DNA from: Sorangium cellulosum
GTDB lineage: Bacteria; Myxococcota_A; Polyangia; Polyangiales; Polyangiaceae
Direction: 5' to 3'
NCBI GenBank assembly: GCA_020720045.1
Contig: DYPH01000034.1
Coordinates: 1 to 47,107 of the forward strand
Length of the DNA: 47,107 nucleotides
Part shown: positions 1 through 47,107 of the stretch, piece by piece
Layout: each line of letters opens with the position of its first letter
Position numbering within the stretch: the stretch's first letter is position 1
Position numbers and translations under genes: made by a program
Notes under the pieces: generated by a model
Told to the model about the DNA's origin: nothing
Database searches by the model: none
What the model saw: the letters and a program-made list of their open reading frames with translations, nothing else

Positions 1-112
1 TTTCCTCACCGCCTTCGGCGGTTCCGGGCGGACGAGCAGTTACCAGCATGCTCGCGGTTTCCTCACCGCCTTCGGCGGTTCCGGGCGGACGAGCAGTTAC
101 CGCCTTCGGCGC
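1..112. repeat. 57-bp palindromic tandem repeat, truncated by the window edge
   Basis: About two copies with an exact 57-bp period (TTT at 1-3 and again at 58-60). The core ACCGCC-TTC-GGCGGT is a perfect 6-bp stem hairpin followed by TCCGGGCGG. A further partial core begins at 99. The same core recurs at 39392-39570 (three tandem copies inside a gene), once on the other strand at 7412-7472, and as an 18-bp remnant at 16100-16117. The repeat runs up to the stop codon of the sigma-factor gene at 113. Confidence 0.85.
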
Positions 113-1008
113 CTACTCGCGCGTCAATCCGCCCAACGAAATCGACAAGTTCGAGCCGAGGGCGCGTAAGACGCTCGCGCATTCGTCGGCGGTGAGCTGG
201 GCAGTCTCCCGGAACCGGCAGAGAATTTCCCGCTCAAGATCGCCACGCGCGGCGGCGATCCACCGCGACAGCGTGACCCGATGGACGTCGTACATGACGG
301 CGATCGCGTCGACGGTCACCCCTTCGACGTAGTGGAGGAGCAGCAGCGTCCGTGCGCGGGCGGCGAGCGTCGGCAGCGCTTCCCGGGCGGCGGCTCGGAA
401 GGCCTCCCCGTAGCGGGCGCGGAGCCGCTCGAGCTCGGGATCTTCCGTCGCTGCGGCGAGCCCCGCTTCAAAGCGCGCCTCGCGCTGGCTGGCGCGCCCT
501 TCGCTTCGCGCCACGTCGACCGCAATCCGGGTAGCGACCACGCGAAGCCAGCCGAGGAGCGGGACACGAGCCTCGTAACGTTCAATAATCGCTTCATTTT
601 CTGGAGTCGCGCGCACGAGGCGCTCGAGCAGGCGCTGGGTGACCTCATCGGGCTCGACGGGGAGGCGCTGGACCCACGAAGGCACGTGCTGGCGGAGGAG
701 CGTCACGAGCGCTTCAACCGCGCTCGGATCGCCGGCGGAAACGCCGAGAGCCAGAAGAAGATCGGCGGCTTGCAGGCGTCCGAGAAGGTCCGGATCCAGG
801 TGCCCCCTTCCGTCCTGGCGCGCTGGAGGAGCGCATCGAGGAGCACCTCTTCGGAAACGGCGATCGTCGGCCACGTGCGCTGTGCGAGCGCGACAAGCGC
901 CATCCCGGCGTCGCGGTTGGCGAGCAGGAGTGCGTCTCGCACCGCGCTCCCATCCCCCGGCTCCGGGGCGATTTCCCCGTCCTCGTACGTCTTGCGGCGC
1001 GCAATCAT
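113..1008 (-). CDS. Sigma-70-family RNA polymerase sigma factor, frameshifted
   Basis: Two reading frames must be joined to give one sensible protein. The N-terminal part starts at the ATG at 1008 (MIARRKTYEDGE) and runs to about 806. The rest, in another frame, ends at 113. The downstream half has a region-2-like segment (PLLGWLRVVATRIAVDVAR) and a region-4 helix-turn-helix (VTVDAIAVMYDVHRVTLSRW), as in the myxobacterial sigma factors found beside Ser/Thr kinases. The frame changes at a run of five C on the plus strand (803-807); one more base would restore the protein through EGGHLDPDLLGRLQ. The gene is divergent from the ZAS-kinase at 1127, a typical sigma/anti-sigma pairing. The ORF open past 1008 in the second frame is antisense to the kinase and not coding. 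Target promoters are unknown. Confidence 0.7.
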
Positions 1009-1126
1009 CGCTTGCTCCGAAGCATCGGTGCCGGAAGGGCATCGAGGTTGTACGAAATGAGGCCGAGCAACCCTTGTACGCTACACCGGCGGATCGGCGA
1101 CGTCGAGGGGAAGGCGCTGCATACCG

Positions 1127-3528
1127 ATGGACAAATGCCCGAGCGAAGAAGAGCTTCTCGCGATCCTCAATCCCGTCGCCGCGCGGGCTCCGGGGACGAC
1201 GAGACCGGTTCGTCAGGTGGAGGCGCACATCGCCTCCTGTGAGTCGTGCCGGACGGTCCTTGCGCTCCTCCTCTCGGAAGGGGCGCCGAGCGATGCGGCA
1301 CCGACGTCGACGGGGCTTCGGCCCGGCGAGCGCGTCGGTCACTACCGGTTGGGGGAGGTCCTCGGCGCCGGCGCGATGAGTGTAGTGTACAGCGCTCTCG
1401 ACGAGCGTCTCGACCGCACCGTCGCGCTGAAAGTGCTGCGCTGGGACCGCGGGCTTGGGGGCGCTGACGCGCTGCTCCGCGAAGAGGCACGCGCGCTCGC
1501 TCGCGTCTCGAGCCCGTTTGTTGTCGATGTCTTTGACGTCGGCGAGCACCTCGGGGCGGTTTATATTGTGATGGAAATGGTCGTTGGCGAAACGCTACGC
1601 CAGTTCGCTTGTGCCTCGGTACGTAACCCCCGAGAGCGCGTCATGGAAGCGCTCATTCAGGCGGGGACCGGCCTCGCAGACGCCCATGCGGCCGGCGTCA
1701 TTCATGGGGACGTCAAACCGGAAAATATTCTCATTTGCGTCGACCAGCACCTCGGGAGCGCTGCCGCAATTCGCGCAAAAATTTCGGACTTTGGGCTCGC
1801 TTTGGTTCCTCGGAGGCGTGGTGAGTCTAGCTTAGGTGGGCCCCAGAAAGACGAGCGAATTTCTTATGAGCCTCGCGAGGTGTTCGGGGGAAAGTCGTCC
1901 TTCGTTGGTACCCCGGCTTACATGAGTCCAGAGCTCTTTAACGGCACGAGACCAAACGCAAAAAGCGACCAATATGCGTTCTGTGTGACCGCCTATGAAG
2001 CGCTGGCTGGCGAGCGCCCCTTCGCCCCTTCGCGGGGGCAGGATGTGCGGGACGTGAACGTCGACACGTTGGCGCGGATCGCGATGCTGCCGATTTCGGC
2101 CTCGGCCGCGCGCGCCCTCCTTCGCGGGCTTCATCCGGACCCGTCGAAGCGGCACCCGAACATGCGCGCCCTCGTTGACGCGCTCCGGCCGCGAAAGTGG
2201 GGCGCAGGGGCGCTTGTCGCGGGCGCGACCCTCCTTGCAAGCGTCGTGGCGGGGGTCGTTTGGCTTGCCGCGACGCGCCCCGCCCAGGACCGGTGCCGGG
2301 ATGAGGCCCAACCGGCGATCGACCTCGCGAGCCCCAAAACGTTGGAAGGGTTCAGGAGTGCGTTCCTCGCGACCGGCTCTCCGTCCGCCGCCGAAAGTGC
2401 GCGCCTCGTGGAAGCAGAGTGGAACCGATTTCTCGACGAATGGCGCGTCGCGCGTGTGTCCGCCTGCCACGCACAGGCCGCCCCAGTAAGCGATGCAACT
2501 TCGGAGCTGAGTGGGGTAGAAACGTGCCTGTCGGCGCGCCTCACCGACGCTCGCGCGTTCCACGACGCCGTTCTCCGCGTGACCCCTGCCTCGGTCGGTG
2601 CCGTCGCCGAAGCGGTCTACCAGTTGCCGTCGCCCCGCTCCTGTCTCGCGAACGCGTCGGCACGCCAAGCGACGGGGCCAAACCGGTCGGCGGCAACGCC
2701 AATTCCACCGGAAACGTTAGCGAAATTGGCCGACGCCCGTGCTCACTACTACGCGGGCGAAACGGCTCAGGCGCGGAGCCATCTCGCCACGCTCCAGGCC
2801 ATCCTCGCCGAAGGCCCGACGGTCGTCGGGAGTGCCCCGAGCGGCTCCCGGACCCACGGCAGCCGGGCCGCCCACAGCTCCCGCCAACGCGTGTCGCCGC
2901 GTTCGCGGCCGCCTCCCTCGGTGAGCACGAGAAGGCCCGCGACCGCTTCATTCGTTTGCTCGCCTATGATCCTGATTTCAAGCTCGATCCGAAGTCGAGT
3001 TCCCGGCTTCAGGAGCCGTTTTCGGAAGCGCGCGGCTACTGGCGTGCCCAGCCGTCGCGGCCCGGCATCGTCGTTCAGACCCAGCTTCAGCAGGGGGCAA
3101 CCGGGCGAATCTCGGTGACGCTTTCCGACCCGACCCACATCGTTCAGACCTTGGAAGTGGGCTATCGTTGGTCGGCTACGAGCCCGTACACGGTGACGAA
3201 GTTGTCGGCTACGGGGGCGGTCGATGTCCTGGAGCCTGCCGCCGGTGGCTTGCGTCTTGAGCAGTACGTCGTCGCGCTCGACAAACGGTCTTCCGTGATC
3301 TTTATGGAGGGGACCTCCGCCACGCCGATCGTCCGTTTCGCAACGGCAAAGGCGCCTGACGCATTGGCGGCGAAGGCCAACGTCACTCCGTGGCTCATTG
3401 GTGGCGGGGTCGCGGCAGCCGCGCTCGCAGTAGGCGGGTTCTTTCTCCTCCGCCCGACGACCTTCGACCCGAGCGGCCGTGTTCGCACGTCGTTTTCCGC
3501 CCAATGCGGCGGTTCCGCCTGCAACTGA
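1127..3528 (+). CDS. Anti-sigma zinc-finger / Ser-Thr protein kinase membrane protein, frameshifted near its C-terminus
   Basis: Starts at ATG 1127. An N-terminal ZAS-type zinc-binding motif H34xxxC38xxC41 (HIASCESC) precedes a protein kinase domain at about residues 72-355: glycine-rich loop GAGAMS, VALK lysine 102, catalytic loop HGDVKPEN (D195, N200), DFG 221-223 and GTPAYMSPE. One transmembrane helix follows (about 365-390), then a helical C-terminal part ending in LADARAHYYAGETAQARSH. After about 2830 the frame becomes low-complexity Arg/Ser, while a second frame continues with sensible protein (ARDRFIRLLAYDPDF, a beta-rich segment and a C-terminal hydrophobic helix) to the stop at 3526-3528. 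That second frame has no ATG, GTG or TTG near its beginning, so it is read as the rest of the same protein after a one-base loss. Likely a membrane sensor coupled to the divergent sigma factor (inference). Confidence 0.75.
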
Positions 3529-3597
3529 CGAATGCGGTGGGACATTTTGCCCCTTTCGCGTGGACGGGACCGGCGAGGCATGCCACCGTCGCCAGCG

Positions 3598-5076
3598 ATG
3601 GCCCTCTTTCGTTCCAAGCCTCTTCCGGCGATCACCGGTGTATTCGGTCTCTTTTCCGCGCTCTTGACGGTTCACTGTACCGAGCTTGAGCAGCGTGCCG
3701 TCGTCGCCGATGGTGGCACCGTCGAACCGGACGCTGAGGTCGACGGCGGCGCCGACGTCGGAACGGGCGAGGAGACGGGCCCCGACGCGACGACGCCCGA
3801 CGCGGGGCCGCCGCCGATCGATTTTGTGTGCGGAGACAAGGACGCGTGGACGCTCTCTCTCCGGGAAAAGCCGGCCTGCGGGACTCGTCGCGCCCAGGAA
3901 GTCGCCAAGCTCTCACGGGACGGCGTGAGTTTCCGCGCGCTGGCCTTGGGCCAGAGTGCAAGCGGCCGGATCGGGATGGCCTGGTCGGAAGAAACCGGTA
4001 TTGACGTCGACACATCGACCCTCCGAACGACGTCGTTCATGCCCGGTGCCGCCGCAGCAACCGGCACCGTGATTTCGGACTCGGTGCTCTACCCAACCTC
4101 CGACTTTAACGGACCGGGCTACGACGGCCTCGCCGCCGTCGGGTCTGCCGGCGATGACGTGTTTCTCGCCTTCCCGGAGACGCAAGAAGGCGTCTCCAAC
4201 ACGATCAATGAAGGCTCTATCACCCCGGATGGCCAGCTCATCGGCATCACCTCCCTCGCGAAGACCGTCCGGCGGCACACCCAGGTGGCGATCGCCCGGA
4301 ACACAATCAACGATGATCGGGCGCTCTCCTGGTACAACCGCCCGGGCTCTGGCGGTGTCGATGGGCGAATTCTTGTTCGAGTTCGAGAGTCTGGCGTCCT
4401 CGGTGCCGAGCAATCGGTGACAGGCAACGACACGAGCTCCGTCGACGCGCCGGCGGCAGGGGCGCAGAGCCTCGCGTTTGACAGGAACGGCGCGCTCACC
4501 GTCCTTTACGGAACGAGCGCGATGAGCAGCTCCTTCGGCCGCTATTCAAAGCGTTCCCGCGGGGGCACCTTCGCGTCGCCAACGACCCTCTTCGGCAACT
4601 TCAGCGACGGAATTCACCAGGGCCTCGCCCCGAGTATTTCGATCGCTGGAACGTCGGGCGTCATGGCGGCGTTCAAGATCGAGGCCACCGGCGCGACCCA
4701 GGGGCAGGTGAAGTATTCGCTCTACACGTTTGATATCGGTGCGGGCGAACCTACGCCGGTCGCTCAATCGCCGGATCCGATCTACGGAATGAGCACGTAC
4801 AACAATTTTTCTGCCAGCGGCCGCGCACGCATCGATGCGGGCGGTCTCATTCACATGGTCTTCGGCTACCACAGCAGCGGCGGAACATGCCGCATTGAGT
4901 ACCGCCGCCAGTCGCTGCTGAACGGGAAGCCGATCTGGTACGAAGACACCGTCGCCGTCGCCCTGTGTGCCGCCGAAGACCTTCCGCTCGTCGACATGGT
5001 GATCGACCAGAATCGTCGCCCGCACATCGGCTACGCGCTCGCCGGCTCCATCGGCTACGCGACGATCTATCCGTGA
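3598..5076 (+). CDS. Secreted lipoprotein with Asp-rich linker, unknown function
   Basis: The start is placed at the ATG at 3598 because it begins a hydrophobic signal sequence (ALFRSKPLPAITGVFGLFSALLTVHC) ending in a weak lipobox Cys; upstream in-frame starts at 3532 and 3580 add an Arg-rich non-signal stretch. After the Cys comes an acidic/Gly linker (VEPDAEVDGGADVG) typical of myxobacterial surface lipoproteins, then about 400 residues rich in beta strands with repeated short units such as GLIHMVFGYHSS and RPHIGYALAG. This suggests a beta-propeller-like fold, also seen in the C-terminal half of the protein at 42605-46813. Several Cys residues may form disulfides. It lies 70 bp after the kinase gene and may be cotranscribed. 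Function not recognised. Confidence 0.75.
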   Translation: MALFRSKPLPAITGVFGLFSALLTVHCTELEQRAVVADGGTVEPDAEVDGGADVGTGEETGPDATTPDAGPPPIDFVCGDKDAWTLSLREKPACGTRRAQEVAKLSRDGVSFRALALGQSASGRIGMAWSEETGIDVDTSTLRTTSFMPGAAAATGTVISDSVLYPTSDFNGPGYDGLAAVGSAGDDVFLAFPETQEGVSNTINEGSITPDGQLIGITSLAKTVRRHTQVAIARNTINDDRALSWYNRPGSGGVDGRILVRVRESGVLGAEQSVTGNDTSSVDAPAAGAQSLAFDRNGALTVLYGTSAMSSSFGRYSKRSRGGTFASPTTLFGNFSDGIHQGLAPSISIAGTSGVMAAFKIEATGATQGQVKYSLYTFDIGAGEPTPVAQSPDPIYGMSTYNNFSASGRARIDAGGLIHMVFGYHSSGGTCRIEYRRQSLLNGKPIWYEDTVAVALCAAEDLPLVDMVIDQNRRPHIGYALAGSIGYATIYP

Positions 5077-5163
5077 CGTTGGGGGCGCCGCCGTCGTCTT
5101 GCGTTCGAGGGTCGGCGCAAGCGACGGAGTGTCGGCCCCCGTCGGCCCGGCTAGACCGCCGCC

Positions 5164-6333
5164 ATGACCCCTTATTTTGATGGCGTGCTCACCGACGACC
5201 GCTGGCAGGCGATCGCCGGACGCACGCCAGCCGATTTTGTCTACGGCGTCGTAACGACCGGAATTGTCTGTCGAACGACCTGTCCGGCCCGCCCGTCACG
5301 GCGAAACGTTCGCCTCTTTGGCGATGCCGCCGCGGCGATTGCTGCCGGTTTTCGTGCCTGCCTCCGCTGCAAGCCGCTCTCCTCGCCGGTCCGTGAGGAA
5401 GCGTCGCGCATCGCGAGTCTGTGCGCGATTCTCGACCGCTGGGTTGCCGACGAAGGCGGTTCCGCGCGCCCGCGGCTCCTTGCGATGCTCGCCGCGGCGA
5501 GCGGGCTCAGTCGCTATACCGTGCAGCGTCTCTTTGTCCGCACACTCGGAATTTCCCCGCAAGATTACGTCGCGGCCCGGCGCATGGAGCGCCTCGGTGC
5601 TGCGCTCGTTCCGCCGGGCCATTCCCGAGGAACGGCGAATTCAACGGTGACCGAAGCGATCTATGGTGCCGGTTTTGGGGCGAGTTCGCGCTTTTACGAG
5701 ACAGGGAGCGCCCGTCTTGGAATGACGGCTTCTTCACGAAAGAGGGGCGGGGAAGGGATGGAAATTCATGTGCAATACGTCACAACTTCCCTCGGGCGCA
5801 CCCTGGTTGCGGCGACCGACCGCGGGATCTGCGCGCTGCTCTTTGGTGATCCCGGCGACGACGGAGCGCTCCTGGCCGATCTCCAGAAGCGCTTTCCGAA
5901 GGGGCGTATTTCGACGGCAGAAACAGCGTTTGTCGCGCCGTGGATCCTCGCCGCTGTTGCGTCTGTCGAGGAAGGGGAAGTGGCCCAAGAACTCCCGCTC
6001 GATCTGCGCGGAACCGTCTTTCAGGAGCGGGTCTGGCAGGCGCTTCGCAAGATTCCTCGCGGCACGACGGTCACTTATTCGGAGCTCGCCGCCTCCCTGG
6101 CGCCGCCCGGGACCGCGGCCGGCCTCCCGACGCGCGCGGTGGCGACGGCGTGCGGGGCAAACCCGATCGCGGTCCTCGTGCCGTGCCATCGGGTCGTCGG
6201 GAAGCGGGGGACCGGCCTCCGGGGCTACCGGTGGGGGCTCGCGCGAAAAGCGCAGCTGCTGGCCCGCGAGGCGATCCCGCGGTCGGGTGACGGAGCGACC
6301 GTCGCCGAGCTTGCCCCACCGACTCCTCGGTAG
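5164..6333 (+). CDS. ada: Ada: bifunctional DNA alkylation repair protein and transcriptional activator
   Basis: All three Ada modules are present in 389 residues. N-terminal zinc/phosphotriester methyl-acceptor domain: C36, C40, C66 and C69 in GIVCRTTCPAR and FRACLRCKP, aligning with E. coli C38/C42/C69/C72. AraC-type helix-turn-helix: SGLSRYTVQRLFVRTLGISPQDYVAARR. C-terminal O6-methylguanine-DNA methyltransferase with the PCHRVVG acceptor Cys341. The protein takes methyl groups irreversibly from DNA phosphates and O6-methylguanine and, once methylated at the N-terminus, activates repair genes. It is slightly longer than E. coli Ada (354) because of a linker after the AraC domain and an extended tail. 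It stands alone here (87 bp after the previous stop, convergent with the GH5 gene), and no alkB or alkA was seen. Confidence 0.95.
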   Translation: MTPYFDGVLTDDRWQAIAGRTPADFVYGVVTTGIVCRTTCPARPSRRNVRLFGDAAAAIAAGFRACLRCKPLSSPVREEASRIASLCAILDRWVADEGGSARPRLLAMLAAASGLSRYTVQRLFVRTLGISPQDYVAARRMERLGAALVPPGHSRGTANSTVTEAIYGAGFGASSRFYETGSARLGMTASSRKRGGEGMEIHVQYVTTSLGRTLVAATDRGICALLFGDPGDDGALLADLQKRFPKGRISTAETAFVAPWILAAVASVEEGEVAQELPLDLRGTVFQERVWQALRKIPRGTTVTYSELAASLAPPGTAAGLPTRAVATACGANPIAVLVPCHRVVGKRGTGLRGYRWGLARKAQLLAREAIPRSGDGATVAELAPPTPR

Positions 6334-6339
6334 CGCCCG

Positions 6340-7488
6340 TCAGCGCGGGAGTTTCGCCCAGTGGGCCGCGAGAAAGGCCATCTGTGGGCGGTCGCTGCCG
6401 TCGGTCGGCGCCACGGAGAATGGGTAGTTCGCCGGCCACCAGGCGCCGCCGGCCCAGTAGGTCGAGCCGAACCAGACGTCCGGGTTCGCCTCGAGGTAGC
6501 GGAGGATGTCGGCGAGGGCCTGCGCGCAGAGGTCGTTGCGCCCGCCGGCAAATTCGCCAAGAAATGCGCGCTTTTTCTTGCTGCGGGCCCACGCCGTGAA
6601 GGCGGTCAGGCGCTCAGAGCCGATCGTCGCGCTGACGCAGGTGTCGTGGGTGCCGCTGCCGTCGCTGTCGAGGTATTGGTGGACCTCAAAGACGTAATTG
6701 TCGCCCGGATCGACGACATTTCCGAGCGCCGTGCTCCCCGAGCGCTCCCAGAAATCGGCCGACGTCCAGTGGAGGCCCGGCACCGTGATCAGGTTCTTCG
6801 CGCCGGCGCCACGAATCGCCGCAATTCCGGCATTTGCGGCGCCGAGCCAGGCGGTGACGTCCTGTTCGTGGGGCTCGTTCATCAGGCCGAAAATGACCGA
6901 AGAGTTGCCGCGAAAATGGGCGCCGAGCTTCCCCCAAAGGTCGGCGAAGGTGGCATTGGGGACCTGGTCGCCGAGGGTCTTTCCGCCGTAGCGGCCGTAG
7001 TCGTGGACGTCGAGGACGACGAGCGCCCCTTTGCCGGTCGTGTGGGCGACGACGGCGTCGATGGCGGCGAGGTAGGCGCCATCGAGGGGCCCTTTTTCCG
7101 TCGGCTGGACGCGCCGCCACAGGATCGGGAGGCGGAAGATCCGCGCCTGTTTTCCGAGGAAATAGTCGATATGGCTCGCCGTCGGGAAGGTGTAGTCGAT
7201 GGCAACGGTGCCGGGGACCTTCGTCGGGGCGAACTCGGCGCCGGCGAGGTTCACGCCGCCGTAGCGGGGCAGGGGGGCCGGTGCCGCGTCACGACCCGCG
7301 CTACCGCCGTCGACGCGCGGGAGATCGACGATCGAGAGCACCTCGCTCTCGCGGCCGGAGGTCTCGGTCCCGCAGGCGGCCGTCACCGCGGTCGCGGCGA
7401 GGGCGAATCGGAGCTGCGCTTCCGCCCGGAACCGCCGGAGGCGGTGAGGAAACGGCGCGCAGGGATGCAGGTGCTGGCGAATCCCCAC
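6340..7488 (-). CDS. Glycoside hydrolase family 5 (endoglucanase-like) lipoprotein
   Basis: A GH5 TIM-barrel protein. The start region GVNLAGAEF resembles fungal/bacterial GH5_5 endoglucanases, the acid/base Glu lies in GLMNEPHE (about residue 205 from this start) and the nucleophile Glu in FLGEFAGG (about 312). A lipobox-type signal (LAATAVTAACG) suggests export and lipidation; the likely role is hydrolysis of beta-1,4-glucans outside the cell (family inference). The start is uncertain. No ATG precedes the signal peptide; GTG codons exist at 7488 (chosen) and 7548 (inside the tandem array). A copy of the 57-bp repeat (7412-7472) lies between the start and the hydrophobic core, so the basic n-region (HRLRRFRAEAQLR) would be encoded by the repeat. 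It ends 6 bp from the convergent ada gene. Confidence 0.85.
   Translation of the reverse strand: MGIRQHLHPCAPFPHRLRRFRAEAQLRFALAATAVTAACGTETSGRESEVLSIVDLPRVDGGSAGRDAAPAPLPRYGGVNLAGAEFAPTKVPGTVAIDYTFPTASHIDYFLGKQARIFRLPILWRRVQPTEKGPLDGAYLAAIDAVVAHTTGKGALVVLDVHDYGRYGGKTLGDQVPNATFADLWGKLGAHFRGNSSVIFGLMNEPHEQDVTAWLGAANAGIAAIRGAGAKNLITVPGLHWTSADFWERSGSTALGNVVDPGDNYVFEVHQYLDSDGSGTHDTCVSATIGSERLTAFTAWARSKKKRAFLGEFAGGRNDLCAQALADILRYLEANPDVWFGSTYWAGGAWWPANYPFSVAPTDGSDRPQMAFLAAHWAKLPR
7412..7472 (-). repeat. Single copy of the 57-bp palindromic repeat at the 5' end of the GH5 gene
   Basis: On the minus strand this reads CTGCATCCCTGCGCGCC followed by GTTTCCTCACCGCC, then TCCGGCGGTTCCGGGCGG and ending GCGCAGCT. 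It matches, with a few substitutions, the unit repeated three times at 39392-39570. The hairpin stem is kept with a TCC loop. It is read in a different phase from the copies inside the other coding regions. Confidence 0.8.
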
Positions 7489-7517
7489 GGAGTGGGACCG
7501 TACCACGCCTGGGCTGG

Positions 7518-7792
7518 GAAAACCGACGTGCCGGGTCGGTTTGCGCACTTGAAACTGCGAATTGCGACATTAGGTGTCGTGATCGAGCACTTGAAACTGC
7601 GAATTGCGACATTAGGTGTCGTGATCGAGCACTTGAAACTGCGAATTGCGACACGGGGTGTCGTGATCGAGCACTCGAAACTGCGGAAACCGACGTGCCG
7701 GGTCGGTTTGCGCACGTGAAACTGCGAATTGCGACATGGGGTGTCGTGATCGGGCAGCTGAAACTGCGGACGCTGACGCACCGAGGCGTTTG
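7518..7792. repeat. 42-bp tandem repeat array with alternating internal palindromes
   Basis: The decamer YGAAACTGCG recurs at 7550, 7592, 7634, 7676, 7717 and 7759, a 41-42 bp period. Two units are identical; a third differs only in the hairpin loop. In most units the variable part holds the inverted repeat GACA...TGTC (GCGACATTAGGTGTCG, CGACACGGGGTGTCG). In the fourth unit and in front of the array it is replaced by another palindrome, ACCGAC-GTGCCG-GGTCGGT, flanked by TTGCGCAC. The array occupies the divergent promoter region between the GH5 gene and the kinase/TPR gene. The rest of the gene-free stretch (7793-8070) holds no recognisable feature apart from the ribosome-binding site before 8071. 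Confidence 0.85.
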
Positions 7793-8070
7793 CTGAGAAC
7801 TCCGCGCCGTCTCCCGCTTCGCGGACGGACGCGTTCGATGGCGCAGTGCGTCTTGGGTTTGCTTACCTAGCCCCTCAATTTTGTTCGCCGCGCTCGCGGC
7901 CCGTCTTCGCTCGGCGACCGCCTCTTGTCCGAGGAATCGTCCTTTTCGCGCCGATGGAATTTCGGTAAGCAAGCGGGTTCGTTTGCGCGCCGCCCCGGCG
8001 CTGCCTTCCGGCCCGCGGGCGAACCTCGCGCCGAGCACGTTCGGTGCTTCGGCTGTTTCTCAGGAGTCCC

Positions 8071-11000
8071 ATGAACCCCACGATCGACATTCTCCGCGGT
8101 GAGCTCGAACGCCACTACTCGCTCGAAGAGCTCACGAGCCTCAGCGCGTCCCTCCTCGGGCTCGACCCGAAAGCGGTCGGCGGGGAAGGGGCGAAAGCGA
8201 CCTTCGCCCGCGCCCTCGCCGAGAGCTGCTTCGCGAGCGATCGCGTGGAGGCGCTCGTCGACGTGATGGCGTTTGCGAAGAAGTCGGTCGACCCGCGCGT
8301 CTTTGAGGCGATGCAGGGGCTCGGCAAAGAGCACCTGGAACCGGGCCGAGAGATTGGGGATTTCGAGGTCAAGCGCCTCCTCGGCGAGAGCGAATTCGCC
8401 TTCGTGGCGCAGGCCCAAAAGGACGGAAAGGCCTACACGCTCCGCGTCCTCAAGCGCGCCGTCGCCGCCGATCGTCGCGCCGTCCACCGCTTCCTCACGG
8501 CGAACCGCCTCGTCGCCGCCATCGGCGCCGCCGAAGGGCTCCCGGAAGACCTGGTCGCCGGGGAAGTCGGCGATGTTGCTTACGTTGCCTACGGGCACGT
8601 CGAAGGGGAGTCGCTCGCGGCGAAGGTCCTCCGCACCGGCCCCCAGCATTTTGCCCAGGCCCACGGGCTCTTCCGCAAGATCGTCGAGCCGGTGGCCGCC
8701 CTCCACGGCGCCCACCTCGTCCACGGCGACCTCCGCCTCGATCACGTGCTCGTCGGCGTCGGCGGGAAGGTGACCCTCATCGATTTCGGCGGCGACAAGC
8801 TCCGCTCCGCCCGCTTCGGCCTCACCCGTGCGTTTGCGCCGGAAGTCATCCGTGACGTCCACGGCGCGAAGACGGAAGGGACCCGCGCCGACGTCTACGC
8901 GCTCGGCTGCATGCTCTACGAACTCCTCACCGGCAAACCGGTTTTCGAAGGGACTTCGCTGGCCGACATCGTTGCCGCCCACCTCTCGAAGGCGCCCGAG
9001 GCGCCGTCGACGAAGGCCCCCCGCGGCTTCCTCTCCGCCGACATCGACGCCTTCGTCCTTGAACTCCTCGCCAAGGATCCGGCCGCCCGTCCGAAGGATG
9101 CCGCCGCCGTCCTCGAAGGGCTCGAGGCGCTTGTCGCCGGCCGTATGGCCGCCACCGGTCAGGCGCTCTCTGCGGAGAAGGTCACCGAGCTCGTGGACGC
9201 CCTCCTCGCCGCCCCGACCGACAGCGACGCCGCCCTCGCCCTCGAGAACGCCGTCACGCAAGGGGGCGATCCGGCCACGATCGCCGACGCCTTCGCCGCC
9301 GCCGCCGAAAAGGTGGAAGGGGACGACGAAGCGGCCCGCAGCGACCACAAGAAGGGGCTCCTCTACCGCGCCGGCCGTATCTACGCCGGCCGTGGCAAGA
9401 ACAAGGAGAAGGCGGAGGCGATCTACGCCGCCATCGTCGAGCTCGACCCGACCGACGACGTCGCCGCCAACTCCCTTGAAGAAATCAAGAAGCAACTCGG
9501 CAAGTTCGACGAGGTTGTTGAGATTCTTCTTGAGCGCTCCGGCATCGCCGCCCCCGGCGAAGACCGCGCCCGGATCATGGCGGAAGTGGGCCGCCTCTTC
9601 GCCCACGAGCTCGACGACGCCGACCAGGCGCTCGTCGCCTACACGCAGGCCCTCTGCGAGGCGCCCCACATCGGCAAATACGCCGATGAAATCGAGAAGC
9701 TCGCCGGCACCAAGGCCGACGCCTGGCAGGAGACCCTCGGTTCGATCACCGAAGCGGTCAAGAACCCGGAAATCGCCAGCGCCGACCGCGTCGCGCTCCT
9801 CGGTGTCGCCGGCCGCTTCTACGAGCAGAAGCTCGGCCGCGCCGACATGGCGCTCATGGCCTACCAGGGGGTCCTCGCCAGCGAACCCTCCAATGAAATC
9901 GCCGCCGAAGCGATGACCGCCATCTACCGCCGCGCCCAGCAGTGGCCCGAGCTCCACACGGTGCTCACCCAGCGGGCCGACGTCGCCGGCGCCTCGCCGA
10001 AGGGGCGCGATCTTCGCGTGGAAGCGGCCGAAATCCTGGAAGGGAAGCTCAACGACGCCGCCAAGGCGAAGGCGACCTACCAGACGGTCCTCGCCGAGGA
10101 CCCGGGCCACGAGAAGGCGGGCGAAGCCCTCGCGCGCATCGCCGAGAAGACCGGCGATTTCGAGACGTTGGTCGCGATTCTTGAACGTCGTCTCGAGAAC
10201 GTTTCCGGCGCCGCCAAAGCCGACGCGCTCGTCCGCGTCGCCGAGGCCTACGAAGACAGCCTCAACAACCTCAACGAAGCGACCCGCCGCTTCGAGGCGG
10301 CCCTCGCCATCGACCCGAAGCACCCCTCGGCGCTGAAGGGGCTCGACCGCATCTACAACCGCCAGGGGAAGTTCACCGAGCTCCTCGAGACCCTCGATCG
10401 CCAGATCGCCGCCGCGGCGACGCCCCGCCAAAAGGTCACTCTTTTCGAGCGCATCGCCGCCCTCCACGACGAGGAGTTCCTCGACCACGCGAAGGCCGCC
10501 GAAGCGCTTGAGGAGGTCCTCGCCCTCGACTCGAACAACGACGCCGCGCTGACCGGCCTCGCCCGCCACTACCGGCGCCTCGATCGCTGGGAGAAGGTCA
10601 TCGGCGTCTACGACCGCCACCTCGCCGTCCTCGGCGACGAGCCCCGCTCGACCGATCTCCTCGTCGCGAAGGCGCGCACCCTGGCCGACCAGGTCGGCTC
10701 GCCGGAGCGCGCGATGAAGGCCTTTGAGCAGGTCCTCAGCCGCGATCCCCAGCACGCCGGCGCCCTGGAAGCGCTCGCCCATCTCCGCGAAGTGACTGGC
10801 GATGCCCACGCCGCCCTCTCGGCCATCGAGGCGCTCGCCGCCAAGGCGGAGTCGCCGCCGGCCAAGGCCGACCAGTGGATGCGCGCCGGCCGCCTCCTCG
10901 AAGCCCGCGGCGACAAAGACGGTGCGATTGAGCGCTTCAAGCTCGCCCTCGACGCAAACCCGAAGGACGTCAACGCCGCGGTCGCGCTCCGGAAGGCCTA

Positions 11001-13449
11001 CTACGAGCGCGGGGAAACCCAAGCGATCCAGGGCCTTATCGAGCGAGAGCTCGCCGGTGCCGAGAGCGAGCTCGCCAAGGCGCGCCTCCACGCGGAGCTC
11101 GCGAAGCTCTACAAGTCGGCCCTGAAGGACGACCTCAAGGCGGAAGCCTCCGCCAAGCGCGCCGTCGACCTCGACGGGACGAACGCGGAAGCGCTCCTTG
11201 TCCTTGGCGACCTCGCCTTCGACGCCGGCCGCTTCATCGAGGCGACTCGCTGGTACGAGGGGCTTGTGCACCGCCCGCAAGTCCTCGAAAACGGTGCCGG
11301 AACGGCGATGCTCGTCCGCTTCGTAGAAGCCTACGGCAAGAGCCAGCCGAAGGTCGAAGCGGCTCCGATGAGCATGTCGATCTTCTCGATGCCCTCGATC
11401 TCCGAGTCGGCGCCGCCGCCGAGCCTCGCGCCGCCGACGGCGACGAACCCGAAGCTCGCCGTTGCCCTCAAGGCGCTCCGCGAGTTCGCCCCGACCGACA
11501 TCGACGCGATCACGCGCATCGCCACCGTGCTCTTTGACCACGGCGATCCCGAGCTCGTTCACGAGATCTACGCGGAGCTGTTCGCCAAGCATTCCGATAA
11601 GTTGAAGGGCTCGGAGCGCGTCGACGCCCTCTACCACCTCGGCGAAAGCGCCCGCCGCTCGGAGCGCCTCGACGACGCGGAAAAGCCGCTCGTGGAGGCG
11701 GCCGAACTCGACCCGAAGAACGCCCGCGTCCTCCGTGCCCTCGGCAAGCTCTACGACGAGCTCGGCAAGCTCGAGCCGGCCCACGACGCCCGCAAGAAGC
11801 GCGTCGAAGCGGTCGACGGCGCCGAAAAGTTCGAAGCGCTCCTCGACCTCGCCGACTTCCAGTTCACGCGCCTCGCCGACGCCGAGCTCGCGAAGAAGAC
11901 CTACGCGCGCGCCCTCCAAGAGAAGCCTGCCGATCGCCGCCTTCTCACGAAGCTCATGCAGCTCTACTCGGAGGGGAAGGATTGGGCGAAGCTCGTCGAT
12001 GTCATTGAGAAACTCGCCGACGGCGTCGACGACAAGAAGCAGCGCGCCAAGTACATGCAGACGGCCGCGTCGCTCTCCAACGTCCAGCTCGAGGACAAGA
12101 AGCGCGCCGCCGGCTACTACGAGAAGGTCCTCGAACTCGATGGCACGAACAGCCGCGCCGCCGACGAGTTCGTCACCCTCTGCATGGAGACGAAGGCCCA
12201 CGAGACCGCCGAGCGCGTCCTCAACGACCAGCTCGATCTTGCTCAAGAATCGGCCGATCGCGAGCGCATCCGCAAGCTTCTCGACCAGGTCGGCGACCTC
12301 TACCTCAAGTTCCTGAACGAGCCGGCGATGGCCATCGACGCCTTCGAGGCGGCCCAGGCCTTCGATCCCGACGACGCGCCGCGCGCCGAGAAGCTCGCCG
12401 AACTTTACGCGAGCGACCCGGCCCAGTACCTCGACAAGGCGGTGAAATCGCAAGGGAAGCTCCTCGAAGCGAACCCGTACCGCGTCGAGAGCTACAAGCT
12501 CCTCCGCCGCCTCTACACGGAAGCGAAGCAGGCCGACCCGGCCTGGTGCCTCTGCCAGGCGCTCGGCGTCCTCAACCTCGCCGAGCCGGAAGAAGAGCGT
12601 TTCTACAAGAAACACAAGGCCGAGAGCGCCGCCACCGCCCAGGCGGTCGTTGCCGACGACGATTGGGCGCGCCTCACGCACCCCGACGCCGACCCGCTCG
12701 TGACGCGCGTCTTCACGCTCGTCCAGCCGACGATCCTCCGCACCCGCAACCAGTCGCTCGCCGAGATGGGCTACGACCAGAGCCACATGGTCGACACCGC
12801 CGCGAGCGCCTACCCGCTCGCGCAGACCCTCTACTACGCCTCTGGCGTGCTCGCGGTCGCGCCGCCGGTCCTCGAAAACACGAACGATCCCGGCGGTCTC
12901 GGCTTCCTCCACGCCACCGAGCCGGCGATCCTCTTCGGCGCCGCCGCCGCGACCATCGAAGCGACGACCCAGCAGCTCGCGTACCTTACCGGCCGCCACC
13001 TGACCTACTACCGCCCCGGCTTCTACGTGCAGAAGCTCGTCCCGACCGGCACCGGCCTCAAGGCCTGGCTCTTCGCGGCGATCAAGCTCTGCGTGCCGAA
13101 CTTCCCGGTCGCCGTCGATATCCAGGCCCAGGTCGAAGAGGCGGTCACCGCCCTTCAGAAGGACATGGCCCCCGCCCAGAAGGACCAGCTCGCCTCCACG
13201 GTCTCCAAGATCTTGAAGGAAGGCACCGCCCTCGACCTCAAGCGTTGGGTTGCCGGCATCGACCTCTCCGCCGACCGCGCCGGGTTCCTCCTCGCCCACG
13301 ACCTCGAGACCGCCTCCGAGTGCATCCGCGCCACGGAAGCCGACTCCCCGGTCACGACCAAAGAGCGCCTCAAGGAGCTCGTCCTCTTCGGCATCGGCGA
13401 AGACTACTTCGCCCTCCGCCGGAAGCTCGCGATCACCATCGAGGGGTGA
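8071..13449 (+). CDS. Giant degenerate protein kinase with long TPR array (1792 aa)
   Basis: The start at ATG 8071 is supported by AGGAG at 8062-8066. Residues about 95-345 form a protein-kinase fold: catalytic loop HGDLRLDH (D220 kept, the metal-binding Asn replaced by His), DFG at 238-240 and RADVYALGCMLYELLTGKPVF. The usual VALK Lys position reads TLRVL (R125) and the glycine loop is GESEFA, so activity is doubtful and it may be a pseudokinase. From about residue 390 to 1500 there are repeated TPR-like helical pairs (AEAIYAAIVELDP, ATRRFEAALAIDPKHPSALKGL), interrupted by a low-complexity linker at about 1100-1135 (SMSIFSMPSISESAPPPSLAPP). The last 280 residues form a separate alpha-helical globular domain. 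No signal peptide; likely cytoplasmic scaffold or signalling hub. A reading frame on the other strand covers nearly the whole gene and is a codon-bias shadow. Confidence 0.9.
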   Translation: MNPTIDILRGELERHYSLEELTSLSASLLGLDPKAVGGEGAKATFARALAESCFASDRVEALVDVMAFAKKSVDPRVFEAMQGLGKEHLEPGREIGDFEVKRLLGESEFAFVAQAQKDGKAYTLRVLKRAVAADRRAVHRFLTANRLVAAIGAAEGLPEDLVAGEVGDVAYVAYGHVEGESLAAKVLRTGPQHFAQAHGLFRKIVEPVAALHGAHLVHGDLRLDHVLVGVGGKVTLIDFGGDKLRSARFGLTRAFAPEVIRDVHGAKTEGTRADVYALGCMLYELLTGKPVFEGTSLADIVAAHLSKAPEAPSTKAPRGFLSADIDAFVLELLAKDPAARPKDAAAVLEGLEALVAGRMAATGQALSAEKVTELVDALLAAPTDSDAALALENAVTQGGDPATIADAFAAAAEKVEGDDEAARSDHKKGLLYRAGRIYAGRGKNKEKAEAIYAAIVELDPTDDVAANSLEEIKKQLGKFDEVVEILLERSGIAAPGEDRARIMAEVGRLFAHELDDADQALVAYTQALCEAPHIGKYADEIEKLAGTKADAWQETLGSITEAVKNPEIASADRVALLGVAGRFYEQKLGRADMALMAYQGVLASEPSNEIAAEAMTAIYRRAQQWPELHTVLTQRADVAGASPKGRDLRVEAAEILEGKLNDAAKAKATYQTVLAEDPGHEKAGEALARIAEKTGDFETLVAILERRLENVSGAAKADALVRVAEAYEDSLNNLNEATRRFEAALAIDPKHPSALKGLDRIYNRQGKFTELLETLDRQIAAAATPRQKVTLFERIAALHDEEFLDHAKAAEALEEVLALDSNNDAALTGLARHYRRLDRWEKVIGVYDRHLAVLGDEPRSTDLLVAKARTLADQVGSPERAMKAFEQVLSRDPQHAGALEALAHLREVTGDAHAALSAIEALAAKAESPPAKADQWMRAGRLLEARGDKDGAIERFKLALDANPKDVNAAVALRKAYYERGETQAIQGLIERELAGAESELAKARLHAELAKLYKSALKDDLKAEASAKRAVDLDGTNAEALLVLGDLAFDAGRFIEATRWYEGLVHRPQVLENGAGTAMLVRFVEAYGKSQPKVEAAPMSMSIFSMPSISESAPPPSLAPPTATNPKLAVALKALREFAPTDIDAITRIATVLFDHGDPELVHEIYAELFAKHSDKLKGSERVDALYHLGESARRSERLDDAEKPLVEAAELDPKNARVLRALGKLYDELGKLEPAHDARKKRVEAVDGAEKFEALLDLADFQFTRLADAELAKKTYARALQEKPADRRLLTKLMQLYSEGKDWAKLVDVIEKLADGVDDKKQRAKYMQTAASLSNVQLEDKKRAAGYYEKVLELDGTNSRAADEFVTLCMETKAHETAERVLNDQLDLAQESADRERIRKLLDQVGDLYLKFLNEPAMAIDAFEAAQAFDPDDAPRAEKLAELYASDPAQYLDKAVKSQGKLLEANPYRVESYKLLRRLYTEAKQADPAWCLCQALGVLNLAEPEEERFYKKHKAESAATAQAVVADDDWARLTHPDADPLVTRVFTLVQPTILRTRNQSLAEMGYDQSHMVDTAASAYPLAQTLYYASGVLAVAPPVLENTNDPGGLGFLHATEPAILFGAAAATIEATTQQLAYLTGRHLTYYRPGFYVQKLVPTGTGLKAWLFAAIKLCVPNFPVAVDIQAQVEEAVTALQKDMAPAQKDQLASTVSKILKEGTALDLKRWVAGIDLSADRAGFLLAHDLETASECIRATEADSPVTTKERLKELVLFGIGEDYFALRRKLAITIEG

Positions 13450-13467
13450 CCCCGGTCACGTGAGGGC

Positions 13468-13499
13468 GAGCGTCTGGACCGCGAGGTCTCCAGGCGCTC
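13468..13499 (+). terminator. Hairpin after the kinase/TPR gene, possible terminator
   Basis: An inverted repeat with arms GAGCG.CTGGA and TCCAG.CGCTC begins 18 bp after the stop codon. No T-run follows, so intrinsic termination is uncertain; it could equally be an mRNA-end stabiliser. Confidence 0.35.
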
Positions 13500-13550
13500 G
13501 TCGTCGTTTGTCGGATTGTCCCCGTCGCCACACCCGTGTATTCCGCGGCG

Positions 13551-14558
13551 ATGTTTCGCCCGTTTTTCCCAGGTTTGCTCTTTGCCTGCGGTTCGTTGGC
13601 GTGCGGGGCCGCTCGGCCCGCGTCAGCCCCTTCGTCGGGTTCCGCGCTCGTCGTACGGCCAGCGCCGTCGACCCCTGTAGCCGCTGGGGCGCCGGACCAG
13701 GAGCACGACCGCTGCCCGCCGTCGTTCGCGCCGCGCGCCTGCGAACTCTACAAACGTGGCTCCTACCGGGAAGCCGACGAAGCGCTTCGCGATGAGCTCG
13801 CCAAGGAGTCGGCGGCCGAGCGACGCGCCGAGCTCTGGTTCGTCCGCGGGCTTGTTGTGAGCACACGCGCGTCAAACCCGGACGCGGGGCGCGGGGCGTA
13901 CGCGGCCTCCTATGAGATGCACCCCTCCGATCGCGCGCTTTCCGCGTTGGGAGGAAAGTCGTGCATCATTGAGGCGAACGCGGTGGCCCCAGGAGTCAGC
14001 GACGCCCGGATTGAAAGTGCGCCGCGCCTCTCCGCGCTCGCCCCCGTCCATGCGGGCTGCGAACTCCGCTCCGGCAAGCGCGTCACCGACGCAACGCCTC
14101 TCCCCACGCTTTGCACAACGCGCGACGAGGTTGCGGAGCGCACATTTCTCCTGGTTTCGGTGGGAAGCCGGTCGCGGGCGATCGAACTAGGCGCCTCTTT
14201 CAGCATTTCGGGGCGGACTGCGGAAACGGTTTCCGAGCTGGTTCCGACCGGTGCCGGGTGGGTTCAGGCGACGTTGTCGATGAATGAACTCCAAGAAGAA
14301 ACTCAAGAAATGCCGAGCGAAAATGGGGCGCCGCCGGTCGTCATGCGCGGCATGATCAACGCGTTCGCAACGGAGCGGATTGTCATCGTCAATACGAAGA
14401 GTGGTCTCACCTATTTCGCGGACCACGTCCGACCGACGCTCGCAGCAGAGCGCGGGGGCCCCCACGCGACCTTCCAGCCGTCGGCGGACGGGCTCCGCGT
14501 TGACGGACTTGGATGCCACGCAGTCGTCGCTCAGGGAGCCGATGTTTCGCCTCCGTGA
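13551..14558 (+). CDS. Predicted lipoprotein, unknown function
   Basis: The ATG at 13551 begins a signal sequence (MFRPFFPGLLFACGSLACG) with lipobox LAC; an in-frame GTG at 13536 would add five residues. A Pro/Ala/Ser linker follows, then a short TPR-like segment (CELYKRGSYREADEALRDEL and AELWFVRGLVVST) and a C-terminal domain of about 200 residues with beta-rich pattern and paired Cys residues. Family not recognised. It probably sits in the outer membrane facing the periplasm. The next gene starts 75 bp downstream on the same strand, so the two may share a transcript. Confidence 0.7.
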   Translation: MFRPFFPGLLFACGSLACGAARPASAPSSGSALVVRPAPSTPVAAGAPDQEHDRCPPSFAPRACELYKRGSYREADEALRDELAKESAAERRAELWFVRGLVVSTRASNPDAGRGAYAASYEMHPSDRALSALGGKSCIIEANAVAPGVSDARIESAPRLSALAPVHAGCELRSGKRVTDATPLPTLCTTRDEVAERTFLLVSVGSRSRAIELGASFSISGRTAETVSELVPTGAGWVQATLSMNELQEETQEMPSENGAPPVVMRGMINAFATERIVIVNTKSGLTYFADHVRPTLAAERGGPHATFQPSADGLRVDGLGCHAVVAQGADVSPP

Positions 14559-14632
14559 TCGTTGAGAGTCCGCGTGCGGGGAAGTGGCGCAATTTTTCGC
14601 CCTCCGACCTGCTTCCCGGTAAACGGGCCGTC

Positions 14633-16009
14633 ATGGCCCAGGTCTTCCGACGCTCTTCGCTGACCCTCCTCGCCGCGCCGCTCCTCGCGTCGCTCGCCCT
14701 CGCTTGCGACAAGGGGGCTGCGTCGACGGCCCCCGCGGTGACCGCCGCCCCCGACGTCCAGGCGCAAGCGCCCACGCAAGCCGCACCGGCACCGGCCCCC
14801 GCAGGATCGGCGCCATCAACGCCGCAAGCGGCCGGAATTCCAGCCGATGTGAACGTCGTCGTCATCAGCATCGATAGCCTCCGCGCCGACATGCCCTGGC
14901 AACAGCCCCCCTACGGGCGTCCGATCGCGCCCCGGCTCACCGAGCTCGCGAAGAAGAGTGCGGTCTACACGAATTTCTACGCCAGCTCCTCCTACACGAG
15001 CATGAGCCTCGGCGGCTTCCTCGGTGGGCGCCCCCCGAGCGAGCTCCTCCGCAGCGGCTACTTCTTTAGCTCCTACCCGGACAAGAACCTTTTCTTCCCG
15101 GAATTGCTTCAAAAAGCCAGCATCACCACCGTCGCCACCCAGGCCCACTGGTACTTCGGCAGCGCCGGTTGGGAGCAGGGCTTTACGAAGTGGGACCTCA
15201 TTCCGAACCTGAAGAAGGACAATTCGACAGACACGGAAGTGACGGCGCCGCGCCACGAAGCTCTGGCGGAAACCCAGCTCACCGACGCCTCCAAGAAGGG
15301 GCGGTTCTTCGCGTGGTATCACTTCATGGATCCCCACGACGTCTACTACGATCACAAGAAGGACGGCGTAGAGCCCTACGGCAAAGGCCAGCGCGACAAG
15401 TACGACGGCGAGGTGACGTTTACCGATACCTACGTCGGTAAACTTGTCGATTTTATCGATGCCCAGCCCTGGGGCTCAAAGACGATTGTCCTCATCACCG
15501 CCGACCACGGCGAGGCTTTCGGCGAGCACGGGTCAACGCGCCACGGCTTCGAAGTCTGGGAGCCGCTCGTCCGGATCCCGCTCGTCGTCCATGGGCCCGG
15601 AATTCCTGCGCGCCGCATCGACGTTCGCCGCTCCGCGATCGACCTCGCGCCGACGTTCCTCGATCTCTTCGGCGCCCCGAAAGAGGCCTCTTATCGCGGA
15701 GAATCGCTCCGCGGCGAGTGGGCAGGCACGAACGCGCCGGCACGCGATTTTGTCGTCGATCTTCCGGAAACTTCCAACAACGACAAACGCCGCGCCTTCT
15801 ACCGGGGGAAGTACAAAATGCTCCGCCAAGGGGCCTTCTCCTACCGGCTCTACGACCTCGAAACCGACCCCGGCGAAGACAAGCCGCTCCCGAAGGACGC
15901 GACGTTTAACGAATTGAAGGAGGCCTTTGAAGCCTACGACAAGACGCTCACCGAGGTCGAGCCGACCCAGTGCAAGAAAGGCTGTCTGTTTACGACGGCT
16001 CCGAAATGA
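14633..16009 (+). CDS. Sulfatase-like (alkaline phosphatase superfamily) lipoprotein
   Basis: The ATG at 14633 begins a lipoprotein signal (FRRSSLTLLAAPLLASLALAC), followed by an Ala/Pro-rich linker. The catalytic domain has the superfamily metal-site motifs: VVISIDSLRAD near the N-terminus, WYHFMDPHDVYYDH in the middle and ITADHGEAFGEHG late, with a C-terminal LYDLETDPGED as in sulfatases. The expected C/S-x-P-S-R nucleophile is not seen; the equivalent segment SSSYTSMSLGGFLGG offers only Ser/Thr, so phosphodiesterase or phosphatase-type activity is as likely as sulfatase. The stop overlaps the ATG of the glyoxalase II gene by four bases (ATGA), implying translational coupling. Substrate unknown. 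Confidence 0.85.
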   Translation: MAQVFRRSSLTLLAAPLLASLALACDKGAASTAPAVTAAPDVQAQAPTQAAPAPAPAGSAPSTPQAAGIPADVNVVVISIDSLRADMPWQQPPYGRPIAPRLTELAKKSAVYTNFYASSSYTSMSLGGFLGGRPPSELLRSGYFFSSYPDKNLFFPELLQKASITTVATQAHWYFGSAGWEQGFTKWDLIPNLKKDNSTDTEVTAPRHEALAETQLTDASKKGRFFAWYHFMDPHDVYYDHKKDGVEPYGKGQRDKYDGEVTFTDTYVGKLVDFIDAQPWGSKTIVLITADHGEAFGEHGSTRHGFEVWEPLVRIPLVVHGPGIPARRIDVRRSAIDLAPTFLDLFGAPKEASYRGESLRGEWAGTNAPARDFVVDLPETSNNDKRRAFYRGKYKMLRQGAFSYRLYDLETDPGEDKPLPKDATFNELKEAFEAYDKTLTEVEPTQCKKGCLFTTAPK

Positions 16010-16947
16010 ACTCGGTCGTCGCCTTTCCGACGTTCTCGGTCACGATCGTCCCCTGCCTGCGGGATAACTACGCGTATTTGCTGACCGCGCCAGGCAGTGC
16101 TTCGGCGGTTCCGGGCGACGCTGCGATCGTGATCGACGCCGGAGAGGCGGCCCCCGTGAACGCGGCGCTCGCCGGGCCCGTCCGTTCGCGACCGCCAGCG
16201 AATTTGCTGACCACGGCGTCGCGAGAGACGGCGGGCCCACTTCCACAGGGGCCCGTCCGTTCGCGACCGCCAGCGAATTTGCTGACCACGGCGTCGCGAG
16301 AGACGGCGGGCCCACTTCCACAGGGGCCCGTCCGTTCGCGACTCGGCGCGATCCTCGCCACCCATCACCACCTCGACCACGTCGGCGGTCATCGGGAGCT
16401 TCTCGAAAAAACGCCCAATATTCCGGTATTTGGCTCCGCCTACGACGGTGCCCAAGCGCGCATTTTCGGTCAGACGCGCCTGCTTCAGGACGGCGAAACC
16501 TTCGACGTCCCGTTCCGCGCGAGCCCCTACGCCGGTGTTCGCGTGCAGGCCTTCCACGTCCCCGGCCACACGCTTGGCGCGCTCGCCTACCTGGTGGAGG
16601 GCGTCGCGCTCTTCACCGGCGACACCTGGTTTCTCGGCGGCTGCGGGCGCCTCTTTGAGGGGACGCCGGCCCAAATGCGCGAATCTCTTGCGCGAATGGC
16701 CGCGCTTGGTGACGACATCGCCGTCTTCCCCGGCCACGAATACACCGTGGGCAACCTCACCTTTGCGGTCGCCACCGCGGAGACGCCGGCCCGCGCGCAG
16801 GCTCTCCGGGCCGCCCAAGAGGCACGTGCCGCCGGTCGACCAACGGTCCCGAGCACCATCGGCGCCGAGCGGTCGACGAACCCGTTCCTCCAGACGATCG
16901 ATGTCGCTGAATTTGCTAAGCTTCGCGCCGCGAAGGACGCCTTCTAG
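16006..16947 (+). CDS. gloB: Hydroxyacylglutathione hydrolase (glyoxalase II) with in-frame repeat insertion
   Basis: A metallo-beta-lactamase-fold glyoxalase II that would hydrolyse S-lactoylglutathione-type thioesters. Metal ligands: THHHLDH (residues 119-125), the downstream HVPGHT, GDTWFLGGCGRLFEG with the bridging Asp, and FPGHEYT; the C-terminus keeps the HAGH-type NPFLQ. The start at 16006 overlaps the sulfatase stop (ATGA). The protein is 313 residues against about 251 for E. coli GloB. The excess is residues about 57-112, encoded by two complete 75-bp repeats plus a third partial one, placed between the strand/turn after IVIDAGEAAPVNAAL and the LGAILATHHH strand. A smaller insertion near residues 29-37 (GSASAVPG) matches the 57-bp repeat core. 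The insertion is a surface loop position, so activity may survive (inference). Confidence 0.9.
   Translation: MNSVVAFPTFSVTIVPCLRDNYAYLLTAPGSASAVPGDAAIVIDAGEAAPVNAALAGPVRSRPPANLLTTASRETAGPLPQGPVRSRPPANLLTTASRETAGPLPQGPVRSRLGAILATHHHLDHVGGHRELLEKTPNIPVFGSAYDGAQARIFGQTRLLQDGETFDVPFRASPYAGVRVQAFHVPGHTLGALAYLVEGVALFTGDTWFLGGCGRLFEGTPAQMRESLARMAALGDDIAVFPGHEYTVGNLTFAVATAETPARAQALRAAQEARAAGRPTVPSTIGAERSTNPFLQTIDVAEFAKLRAAKDAF
16100..16117. repeat. 18-bp remnant of the 57-bp repeat core inside gloB
   Basis: CTTCGGCGGTTCCGGGCG is identical to the core at 14-31 and 71-88. It encodes ASAVPG in the same reading phase as the copies at 39392-39570. Confidence 0.55.
16174..16342. repeat. 75-bp tandem repeat inserted in frame within gloB
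   Basis: The unit starts GGGCCCGTCCGTTCGCGA and recurs at 16174, 16249 and 16324 with an exact 75-bp period; the third copy stops after 19 bp. The unit encodes 25 residues (GPVRSRPPANLLTTASRETA, then GPLPQ) without a stop. It contains GGGCCC palindromes at both ends and the partial inverted repeat CAGCGAATTTGCTG. The two full copies are identical, suggesting recent duplication. Confidence 0.9.
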
Positions 16948-16957
16948 CGTCTACCGC

Positions 16958-17893
16958 CTACCGGGGGACCGGCGTAAGCAGCGGCCGCCCTCCCAGCCAA
17001 GCGACGAGGTTCGCAACGACGAGATCGTCCATCGCCCGGCGCGTCGCCACCGATGCCGAAGCGGCGTGGGGCAGCAGCACGACGTCGTCACGAAGGCGGA
17101 GCCCCTCCGGCACCCGCGGTTCGTCGCGAAAGACGTCGAGCCCGGCGCCGAGGATTCGCCCTTTTTCCAGGGCATTCAAAAGTGCATCGTCGTCGACGAC
17201 CGTCCCCCGGGCGACGTTGATCAATACGCCATCTTCGCCGAGGGCAGTCAGCACGGCGGCGTCGACGAGGTTCTCCGTTTCTGGCCCACCGGGGACAAGT
17301 ACAATGAGCGTATCTACCGCCTCAGCGAGTGCGAGCGCCGTCTTGCAATAGCCATAGGGGACGCCCTCCACGGGGCGTCGTGAATGGTAGTAGATCGGAA
17401 TCCCAAAGCCTTCCAGGCGTTTGCCGACGGCACGCCCAATGCGGCCGAGCCCCAAAATGCCGACCGTCCGCCCGCGAAGTGTGCCGCGCGTGAGCGGGTA
17501 GGGGGCGAACTCCCAGCGCCCTTCGCGCACGTAGCGGGCCGCTTGTGGGATTTCACGGAGCGTCGCCAACAAGAGTCCGACGGTCGTATCAGCGACCTCC
17601 TCATCGAGCACATCTGGTGTGTGAGAAACAAGGATTCCGCGTTTGTAGGCCTCGTCGACCGGGATATGATCGAAGCCGACGCCGAACGTCGAAATGACGC
17701 GCAAATCGGGGAGTCGATCGAAGAATTCCGGCGTGATGCGCACGGATGTCGAAGACACTGCAACCGCCACGATGCCAGAACCGTCGCTAGAAAAATCGGC
17801 GGCCTTCGCGGCGTTCGTGACGGAAAAATGCGCTTCGAGGGCCTCGGCTAGCGAACGGCGAAGGGGCCCGAGGTGGAGGAGACGAGGCTTCAT
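16958..17893 (-). CDS. D-isomer-specific 2-hydroxyacid dehydrogenase
   Basis: A 311-residue NAD(P)-dependent 2-hydroxyacid dehydrogenase of the glyoxylate/hydroxypyruvate reductase type. Seen: the NTPDVL-like motif VSHTPDVLDEEVAD, Rossmann GILGLGRIGRAVG, catalytic Arg in INVARGTVVDDDAL, Glu in DVFRDEPRVPE, and the catalytic His in LLPHAASAS. It reduces a 2-keto acid to the D-hydroxy acid; exact substrate not predictable. The start overlaps the stop of the upstream lipoprotein gene (bases 17890-17893), so the two are cotranscribed. It is convergent with gloB (10 bp between stops), with no obvious terminator. Confidence 0.92.
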   Translation of the reverse strand: MKPRLLHLGPLRRSLAEALEAHFSVTNAAKAADFSSDGSGIVAVAVSSTSVRITPEFFDRLPDLRVISTFGVGFDHIPVDEAYKRGILVSHTPDVLDEEVADTTVGLLLATLREIPQAARYVREGRWEFAPYPLTRGTLRGRTVGILGLGRIGRAVGKRLEGFGIPIYYHSRRPVEGVPYGYCKTALALAEAVDTLIVLVPGGPETENLVDAAVLTALGEDGVLINVARGTVVDDDALLNALEKGRILGAGLDVFRDEPRVPEGLRLRDDVVLLPHAASASVATRRAMDDLVVANLVAWLGGRPLLTPVPR

Positions 17894-18489
17894 CGCGGCG
17901 GCGGCTTTCGTGAGAGAATGCCTGGATTTGTTCGCGAAAATGGGGCACGTACAAGGACGTTGCCCGCTTCTGGGGCGGGGAACGTCAAACGGTAAATCTC
18001 TCTGCCGAGGCAGGCGCGATAGCTGGGATCGTCGACGATTTGATCCATCGATTCAGCGGCTGGGGTCGGTTCCAGAGAATCCTGAAACATGGCGATGACA
18101 CCGGAGCGATCGATCAAGAACTCTACCAACGTCGCGCCATCGTCGGTCGTCGACGGGGAACAGCGCGAAAGGGCAGGGTGGGCGGCGGCAATCACGGCGG
18201 CAAGCTGGGCCACGTTGTAACGAGGGGCCGCGCACCGGGGATCGGCGACGCCCATAAAATCGAGGGGCCCGAGGCGCTCCCAGGGGCGCCCAGCCCCCTT
18301 CACACCTGCGTTTTCAGCAGGTTGGCGTGGCGGGCAGTCCGGGGGGCTCGCCGGCGGCGCCATCGGTTCCTCGCCGGTCGCGCCGGCCCCATGCACGACA
18401 GCCACCGGCACGACCGGGAGCGACGGCACCCGCGCCTGCTCTCGGGGTGCGCAGCCGACGAAAGCGAGGACGAGGAAGAGCCTTCCCAT
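17890..18489 (-). CDS. AgmX/PglI C-terminal-type lipoprotein
   Basis: The start at 18489 opens a lipoprotein signal (MGRLFLVLAFVGCAPRE); the longer reading frame to 18522 adds only a basic extension. A Pro-rich linker is followed by a conserved-looking C-terminal domain: NVAQLAAVIAAAHPALSRC, then the AgmX/TonB-like pattern FLIDRSGVIAMFQDSLEPT and CLGREIYRLTFPAPEAG. In myxobacteria this domain occurs in gliding and energy-transduction proteins, but its function is unclear. It overlaps the dehydrogenase gene by four bases. The 314-bp divergent gap to 18804 contains the palindrome described separately. Confidence 0.75.
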   Translation of the reverse strand: MGRLFLVLAFVGCAPREQARVPSLPVVPVAVVHGAGATGEEPMAPPASPPDCPPRQPAENAGVKGAGRPWERLGPLDFMGVADPRCAAPRYNVAQLAAVIAAAHPALSRCSPSTTDDGATLVEFLIDRSGVIAMFQDSLEPTPAAESMDQIVDDPSYRACLGREIYRLTFPAPEAGNVLVRAPFSRTNPGILSRKPPPR

Positions 18490-18612
18490 CGCTCGGCCTC
18501 GCGCGTGGCGTCCGCGTCCCATTCACGGCGCCGCTACCACGGCACGCCGCCCTCGCCTAGGAATCGCGCCGCCACCGCCCGTCGCGCCCCTTGACCTCCG
18601 GCGCCGACTTCT

Positions 18613-18646
18613 CCACAATGCTTTCAAAATATTTTGAAAGTTGTGT
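18613..18646. promoter_or_regulatory. Perfect 20-bp AT-rich palindrome in a divergent promoter region
   Basis: CTTTCAAAATATTTTGAAAG at 18621-18640 is a perfect inverted repeat with no spacer. Flanking CACAA and TTGTG extend the symmetry to 18613-18646 with a two-base bulge. It is the most AT-rich patch in its surroundings and lies between the divergent AgmX-type lipoprotein gene and the polyprenyl synthase. It looks like a dimeric regulator operator. The other bases in 18490-18803 show nothing recognisable. Confidence 0.6.
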
Positions 18647-18803
18647 AGGGGAGCCTCCGTGCCCCTTCGAGCGCACCCGAGGGCCGCCTCGGACCCGAAC
18701 TTGTTCCCTTGTTCCTCGATCCGCGCCCGCGAGCGAGGACGAACTGTTCCCGTCAACCGCAACGGCGGGTAGAACCCCGTTGCCGGACCTGGAATCCCCC
18801 ACC

Positions 18804-19856
18804 ATGCCGCTTGCCGCTCATATCGACACCCTCCGCGATGCCCACAAGACGGAACTCGGCGGGGCGCGCACGGAGGATCTCCTTGAAGACGCACGTGTTT
18901 TGGTCGGTCGTGAGCTTGCTCGCGTCGAAGACCTCCTCGCCGGTGCCGTCCGCGAGGGAGCTTCGCCGGGACCCGAAGCTGCCGACCATCTACTCGCCGC
19001 CGGCGGAAAGCGTGTGCGGCCCATGCTCGCACTCCTCGCTGCGGAGGCGCTCGGCGGAATCACCGAGACGACCCGCGAGGTCGCGATGGTCTCCGAGCTC
19101 ATCCACCTCGCGACGCTCCTTCACGACGACGTTGTCGACGACGCCCCCGAGCGCCGTGGACGGGCGACCGCGGGGCGCGTCTACGGAAATGCGGTCAGCG
19201 TCCTCGGCGGCGATCTGCTCCTGACGACGGCCCTCGGTCGAACCCAAGCGCTCGGCCAGCCCGACCTCCTCGCCAGTCTCATTACAACCCTACGTGCGCT
19301 CGTAGATGGTGAATTGATTCAACTTCGTGGCCGTCGCGGCTTGGTCCTTTCCCGGGAGAGCTACGAAGCGATCGTCGAAGGGAAGACGGCGTCCCTCTTT
19401 GTGTGGGCGGCGCGCGCCGGCGCGAGCAGCATCGCCGTCGACGCGCGGGACGCCGCGAAGCATGCAAGTTACACCGATGCCCTCGGGACCTTCGGTCGCC
19501 ACCTCGGCCTCGCTTTTCAGATCGTCGATGACCTCATCGACTACGTCGGCAGCGAGACCGGAAAGTCCCTCTACGCAGACCTCCGCGAAGGGAAAGCGAC
19601 GCTCCCCGTCATCGTCGCTGCCGAGCGCGATCCGGGCCTTCTTGAAGAACTTCAGGCATGTGCGCGCGGCGAGCGCGAGGGGGCGGAGGCCACGCTCGCC
19701 GCCCGCATCGTCGCCACCGGCGCCTGCGATGACGTCCGTGCCCGCGCGGAAGCCGAAACGCGCGCCGCCCTTGCCGCCCTCGATCGCCTCCCGCCGGGGC
19801 GTGCTGTGACGCTCCTCGCCGCCGTCGCCACGCGCCTTTCCGCGCGGCTCGCGTGA
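18804..19856 (+). CDS. Polyprenyl diphosphate synthase (IspB/octaprenyl-type)
   Basis: A trans-isoprenyl diphosphate synthase that condenses isopentenyl diphosphate onto allylic diphosphates, probably for the quinone side chain. Motifs in order: GGKRVRP (substrate binding), first Asp-rich motif LLHDDVVDDAPERRG, GDLLLTTA, GKTASLF, second Asp-rich motif AFQIVDDLIDYVG, and the C-terminal KATLPVIVA. Its 350 residues fit the family. ATG 18804 is chosen; the frame is open to 18591 through the palindrome but that part is not conserved-looking. It overlaps the next gene by GTGA at 19853-19856. Confidence 0.93.
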   Translation: MPLAAHIDTLRDAHKTELGGARTEDLLEDARVLVGRELARVEDLLAGAVREGASPGPEAADHLLAAGGKRVRPMLALLAAEALGGITETTREVAMVSELIHLATLLHDDVVDDAPERRGRATAGRVYGNAVSVLGGDLLLTTALGRTQALGQPDLLASLITTLRALVDGELIQLRGRRGLVLSRESYEAIVEGKTASLFVWAARAGASSIAVDARDAAKHASYTDALGTFGRHLGLAFQIVDDLIDYVGSETGKSLYADLREGKATLPVIVAAERDPGLLEELQACARGEREGAEATLAARIVATGACDDVRARAEAETRAALAALDRLPPGRAVTLLAAVATRLSARLA

Positions 19857-20479
19857 CCGCCATGCGTGAGCGCCCCTCCTCCCCCGATGCCGCCGGCTCC
19901 GCGAAAGTCTCGGAGATCGAACCGAGCGCCGCGCTCGTGAGCGACGTGGTGGGGCGCCTCATCGAATTCTGGGGCTTTAAGCGGAGCATGGGCCGCATCT
20001 GGTCGGTTCTTTACCTGTCGCCGGAGCCGCTTTCTGCCGAGGACCTTAGGCATTCACTTTCGCTCTCGAGCGGCGCGGTGAGCATGACCCTCGGCGAACT
20101 GCTCCGCTGGGGAGTTGTTCGAAAAGTCTGGGTCCAGGGCGAGCGAAAAGACTACTTTGCCGCCGAGGTTCAGCTTTGGAAGATGATCTCGCGGGTCTTG
20201 AACGAGCGCGAGAAGGCGGAGATTGCCTACGCGATCGAAACCTTCGAAGAGGCGATCGCCAAGCTCGAACCGGCGCTGCGCGGCTCAGACGCGGCGGCGC
20301 GGGAGCGGGCACGTCTCCAAAAGGAGCGTATTTCTCAGCTCTTGGAGCTTGCACGGATCGGGCACCGGCTCGTGGAGACGCTGGTGTCGACGGCGAAGCT
20401 CGACGCGGAGCCGCTCGTCCGCTTCCTCCTGCGCGCCTCGGGAGCCTCCTCGCCGTCGTCACCTTCCTCGCCCCACTGA
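19853..20479 (+). CDS. GbsR/MarR-family transcriptional regulator
   Basis: A winged-helix protein (208 aa). It has the GbsR-type N-terminal helix SDVVGRLIEFWGFKRSMGRIWSVLYLSPEPLSAEDL, a recognition helix segment SLSSGAVSMTLGELLRWGVVRKV, the wing WVQGERKDYFAAE, and a helical dimerisation tail. A GTG start at 19853 overlaps the synthase stop; an ATG at 19862 is an alternative. Its position between the synthase and a membrane protein suggests local regulation, perhaps through the palindrome at 18621 (untested). The last dozen residues (ASGASSPSSPSSPH) are low complexity and overlap the start region of the following gene, where a base may be missing. Confidence 0.85.
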   Translation: MTAMRERPSSPDAAGSAKVSEIEPSAALVSDVVGRLIEFWGFKRSMGRIWSVLYLSPEPLSAEDLRHSLSLSSGAVSMTLGELLRWGVVRKVWVQGERKDYFAAEVQLWKMISRVLNEREKAEIAYAIETFEEAIAKLEPALRGSDAAARERARLQKERISQLLELARIGHRLVETLVSTAKLDAEPLVRFLLRASGASSPSSPSSPH

Positions 20480-21834
20480 CGGCAGTCGCCGGTACCCCCG
20501 GTGCGGCGCCGCCGCTCCAAAACAACGACTACAACCTCGAATTCGTCTACGGACCGCTCATTGCTCCGTCGCGCATTTCGGGGTTTTCTGGCGCAAATAT
20601 TGCCCAAGCTTCAGCGATTGATGGCTGCGCGATCTCCCCCGCCGCTTCCGCCGTTCGTGAGGGGTACAGCACCTCGCACGTGGACTTTGATTTTGGTCTC
20701 TCGTTGTCGCTCCCTGGAGCCTACGGGAACGTCGATTTCTTCAATCGCGGTCCCAATACAAGTCGTGAAACGACGGGAAAGACTTCGCAGTTTTCTGCGA
20801 TATCTGCCGGATTTCAGCTGCAAATCGGGGAGCTTGGACTGTCGTCAACCCTCGCCAATGAGCAGTTTTCGCTCAGCGCTCCGGCGAATGGAAAGCCGGG
20901 ACTCGATCTCAGCTTCAGCCGAATTACCACGCAAGCGGCCTACGGCTTTCTTGGCAATCAGCTGGTGCTCGGTGCCGGTCTCCGCTCGGTGGCGCTCACG
21001 ATCAATGCGACCGAATCGGCGCGTGCGGCAGCGACTTCCTTGCTCACGCTCAGCGGCAATGGCGCCACGATCGGCGCGATCATCAAACCCGACGATCGTC
21101 CATTTCGACTTTCGGCGGTCTATCGCTCCGCGGTCACCGCCCAAGCGACCGAGGGGGCTTCGAGTCTTTTCGCCGCGTCGACCGCCGAACGTGACTACGT
21201 GCTCCCGAGCCGCGTCGTCGCCCCGTGGGAACTCGAAGTCGGCGCGGCGGTACAGCTCGGACCGCGTCCCCTCAATCCCTCCTGGCGGGATCCAAGCGCC
21301 CGCCAAGCGGAGCGCCGCGCGGTGGTCGACACACGGCGAAAGCAACGGAAACAAACGGGGATTTCGCCCGTCGATGAGGCGCGCCTGGAGGGGTGGGAAG
21401 ACGAAGAACTCGCCTCCTACGCGGCCAAAGACAAAGAACGCGAATACACGCGTTACCTGAATCATCCCCGAAAGTACGTGCTCCTGCTCGCGAGCGCGCT
21501 CGTCGTCGGCGCCAGCCCGAATTCCATCAACTTGGTCGGTTTCGTCGACCAACAAATGGAACTCGCCGGGGCGCGAGCAACGATCTCCCCCCGCTTTGGC
21601 GTTGAGGCGGAACCGATCGCCAACCTCGCCAAGGTGCGCGCGGGGACCTACTACGAACCTTCCCGGTTTGAAGGGGTCGCCGGCCGCCAGCACTTCACCC
21701 TCGGCGGCGATCTCTTCCTCTTCACGTCGCCGAAAATCGCCTTTATTCCGCCACTTCCGATTGCTGCGGTCGGCTTCGTCGACGTCGCCCCCCGCTACCA
21801 GAACTTCGGACTCTTCGTCGGTTTCTGGAAGTGA
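20431..21834 (+). CDS. Putative outer-membrane beta-barrel protein, start codon not resolvable
   Basis: The frame encodes a clear Sec signal (RLGSLLAVVTFLAPLTAVAG) followed by about 440 residues of alternating hydrophobic/polar beta pattern ending in YQNFGLFVGFWK, with a C-terminal aromatic residue two from the end, as in outer-membrane barrels. FadL-like transport is conceivable but not demonstrable. A charged segment in the middle (ERRAVVDTRRKQRKQ, KDKEREYTRYL) is probably a periplasmic or surface loop. No ATG, GTG or TTG occurs in this frame between 20179 and the signal peptide, so either a base is missing or a rare start is used. It overlaps the regulator gene and is convergent with the next gene. 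Confidence 0.65.
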   Translation, partial: ARLGSLLAVVTFLAPLTAVAGTPGAAPPLQNNDYNLEFVYGPLIAPSRISGFSGANIAQASAIDGCAISPAASAVREGYSTSHVDFDFGLSLSLPGAYGNVDFFNRGPNTSRETTGKTSQFSAISAGFQLQIGELGLSSTLANEQFSLSAPANGKPGLDLSFSRITTQAAYGFLGNQLVLGAGLRSVALTINATESARAAATSLLTLSGNGATIGAIIKPDDRPFRLSAVYRSAVTAQATEGASSLFAASTAERDYVLPSRVVAPWELEVGAAVQLGPRPLNPSWRDPSARQAERRAVVDTRRKQRKQTGISPVDEARLEGWEDEELASYAAKDKEREYTRYLNHPRKYVLLLASALVVGASPNSINLVGFVDQQMELAGARATISPRFGVEAEPIANLAKVRAGTYYEPSRFEGVAGRQHFTLGGDLFLFTSPKIAFIPPLPIAAVGFVDVAPRYQNFGLFVGFWK

Positions 21835-21852
21835 AGCGGGCGCCGGCGAAGG

Positions 21853-22842
21853 TCAGTTGAGCTGGCTCTTGTCGACGGGCCCGGAGGCCGGCTCCCCTTC
21901 GACAAACACGGAAGTGATCTCCCGCTCAATCGTGAAAGCGAGCTCTTCCTCAATCGCCGAGAGCGCCCCAGAAGCGCGTTCGACGTTCCGCTGGTAGACG
22001 AAGAGGCGCACCGGGCGTTCCGCCGGCGTCTCGACGAGCACGGAAGCGCGCGGGTCGACGCCGTCGACGATCACCTCGGCGCCTGGAAGATCGACAATGT
22101 AGACCTCTGCCCCGTGAATGAACTGGGCGAGGGCAGGGTCGAGCGCCTCAAGGACCTTCCGCAATTGATTCCCGAAGGTGTCCGGGAGCGGTGCCCAGGG
22201 CGGCGCCGCCGTGTTGAGGTCGACGACGCGCGTCCGTAGGAAGGCCTCCACCGCCCCCTGGGTGTCGCCGCGCGCCTCGGCGAGCATGCCGATGTAGTAA
22301 TGGGCGTCGCCGTTGGCCGGGTCTTTGGTCACTGCCGCCTCGAGGAGGGGAGCCGCCTCTTTGAGGTCGCCGGCTTCAAACCACGCGCGCCCCGCGAGAA
22401 ATCCGTAGTTGGCGTTCTCAAGCGCCTCTTTCGGGATTCGTCGGAGGACCTTCGCCACTTCCTCGCGCTCCCCCTTGGCGACGAGCGCGTCGGCCTTCAG
22501 CAGGAGGCAATCGGTAACTTCTTCAGGGTTTTCAGCGACTTCGAGCGCTTCTTCGACGAGCGCGATCGCCTCGTCGTGCTCTTCCAGCGGCGAAACGAGT
22601 AGTTCGGCGGCGTTCAGCATCGCTTCGAAGTAGTTTTCGTCGAGGGCGATCGCCTGGCGGTAATGCTCCACCGCCTCCTCGGCATCGCCGGCGAGCGCCG
22701 TCGCATAGCCCAACAAATTGTGAACTTCCGGCGATTCCGGGTCCGATTCCAGGGCACGCTTCGCGCAAGCGACGGCGCCATCGGCGTCCCCTTTTTGCGC
22801 GAGGTCCCAACCACGATCCAAATGGGCGGAGAGGCGATCCAC
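21853..22842 (-). CDS. TPR protein with a degenerate Zincin_1-like C-terminal domain
   Basis: Residues 1-200 are TPR repeats (CAKRALESDPESPEVHNLLGYA, AVEHYRQAIALDENYFEAML, AVTKDPANGDAHYYIGMLAEA). The C-terminal part has the layout of small zincin-like proteins (PF06262 type): VLEALDPALAQFIHGAEVYIVDLPG, LFVYQRNVERASG, then EEELAFTIEREITSVF where active members carry HExxH. The motif here is EREIT, so zinc-protease activity is not expected. Family assignment rests on recalled patterns and is moderate. No signal peptide; probably cytoplasmic. Confidence 0.75.
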   Translation of the reverse strand: MDRLSAHLDRGWDLAQKGDADGAVACAKRALESDPESPEVHNLLGYATALAGDAEEAVEHYRQAIALDENYFEAMLNAAELLVSPLEEHDEAIALVEEALEVAENPEEVTDCLLLKADALVAKGEREEVAKVLRRIPKEALENANYGFLAGRAWFEAGDLKEAAPLLEAAVTKDPANGDAHYYIGMLAEARGDTQGAVEAFLRTRVVDLNTAAPPWAPLPDTFGNQLRKVLEALDPALAQFIHGAEVYIVDLPGAEVIVDGVDPRASVLVETPAERPVRLFVYQRNVERASGALSAIEEELAFTIEREITSVFVEGEPASGPVDKSQLN

Positions 22843-22955
22843 AGGCGGCCCTTACCTACCGCGGCCCGAAAGCGTCAAGCGCCGCGGCGGGAATCGCCCG
22901 CGAGCTCGTCGCGCCGCGGGCCCGTCTCTCGCGACGCCACGGGCCTTGGGCCGCC

Positions 22956-24731
22956 TCAATCGCGGACGATGACCCGCGTCCCCGCCTTCGAGTCGCCGGC
23001 GAAAACACCATGCCAACCTTCGGGCACGAGCGGCTCCGTCCAATTGAACATGTTCCGCGCATCATTCGGTGCAAGGTTCACGCACCCGTGGCTCTGCACA
23101 TGGCCGAAGTTGGTGTGCCAGAAGGCGCCGTGAAGCGCGTACGAACCCTGGAAATACATGATCCAAGGCACGTCTTCGATGCTGTAGGGGCCGTCGCTCG
23201 CGACGTCGCCGTCCATCGTAGAAGCGACGTGTTTTGCCTGAATTCGGAAGCTTCCGGTCGGCGTCCGGTGGTCCTGTTCCTTGTTTGAAGAGGTCCGCCC
23301 CGTCGATACAAGCGTCGCATAGACCGGCTTGTCGCCTTCGTAGGAGACGAGCGCTTCCAGCTTCAACGAAACGTCGATCCACTTTTCCCCGGCGGCGAGG
23401 TCTTTCGGCGGCGGCGTCGTACGGAGGACGACCCCTTCTTTTTCGCGGAACCACCACCCGTCGGCGGTTTCAAAATAGAGTTGACCACCGACGGTGGCGG
23501 AAACACCCGTCAGTTTGGCGCCGGCAAAGTGGGGGAGGGGACCTGCCGCAGAAACCTTTTTCTGGTCGGCGGAGACGACGTACTTTGCCCCCTGCTTGAA
23601 CATCACAAACGCAGCAACAGGGCGCCCTTCGGCCTCCGTGCCCGCGCTGGTGATGGGCGCAGCACCGCCAGTCGTTACGCCCGCATCGACGCCAGCCGCG
23701 GCCGCCGCAGCTGTAGAACTGCCTGGAATTCCTGCAGTTCCGGACCCATCGATCGGGAGGTTCGTCGGGGGCGCTCCGGCGCGGTCATCGAGCCAAACGC
23801 CGTGAAAATCGGTCCGTAGCTTGGTGACGGCGACGCGATCCGCCGAGACAATCGACCCATTGGAGGTCCGCCACCAACGGGAATTGTTGGAGACGAAAAT
23901 CTTGTCCAACGAGAGGTAAAACCCGCGCACCATTCGGCGTGAAACGGTCCCGTCTCCTTGCAGATCGGTGAGCGTAACTTTCGGTTTTTCCTTGCCCCAG
24001 TCCTTCATGAACCACGGGGTGTCGTCCTCCGGGGGCGCCGGCGGCGGCTCGCCGGCAGCGACGGGGGCGGCGCTCGAAGCGGTGGCGGCCTCCCCCTCCT
24101 CGGTCGTCGGCTTCTTCTTTGGCGCCTTCAGCCACGGCTCCGCCTCCAAGCGCTCCGCGTGGGACGGAACGTGCCGGTACAGCGGCGTGCCGTGGGCGAT
24201 GTTGTAGCCGTAATCGTAGGGGAGCGGCTGGTCGAGGCGCGGCGGATGGGGCGCGAGCTTGACCTTCGGGTGGTCAAGATCGATCGTCCCGTATTTTCCG
24301 CAAACGTAGCCGCCCGCTTCCAGCTCGTACCAGCCCTCTTTGCAGTTCGCCTTCGCATGCGGCTCTGGAATTACTGGGGCTTTCCCGCCATTTCGCAGAT
24401 AGCCGAGGCGCACGCTCTTGTTCGGCGGGCGCTTGTCGTCCTTCCCTTCGCGGGGGTACTCCATTTCGCTGAAGACGGGCGCTTGCATGTAAAGTGCAGC
24501 GAAATACGATTTCGGCCCTTCGGGGACGGCCGCCTTCACGGGGGCTCCGGCGTCCACAACCGCCGTCGCGACCGATGCGCTTGGCGCCGCGCTCGCTCCG
24601 CTCACGACCGTCGGCGGAATCGCCGGAACGTCGTCGGATTTCTTCTTGCCGCTGCACGCGACGAGCGCCGTGACGCCAAGGGCAAGAACGGAAAAGTGCC
24701 GAAGGGGCGGATTTTTAAGAAGATTACGCAT
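22956..24731 (-). CDS. L,D-transpeptidase (YkuD domain) lipoprotein
   Basis: The start at ATG 24731 begins a lipoprotein signal (LRHFSVLALGVTALVACSG); the frame is open upstream to 24800 without signal character. The C-terminal YkuD domain carries the catalytic signature HGAFWHTNFGHVQSHGCVNL, with His and the nucleophilic Cys, preceded by STGRTSSNKEQDHRTPTG. The enzyme would form 3-3 peptidoglycan cross-links or attach proteins to meso-DAP in the periplasm. The 400 residues before it are a linker rich in Ala/Pro/Lys and a conserved-looking domain around ADRVAVTKLRTDFHGVWLDD. It is followed upstream on the same strand by another envelope gene 81 bp away. Confidence 0.9.
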   Translation of the reverse strand: MRNLLKNPPLRHFSVLALGVTALVACSGKKKSDDVPAIPPTVVSGASAAPSASVATAVVDAGAPVKAAVPEGPKSYFAALYMQAPVFSEMEYPREGKDDKRPPNKSVRLGYLRNGGKAPVIPEPHAKANCKEGWYELEAGGYVCGKYGTIDLDHPKVKLAPHPPRLDQPLPYDYGYNIAHGTPLYRHVPSHAERLEAEPWLKAPKKKPTTEEGEAATASSAAPVAAGEPPPAPPEDDTPWFMKDWGKEKPKVTLTDLQGDGTVSRRMVRGFYLSLDKIFVSNNSRWWRTSNGSIVSADRVAVTKLRTDFHGVWLDDRAGAPPTNLPIDGSGTAGIPGSSTAAAAAAGVDAGVTTGGAAPITSAGTEAEGRPVAAFVMFKQGAKYVVSADQKKVSAAGPLPHFAGAKLTGVSATVGGQLYFETADGWWFREKEGVVLRTTPPPKDLAAGEKWIDVSLKLEALVSYEGDKPVYATLVSTGRTSSNKEQDHRTPTGSFRIQAKHVASTMDGDVASDGPYSIEDVPWIMYFQGSYALHGAFWHTNFGHVQSHGCVNLAPNDARNMFNWTEPLVPEGWHGVFAGDSKAGTRVIVRD

Positions 24732-24812
24732 GGTTCCGAAGAGGGGGCGAGGGCAAACGCCCCGACGCGGGGACTTATTCGCGCCTACGCGATTCGTCAA
24801 AGTCCTCGGCGG

Positions 24813-26177
24813 TCAGTGCTTCTTGTGGGCCCGCTCAAGCTCGCGGTCGATCAGCTGGAAAATCTGGTCGACCTTCCCAGTAGGGAGCGGGACGGTCGCC
24901 CTGGCATGGGTGCCCTCGGCCTTCGCAGTGAGGCCATCGAGGAGCCCCGCCGGCAGCGACGAGTTGGTGATGCGGCCGAGTTCGTACAGGGAGGGTAGGT
25001 CGTTGAGCGTCTGCACGACCTCCTCGGCACCGGCCCCGTCGAGGCATTCGGCATCGACGTGCAATTCCCCGTCGCCCTTGTCATTGAGCACGACCACAGT
25101 GATCGTCACAACCTGGACTGTCTCCGGCACTTGCCCGATCTGATCATGGGGATGGCGTACGACGAGCCTTGCCGCTTCGTTCGCTTTGACCGGGACATCA
25201 AAGGCCCGCTTCTGCATCGGCGCGGCAAACTTCTTTGCGTCGCCGGGCGGGACGACGACCAGCGTCTTGCCGACGCCCCGAAGAAGCACACGATCGCTGT
25301 TGTCGAAGCTCACGAGGGCCGACTTTACCCCCGGATATTCTACCGGTTTTCCGTCAGGAGTCGGCATCTTCGCGGCAAGGGCGTCCATCGCTGCGTCGGC
25401 GCGTGCGTCGTCCATCGAATAGCGGATCGCGACCGCCATTTTCTGGGTCTGCCCGAGCCAGAAGGAGGGCCCCCAAACACGAATTGCTTCGGTGTCGGCG
25501 ATCGGATCGACGCCGGTCCCTTGCATCAAGTTCGAGGGATACAAATGCCCCAGCAGGGCCGTGACTTTCGGCCCAACCGGGTGCGCCTTAATGACGGCTC
25601 CGTTGACCGTCAAATCCAGATTCGGCACCGCGCCAGTCGTCGGAAGGGCGACCGCCGGGACGCCACCATCGACGGAGCCCCCGTCGGGGATCGCAGCGTC
25701 GCCCAGCCCCCCATCGCCATCACCCGCATCCCCGGCGTCTTTCGGCTTCGGCCCGGCGTCGGCGGGGCCCGCATCGCCGCCGTCGGTCGCGGCATCGCTC
25801 ACGCCTCCATCGATGGCGTTCGGGCCGGGCAGCACCGGTCCGGCCGCGAGCGGCTCGGGAGGCGGCGCCTCGGAGACGGTCGGTTCGATCAGAAATTCTG
25901 CGGGGATGTCGAGTTCTCCATCGACGACGTGGGCATCGAAATCGACCGCATTCCAGATCGCCCGCCACGGGACGATCGTTGCGTGCAGGACGACGGAGAG
26001 GGCGATTCCGACCTGCAAGCCGCGCTTGACGGAACTCCCGCGCCAAAATCGGGAAGGGCCCGACTCCCCCGACGCACCGGCGCGACCCGGCGTCGCGTGC
26101 GGAGCGGTAGGCGCCGACTCCTGGTCGCCGTCACCGAGCGCGGTCCTGTCGTCGGAAGGGGGAGGGGGAGTCGACAT
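24813..26177 (-). CDS. Membrane-anchored Asp/Gly/Pro-rich envelope protein, unknown function
   Basis: The start at ATG 26177 (MSTPPPPSDDRTALGDG) is chosen because the longer open frame to 26801 overlaps the divergent gene. Residues 1-50 are a Pro/Ser cytoplasmic tail, then one transmembrane helix (LQVGIALSVVLHATIVPW) as in TonB-like proteins, then a periplasmic low-complexity region of Asp/Gly/Ala repeats (DAGDAGDGDGG), and a globular C-terminal domain of about 250 residues (LLGHLYPSNLMQGTG, MAVAIRYSMDDARADAAMD, DKGDGELHVDAECLDGAG). The family is not recognised. The layout (TM, disordered spacer, periplasmic domain) suggests a cell-envelope sensor or energy-coupling role. It is divergent from the gene at 26328 with a 150-bp shared promoter region. 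Confidence 0.75.
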   Translation of the reverse strand: MSTPPPPSDDRTALGDGDQESAPTAPHATPGRAGASGESGPSRFWRGSSVKRGLQVGIALSVVLHATIVPWRAIWNAVDFDAHVVDGELDIPAEFLIEPTVSEAPPPEPLAAGPVLPGPNAIDGGVSDAATDGGDAGPADAGPKPKDAGDAGDGDGGLGDAAIPDGGSVDGGVPAVALPTTGAVPNLDLTVNGAVIKAHPVGPKVTALLGHLYPSNLMQGTGVDPIADTEAIRVWGPSFWLGQTQKMAVAIRYSMDDARADAAMDALAAKMPTPDGKPVEYPGVKSALVSFDNSDRVLLRGVGKTLVVVPPGDAKKFAAPMQKRAFDVPVKANEAARLVVRHPHDQIGQVPETVQVVTITVVVLNDKGDGELHVDAECLDGAGAEEVVQTLNDLPSLYELGRITNSSLPAGLLDGLTAKAEGTHARATVPLPTGKVDQIFQLIDRELERAHKKH

Positions 26178-26327
26178 CGATTCTGAAATAGTGCCTGAAG
26201 AACAAGAAGTTCCGGCGACGCGGCATCCGGAGCGAAGGCGGGCCAGGCAAACCCTACTACCGCTTTCGTGAAGGCGCCCACAAACGGCATTCGCAAGCGC
26301 TGCCGTCACCGATATTCTGCCGCCACC

Positions 26328-27527
26328 ATGCCCCCCGCCCGTAGCCTCCTCGCCGCCGTTTTCCCTGGTTTTTTGCTCTTCGGAGCCGTCGTTGGGTGCG
26401 ATAAGAAAGCGCCGGAGGCGACGCAGCCGGTTCCGGCCGCATCCGCCTCCGCGGCGAAGGCGCCGGCCGAGCCGTCCGCTTCGGCGCTGGCGAAGGGCAA
26501 TCCCGCGAAGGCGGCCGCCACCGGGAACCCGAAAGAAGCAAGGGTGGCGAAAACCGCCCAGGTCGCCTACGCGGCCGGCCTCAAAGAGGGGCGAACGGCG
26601 ACGGTCGCCAAGAAATACGACGACGCCGTGGCCGCATTTACCAAGGCAATTGAAGCACTTCCTGGCGATGCGCGGGCCCTCTCCGAGCGCGGCTACGCGA
26701 AGTACCTTGCCGGAAAGCTCGACGCCGCAGAAGTAGATTTCCGTCAAGCAGAGGCGGCCACCAAAGACGCAAAATTGCTTGCGTCGATCTACTTCAATCA
26801 CGGGTTAGTCGCCGAAAAGCGCAGCCTGCCGGAGGTCGCGCGGGCCGCGTTTGCAAAGTCGGAGCAGCTTCGGTCGACGCCGGCAGCCTCCAAGAAGCTC
26901 GCCGGTGCAAGTGCCTGCGGGGCGGCGATCTCAACGGAGGCCTCCGCCCTCGTCGAGGCGACCGGCTACCTCGGCGTGTACAAGGTGCTCCAGAGCACCC
27001 ACACGGAAGCGAAGGTGCTCACCTCAGAAGATGAAGCAAAAACAGCACTCTGTGCCCGAGTGCCCGACGGAAAATGCGGAGAAGTCGTCAGCTTCGGCGA
27101 CGATATGTACGATTACTTTGCGATCTTTCCGGGGGAAAAGCCGGGGACCTTCCTCGTTTCTACGCTCAACCTCGGCTCTCACTACGACATGCCCTGCGGC
27201 GGAGAAGAGTCGATCAAGACGAAGGTCGTCGACGGAAAGACGGTTGTGACCTTCTCGGCTACACCCGGAATGCGGATTCCCGTTTGTGAAGGGAAAGATG
27301 GCTCGATTGAGCCGTGCGACGAGACCAACTCCGATCGCCCCGCCTCATCGGCGTGCGGAAGCAGCGACGAAGGCGTTTCGGTCCTTGTGGTCGATCTTGC
27401 TCAGAAAAAAGTGCGAGCCAGCGCGTCGTTTACCCAGGGGGATGGCGTGCGCGCCATCAAAGGGGACTTCGCCGGCGGGCTCTTCACAGTCACCGGTGCC
27501 GGCTGCGACGCGAAGATCAAGCTGTAA
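26328..27527 (+). CDS. TPR-containing lipoprotein
   Basis: ATG 26328 begins a signal sequence (PPARSLLAAVFPGFLLFGAVVGC) with lipobox VVGC; an in-frame upstream start at 26268 is not supported. After an Ala/Pro/Lys linker come two or three TPR units (KKYDDAVAAFTKAIEALPGDARALSERGYAKYLAGKLDAAEVDF). The C-terminal half is a beta-rich domain with several Cys pairs (SHYDMPCGGEES, RIPVCEGKDGSIEPCDE). Function unknown; likely periplasmic. The FKBP gene starts 72 bp downstream on the same strand. Confidence 0.8.
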   Translation: MPPARSLLAAVFPGFLLFGAVVGCDKKAPEATQPVPAASASAAKAPAEPSASALAKGNPAKAAATGNPKEARVAKTAQVAYAAGLKEGRTATVAKKYDDAVAAFTKAIEALPGDARALSERGYAKYLAGKLDAAEVDFRQAEAATKDAKLLASIYFNHGLVAEKRSLPEVARAAFAKSEQLRSTPAASKKLAGASACGAAISTEASALVEATGYLGVYKVLQSTHTEAKVLTSEDEAKTALCARVPDGKCGEVVSFGDDMYDYFAIFPGEKPGTFLVSTLNLGSHYDMPCGGEESIKTKVVDGKTVVTFSATPGMRIPVCEGKDGSIEPCDETNSDRPASSACGSSDEGVSVLVVDLAQKKVRASASFTQGDGVRAIKGDFAGGLFTVTGAGCDAKIKL

Positions 27528-27599
27528 GCCGACGCGGCCCCGATGGGCAGGGGGGAACGCTTGCCGCAGGCGCGCAAAGTGCGCTAACGGCGCGCGTCT

Positions 27600-28082
27600 A
27601 TGAAGCTCACGCCCTTTCTCGTTGCCGTGGCGCTCGTCGCAACTGGCTGCTCCAAGACGGTTGCCGAGCCGGATCCGTCCGCCTTCAAACCGTCGGAAGC
27701 GCCGCCGCTCCCGCCGGGCCCCTCGGAGCTCCAGATCGTTGACGAGAAGGTCGGCGACGGCGCCGAAGCGAAAGAGGGGGACACGGTCCGTGTACATTAC
27801 ACGGGCACCCTGATGAACGGCAAAGAGTTCGACAGCTCGCGCGGTCGCAAGGAACCCTTTGAATTCACTCTTGGAAAAGGGATGGTCATCAAGGGCTGGG
27901 ACCAGGGCGTCAAGGGGATGAAGGTCGGCGGGAAGCGCAAGCTCACGATCCCGTCGGACCTTGGCTATGGGAAAAGCGGCAGCCCGCCGAAGATCCCCGG
28001 CGATGCCGGTCTCAAGTTCGACGTCGAACTGATTGAAATCAAAGGACTTGCTGACACGGGCGCCGACGCCGCGAAGAAGTGA
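27600..28082 (+). CDS. FKBP-type peptidyl-prolyl cis-trans isomerase lipoprotein
   Basis: A 160-residue protein with a lipoprotein signal (MKLTPFLVAVALVATGCSK) and one FKBP domain: VRVHYTGTLMNGKEFDSS, FEFTLGKGMVIKGWDQGVKGMKVGGKRKLTIP, LGYGKSG, and the final FDVELIEI. The residues that form the active-site pocket in this family (Tyr, Phe, Asp, Val-Ile, Trp, Tyr) are present, so it should be active. It probably assists folding of envelope proteins in the periplasm. It is 36 bp before the QueD-like gene on the same strand. Confidence 0.94.
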   Translation: MKLTPFLVAVALVATGCSKTVAEPDPSAFKPSEAPPLPPGPSELQIVDEKVGDGAEAKEGDTVRVHYTGTLMNGKEFDSSRGRKEPFEFTLGKGMVIKGWDQGVKGMKVGGKRKLTIPSDLGYGKSGSPPKIPGDAGLKFDVELIEIKGLADTGADAAKK

Positions 28083-28117
28083 CCCCCGGAAGGACCTCCG
28101 AGCATCCGAGCACGATC

Positions 28118-28501
28118 ATGAGCGAATCTTCTTCGACGGCCCGCAGCTACGAACTCGTCCAGACCGTCCGCTTTGAATCGGCGCGGCGGCTGCCGAAGGT
28201 CCCCGATGGTCACCCATGCAAGAACCTGTACGGGCTCGCCTTCTATCTCGATATCCACGTCGTCGGTACGCTGAATGCCGACTCGGGCTGGGTCTTCGAT
28301 TTCGCCGAAATCGACCGGGCAATGAAGCCGCTTCGCGACCAGATTGATCACCACTATCTGAACGACGTTCCCGGTCTTGAAAACCCGACGAGCGAGGTCC
28401 TCGTTACCTGGATCTGGGACCATCTCAAACCGGCGGTCCCTGGTCTCGTCCAGCTCGTTCTTCGGGAAAATGACGTCTCTCGCGTAGTTTTTCGCGGGTA
28501 A
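28118..28501 (+). CDS. QueD/PTPS-family protein lacking all three zinc ligands
   Basis: Close in sequence to E. coli QueD (6-carboxy-tetrahydropterin synthase, queuosine pathway): EGH/DGH-C, GWVFDFAEIDRAMKPL, DHHYLNDVPGLENPTSEVL and WIWDHLKPAVP. Catalytic Cys34, the DHH Asp/His and the late Glu (LREN) are retained. The three zinc-binding His of the family (E. coli H16, H31, H33) align with Arg23, Tyr38 and Leu40. Either the enzyme works without zinc, or it has a new function, or it pairs with the zinc-competent paralogue next door. The ATG at 28118 is chosen; a GTG at 28079 overlaps the FKBP stop. The rest of a queuosine operon is not in the window. Confidence 0.88.
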   Translation: MSESSSTARSYELVQTVRFESARRLPKVPDGHPCKNLYGLAFYLDIHVVGTLNADSGWVFDFAEIDRAMKPLRDQIDHHYLNDVPGLENPTSEVLVTWIWDHLKPAVPGLVQLVLRENDVSRVVFRG

Positions 28502-28597
28502 ATTCCTCCAGTTATCGTCTCGGATGCGTTCGTCATTTCTTCGGAAAACTTACGAAGGTGTGAAAACGTCGGTGTCTAGGGGCGTTTGAGTTTCGTT

Positions 28598-29134
28598 ATG
28601 TACAAGGCCACCTGCGGCATTCACGTCCCCTTCGCCCATCACGTTCGCGGTCACCGCGGGCCGTGCATTTCCCTGCATGGTCACACCTGGATGCTCGAAG
28701 TGACATTCGCGGCAAAGGTCCTCGATCCCGAAGGTTTCGTGATCGACTTTGACCGCATTCACGACGAGCTCCTGACGCCCTGTTTTCAGCTCTTGGATCA
28801 CAGCCTTGCCGTTGGCGCCACTACCTGGAGCGAGACGGAAGGGCATTTGATCCCGCTCGGAGAAACGCTCCTTGCGTCGCGCGATAGCGTCCTCGGGCAT
28901 CGCGGCACGCCGCCCCCCTGCTACACCGGTGAGCTTGGCGGCGCGCGCAACGAGCGCCCCGGCGGCATCAAGGTGGCGGTCTTCCCGTTCACGCCGACCT
29001 CGGAGCGCCTCGCCGAGTGGCTCTACCGGGTTTCTGTCAGCAAATTCGCGGATGACCGGGTCTCGGTGGTCTGCGCGCGCATCTACGAGAGCCTCCAGCC
29101 GGCGCCGAGCTTTGCCGAGTTCTTCGAGTCGTAG
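28598..29134 (+). CDS. PTPS-family (6-pyruvoyl-tetrahydropterin synthase-like) protein with intact zinc site
   Basis: Second PTPS-fold protein, 96 bp after the first. Zinc ligands are present: His14 (PFAHHV), His27 and His29 (SLHGHTW), with catalytic Cys23 (GHRGPC) and the LLDH Asp-His. GFVIDFDRIHDELL corresponds to the usual DFAEL segment. About 50 residues are inserted between LLDHSLAVG and the C-terminal strand, including a Pro/Gly-rich loop (LGHRGTPPPCYTGELGGARN), making it 178 residues against about 120. The late Glu (ARIYES) is present. Probably an active pterin/deazapurine enzyme; exact subfamily (QueD, PTPS-III, other) not decided from sequence alone. An upstream in-frame TTG at 28586 is less likely than ATG 28598. 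Confidence 0.85.
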   Translation: MYKATCGIHVPFAHHVRGHRGPCISLHGHTWMLEVTFAAKVLDPEGFVIDFDRIHDELLTPCFQLLDHSLAVGATTWSETEGHLIPLGETLLASRDSVLGHRGTPPPCYTGELGGARNERPGGIKVAVFPFTPTSERLAEWLYRVSVSKFADDRVSVVCARIYESLQPAPSFAEFFES

Positions 29135-29226
29135 TCTTTTCCGAGGGATAGCTTGACGGCGCCGCGGTCCTCCGGTTGACTGGCGCCTACGCAAGAGCGG
29201 TGACACCGCTTGAGCGCGATTTGGAC

Positions 29227-29303
29227 GGCACGGGGTGCTCCTGTTCGGAGCTGAGATGATACCCGTCGAACCTGATCCGGTTAGCACCGGCGAAGGGATT
29301 GCC
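29227..29303 (+). ncRNA. TPP riboswitch (THI element)
   Basis: The stretch contains the conserved thi-box blocks in order: ACGGGGTGCTC, the pyrimidine-sensor CTGAGATGATACCC, GAACCTGATCCGG, and GCGAAGGGA. The outer stem pairs GGCA (29227-29230) with TTGCC (29299-29303). It sits 150 bp upstream of a pyrimidine-biosynthesis gene on the same strand, so thiamine pyrophosphate presumably represses that gene. The rest of 29135-29453 holds the leader hairpins listed next. Confidence 0.95.
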
Positions 29304-29356
29304 AGGAATGCAGGTGGAGTCGCCCTTGCGCGCGCGTTTCATTTCGCGCGTTCGTA

Positions 29357-29447
29357 GGGAGCGATTTCATCGCTCTCCGTGCTGTCGAAAGTACCTCACC
29401 GTCATCGACACCAGCAAAGATGTTCTATTGAACATCGTACCCGGAGA
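29357..29447 (+). promoter_or_regulatory. Leader hairpins between TPP riboswitch and THI5-like gene
   Basis: Two stem-loops lie between the aptamer and the start codon: GGGAGCGAT/ATCGCTCTCC (29357-29378, one bulge) and the perfect GATGTTC-TATT-GAACATC (29419-29436), only six bases before the GGAG ribosome-binding site (29443-29446). TCTCC at 29374-29378 is complementary to GGAGA at 29443-29447, so a switch between the first hairpin and sequestration of the ribosome-binding site is possible. No T-run follows either stem, favouring translational over terminator control (inference). Confidence 0.5.
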
Positions 29448-29453
29448 TCAATC

Positions 29454-30389
29454 ATGGGCATTCTTCCGAAGACTCGCACTACGCTCCTCCTCAATTGGGC
29501 GACGAATCCCTACCACGCACCCATTTTGGTCGCGCAGGAGCTCGGCTTCTTTGATCGCGAAGGCCTCAAGATGGCGATTCTCGAGCCGCGGGATCCCTCC
29601 GATGTCACGGAACTCGTGGCAAATCGGACGGTTGACTACGGTCTCAAAGCGATGATCCACACCGTCGCTGCCCGCGCCAAAGGCTTCTCCGTGAAGTCGA
29701 TCGCGACCATTCTCGACGAGCCTCCGACCGGCCTTATCTTCCTGAAGTCTTCGGGGATTACCGATTTTGCCTCCCTCGAAGGGAAGAAGATCGGTTTCGT
29801 CGGTGAATTCGGCAAGATCATGGTCGATAACCTCGCCAAGCACGCCGGCCTCACGAATTACGAGACGGTTCGCGTCGGCATGAACGTCGTCGATGCCATC
29901 CTCGAAGGGCGCATCGACACCGGGATCGGCTTCTCGAATTACCAGCTCGCCGAGCTCGAGACCCACGGTCCCGTCGGTATGTTCCGCATCGATGAGCTCG
30001 CCGGCCTCGGCTGCTGCTGCTTCTGCAGCATCCAGCTCATCACCCACGAGAAGACCCTCGACGAAAACCCGGAGCGCACGAAGAAGCTCCTCCGCGCCGT
30101 CCAGGCGGGCGCCCGCGTCGTCGCCGAGTCGCCGGAGAAGGGCTGGGAGGTCGTCCAGCGCGCCGTCCCCCGCCTCCGCACCGAGCTCGGTCATGTGCAA
30201 TACATGCGCAGCCTCCCGTTCATCACGCGGAGCCTTCGTCACACCCAGCGCGACTGGGACAAGGTCGGTAAGTACGCAGGACACCTCGGGATTCTCCCCG
30301 AAGGCTACGACGTCCATGCCGGCTACACCGACGAGTTCGTGCCGACGACGCCCGCCGTCGACGTCCAGCCGATCGTCCAGTCGGTCTGA
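29454..30389 (+). CDS. THI5/NMT1-type HMP-P synthase (thiamine pyrimidine biosynthesis)
   Basis: A 311-residue bacterial counterpart of yeast THI5, the enzyme that builds 4-amino-5-hydroxymethyl-2-methylpyrimidine phosphate from PLP and one of its own His residues. Seen: GLKAMIHT with Lys65 and His69 aligning to the PLP-Lys62 and donor His66 of the yeast enzyme; DEPPTGLIFLKSSGI; GKKIGFVGEFGKIMVD; VRVGMNVVDAILEGRIDTGIG; the Cys-rich iron motif GLGCCCFCS (C187-C191); RDWDKVGKYAGHLGILP. A periplasmic-binding-protein type II fold without signal peptide, so cytoplasmic. The start at 29454 has GGAG eight bases upstream, and the TPP riboswitch lies in the leader. Most bacteria use ThiC instead; no thiC is in the window. 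Activity inferred from motif conservation. Confidence 0.93.
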   Translation: MGILPKTRTTLLLNWATNPYHAPILVAQELGFFDREGLKMAILEPRDPSDVTELVANRTVDYGLKAMIHTVAARAKGFSVKSIATILDEPPTGLIFLKSSGITDFASLEGKKIGFVGEFGKIMVDNLAKHAGLTNYETVRVGMNVVDAILEGRIDTGIGFSNYQLAELETHGPVGMFRIDELAGLGCCCFCSIQLITHEKTLDENPERTKKLLRAVQAGARVVAESPEKGWEVVQRAVPRLRTELGHVQYMRSLPFITRSLRHTQRDWDKVGKYAGHLGILPEGYDVHAGYTDEFVPTTPAVDVQPIVQSV

Positions 30390-30411
30390 CGAACGGTTCT
30401 TGAGGAAGGTG

Positions 30412-30440
30412 GGGCGATACCTCGCCCCTCTTTCTCATTT
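30412..30440 (+). terminator. Intrinsic terminator after the THI5-like gene
   Basis: GGGGCGA-TACC-TCGCCCC (30412-30429) is a perfect 7-bp stem followed by a T-rich tail TCTTTCTCATT. It begins 23 bp after the stop codon and overlaps the end of the convergent recombinase gene. Confidence 0.7.
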
Positions 30441-31364
30441 GGTTTCTGAAGAAGAACGCTTCGACCGCGCGCGCGGATGTGCCTTTGTATACGCGGCCTG
30501 AATCTGATCATTCGCGACGTGGGTGTACACCTCCGTCGTCGCGAGATCGGCGTGCCCGAGCATCGCCTGAACGGCGCGAAGGTCGGCGCCGCCGCGGAGC
30601 AGGTGGGTCGCGAAGGAATGGCGAAGCTTGTGCGGGGAGAGGGGCGCCAAGATCCCGATTCCGCGAGCATATCGGGCGAGAAGCTTCCAGAAGCCTTGGC
30701 GGGTCCACGCCTTTCCGCGGGGGGAGAGGAAGAGGAAGGGGAGCCCTCGCGCCGGGGATCCGTCACGCACCTCGCGCCGGTAGCGCTCCACCAGCGCAAT
30801 GGCGCTATTGGAGACCGGAACCAATCGTCGTTTTCCCCCTTTTCCGTAGGGGGAAACAACGCCGCGCGTCGTGTCCAGGTCTGCGATGGTGAGGCCGACG
30901 AGCTCGCTCACGCGGAGGCCGGCGGCATACATGAGATGAATCATCGCTGCGTGGCAGAGGCCGCGCGGCGTACCGGTGTCGGGCGCGTCGAGGAGGGCAT
31001 CGACCTCCTTCTCCGTGATGACGCGCGGGAGGCGTCGTGGAAGGCGCGGTCGCCCGAGGAGCGTCGTCGGGTCTTCCGTGAGGACTTTTTCGCGAATGAG
31101 AAAGCGAAAGAATCCGCGTAGACCCGAGAGTCTGCGTGCACTGGAGCGTGCGCCAATTCCTGTTTGTTGGTCTGCGGCAAGTAGCGACGCAAGTAGCCCA
31201 ACATCGATTTGTGTGGGCTCGACCGACTCGCTCTTGAGCGTCTCCTCGGCGAAGCTCGCGAGACGCGACAGGTCGCGGCCGTAGGCCTCAAGTGTATTGC
31301 TCGCGAGTGCCCGCTCCACCCGAAGGTGGTCAAGGTACGCGTCAATCCATCCAGAAAGATTCAA
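30435..31364 (-). CDS. xerD: XerD-type site-specific tyrosine recombinase
   Basis: A 309-residue integrase-family recombinase, the size of XerC/XerD. N-terminal SAM-like core-binding domain (IDAYLDHLRVERALASNTLEAY), then the catalytic domain with AAGLRVSELVGL (first Arg), YGKGGKRRLVP (Lys), SPHKLRHSFATHLL (His-x-x-Arg), LGHADLATTEVYTHV (second His and nucleophile Tyr). Likely acts with XerC at dif in chromosome dimer resolution; no mobile element surrounds it and no xerC was seen. It starts with TTG at 31364 overlapping the stop of the PilZ-like gene (TTGA), so translation is coupled. XerD is the better guess than XerC from the sequence, not proven. Confidence 0.9.
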   Translation of the reverse strand: MNLSGWIDAYLDHLRVERALASNTLEAYGRDLSRLASFAEETLKSESVEPTQIDVGLLASLLAADQQTGIGARSSARRLSGLRGFFRFLIREKVLTEDPTTLLGRPRLPRRLPRVITEKEVDALLDAPDTGTPRGLCHAAMIHLMYAAGLRVSELVGLTIADLDTTRGVVSPYGKGGKRRLVPVSNSAIALVERYRREVRDGSPARGLPFLFLSPRGKAWTRQGFWKLLARYARGIGILAPLSPHKLRHSFATHLLRGGADLRAVQAMLGHADLATTEVYTHVANDQIQAAYTKAHPRARSKRSSSETK

Positions 31365-31729
31365 GATTCCTGATCGTCGCTGTTCCGGCGCGCGTTCTCG
31401 ACGAGCTCTCGCAGGAACGTTTGATCGGTCGCTTCCATCCCGACGAAGACGTAAGACGCGTCTTCTCCGTCGTCGCGAACGCGCTCACCGCAGAGGAAGA
31501 TGCGTCGAGCCTCGCCGGGAATGCCAAGTTCCAACGGCGTCCACGCGCGGGAATTTTCTACCGGCGTTCCGATGCGCCTCAAACGAATTCTGGTCGTCGA
31601 AAGATCGAGAATTTGCCCCAAAAATGGATGCCCATCGACGAAGGTGTTGCAATAGACGCCGGGCCGGAGCGGCGTCCGTGGCATCCGGCGGCGGTCTTCG
31701 GGGCGGGGCAGGGCGCGTTCTGCGAGCAT
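31361..31729 (-). CDS. PilZ-like domain protein with altered motif
   Basis: A 122-residue protein with a PilZ-like layout. RxxxR is present as R18TPLR22, and the second motif (D/N-x-S-x-x-G) reads D42-L-S-T-T-R47, so the final Gly is Arg. The rest follows PilZ beta-barrel spacing (YCNTFVDGHPFLGQILDLS, WTPLELGIPGEARRIFLCGERV). c-di-GMP binding is therefore doubtful; it may be a protein-binding PilZ. The ATG at 31729 is chosen; the open frame continues to 32419 but is Arg-rich shadow there. It overlaps the xerD-like start by four bases. Weak recognition, moderate confidence. Confidence 0.7.
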   Translation of the reverse strand: MLAERALPRPEDRRRMPRTPLRPGVYCNTFVDGHPFLGQILDLSTTRIRLRRIGTPVENSRAWTPLELGIPGEARRIFLCGERVRDDGEDASYVFVGMEATDQTFLRELVENARRNSDDQES

Positions 31730-31841
31730 GCGAGGGCCATGACCGAGCGGGCGGCGTTGGGCCAAGTTTTGTGTGTCCCGCTTTCTGGAATCTTTTCGTG
31801 TGCGGTCGCCGGCCGCTTCGCACTCATCGCCGGGAACGTCG

Positions 31842-31871
31842 TTGACAAATTTTGCGGCCGAGAAGTATCGT
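31842..31871 (+). promoter_or_regulatory. Candidate sigma-70 promoter in a 398-bp gene-free stretch
   Basis: TTGACA at 31842-31847 and TATCGT at 31866-31871 are separated by 18 bases, facing the gene at 32128. The -10 box is only a partial match. The remaining bases of 31730-32127 have open frames but none with a supported start or recognisable protein; nothing else was seen. AGAGGAG directly before ATG 32128 is a good ribosome-binding site. Confidence 0.4.
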
Positions 31872-32127
31872 CCGCGCCCGTCACGATTGGGTTCGGCCGG
31901 TTCGACGGAACGCCGAAAGTCGGCCCGGGCCCAAATTGCGGCACCGCAGGTGTTTCCAAACGTTTCCGTCGCCGACTGTGCCACAAGGCTCTTGGTCGGC
32001 GGTCGGTTCGTGGGGGCGCTTGGACGGCGGTTGCGGGGTCTCCTCGCTGGGGCTTTCGCGACAGCGAGCTGGAAATTGGGCGGTTTTTCGAGCCGCGGAC
32101 GAATAACGGGAAAGAGGAGCGAACGAA

Positions 32128-33327
32128 ATGGCGGACGAGAAGAAGCCGAAGATCGACCTGAAGGCACGACTCGGCAAGCCGAGCACGGCGGCAGCACCGG
32201 CCGCAGCGCCCACTGCCGGCATCCCGGTCCCTTCGGTTCCCCCGCCGGCTGCCGTTTCCTCCGGTGGGCTTCCGCCGCCGTCGGGCGTTCCGATGCCGGT
32301 CCCGGTGCCGAGCCCCTCCGTAGCGCCCCCTCCGAACCTCGACCCGACGAACCCGCTCGCTGCGGCGACCGGTGCACTTCGCCCCCAGCAGGCCCCTCAG
32401 CGGCCGTCGGCTCCGGCAACCCCGCCGCCGCCCCAGCGCATCGAAGTCGATGAAGTTGCTGTCCAAGAGGCGGCGAAATCGGCCTTCAAGAAGGCGATGA
32501 TCGCGGGCGGCATCCTCGCCGTTGCCTTCGGCGCGGTCGGCTTTGTCGCTGGCGGCGCATCGACGAAGGGGGACGGCATCAAGGCTTCGATCCGCGACGC
32601 CGCCGACCTCAAGACGAAGGTGACGAAGTCGAAGACCGACCTCGAAGGTCTCGCGACGAAGTTGGAAGAAGGGGCGAAGTCGCTCGGCGATCGCAAGTTC
32701 CCGGCTTCCCTCGCGAAAGACCTTGGTGGCATCAACATCGACTTCGACGGGAGCCAGCTCGCCGGGCGGCGCTTCGCCGCGTTCAAGCCGTCGGCAGTCG
32801 CTCAGCTCGTCTCCTACGTGACGGCGGTTCAAGACATCAATGACCGCAAGTCGTCGGTCGTGAGCCTCCTCAATCGCCTTCAGAAGCCGTTGGAAGCCCA
32901 GTTCGCCGACACGAGCAAAGGCAAGATCTCCTACGTCGTCGTCTTCACGAAGGACCCGTCGCAGAACCTTACGGCGGTCCTCAGCCCGCTCACGGCGCCG
33001 ATCGCGATCACCGACCCGGCGAAGGTCGAACTTCCGAAGGACTTCGCGTTCATCAACCCGCTCACCAAGGGGAACATGGGCGCTCCGGCGACGACGTCAA
33101 AAATTGACGAAAAGTCGGCCATCTACGTGCTCCCGAAGTCTGTCGACGCGAACTTCCCCAGCGAGACTGCCGGCAGCGTCGCGCAGCTCCGCGCCCAGCT
33201 TGGCAACATCGTCGCCGCCATCCGTGGCGAAAAGGCGCCGGCTGGCGGCGATGCCGTAACCGAGTCCAAGGCGGGTCTTGCGGAGACGAGCGATAAGCTC
33301 GTGAAGGCGCTCGAAGAAATCCACTGA
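32128..33327 (+). CDS. Membrane protein with Pro-rich N-terminal cytoplasmic region, unknown function
   Basis: A 399-residue protein. An N-terminal charged stretch (MADEKKPKIDLKARLGKP) and about 90 residues of Ala/Pro/Val low complexity precede one transmembrane helix (AMIAGGILAVAFGAVGFVAGG, about residues 130-150). The remainder is a helical coiled-coil-like domain (DLKTKVTKSKTDLEGLATKLEEG) and a beta-rich domain (KISYVVVFTKDPSQNLTAVLSPL) facing the periplasm. Such single-pass proteins with a disordered start are common in myxobacteria. Not assigned to a family. It has a strong ribosome-binding site and ends at the terminator at 33343. Confidence 0.75.
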   Translation: MADEKKPKIDLKARLGKPSTAAAPAAAPTAGIPVPSVPPPAAVSSGGLPPPSGVPMPVPVPSPSVAPPPNLDPTNPLAAATGALRPQQAPQRPSAPATPPPPQRIEVDEVAVQEAAKSAFKKAMIAGGILAVAFGAVGFVAGGASTKGDGIKASIRDAADLKTKVTKSKTDLEGLATKLEEGAKSLGDRKFPASLAKDLGGINIDFDGSQLAGRRFAAFKPSAVAQLVSYVTAVQDINDRKSSVVSLLNRLQKPLEAQFADTSKGKISYVVVFTKDPSQNLTAVLSPLTAPIAITDPAKVELPKDFAFINPLTKGNMGAPATTSKIDEKSAIYVLPKSVDANFPSETAGSVAQLRAQLGNIVAAIRGEKAPAGGDAVTESKAGLAETSDKLVKALEEIH

Positions 33328-33342
33328 CGGTCCGCTCGTCAC

Positions 33343-33380
33343 GAAAAAGCCCCCTGGGACCGTTTGGTCGCCGGGGGGTT
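33343..33380. terminator. Terminator-like hairpin between convergent genes
   Basis: AAAAAGCCCCC on the left pairs with GGGGGGTT on the right (arms at about 33345-33353 and 33373-33381), enclosing a smaller GGGACC/GGTC stem. The A-run before and T-run after the stem could act in both directions, between the genes ending at 33327 (+) and 33411 (-). Confidence 0.6.
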
Positions 33381-33410
33381 CTCCGTTTGTAGTTGGCGTC
33401 CTCGGGCGGA

Positions 33411-34796
33411 CTACCCGGTGACCGGGGGCGGAATCGCAGTTTGTTGCCGTCGAACAATCTCTACGTTGACGACGCGGGTTTCGTCGGCTTCGCGCACGAC
33501 AAAGTCATAGCCTCCGAGGGTGACGACCTCACCGACGTCGGGCACGCGCCCGATCTCGTGGGTCAACAAACCACCAAGAGATTCAATGTCTTCGGGGAGC
33601 GGGAGCCGCGCACCAAGGTAACTTTCGAGGTCGCCGAGGGGGATGGTTGCATCGGCGAGGACGCGGTCGGCATCGAGGCGCACAATCGGCGATTCGTCGT
33701 CGTACTCGTCGTCGATTTCGCCGACGATCTCCTCGATGATGTCTTCCAGCGTCACCAGGCCGTCGGTGCCGCCGTACTCGTCCATAACGATGGCCAAGTG
33801 CTGGCGCTTCTGACGCATTTCGCGGAGGACGCTGTGGGCCGACTGGGACTTCGCCGCCCGGAGGACCGTCCCGCGAACGAGATCGCCGTCGCCCTTTCGG
33901 CGGGGGCGCTCGACGATACCGTCGATCCCGCGGTCGTTGACGCGGGCGAAGAGGTCCTTCACGTAGAGAATGCCGATGACGTTGTCCAAGGAGCCTTCAA
34001 AGACCGGGTAACGCGAGTGGCCGTCGCCGGCGACCAGCTCGAGCACCTCCTGGAGAGGCGTCCCGACCGCCACGGCGGCAACCTTGCGTCGCGGGACCAT
34101 CACGTCGCGAACGATGACATCTTTGAACTCGAGGACGTTCCGGAGCATCGTTGCCGGCTCCTCTTCGATCGTCCCGGCCTTTTCCCCTTGGGAAATCGCC
34201 CATTCGACGTCCGTCTCGGTCACGAGCGCTTCATCGCGCAGCCGGGCGCCGACGAGCGATCCGACGAGTGCGAGGGGGGCCGCGAGCGGGATCGCGGCGA
34301 TTTCGAGGGGGCGGAGGAGAACCAGCGCGATGCGCGCGAAGCGTTCCGGGCGCTTTCGAGCAATGGTTCCCAGCATTTCCGCGAAGAGACCGTAGGTCAA
34401 CACCGAGGCTGCGACCGGCACGAGGACGTCGCCGTAAAGCCCAGTGAGGCCGCGCGCGGCAGCAACCAAGCTTGCCGTGCTGAACGCGATGCAGACGACG
34501 CGGACCACAAGCCAACGGGCGAGAATGCGCTCGCGCTCGTGGGAGAGGCGCACAAAACGGGGGTCACCATCGCCGTCGGCGACCGCCGGCTCCCGGACCG
34601 ATGCGCGGCCGCGCTGGCCATCGCTGGCGGGGGGGCGCACCGACGAGGCGCGCGTGTCGCCACCGTCTCCGTGGGCGAGCTTTTGAAGGCGTCCATCCCC
34701 GAGGGCTGCGACCGCAATTTCCGCGGCAAACGCGAAGGCGGCCATCCAGGCGGTGAAAAGAACGAATCCGAACGAGACGGGACTTGGCGGGGCCAC
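33411..34796 (-). CDS. CorC/HlyC-family CBS-domain membrane protein (CNNM type)
   Basis: N-terminal DUF21/CNNM-like transmembrane part (VSFGFVLFTAWMAAFAFAAEIAVAAL and LARWLVVRVVCIAFSTASL), a CBS pair (MVPRRKVAAVAVGTPLQEVLELV; GILYVKDLFARV; the second around GGTDGLVTLEDIIEEIVGEIDDEYDDE), and a C-terminal CorC_HlyC domain. This family is linked to divalent-cation (Mg/Co) transport or homeostasis. The start is set at GTG 34796 because AGGAG precedes it by a few bases; open frame upstream to 34916 has no such signal. It is the last gene of a minus-strand cluster with the desaturase and the dipeptidase. Confidence 0.88.
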   Translation of the reverse strand: MAPPSPVSFGFVLFTAWMAAFAFAAEIAVAALGDGRLQKLAHGDGGDTRASSVRPPASDGQRGRASVREPAVADGDGDPRFVRLSHERERILARWLVVRVVCIAFSTASLVAAARGLTGLYGDVLVPVAASVLTYGLFAEMLGTIARKRPERFARIALVLLRPLEIAAIPLAAPLALVGSLVGARLRDEALVTETDVEWAISQGEKAGTIEEEPATMLRNVLEFKDVIVRDVMVPRRKVAAVAVGTPLQEVLELVAGDGHSRYPVFEGSLDNVIGILYVKDLFARVNDRGIDGIVERPRRKGDGDLVRGTVLRAAKSQSAHSVLREMRQKRQHLAIVMDEYGGTDGLVTLEDIIEEIVGEIDDEYDDESPIVRLDADRVLADATIPLGDLESYLGARLPLPEDIESLGGLLTHEIGRVPDVGEVVTLGGYDFVVREADETRVVNVEIVRRQQTAIPPPVTG

Positions 34797-34938
34797 GAAC
34801 ACTCCTGCAACAGCCGGGCGCGGCGCCACAGTGGGGCGTTTTTCGCCGGTGTCGCCGTCCCCCATCAGCCGGCGCAAGGCGCCGACGCACCTGCGCGAGG
34901 TCGCAGGTTGTCCCACCGTACCGGTTCAGCGTGGTGCG

Positions 34939-35772
34939 TCAAGGGTGCTCGTCGGAAGAATCGCTCGGGTCGCGCACGAAGAGCGCCCGAAGCTTCCCGC
35001 CGAGCGACTTCTTCCGCGCGACGACACCGAGCAAATGAACCCACGGCGCGAGGTTTGCCGTGATCGGGTTGTGGGGATTCGGCTCGCCGTCGACGCCGTA
35101 GACGAGCCCCTCGCGAAAGGGGGCGAAGGTGCCAAAGAATCGATCCCACAGAAGAAATACGCCGCCGAAGTTCCGATCGATGGCAAAGGCATTCGCTGCA
35201 TGATGCACGCGATGGAACACCGGAGCGTTCACGAAACGGCCGGGTCCAAACGTGAAAGTGGTCCGCGCGTGGAGCAAAAAAAGCAGCAGCGCGTGGACGG
35301 TCCCGACTGCGGCATACGTCGTCGCAGAAACGCCAGCCACCGCGAGCGCGGAATGGAAGAGGAGCGTTGAGAGCGACGCGAAAAGTCCGACGCGGAACGA
35401 GACACTCGTGTTGTAGTCGCCCGATTGATGGTGCACCGAGTGGATCGCCCAGAGCAAAGGGACCTGGTGCTCGAGTCGGTGTTGGACGTAGTAGATCAAA
35501 TCGATAAGTAGGAACGCCAGCGCGTAAGTTCCTGGTCGATGATCGGGCAATTTCCAAGGGACGAATGCAGCAACGCCCACGTAGGTGGCAATGAGTGTCC
35601 CCCGTAGAAGCGCCTGAGAGGCGAGAAAAAGGAGGCCCACTCCTGCATTCGAAGCGGTTTGTTTGAGGCTTCCAGTTCCGCGGATCCATCGTCGAAATCG
35701 CACGGAAAATGCAACCACGGCAAGGAGAAACGGAAGCAGCGCGCCGAGGCCAATGGCGAGGAGGAGCTTCAT
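34939..35772 (-). CDS. Fatty acid hydroxylase / sterol desaturase superfamily membrane protein
   Basis: A di-iron membrane oxygenase-type protein of 277 residues. His boxes in order: HRLEH, HSVHH and HRVHH, the pattern that holds two iron atoms at the cytoplasmic face. Several hydrophobic helices (LLAIGLGALLPFLLAVVAF, TLIATYVGVAAFVPW, ALAFLLIDLIYYV, STLLFHSALAVAG) place it in the inner membrane. It may hydroxylate fatty acyl chains, carotenoids or sterol-like lipids; the substrate is not predictable. Sixteen bases separate it from the upstream dipeptidase gene, so it is probably in one operon with it. Confidence 0.9.
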   Translation of the reverse strand: MKLLLAIGLGALLPFLLAVVAFSVRFRRWIRGTGSLKQTASNAGVGLLFLASQALLRGTLIATYVGVAAFVPWKLPDHRPGTYALAFLLIDLIYYVQHRLEHQVPLLWAIHSVHHQSGDYNTSVSFRVGLFASLSTLLFHSALAVAGVSATTYAAVGTVHALLLFLLHARTTFTFGPGRFVNAPVFHRVHHAANAFAIDRNFGGVFLLWDRFFGTFAPFREGLVYGVDGEPNPHNPITANLAPWVHLLGVVARKKSLGGKLRALFVRDPSDSSDEHP

Positions 35773-35787
35773 GGCGGATGCCGACTT

Positions 35788-36798
35788 CTACGGACGAAGA
35801 ACGCGAAGTGTGTTGCCGCGAAGAATTTTTCCGACGGCCGTCTCCGAAATGCCGGCAGCGAGCATCGCCTCCGTCAGTCGGGGCAGGCCCGTCGGATCGC
35901 CGAGCCCTTTTGAGGGGACGATCATGCCGTCCCAGTCGCTCCCGAGGGCAGGGGTGTCTTCGCCGCAGACGTCGAGAATGTGTTTGAGGTGTTTTACGAC
36001 CGGCTCAAGGCCGTCGCCACCGAGGTAGCGCGGCGCGAAGATGACGCCGACGACACCGCCAGTTTTCGCGACGGCTCGAAGCTGGCTGTCGTCAACATTT
36101 CGCCAATGTTCAAAGGCGCCGAGCACGCCAGTGTGGCTCACGATTACTGGCTTTGTAGCGGCTTCGCAAGCGTCCAGAAAACCTCGTTGATTGATGTGTG
36201 CAAGGTCGACGAGTACGTCGAGCCCTTCGGCGCGGCGCACGAGTTCGTGGCCGAAGCGCGTGAGCCCGTCGTCGTCGCGCCGGCCTTTCCCGTAGGCGGG
36301 GAAGCCGCACTCGTTTGCCGAAAAATGAAGCAATCCTAGGTATCTCACGCCGCGTGCTGCCAGGACATCGAGGCGCGATGCGTCCCCCTCCAGCGCGTGG
36401 GCCCCTTCGACGCCGAGGAGAGCGGCAACCTTGCCCGCCCGGTTTGCCTCCTCGACCTCCGCCGCATAGCGAACTTTCGTGAGTGCCGACGGGCGCTTAG
36501 CAATGGCGCGATCGAGCTCGTCGATCTGCCCCTGAATGGCGCTAAACAATCCGCGCGTTCGCCCAAGAACTGGAAGCGAAACCAGGCCAAAAAACTGGGC
36601 ACCAACGCCGCCTTCCTGGAGGCGGGGGACGTCGACGTGGCCGGCAAACGCGCTCCTCGGCAACGGGGCTTCGTGACGAACGGTGAGGTCGTAGTCGACC
36701 CAGCGGGACCACATCAGCGTATCGGCGTGGAGGTCGATCGCCGGGTGGGCGGCGTGGACGGCGCGGGCATGATCGTCGACGGGGGGCGGCTTCGGCAT
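35788..36798 (-). CDS. Membrane dipeptidase (peptidase family M19)
   Basis: A 336-residue zinc dipeptidase of the renal-dipeptidase family. Metal ligands: HAD in AIDLHADTLMW, Glu in LLGVEGAHALEGD, His in DLAHINQRGF and His in VIVSHTG; GLLHFSANE and GSDWDGMIVP are also conserved. It would cleave dipeptides, especially those with D- or unusual residues. No signal peptide, unlike secreted members. First gene of the minus-strand cluster, divergent from the Rrf2 gene with a 37-bp gap, so the two promoters must overlap. Confidence 0.93.
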   Translation of the reverse strand: MPKPPPVDDHARAVHAAHPAIDLHADTLMWSRWVDYDLTVRHEAPLPRSAFAGHVDVPRLQEGGVGAQFFGLVSLPVLGRTRGLFSAIQGQIDELDRAIAKRPSALTKVRYAAEVEEANRAGKVAALLGVEGAHALEGDASRLDVLAARGVRYLGLLHFSANECGFPAYGKGRRDDDGLTRFGHELVRRAEGLDVLVDLAHINQRGFLDACEAATKPVIVSHTGVLGAFEHWRNVDDSQLRAVAKTGGVVGVIFAPRYLGGDGLEPVVKHLKHILDVCGEDTPALGSDWDGMIVPSKGLGDPTGLPRLTEAMLAAGISETAVGKILRGNTLRVLRP

Positions 36799-36835
36799 CT
36801 ATCGGGAATGCCCGGCCTTGGGTGCGACGGCAAGC

Positions 36836-37333
36836 ATGGAAAACGGAGGGGGCGTGGTAGCTTCGCCGGCGGTGTTGCGGCTGACGGAAAAAGAACGCTA
36901 CGGAATCGTCGCCTTGGTGGACGTCGCGCTCCACGGCGAAGGTCGCGCCGTCCTGCTTCGCGAGGTCGCGGCTCGTCAGTCGATCCCGCTCCCGTTCTTG
37001 GAACGAATCGCCGGTGAACTCCGCAAGCTCGGATATTTGCAGGCAAAGCGCGGGCCCGGCGGTGGCGTGGTCCTCGCGCGCGACGCTCGGGAGGTCCGCC
37101 TCGGGGAGCTCTGCCTGGCGCTCGTCGGGCCGAAGGAGCCGGTCTTGATCGTCCCGCCTGCTCCCGAGGGCCTCCCCGGTACTTCGGCGTCGGCGGCGGT
37201 CGCGGAGACCTTTGGGCTCCTGGAGCGTTCGCTCCGTCGCCAACTCGATGGAGTCTCCATTGAAGATCTGGTCCGTGCCGCCCGACGAATCGAAGAGGCG
37301 AGCGCGCCCGCGGACGGAGATTTTGTCATTTGA
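36836..37333 (+). CDS. Rrf2-family transcriptional regulator
   Basis: An Rrf2-type winged-helix protein: LRLTEKERYGIVALVDVA, LLREVAARQSIPLPFLERIAGELRKLGYLQAKRGPGGGVVLAR, and the helical VRLGELCLALVGP. The Cys trio that binds a [2Fe-2S] cluster in IscR/NsrR is missing (one Cys only), so it may sense something else. ATG 36836 is chosen, with GTG 36818 as alternative. It is the first gene of a chain of overlapping genes; its stop overlaps the TTG start of the E1-like gene (TTGA). Probably an autoregulator of that operon. Confidence 0.85.
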   Translation: MENGGGVVASPAVLRLTEKERYGIVALVDVALHGEGRAVLLREVAARQSIPLPFLERIAGELRKLGYLQAKRGPGGGVVLARDAREVRLGELCLALVGPKEPVLIVPPAPEGLPGTSASAAVAETFGLLERSLRRQLDGVSIEDLVRAARRIEEASAPADGDFVI

Positions 37334-38061
37334 AACGGCGCATATTGCTCATTGGTGCCGGGGGACTTGGGGCTCCCGCGGCCCTCGCGCTTGCAGCCTC
37401 CGGCGCGCCGATGACGATCGTGATTGCCGATGACGATCGTGTGGAGCGGACGAACTTGCATCGCCAGATTCTCTTTACTGAGCAGGATGTTGGGCGTTCG
37501 AAAGCCGAGACGGCTGCCGCTTTTCTCCGCGAACGTTTTTCCGCGGACGTCGAGGTTCACGAAGGACGTTTTGTTCCCGAATCGGCCAGAAAGCTCCTGG
37601 ACGGGGTCTCGCTCGTTCTCGAAGGTTCCGATAATTTTCCGACCAAATTTCTTGCCGCCGACGCCTGTTTTCTTTCCGGGATTCCGATCGTCCACGGTGC
37701 CGCCCTCCGCTGGTACGGGACCGCACTTGCAGTCGCCGGCGAACGCGGTCGAGGCGCTTGTTATCGCTGTCTTTTTGAGGCGCCACCCCTCGAAGAAGCA
37801 CCCACGTGCGCCGACGCGGGCGTCATCGGGCCGGCGGTCGGTCTCGTCGGCGCCGCGCAGGCGGCCCTCGCGCTGCGCCTGCTCGAGGGCGATCGTGACG
37901 CCTTCGGAACGCTCGTGACCGTCGACGGGCGGGCGGAAATCATTCAACGAAAACGACACGTTCGGGCGCGGCGCGACTGCGTGCTTTGCGGCGAAGCTTC
38001 GGTGGCCCCTCGCCTTGCCTCCGAGGACTACCTCGGGCCGACGTGCGGCGGGGAAGCATGA
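37330..38061 (+). CDS. MoeB/ThiF-type E1-like adenylyltransferase lacking the N-terminal arm
   Basis: A 243-residue E1-like enzyme. ATP-binding RILLIGAGGLGAPAALALAASG, acidic DDDRVERTNLHRQILFTEQDVGRSKAE, catalytic-site APTCADAGVIGP (Cys equals MoeB C187), and two CxxC pairs (ACYRCLF, DCVLCGE) for structural zinc. Relative to E. coli MoeB, the first 25 residues with the RYxRQ arm are absent; the equivalent motif is found in the next gene. The enzyme would adenylate the C-terminal Gly of a small beta-grasp protein (ThiS/MoaD type); no such partner is in the window. It starts with TTG overlapping the Rrf2 stop and ends overlapping the next ATG (ATGA). Confidence 0.88.
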   Translation: MKRRILLIGAGGLGAPAALALAASGAPMTIVIADDDRVERTNLHRQILFTEQDVGRSKAETAAAFLRERFSADVEVHEGRFVPESARKLLDGVSLVLEGSDNFPTKFLAADACFLSGIPIVHGAALRWYGTALAVAGERGRGACYRCLFEAPPLEEAPTCADAGVIGPAVGLVGAAQAALALRLLEGDRDAFGTLVTVDGRAEIIQRKRHVRARRDCVLCGEASVAPRLASEDYLGPTCGGEA

Positions 38062-38447
38062 GTTCCAGACACTTGCGCCAGATGCGCGTCCCCGAGGTCG
38101 GCCACGAGGGGCAGCGCGCGATCGCCGAGGCGAAGGCGACGATCCCCGGCGACGACCTCGCGAGCGAAGTCGCGCTGCGATACCTCGCCGGTGCCGGCGT
38201 GGGGACGTTGGTCGTCGCCAGTGAACGCCTCGAAGCGCTTGGTCGCGCGATCGATAAACGTCTGATGTTTCATATAGATGCATCCCTCGCGACGGCGCCA
38301 ATTTCCGATACAGATGCTTCCATGGGCCCCGTGTCCGCCGGCTGCGCGTTTGCCCTTCGCTTCCTCGCCGACGTTGTCGTCGGTCGGCGTCGGCCCGCGA
38401 ATTTGCTGGCGGAGACGCCGGAGACCACCAAACTGGAGCGCCCTTGA
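38058..38447 (+). CDS. Miniature pseudo-E1 carrying the MoeB N-terminal arm
   Basis: 129 residues aligning with the two ends of MoeB/ThiF. The N-terminal arm SRHLRQMRVPEVGHEGQ matches the RYxRQ...GxxGQ arm whose Arg reaches into the partner's ATP site in MoeB (here Arg7). YLAGAGVGTLVVAS aligns with the helix after the P-loop, but the P-loop itself is IPGDDLAS instead of GxGGxG. MGPVSAGCAFALRFLADVV aligns with the C-terminal helix. The middle, including zinc and catalytic Cys, is deleted. It overlaps the E1-like gene by four bases, so both are made together: a non-catalytic subunit of a heterodimer is the simplest reading. The tail RPANLLAETP resembles the PANLL segment of the 75-bp repeat in gloB. 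Confidence 0.75.
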   Translation: MSSRHLRQMRVPEVGHEGQRAIAEAKATIPGDDLASEVALRYLAGAGVGTLVVASERLEALGRAIDKRLMFHIDASLATAPISDTDASMGPVSAGCAFALRFLADVVVGRRRPANLLAETPETTKLERP

Positions 38448-39964
38448 AGGCGTGGGTGTTGGCTCTTGCCGTGGCTGCCGCCCACGAACAGTCCGGCTCC
38501 GAGCGGGCTCGGATCGCCGACGCCTTGGCCGAGCGCCAGGCGACCGTCGCGTCGCCGGTTTTTTTGCAGGCTTCCGACCATGCAACCGCTTTTCCGAAGA
38601 TGGTTGCGGAATGCACAGATGTCGTCCTTCTCGCGGGGGCGAATGCCCGCTTCCGGGCCGGCGGCGAGGCGAGCCGACGCGGCCTTCTGGTCGTGCGCCA
38701 ATGCGCCAACGCCGAGCATCCGGTAGGTGCAGTGTTTCCTCTGGAAATTGAAGCACTTGGTGGTGCCGGTGACCGTGAAATCGCCCGCGAGGCCGCTGTC
38801 GGGGCCGTCGACGTTTTTGCGGTATCGGCGCGTATCGACGCCGTCAAGGACCCCCTGCAAGCGATCCTTGAGGCGCTGCTCCCCGCCCGCGCGCCGAGTC
38901 CTGGCCCCGACGTCACGAGCCTCGCCCCTCCGCTTGCGCAGCCGCTTGGTCCGCGGCTCCGGAAGGCGGCGCGGGCCTCGGAAGATGCAGGGTACACGGT
39001 TTCCGCGTCCAAGACGGTGCCGGTCGCCGTCCAGGGCACCGAGCCTGGGACGACGGAAATTGCAGTAATTCCGATGGATTTGCTGCCCGGCTGCCATCGG
39101 CTTGCGGTCCTGTTTGAGCCTCGCGCCGCCCCCCGCTACGACATCGACGCCGACGTGATCGAGCGCCTCGAACCGTCGGTCTCTGGCAGTCCCGTGCAGG
39201 GTGCACGTATTTTGGCGAGCGACAAGGGGGACGGCGCCGATGCCACCCTCGGCCTTTGCGTCGCGACACCGACCGCGATCACGATCCGCGTGCAGGGCTT
39301 CCGCAGCGTCGGGGGGACGCTCCATATCGTGCCGGCGGCGCGCCCCTTCGACGCGGCCCTCCGGACGAGCGATTTTCCTAGCGGCGGCTCCGCAGCTGCA
39401 TCCGTGCGCGCCGTTTCCTCACCGCCTTTGGCGGTTCCGGGCGGACGCGCAGCTGCAGTTCTGCGCGCCGTTTCCTCACCGCCTTTGGCGGTTCCGGGCG
39501 GACGAGCAGCTGCAGTTCTGCGCGCCGTTTCCTCACCGCCTTTGGCGGTTCCGGGCGGACGCGCAGCTGCGCTCACGGCCGCCGTGGCGACGGCGCTTCG
39601 AGCTCGTGGCGTGGCCGACCTGCATGGCGACCTTCGGGGCCTTCGCCAGGGAATTGGTGGGAGAACGGGGTTCGTGATGCCTGTCGTCCCTGGGCACTGC
39701 TACGTCGCCGCGGTGGCCGCGACCGAAGGCTCCGTCGACCGCCTTTCCCTTGCGGTAAGCGGCGAGGGCTTTGGAGCCGACGACCGCGGTGGACGCGGAA
39801 AAACCGCCGACGGGGGGCGCCCGGGCGGCGAGGACGTCGCAGCAATGGTTGCGTTCTGCACGGATAGCCACGAGGACCGAAATGTGCAAATTGCAGCTTT
39901 TGGACGAAGCGTCGAATGGACGTTCGCGCTGATCGACGTTGGTGCTGGGGGCATGGCTCGGTGA
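38444..39964 (+). CDS. Large protein with Cys-paired modules and in-frame 57-bp repeats, unknown function
   Basis: 506 residues, starting with TTG that overlaps the previous stop (TTGA). A short hydrophobic N-terminus (KAWVLALAVAAAHE) could be a weak signal. Residues about 20-150 form an unrecognised domain (VFLQASDHATAFPKMVAEC, GLLVVRQCANAEHPVGAVFPL). Two modules follow, each with a Cys near its start and another about 60-80 residues later (GCHRLAVLFEP ... GLCVATPTAITIRVQGF, and HCYVAAVAATEG ... MVAFCTDSHEDRNVQIAAFG). These resemble the four modules of the following lipoprotein. Three copies of the 57-bp repeat are inserted in frame between them, giving about 59 residues of VLRAVSSPPLAVPGGRAAA repeats. 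Membership of the E1-like operon is by overlap only; role unknown. Confidence 0.7.
   Translation: MKAWVLALAVAAAHEQSGSERARIADALAERQATVASPVFLQASDHATAFPKMVAECTDVVLLAGANARFRAGGEASRRGLLVVRQCANAEHPVGAVFPLEIEALGGAGDREIAREAAVGAVDVFAVSARIDAVKDPLQAILEALLPARAPSPGPDVTSLAPPLAQPLGPRLRKAARASEDAGYTVSASKTVPVAVQGTEPGTTEIAVIPMDLLPGCHRLAVLFEPRAAPRYDIDADVIERLEPSVSGSPVQGARILASDKGDGADATLGLCVATPTAITIRVQGFRSVGGTLHIVPAARPFDAALRTSDFPSGGSAAASVRAVSSPPLAVPGGRAAAVLRAVSSPPLAVPGGRAAAVLRAVSSPPLAVPGGRAAALTAAVATALRARGVADLHGDLRGLRQGIGGRTGFVMPVVPGHCYVAAVAATEGSVDRLSLAVSGEGFGADDRGGRGKTADGGRPGGEDVAAMVAFCTDSHEDRNVQIAAFGRSVEWTFALIDVGAGGMAR
39392..39570. repeat. Three tandem in-frame copies of the 57-bp palindromic repeat
   Basis: TTTCCTCACCGCC recurs at 39414, 39471 and 39528 (period exactly 57). 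Each unit holds the hairpin ACCGCC-TTT-GGCGGT and is bounded by GCAGCTGC palindromes. The three units are nearly identical; one carries GACGAGCAG where the others have GACGCGCAG, the form also present at the start of the window. The encoded 19-residue unit is open in the host frame. Confidence 0.92.
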
Positions 39965-41544
39965 TGACCTCGAAATCAATATTTTTTTTGCCGCTTCTTG
40001 CGGTCGTCGGTTGCGGTTCGCCGCCCCCTCGGCCCCCCGCGGCGGAGCCGCCGGAGCGTGCGGTGGTGCGTCGCGCGTTTGCCGAGCTGGGCATTCTCGA
40101 TGGCGAAGTTCCGGTCGTCGCCCAGCTCCACGAGGGGGAGCGTGTTGGTACGTTTGCCCACCTCGAAGCCGACGAGTGCTTGCTTGCCGTCGGGCGCGGT
40201 GGCGCAGAAGATCTTGATATCGCTATTTTTAACGATGATGGTGCCGTCCTGGCCTTCGACGAAGAGCCCGACGCCAAGCCGGCGACACTCTACTGCGCGC
40301 GTGCGTCGGAACGCGTGTATATTGCACTTACTGCGTCGGCCAATCGGGCGGTGAGTCGGCAAGCGGTCGGCACCAATCCGCCGGCGCTGGCCGGACTTGG
40401 GCTCGCGCGCGTGCGTCGCGGAGATGCGCAGAAGCTCCGTGGGCGCCTCGAAAAGCCGGCGCGCGCGGTCCGAAAGTCTCGCATTGATTCGCGGATCGAC
40501 GGCCTCCTCGTCCGGCGTGAGCAGGAGCTCGGCGTCCACCTCCGTGAGCTCCGACGGGTCGATGTGCCGCTTGATCCGACGGCGGCTACCGCGATCGGCG
40601 TCGCCGTAGAAGCTGCACAATGCATTGATTTGGCGTTGCTCGGGGACGACTTCGGTGCCATCGATGGCGAAGTTCGCGGGGCCGACGACCGCCTACTCAC
40701 GCGCTTCGACGAACGCGAAAAGCGAAGAACAGCGGTGGTTTGCGCCGGCGACAGGCCGCGAAATCTGACGGTCACCCTCCGCCCGCACCTTGGGCAAGGC
40801 TCGGTACCGCTCCTCGTGAGCGCTGCGCCGCGGGCGGCCTTTGAGGGGCTTCCGGCGTCGGGCGCCTTTGACTACGGCGTCGGCCTCGCCGCCAAAAATC
40901 CCGGGGAAACGACGGTCGGCCCGCGGGCGTTGGCCGCCGGGGAGCGCTGGATTCGCGATGGCTACGGGCAGGGGTGTCGGTCGGTCGGCGCGGTGGCCGC
41001 CGATGGCGGGTTCCTACGGATCGCCGCGCGCACGGCCCCTGGCGACGGGGGAGCATCGGAACCGATCCACGAAGCGTCCGGGGAAGGCATTGTTTCAATT
41101 GCCTTTTGTGGCGCTGGACGCATCGTCGTCGATGCGCCGCTGGCCCACGAAGCGGTCCAACTCGTCGAGGTATCACGGCCGACGGCGTTCGCCAGCCTCG
41201 CGGCTCCCGTCGCGGCGCGGCTGCTCGCGCGCGTCGAAGCACGGGATGCGGGACCGGCGACCACGTGGACGTTCGCGCGGGTGGATGGGACGCCAAAAGG
41301 GGCTATCGATCGGGAAATTCCGCTCGGCGCCGATCGTTGTGTGCAGTTTGCAGCTACCCGCCTCGACGACACGCGCGCCGGGATCGCCCTTGAAGCGGCC
41401 CTTCGCGGTGCGGCGGTCGGCGACCGAAACAGTGGCGCACGGAGCGCCGCGCTCCGGGTCTGTACGGCGGTCCCGACAGCGGTCGTGTTCTCCCTCCGCG
41501 CCGATGGACCGGTGGAGATCGCGTGGGCGGAAGTCCCTCGATAA
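39964..41544 (+). CDS. Lipoprotein with four Cys-paired beta modules
   Basis: The ATG at 39964 shares one base with the previous stop. It begins a lipoprotein signal (MTSKSIFFLPLLAVVGCGSPPP). The mature part has four repeats of about 100-120 residues, each opening with x-Cys-hydrophobic (ECLLAVGRGG, QCIDLALLGDD, GCRSVGAVAADGG, RCVQFAATRLDD) and closing with a second Cys (TLYCARAS, AVVCAGDR, IAFCGAGR, RVCTAVP) followed by a beta strand. The pattern suggests a disulfide-linked beta sandwich similar in layout to PPC-type domains (weak inference). The preceding gene has two such modules. Last gene of the Rrf2-E1 operon; likely on the outer membrane. Function unknown. Confidence 0.75.
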   Translation: MTSKSIFFLPLLAVVGCGSPPPRPPAAEPPERAVVRRAFAELGILDGEVPVVAQLHEGERVGTFAHLEADECLLAVGRGGAEDLDIAIFNDDGAVLAFDEEPDAKPATLYCARASERVYIALTASANRAVSRQAVGTNPPALAGLGLARVRRGDAQKLRGRLEKPARAVRKSRIDSRIDGLLVRREQELGVHLRELRRVDVPLDPTAATAIGVAVEAAQCIDLALLGDDFGAIDGEVRGADDRLLTRFDEREKRRTAVVCAGDRPRNLTVTLRPHLGQGSVPLLVSAAPRAAFEGLPASGAFDYGVGLAAKNPGETTVGPRALAAGERWIRDGYGQGCRSVGAVAADGGFLRIAARTAPGDGGASEPIHEASGEGIVSIAFCGAGRIVVDAPLAHEAVQLVEVSRPTAFASLAAPVAARLLARVEARDAGPATTWTFARVDGTPKGAIDREIPLGADRCVQFAATRLDDTRAGIALEAALRGAAVGDRNSGARSAALRVCTAVPTAVVFSLRADGPVEIAWAEVPR

Positions 41545-41562
41545 TCCCTGGAAAAACGGCCG

Positions 41563-42180
41563 TTAGGCGGTAATCTTTGCGATCATGCGGCGCGCACGGT
41601 CGGCGTCGACTCCGGCGATGCGGAGGACGCTGCCGTTCCGCGGAAGAAGTTCGACGTCGCAGCGGCCAACGCCGCGCGGGACGAGGGTTGCGATCGCGTA
41701 GTCGGCGAGGACGCCGACGAGCATCGTGACCGCCCCGAGGCCGAGGAGCGTGCCGGAGGCAGCCCGAATTCCGTCGAAGAGGATCGACGCACCGACGAAG
41801 GTGCCGAGGGCAAGGGCGGCGAGACCGGTGTAGAATGCAAGTCCCTGCCAGCGCGTTTCGCGGCGGGCCGTCATGAGGTTTTTTCGCGGGATCGCGACTT
41901 CACCTTCGCGGAAGGTTCGCCCCAAGATCTGAACGCTGTATTTTACATGGACACGATCGCCGTCGAACACGAGCTCCGCCGGGCGACGAAACTTGAGCGC
42001 GAAGCGACCGATGGCCGCCGCCGCCGCGACGACGACCAAGAGGCCGGTCACTGCGAGGAGCGTCGTTGCAAGCTTGCTGCGCGGAACGGCGCGAAGGTCG
42101 CCTTCGAGGGGGAGCGTCGGCTCGACTTCCGTGGCCGCCGCCGCATCTCCCGCTCCAATGTCGTTGTCGTGGTCAACCAT
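41563..42180 (-). CDS. Small inner-membrane protein, unknown function
   Basis: The start at ATG 42180 (MVDHDNDIGAGDAAAATE) is chosen; the frame is open to 42252 but that overlaps the end of the upstream small gene. It has about 205 residues with three hydrophobic helices: LATTLLAVTGLLVVVAAAAAIG, GLAFYTGLAALALGTFVGASI and GTLLGLGAVTMLVGVLADYA. Between the first two lies a beta-like segment (AELVFDGDRVHVKYSVQILGR). The C-terminal tail is cytoplasmic-looking (LPRNGSVLRIAGVDADRARRMI). Not assigned to a family. It probably shares a transcript with the 83-residue gene 41 bp upstream. Confidence 0.7.
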   Translation of the reverse strand: MVDHDNDIGAGDAAAATEVEPTLPLEGDLRAVPRSKLATTLLAVTGLLVVVAAAAAIGRFALKFRRPAELVFDGDRVHVKYSVQILGRTFREGEVAIPRKNLMTARRETRWQGLAFYTGLAALALGTFVGASILFDGIRAASGTLLGLGAVTMLVGVLADYAIATLVPRGVGRCDVELLPRNGSVLRIAGVDADRARRMIAKITA

Positions 42181-42221
42181 CGCGGCCCGCCTTACAACAG
42201 GCGGCGCGTCGACGCGAGAAC

Positions 42222-42473
42222 TCAGGCGGCGTGGGTCTGGTCTTCTGCGCACTCGGCGCTCGCCGGACCGTGGGCTTCCGCGCGGACCTTGCCGAGGACG
42301 GCGAGGAGTTCGCGGGGCGTCGCGATGCCGCTATCGATGAGCGCCTTCATGTACCCGTCGACGTAGCCGTGGGCCCGCCCGAGCTGGCGGGTGCTGGCGC
42401 CGCGATTTTGAGCGTCGAGGACTCCGCGGAAGAGGGTCGCGAGTTCGTCGAAGAGGCGGGTCGTGTCGGCCAT
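42222..42473 (-). CDS. Small helical protein, unknown function
   Basis: 83 residues, starting at ATG 42473 (MADTTRLFDELATLFRGVLDAQ). Predicted largely helical with an amphipathic N-terminal half, then GRAHGYVDGYMKALIDSGIATPRELLAVLGKVR, and a disordered tail. No Cys motif or signal. It lies between the small membrane protein gene and the terminator of the large secreted protein gene. Not recognised; the good codon bias and neat spacing support it as real. Confidence 0.65.
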   Translation of the reverse strand: MADTTRLFDELATLFRGVLDAQNRGASTRQLGRAHGYVDGYMKALIDSGIATPRELLAVLGKVRAEAHGPASAECAEDQTHAA

Positions 42474-42545
42474 GGCGACCCCTTACGGAAGCTGCGAAAT
42501 TGGGCCAAATTTTTTGCCAAGACGGGGCGTCGCCGGGGAGGCCTC

Positions 42546-42580
42546 GAAACGAAAGAGGGACCGGCCTGCGCCGATCTCTC
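42546..42580 (-). terminator. Probable intrinsic terminator of the large secreted-protein gene
   Basis: On the minus strand GAGAGATCGGC-GCAG-GCCGGTCCCTC forms an 11-bp stem with G-U pairs at the two non-Watson-Crick positions, followed by TTTCGTTTC. It begins about 25 bases after the stop codon at 42605. Confidence 0.5.
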
Positions 42581-42604
42581 TGAAGAGCGTTACCTGTCTG
42601 AAAT

Positions 42605-45600
42605 TCAGTACTTGGTGAGCGTTACGTCGCCGACCATCGAGACCGTCGACGGGTCAAACTGGCGCCAGAAGTGGGCGATCTGGCCGCCCCCCGGGACGAC
42701 TTGTGGGAAGTAACCGCTGAAACGCTTGGCCGTCTGATCGAGGACCGTCCGCGTCCACGTCCGTTTCCCGCCGCTCCCAGCGACTCCGGTCGCCATGCGG
42801 AGCGTTCCGGCGGTCGCATCCTGGTAGAATACACGGATCGTCGTGCCGTCGACGAGGACCGTCGAGTCGTCGCCTACAACGTGTTTCCCGTCGGCGAAGC
42901 CTTTGCCGTCTAGACCATTTCCGTCATCGACGACGTCGAAGGCTTCTGCCTTGCCGTTGGCAAAGGTAACGTATCGAAGTTGCTCGGAAATGCCGTCGAC
43001 GTAGGTGACGTGGTAGGCGCCGGTCCCGTCGATGAAAAGGGAGGCGCCGACGCCGGTATCCCCGGTGTCTTTCGCGGTGCCGCCGGAGCGCGAGCCGGTT
43101 TCGCCGTCGAGGATCGTCGCCGTCCACTTGCTGGTGTCTTTGGCGAACGCCACGAGATTGCCGTGAACGCGGTCGTAGGCAACGAGGCCGATCCCCTTCG
43201 GGCCGACCGCCGAGGCGACGTAGGTTCCGGAGGCGTTCGGGTAGGCCACGATGCCGTCGTTGGTTGCCACGTCGACGCAGGTGGCCGCGCCGGCGGTCGT
43301 CACGCACGCCTTGCCTGAAGCGCAGGCCGGCTGGCAGCCGGTGACCGTCTTGGCGCACGCGCCAGAGCTTTTTACGCAGACGTCGCTGCCGCTGCAGCTA
43401 ACCGAGCCGGCGACGATCTGGCAGGGGCCCTTGTCGTCGAAGGCTACGTCTTCAAAGGAGAAATCGCTGGCGCTTGTCGGCTTGTTGCTCTTCGCGCGCG
43501 CGAGGACGACCCGCGATTTGGTCCCTGTCGCCGTCGCTTCGATGACCTGGTAGGCGATCGCCGGTTTCCCGCCGTCGAGGACCATTTTCGCGTAGCGGCC
43601 GACTTCTGCCTTCGGGAGCTGCTGAACGACGAAGGACGTCCACTTTCCGGTCGCGGCTACGCCGTCCCGCGTGGCGAATTTCAGGGAGCCGTGCGTCGCG
43701 TCGAAATAGGCGACCATCGGGACGCCGTCGTCGGCGAGCTGCATCGACGTCCACTGGCCGACGTCGTCGCCGCTCTCGGTCTCCCCCTTGCGCCAGCCGG
43801 TTTTTGCGTAGTCCGAGCAGCCGGCGGTGCGCGCGCCGACGCCGTCGACGGTCTCCCAGGTCGTGCGGCCGCGGCCGAGATCGTACTTGCCAACGACGAG
43901 GTCCCCGTAAAGGAAGCTCGTGCCGCTGATCGACGTGGCGAGGTCGCCATCGTTGTAGCCGGCAAGCCAGACGGTGCCGTCCTTCGCCTTCGCGACCGAC
44001 GTGTAGGCGCCGACGATTCCGGGGGCGAGGTCTCCGACGCACTCGCTGTTGCAGTCGGTCCCACACTCGGTCTTCGTTTCGTCGGAGCCGCAGCTACAGG
44101 CTTGGCCAGAAGTCGCGAGAATAACAAGGCTTGTCGCGGCGAGGAGTGAGCTGAAGAAGGGGCGTGTTGCGCCGCGCTGGGAGAGGCGCCGGCTTAAGCG
44201 TGCCACGGGCGGACGAGCGACCGATTCCGAGGAAGCTCCACCACCGGCCGCGCGGCGCCGGCGACGGAGCGCAAGGGCAATGCCACCGAGCACGATCGGG
44301 AGTGCGCCGGTCGAGCTCGGGAGGTCGCCCATCGTCGTGCAGCCACAGCCGCTTCCGGAGGCGGTCGCGAGCGTCGCATCGGGGCGTCCGCGAAGCAGTT
44401 GTTCGTGGATTTCCGCGAGGTTCCCGTCCTCGTCCACCGCTTCGACGTCGATCGCCTCGGCGCCACCAGCGTCCATCGGCTCAAGGAGGTCTGCGGTCTG
44501 CCAAGCGCCGAACTCGGCTGCCGTCGCGAGCTTCGTGCGGACCTTCACCGCCTTCGCTTCCGAGACAAAGTCGGTGGCAGATACACGGATTTTGCCGTCG
44601 CCCCCCCGTTCCACGGTCACATTCGGCGCGAGCGCGTCGATCAAGAAGCGGACTTCCGCGGGGGTCGAGTCTTCACTGGCCGGCGCGCCGTGCTTTCGCG
44701 AAGCAATTCGAACGCGGTGTTTCCCCTGCATCCAGAGGGCGTCCCCGACGATTCGAATCGTCGGATCGGTCTGCCATTCCGAGGGGGTACCGTCGTCCAG
44801 GATGTAGCTGTACTCGGCGCCGCTCGTGAACGTCGACGTCGCAAGGAGCGTGACCTCCGGTGCCTTGGCGGGGTCGATCGTGAGGACGTTCATGTGGGCT
44901 TTGTCGACGGTCCGCGCCACGAGCTTGGCGGTGGTATCCCCCTCGGGGACTGCGTTCGACGAGACCGACAAGTTCGCGAAAATACCGATAAAATCGTCGC
45001 TGTCCTTCGTCAGCTTTCGGATCCCACCATCAGGGATTGTGAGATTGAGTCCAAAGCTCTGGAGGGCCGTCGAAAGGTCGATTGGCGAGAAACCGCCGAG
45101 GAGCTGGCTCGCGAAGCCCGAGATGATCGACGTGAGCCCACTCGCAATCGCCTTCGGTTCATCGGCGAGGAGGTCGGCGTTCGTCACTGTTGCGTTTGCG
45201 ATGGAAATCTTGCCGAGCGTCGGCAGAAGGCCGCCGTTCGGGTTCTTGGCGTCCTTCTTCGTCGTAAGATTGATTGGGAGCGAGATATCACCGGTGTAGG
45301 TGAATGCCCGAATGAACCGATCGTAGCTCCACACGTAGAGATCGACGGAAAACTTCGGGATCGTGACCAGCATCAGCGGATCTTTGTCGATATCGGTCCC
45401 GCCGCCGAGTTTCACCGTCGGGGGCTGCTGGGGACGCGTCGTAATCGCGAGCGGCGCCGGCTTTCCGCCCTTGGTAAGCGACGCGACCGAATTGACGAGT
45501 GTCGAAACAAGTCCAGTATTTAGGAGCGGCACCGAATCGGTATTCACCCCGAGGCAGAGGACGCCCGAATTATAGATGTTCCCAAACGTATAATTCAAGA

Positions 45601-46813
45601 ACCGCCCCGAGAACCCGATACCGACGTGGGGACCTTCGGGCTCCGACCACGGAGTAATCTTGTCGGTGGTCAATTCCGTCGGCGTCGGAATATCGGTCGG
45701 TATCGTAAGCTTTGCCGTCGGCACACAATTCGAGATCGGCTGCGGGATCACCCCGCCGAACATGTGTAGCGTCGCGCCATTCTTCCGAGGGTCGGCGCTC
45801 TTGGGGAGCGCTTCCATGTCTTTTCCGGCGGCAAACCCGTAATCGAGGCCCCCCTGAGAGCCCGGCGAGAACGACGCCAACAGGGCGCCGAGCTCCGCGT
45901 GCCCCGCCGTCCCGAGCAGCGTCGGCACGCACTTCGTCGGCGTGCTGTTGTAGACGCAGTAGGTCTTGTCGGCGTTCTCTTTGGAGCCGGTGGGGCATGT
46001 CGGGGTGACACCGACGGCTGGCTTTGTGCACGTAAACCCGCGAAGTGCGTTTTTGACTTGGTCGCCGAGCCCGCCCTTGAGCTGATCGACGATATAGCCT
46101 TTGACGAATCCCGAATTGACGACCCCATTGCACACGGAGCTCGCAAAGCTGCAGTCTACGCAGATGCGGACTTCACTTTCGCGGATTCCGTCGAGATTGA
46201 CTGTTGCATTGTCGACGTCGATCTTCGTGTAGCCATCCCGGGGGGCCGTCGTCTCCGCGACCAGCGGGAGGGTGATGGAAACCGGGAGCGGGAAGGGGTC
46301 AACGCTGACCGTCGACCGGTTGCAACTGCCGTTAGAGCCGTAACCGATGTGGCCGCGGAGGTCGGCCCCCAAGAAGACGTTCTTCGCCAAAACTGGAGTG
46401 TCTTTGAGGACAAGCGGCATCACCGCATCGATCTTGATCGCGTTCGGCGTGACTGCCGAAATGCGAAACTGGCTCTTCCCCAAGTTGATCTCGGCCTTGC
46501 ATTGGTCGCCGACGGGCCCGTCGGGACAAATGTCAAAGCTAGGCGAAGTCGTCGGCGGAATATTGAACTCGAGAACGCCCGTGGGGAGCGCAAGAGCCTT
46601 GGTAACCAGCGCATTTGCATGCGCTTCCATGAAGTCGAGACCGGGGCGCGTGAGGCGAACGCCGCCGGCATTTTCAACCGCCTGCTCGCGAGGAAAACCT
46701 CCTGGGAGCGTCGGCGCGCCACAGCCGCCAGTTCCTCCGCTACTGCTGCATGCCGATGCAGCAACGACGGCGAGGGTGGCGAATACAATGCGGGTAAACG
46801 GGCGCGTCTGCAT
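42605..46813 (-). CDS. Large secreted lipoprotein with internal MYXO-CTERM signal (possible fusion of two genes)
   Basis: A single open frame of 1402 residues from ATG 46813 (MQTRPFTRIVFATLAVVAASACSSSGG, lipobox SAC). Residues 1-815 form a secreted Cys-containing, beta-rich protein. At about 820-860 is a MYXO-CTERM-like signal: SGCGCTTMGDLPSSTG, a hydrophobic helix (ALPIVLGGIALAL) and RRRRR. Such signals normally end a protein, but here no stop follows. Instead a second signal-like stretch appears (PFFSSLLAATSLVILATSGQACSCG) and a 500-residue beta-propeller-like domain with repeats like GVPMVAYFDATHGSLKFATRDG. A GTG at 44206 could start a separate lipoprotein gene (42605-44206). Either a stop codon was lost or the two are truly fused. 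Function unknown; surface exposed. Confidence 0.8.
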   Translation of the reverse strand: MQTRPFTRIVFATLAVVAASACSSSGGTGGCGAPTLPGGFPREQAVENAGGVRLTRPGLDFMEAHANALVTKALALPTGVLEFNIPPTTSPSFDICPDGPVGDQCKAEINLGKSQFRISAVTPNAIKIDAVMPLVLKDTPVLAKNVFLGADLRGHIGYGSNGSCNRSTVSVDPFPLPVSITLPLVAETTAPRDGYTKIDVDNATVNLDGIRESEVRICVDCSFASSVCNGVVNSGFVKGYIVDQLKGGLGDQVKNALRGFTCTKPAVGVTPTCPTGSKENADKTYCVYNSTPTKCVPTLLGTAGHAELGALLASFSPGSQGGLDYGFAAGKDMEALPKSADPRKNGATLHMFGGVIPQPISNCVPTAKLTIPTDIPTPTELTTDKITPWSEPEGPHVGIGFSGRFLNYTFGNIYNSGVLCLGVNTDSVPLLNTGLVSTLVNSVASLTKGGKPAPLAITTRPQQPPTVKLGGGTDIDKDPLMLVTIPKFSVDLYVWSYDRFIRAFTYTGDISLPINLTTKKDAKNPNGGLLPTLGKISIANATVTNADLLADEPKAIASGLTSIISGFASQLLGGFSPIDLSTALQSFGLNLTIPDGGIRKLTKDSDDFIGIFANLSVSSNAVPEGDTTAKLVARTVDKAHMNVLTIDPAKAPEVTLLATSTFTSGAEYSYILDDGTPSEWQTDPTIRIVGDALWMQGKHRVRIASRKHGAPASEDSTPAEVRFLIDALAPNVTVERGGDGKIRVSATDFVSEAKAVKVRTKLATAAEFGAWQTADLLEPMDAGGAEAIDVEAVDEDGNLAEIHEQLLRGRPDATLATASGSGCGCTTMGDLPSSTGALPIVLGGIALALRRRRRAAGGGASSESVARPPVARLSRRLSQRGATRPFFSSLLAATSLVILATSGQACSCGSDETKTECGTDCNSECVGDLAPGIVGAYTSVAKAKDGTVWLAGYNDGDLATSISGTSFLYGDLVVGKYDLGRGRTTWETVDGVGARTAGCSDYAKTGWRKGETESGDDVGQWTSMQLADDGVPMVAYFDATHGSLKFATRDGVAATGKWTSFVVQQLPKAEVGRYAKMVLDGGKPAIAYQVIEATATGTKSRVVLARAKSNKPTSASDFSFEDVAFDDKGPCQIVAGSVSCSGSDVCVKSSGACAKTVTGCQPACASGKACVTTAGAATCVDVATNDGIVAYPNASGTYVASAVGPKGIGLVAYDRVHGNLVAFAKDTSKWTATILDGETGSRSGGTAKDTGDTGVGASLFIDGTGAYHVTYVDGISEQLRYVTFANGKAEAFDVVDDGNGLDGKGFADGKHVVGDDSTVLVDGTTIRVFYQDATAGTLRMATGVAGSGGKRTWTRTVLDQTAKRFSGYFPQVVPGGGQIAHFWRQFDPSTVSMVGDVTLTKY
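44245..44356 (-). other. MYXO-CTERM sorting signal located inside the reading frame
   Basis: On the minus strand this encodes GSGCGCTTMGDLPSS, then a hydrophobic segment and a run of five Arg, the three-part layout of MYXO-CTERM signals processed by myxosortase. It is followed in frame by about 550 further residues, with a usable GTG start at 44206. Confidence 0.8.
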
Positions 46814-46850
46814 AGAAGTTCTCCGAAGCGAGGGTCCGTCCCCTCCGGTT

Positions 46851-46876
46851 CGCCCTGCGAAGGCCTTCGCGGGGCG
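46851..46876. promoter_or_regulatory. 26-bp near-perfect palindrome upstream of the large secreted-protein gene
   Basis: CGCCC-T-GCGAAGGCCTTCGC-G-GGGCG is symmetric apart from one mismatched pair and lies 38 bp before the start codon at 46813. It could be an operator or a leader hairpin. The rest of 46814-47107 shows nothing recognisable. Confidence 0.45.
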
Positions 46877-47107
46877 ACCAAGCCCGGTGGGGCGGGGCGC
46901 CTGGGCAGCATGGCCGAAACTGCGCATGTTGTCAGCCGCGATTGCTACGACATACTGCGTCATTGGTGCGATTGAAGGGGGCCTGAGACCGAGGAAAATC
47001 AGGCACGTCGTGCCCACACGCCATCGCCCCTCAAACGAACGAGCGCCACCCCGTTCTAGGTAGCTGCTCGGAATCTCCTTTTCGGAGTGCGACACGTCCT
47101 CGCGAAA

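Follow-up and report, generated by a model that had tools for sequence, protein, structure and literature searches.

The E1-like enzymes MoeB, ThiF and Uba4 are described, in the parts of the literature available to us, as homodimers of one complete chain. For Uba4, the available portion of the report places Gly45, Arg77, Lys90 and Asp134 of one subunit and Arg18 of the second subunit in the ATP site (PMC7527816). The eukaryotic enzymes SAE1-UBA2, NAE1-UBA3, UBA1, UBA6 and UBA7 consist of one active and one inactive adenylation half, and the emergence of such pairs, which activate ubiquitin, SUMO and NEDD8, from a homodimeric E1 is a question usually treated in eukaryotes. In mycobacteria, a single-chain MoeZR serves both CysO and MoaD, according to the accessible sections of the work (PMC3227635), and Iyer et al. 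(2006) list operons of ThiS/MoaD, E1 and JAB genes, with or without a cysteine synthase, in rows 4b–4d (PMC1779556). In rows 4b and 4c the E1 is fused to a rhodanese domain, and the portion of that paper available to us mentions no split E1.

The locus considered here lies in a stretch of 47,107 nucleotides of Sorangium cellulosum (contig DYPH01000034.1, positions 1–47,107), referred to in full as the window. Two overlapping genes, ORF1 and ORF2, appear to encode E1-like proteins in which the arm and the ATP site, joined in one chain in MoeB, ThiF and Uba4, reside on separate gene products. We consider it likely that together they form a split, heterodimeric E1-like adenylyltransferase, each contributing one subunit; complex formation by this particular pair, adenylation, the role of Arg7 and the substrate are inferred.

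The two proteins and their locus

Table 1. Features of the putative split E1-like locus, in window positions.
Feature	Position	Strand	Description
Rrf2-family transcriptional regulator	36836..37333	+	Pfam Rrf2 E 1.9e-25; start codon uncertain; first gene of apparent operon
ORF1, armless catalytic E1-like subunit (putative)	37330-38061	+	TTG start, 243 aa; Pfam ThiF, alignment with ThiF/Uba4
P-loop GAGGLG of ORF1	37354..37371	+	residues 9-14; only 8 residues after start
ORF2, miniature pseudo-E1 (putative)	38058-38447	+	ATG start, 129 aa; arm RHLRQ, beta-alpha-beta without P-loop, C-terminal helix
Arm motif RHLRQ of ORF2 (Arg7)	38067..38081	+	aligned with Uba4 arm arginine
ATGA overlap, ORF2 start/ORF1 stop	38058..38061	+	same overlap in G072
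506-aa protein without Pfam match	38444..39964	+	start overlaps ORF2 stop; homologue beside pair in G072

The Pfam ThiF profile (PF00899) matches ORF1 at E 1.9e-52 and 178.2 bits, above the cut-off of 28.1. As the match begins only at profile position 21, the N-terminal part of the protein is missing, and an N-terminal arm with RxxRQ is not found in ORF1. Alignment with ThiF and Uba4 locates the remaining family residues, all of which are present: Arg45, Lys58 and Asp101 complete the ATP site with the P-loop, and the zinc pairs (CxxC 144/147 and CxxC 217/220) accompany the catalytic Cys160. Across 29 homologues, of which 12 come from loci that have no CysO, these catalytic columns do not vary, and the second Cys of the last CxxC pair hardly does. 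The nearest proteins are ThiF (E 1.7e-33), Uba4 and MoeB, well ahead of MccB (1e-10) and TcdA (3e-7).

Membership of PF00899 is not reached by ORF2 at the cut-off, as the profile aligns only over positions 2–49, that is, the N-terminal 48 positions, at 16.2 bits; the NCBIfam MoeB model PRK08762 covers residues 3–81 with E 1.2e-8, also under its cut-off. The segment IPGDDLASE occupies the expected place of the P-loop, and neither a P-loop nor a counterpart of the catalytic centre was found in ORF2, so that the ATP-site residues of ORF1 are absent from its partner in the manner of an active and an inactive half. In the PDB, a profile of such mini-proteins retrieves Uba4 (E 4.5e-10), ThiF and MoeB, and on the evidence of this profile ORF2 is homologous to E1 N-termini. 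Counted along the same alignment, the arm arginine of the mini-proteins falls on Arg18 of Uba4; Arg14 of MoeB has the same cross-dimer role. The AlphaFold model of ORF2 contains a helix (15–24), a strand (26–30), a helix (34–46), a strand (50–54) and a long helix (89–108), with a pLDDT of 75 and a pTM of 0.62 for the chain alone, less certain than the model of the natural fusion described below. E1-like enzymes account for 47 of the 50 structural matches listed for this model, including the inactive subunits NAE1 and SAE1, and the matches are weak on their own (Z 4.1–8.3, rmsd 4–9).

The original prediction had assigned the P-loop, catalytic Cys and zinc pairs to the first protein, without an arm, which is confirmed by Pfam and by the ThiF/Uba4 alignment. 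Its description of the second protein as carrying the arm RHLRQ with Arg7 and a C-terminal helix in the absence of a P-loop is borne out by the sequence, the partial E1 match and the AlphaFold model, and the four-base overlap that it reported between the genes is an ATGA repeated in the related genome G072. Translational coupling of ORF1 and ORF2 is inferred from this overlap; TTGA overlaps of 4 bases each also join Rrf2 to ORF1 and ORF2 to the next gene. The Rrf2 protein falls far short of the equivalog cut-offs for IscR and CymR, and an Rrf2 gene lies upstream of the E1 genes in many relatives too. Homologues of the 506-aa protein adjoin Mec in 6 other loci (L083, L093, L101, L132, L138 and L149). 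By eye, a repeated stretch, RAVSSPPLAVPGGRAAA, occurs in three copies in the 506-aa protein.

Conservation, origin and natural fusion of the pair

In G072, the only other genome of the genus in our sample, ORF1 is 91% identical and ORF2 is 75% identical over residues 1–110. Beyond the genus, matches to ORF1 at E <= 1e-20 occur in 179 of 183 genomes of the same order, canonical MoeBs included. We examined 120 regions from 118 genomes together with the window (121 in all); two of these represent one canonical MoeB locus of G104 taken twice, leaving 119 armless-E1 regions, and in 109 of them a mini-protein follows the armless E1. A clean mini-protein profile, without the out-of-frame read of a CysO gene, again recovers 109 regions and leaves the same 12 without a match. 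Of the 10 armless-E1 regions that lack the mini-protein, 6 lie at contig ends (L087, L110, L113, L159 and L161 stop within 420 bases, and L174 stops with CysO near the contig end), 2 carry it on a different contig, next to CysO (L081 of G089 and L096 of G088), and in 2 none was detected. The latter come from two genomes of one genus, G180 (L160) and G181 (L176), with assemblies of 1 and 2 contigs, in which the armless E1 stands in a complete-looking Rrf2-PLP enzyme-E1-CysO-CysM-Mec operon and the rest of the genome yields only a canonical MoeB. The arm is therefore dispensable in some lineages or replaced there.

The arm itself is well conserved. Its arginine is kept in 106 of the 109 mini-proteins (Ala, Gln and Lys in the other three) and is followed by Gln in 100/109 or His in 8/109; the GxxGQ element is nearly fixed (the following Gly in 106/109, the Gln of GQ in 103/109), whereas the position before the arginine varies freely. 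The arm with GxxGQ is present before the P-loop in all 30 canonical controls but in none of the 116 testable armless E1s, i.e. those with a locatable P-loop; the remaining three (L106, L110 and L118) have no arm by eye. As 97 of the 109 mini-proteins carry this motif, loss and retention are reciprocal. The possibility that an arm lies hidden upstream of a wrongly chosen ORF1 start was also considered: a loose R..R[QH] within 60 residues matches 18 of 118 regions, of which 2 are the canonical MoeB locus of G104, and the other 16 lack a following GxxGQ; we infer that they represent the preceding gene read in the wrong frame.

Two outcomes that would have counted against the original prediction, a short protein absent or broken in most relatives and an ORF1 homologue with an arm of its own, were thus not encountered in these regions, and its statement that each protein carries what the other lacks is upheld as far as motifs can show. 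Overall its reading is supported; what it lacked was the inferred ancestral substrate CysO, the operon, the loss of that operon in the genus, the fusion and the longer pseudo-E1 partners.

At L157 (G024) the order is Rrf2-E1-mini-Mec; the region retains the protease but has no CysO, and Gln takes the place of the arm arginine. At L098 (G111) the mini-protein frame continues into an ORF of 539 codons with an apparent secretion signal by eye, through either a fusion or a lost stop.

In a tree of 81 E1 domains made by a quick method, 32 canonical and 49 armless sequences are split by a branch with an SH-aLRT of 95, and this is compatible with one loss of the arm; two of the canonical rows (L237 and L251) had been mislabelled armless by motif and carry YSRH/YSRQ arms. 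We also inspected 11 loci of the phylum that belong to other orders or classes, chosen for short frames or strong scores. In 10 of these, the mini-protein profile marks a protein without a canonical P-loop, in ORFs of 108–249 codons and once (L300) within a longer open frame; the remaining locus, L299, encodes a canonical MoeB that has an arm. An armless E1 stands beside the marked protein in 9 of the 10, the stretch of L298 containing no E1, and CysO and Mec are found in 9 and 8 of the 10, respectively. The partners at L227 and L215, of 229 and about 250 residues, have a ruined P-loop and look like intermediate stages of the pseudo-E1.

In G090 (JAFGBI010000359.1, a Polyangiaceae draft MAG), both parts are present in one ORF of ~340 residues, in the order active then inactive; UBA1 has the reverse order, its inactive half preceding the active half. 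The AlphaFold model of this fusion attains a pLDDT of 82 and a pTM of 0.83, with 206 of 358 residues at 90 or above in both parts and values under 50 at the N-terminus, at residues 167–178 and in the linker region 231–264. The underlying alignment was shallow and composed by hand from 3 ORF1-like and 13 ORF2-like rows, because with many ORF1 rows MAFFT misplaced the mini-proteins onto the N-terminal half of the fusion, and AlphaFold has itself been trained on E1 structures. In VIA-align, ranks 1–33 are occupied by UBA7, UBA1 and UBA6, with 280–295 aligned residues, Z of 22.9–26.5 and rmsd of 2.9–3.5, whereas for MoeB and ThiF, enzymes with a single half, 197–218 residues are aligned (217 for MoeB, model residues 9–241). 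The difference implies that ~65–75 residues of the mini-protein sit at the place of the second half of eukaryotic E1s, with the proviso that the rows give range ends only and that either fusion half may map on either UBA1 half. Foldseek returns mostly one-half E1 chains for the fusion and so provides no test of its interface. A confident interface between the two parts is predicted for this natural fusion of a relative only, which favours the original prediction indirectly; for the separate chains of the window a pseudo-dimer is inferred from it. The proposed likeness to SAE1-UBA2 and NAE1-UBA3 is structurally apt at the level of models, in view of the UBA7/UBA1/UBA6 matches of the fusion and the weak NAE1/SAE1 matches of ORF2.

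The CysO operon in relatives and its apparent partial loss in the genus

The commonest gene order, Rrf2-PLP enzyme-E1-CysO-miniE1-CysM-Mec, is found in 38 of the 121 regions, and 23 more lack only a detected Rrf2. Two PLP enzymes respond to the one CysM query: the downstream protein is 54–62% identical (76 regions), whereas the upstream one is only 34–41% identical, and its initial assignment as CysM was dropped in favour of ‘PLP enzyme’. Of the 183 genomes of the order, 153 contain a CysO-like match, and the Mec query matches 81 of the 121 regions at 1e-20; Pfam identifies the CysO, CysM and Mec counterparts of L215 and L253 as ThiS, PALP and Prok-JAB. Operons of this kind extend to further orders and to other classes of the phylum. 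The same gene content appears in rows 4b–4d of Iyer et al., to the extent that the source is available (PMC1779556), and a CysO-like Ubl, a cysteine synthase and a JAB protease stand beside the pair in relatives as in the mycobacterial CysO-CysM-Mec system. Such a gene set fits the synthesis of cysteine by way of a protein thiocarboxylate, and from this context we infer that the split E1 originally served to activate CysO. MoeZR has a rhodanese domain. In contrast to that enzyme, a single chain in the sources at hand, the E1 here is split, ORF1 has no rhodanese domain, and the genus of the window lacks the rest of the operon.

In both genomes of the genus, the locus comprises Rrf2, the E1 pair and the 506-aa gene only. 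The CysO query has no match anywhere in either genome; in the genome of the window the Mec query has no match and no JAB protein exceeds the cut-off, and the best CysM match reaches 37% identity there; that of G072 reaches 39%, across only half of the query, compared with 54–62% in relatives. A CysO-CysM-Mec set, within one genome or one operon, is thus not found in the genus. Both genomes are draft assemblies, as are many in the sample, and absences are for that reason weaker than presences. Between the two species, dN/dS is 0.164 (0.094–0.267) for ORF1 and 0.236 (0.133–0.408) for ORF2, which indicates that both ORFs are under purifying selection. Since no CysO is found and the locus has neither CysM nor Mec, and yet the pair is under selection, it probably activates another carrier.

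The original prediction had called for a search of the genome for an unpaired carrier. Two PF02597 proteins exceed the cut-off in the genome of the window: a MoaD, identified as such by its position beside moeA, moaC, moaE and moaA (Pfam), and a ThiS-like carrier in a frame of 69 codons, near which no thi gene was recognised by eye. These are the only candidates detected by Pfam. The other E1 proteins of this genome are a canonical rhodanese-ThiF with its own arm on C205 and, on C306, a protein of 446 aa that the ThiF profile matches in part. With CysO, evidently the substrate in relatives, undetected in both genomes, the substrate in the genus is a guess, the best being that the pair has been retargeted to the MoaD or ThiS-like carrier or to something unrecognised.

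The absence of CysO, together with kept neighbours that amount to Rrf2 and the 506-aa protein, the function of which is unknown, would also suit activation of a substrate other than a sulfur carrier, e.g. a peptide, as by MccB, or another carboxylate. We consider this unlikely, though not excluded, since ORF1 is far closer to ThiF, Uba4 and MoeB than to MccB and TcdA, and has the zinc cysteines and catalytic Cys of carrier-activating E1s. The further reading that the pair is a relic in this genus, decaying or neutral after the loss of CysO, CysM and Mec, could draw on the missing CysO in both genomes, on the missing Mec and JAB matches in that of the window (drafts, as noted) and on a locus reduced to Rrf2, the pair and the 506-aa gene. 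This appears improbable, as both ORFs are intact in two species at the dN/dS values given above, the catalytic residues are kept, and the pair stands without a CysO match in the stretch in 17 of the 121 regions, so that the state is recurrent. Continued activity on another carrier remains the preferred reading.

Proposed mechanism and relation to known E1 enzymes

In the mechanism we propose, ORF1 would form the acyl-adenylate, binding for this purpose Mg-ATP and the C-terminal end of a ubiquitin-like carrier, while ORF2 would stand in for the second monomer of a MoeB-type dimer. The C-terminal helix and half-Rossmann fold of ORF2 may pack on ORF1, and its arm would place Arg7 in the ATP site of ORF1, there to hold the gamma-phosphate. 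As the arm of ORF2 would complete the site of ORF1 in place of a second monomer, one active site per pair is expected, like UBA1 or SAE1-UBA2. Ancestrally, the pair would have activated CysO, the thiocarboxylate of which would be used by CysM before Mec releases cysteine; in the genus of the window, where CysO, CysM and Mec have apparently gone from the operon and the E1 pair is kept under selection, it would most likely act on another carrier.

It is conceivable that ORF1 functions alone or as an armless homodimer, and that ORF2, having kept only an E1 surface, acts as a regulator, chaperone or adaptor and donates no arginine. The same operon without a detected mini-protein in G180 and G181 and the three mini-proteins without the arm arginine are in keeping with this proposal, to which we attach little probability in the face of the reciprocal pattern (no arm motif in 116 ORF1-type proteins, an arm arginine in 106 of 109 partners) and of the fusion predicted to form an E1-like pseudo-dimer. 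The idea that ORF2 arose by chance, or that it is a degraded remnant of a complete moeB gene, can be discarded. Its Pfam score under the curated cut-off might speak for this, but the protein recurs in 109 of 119 armless-E1 regions, its arm is conserved, it is short almost everywhere, and one genome has it as part of a fusion.

The pair shares with MoeB, ThiF and Uba4 the fold, P-loop, Arg45, Lys58, Asp101, catalytic Cys and zinc pairs on the side of ORF1, and the arm and first beta-alpha-beta unit on that of ORF2. It differs from the eukaryotic enzymes in being a bacterial pair from a sulfur-carrier operon with no sign of cysteine half-domains or a ubiquitin-fold domain, and in an inactive half cut to about 90–140 residues. 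Among the matches listed in a search limited to the open literature, titles and the beginnings of abstracts revealed no publication on a split bacterial sulfur-carrier E1, which is weak evidence of novelty. A broader reading, the chances of which we put at even, is that bacteria evolved heterodimeric E1s independently: a homodimeric CysO-type E1 would have split, its pseudo-subunit would have shrunk from ~250 to ~95 residues, to little more than an arginine-donating arm and a dimer helix, and the pair would have outlived CysO and been retargeted in the genus of the window. The apparent bacterial split has visible stages, with pseudo-E1s of ~230–250 residues, reduced forms of ~90–140 and a fusion of the halves. 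If the reading is correct, a very small partner completes an E1 active site, which would afford a clean test of the purpose of the second adenylation half, and the CysO cysteine pathway would exist in a myxobacterial form; where CysO is missing, the question arises of what role a specialised E1 has after the loss of its carrier.

Two further observations stand apart from these arguments. At L227 (1575–3452), the armless E1 and the 229-aa pseudo-E1 are separated by a TusA-family sulfurtransferase, and an adenylylsulphate kinase comes after the pseudo-E1, which suggests a split E1 in another sulfur-transfer setting. Elsewhere in the window (7867–13449), two open frames of ~1800 codons run on opposite strands across the same stretch.
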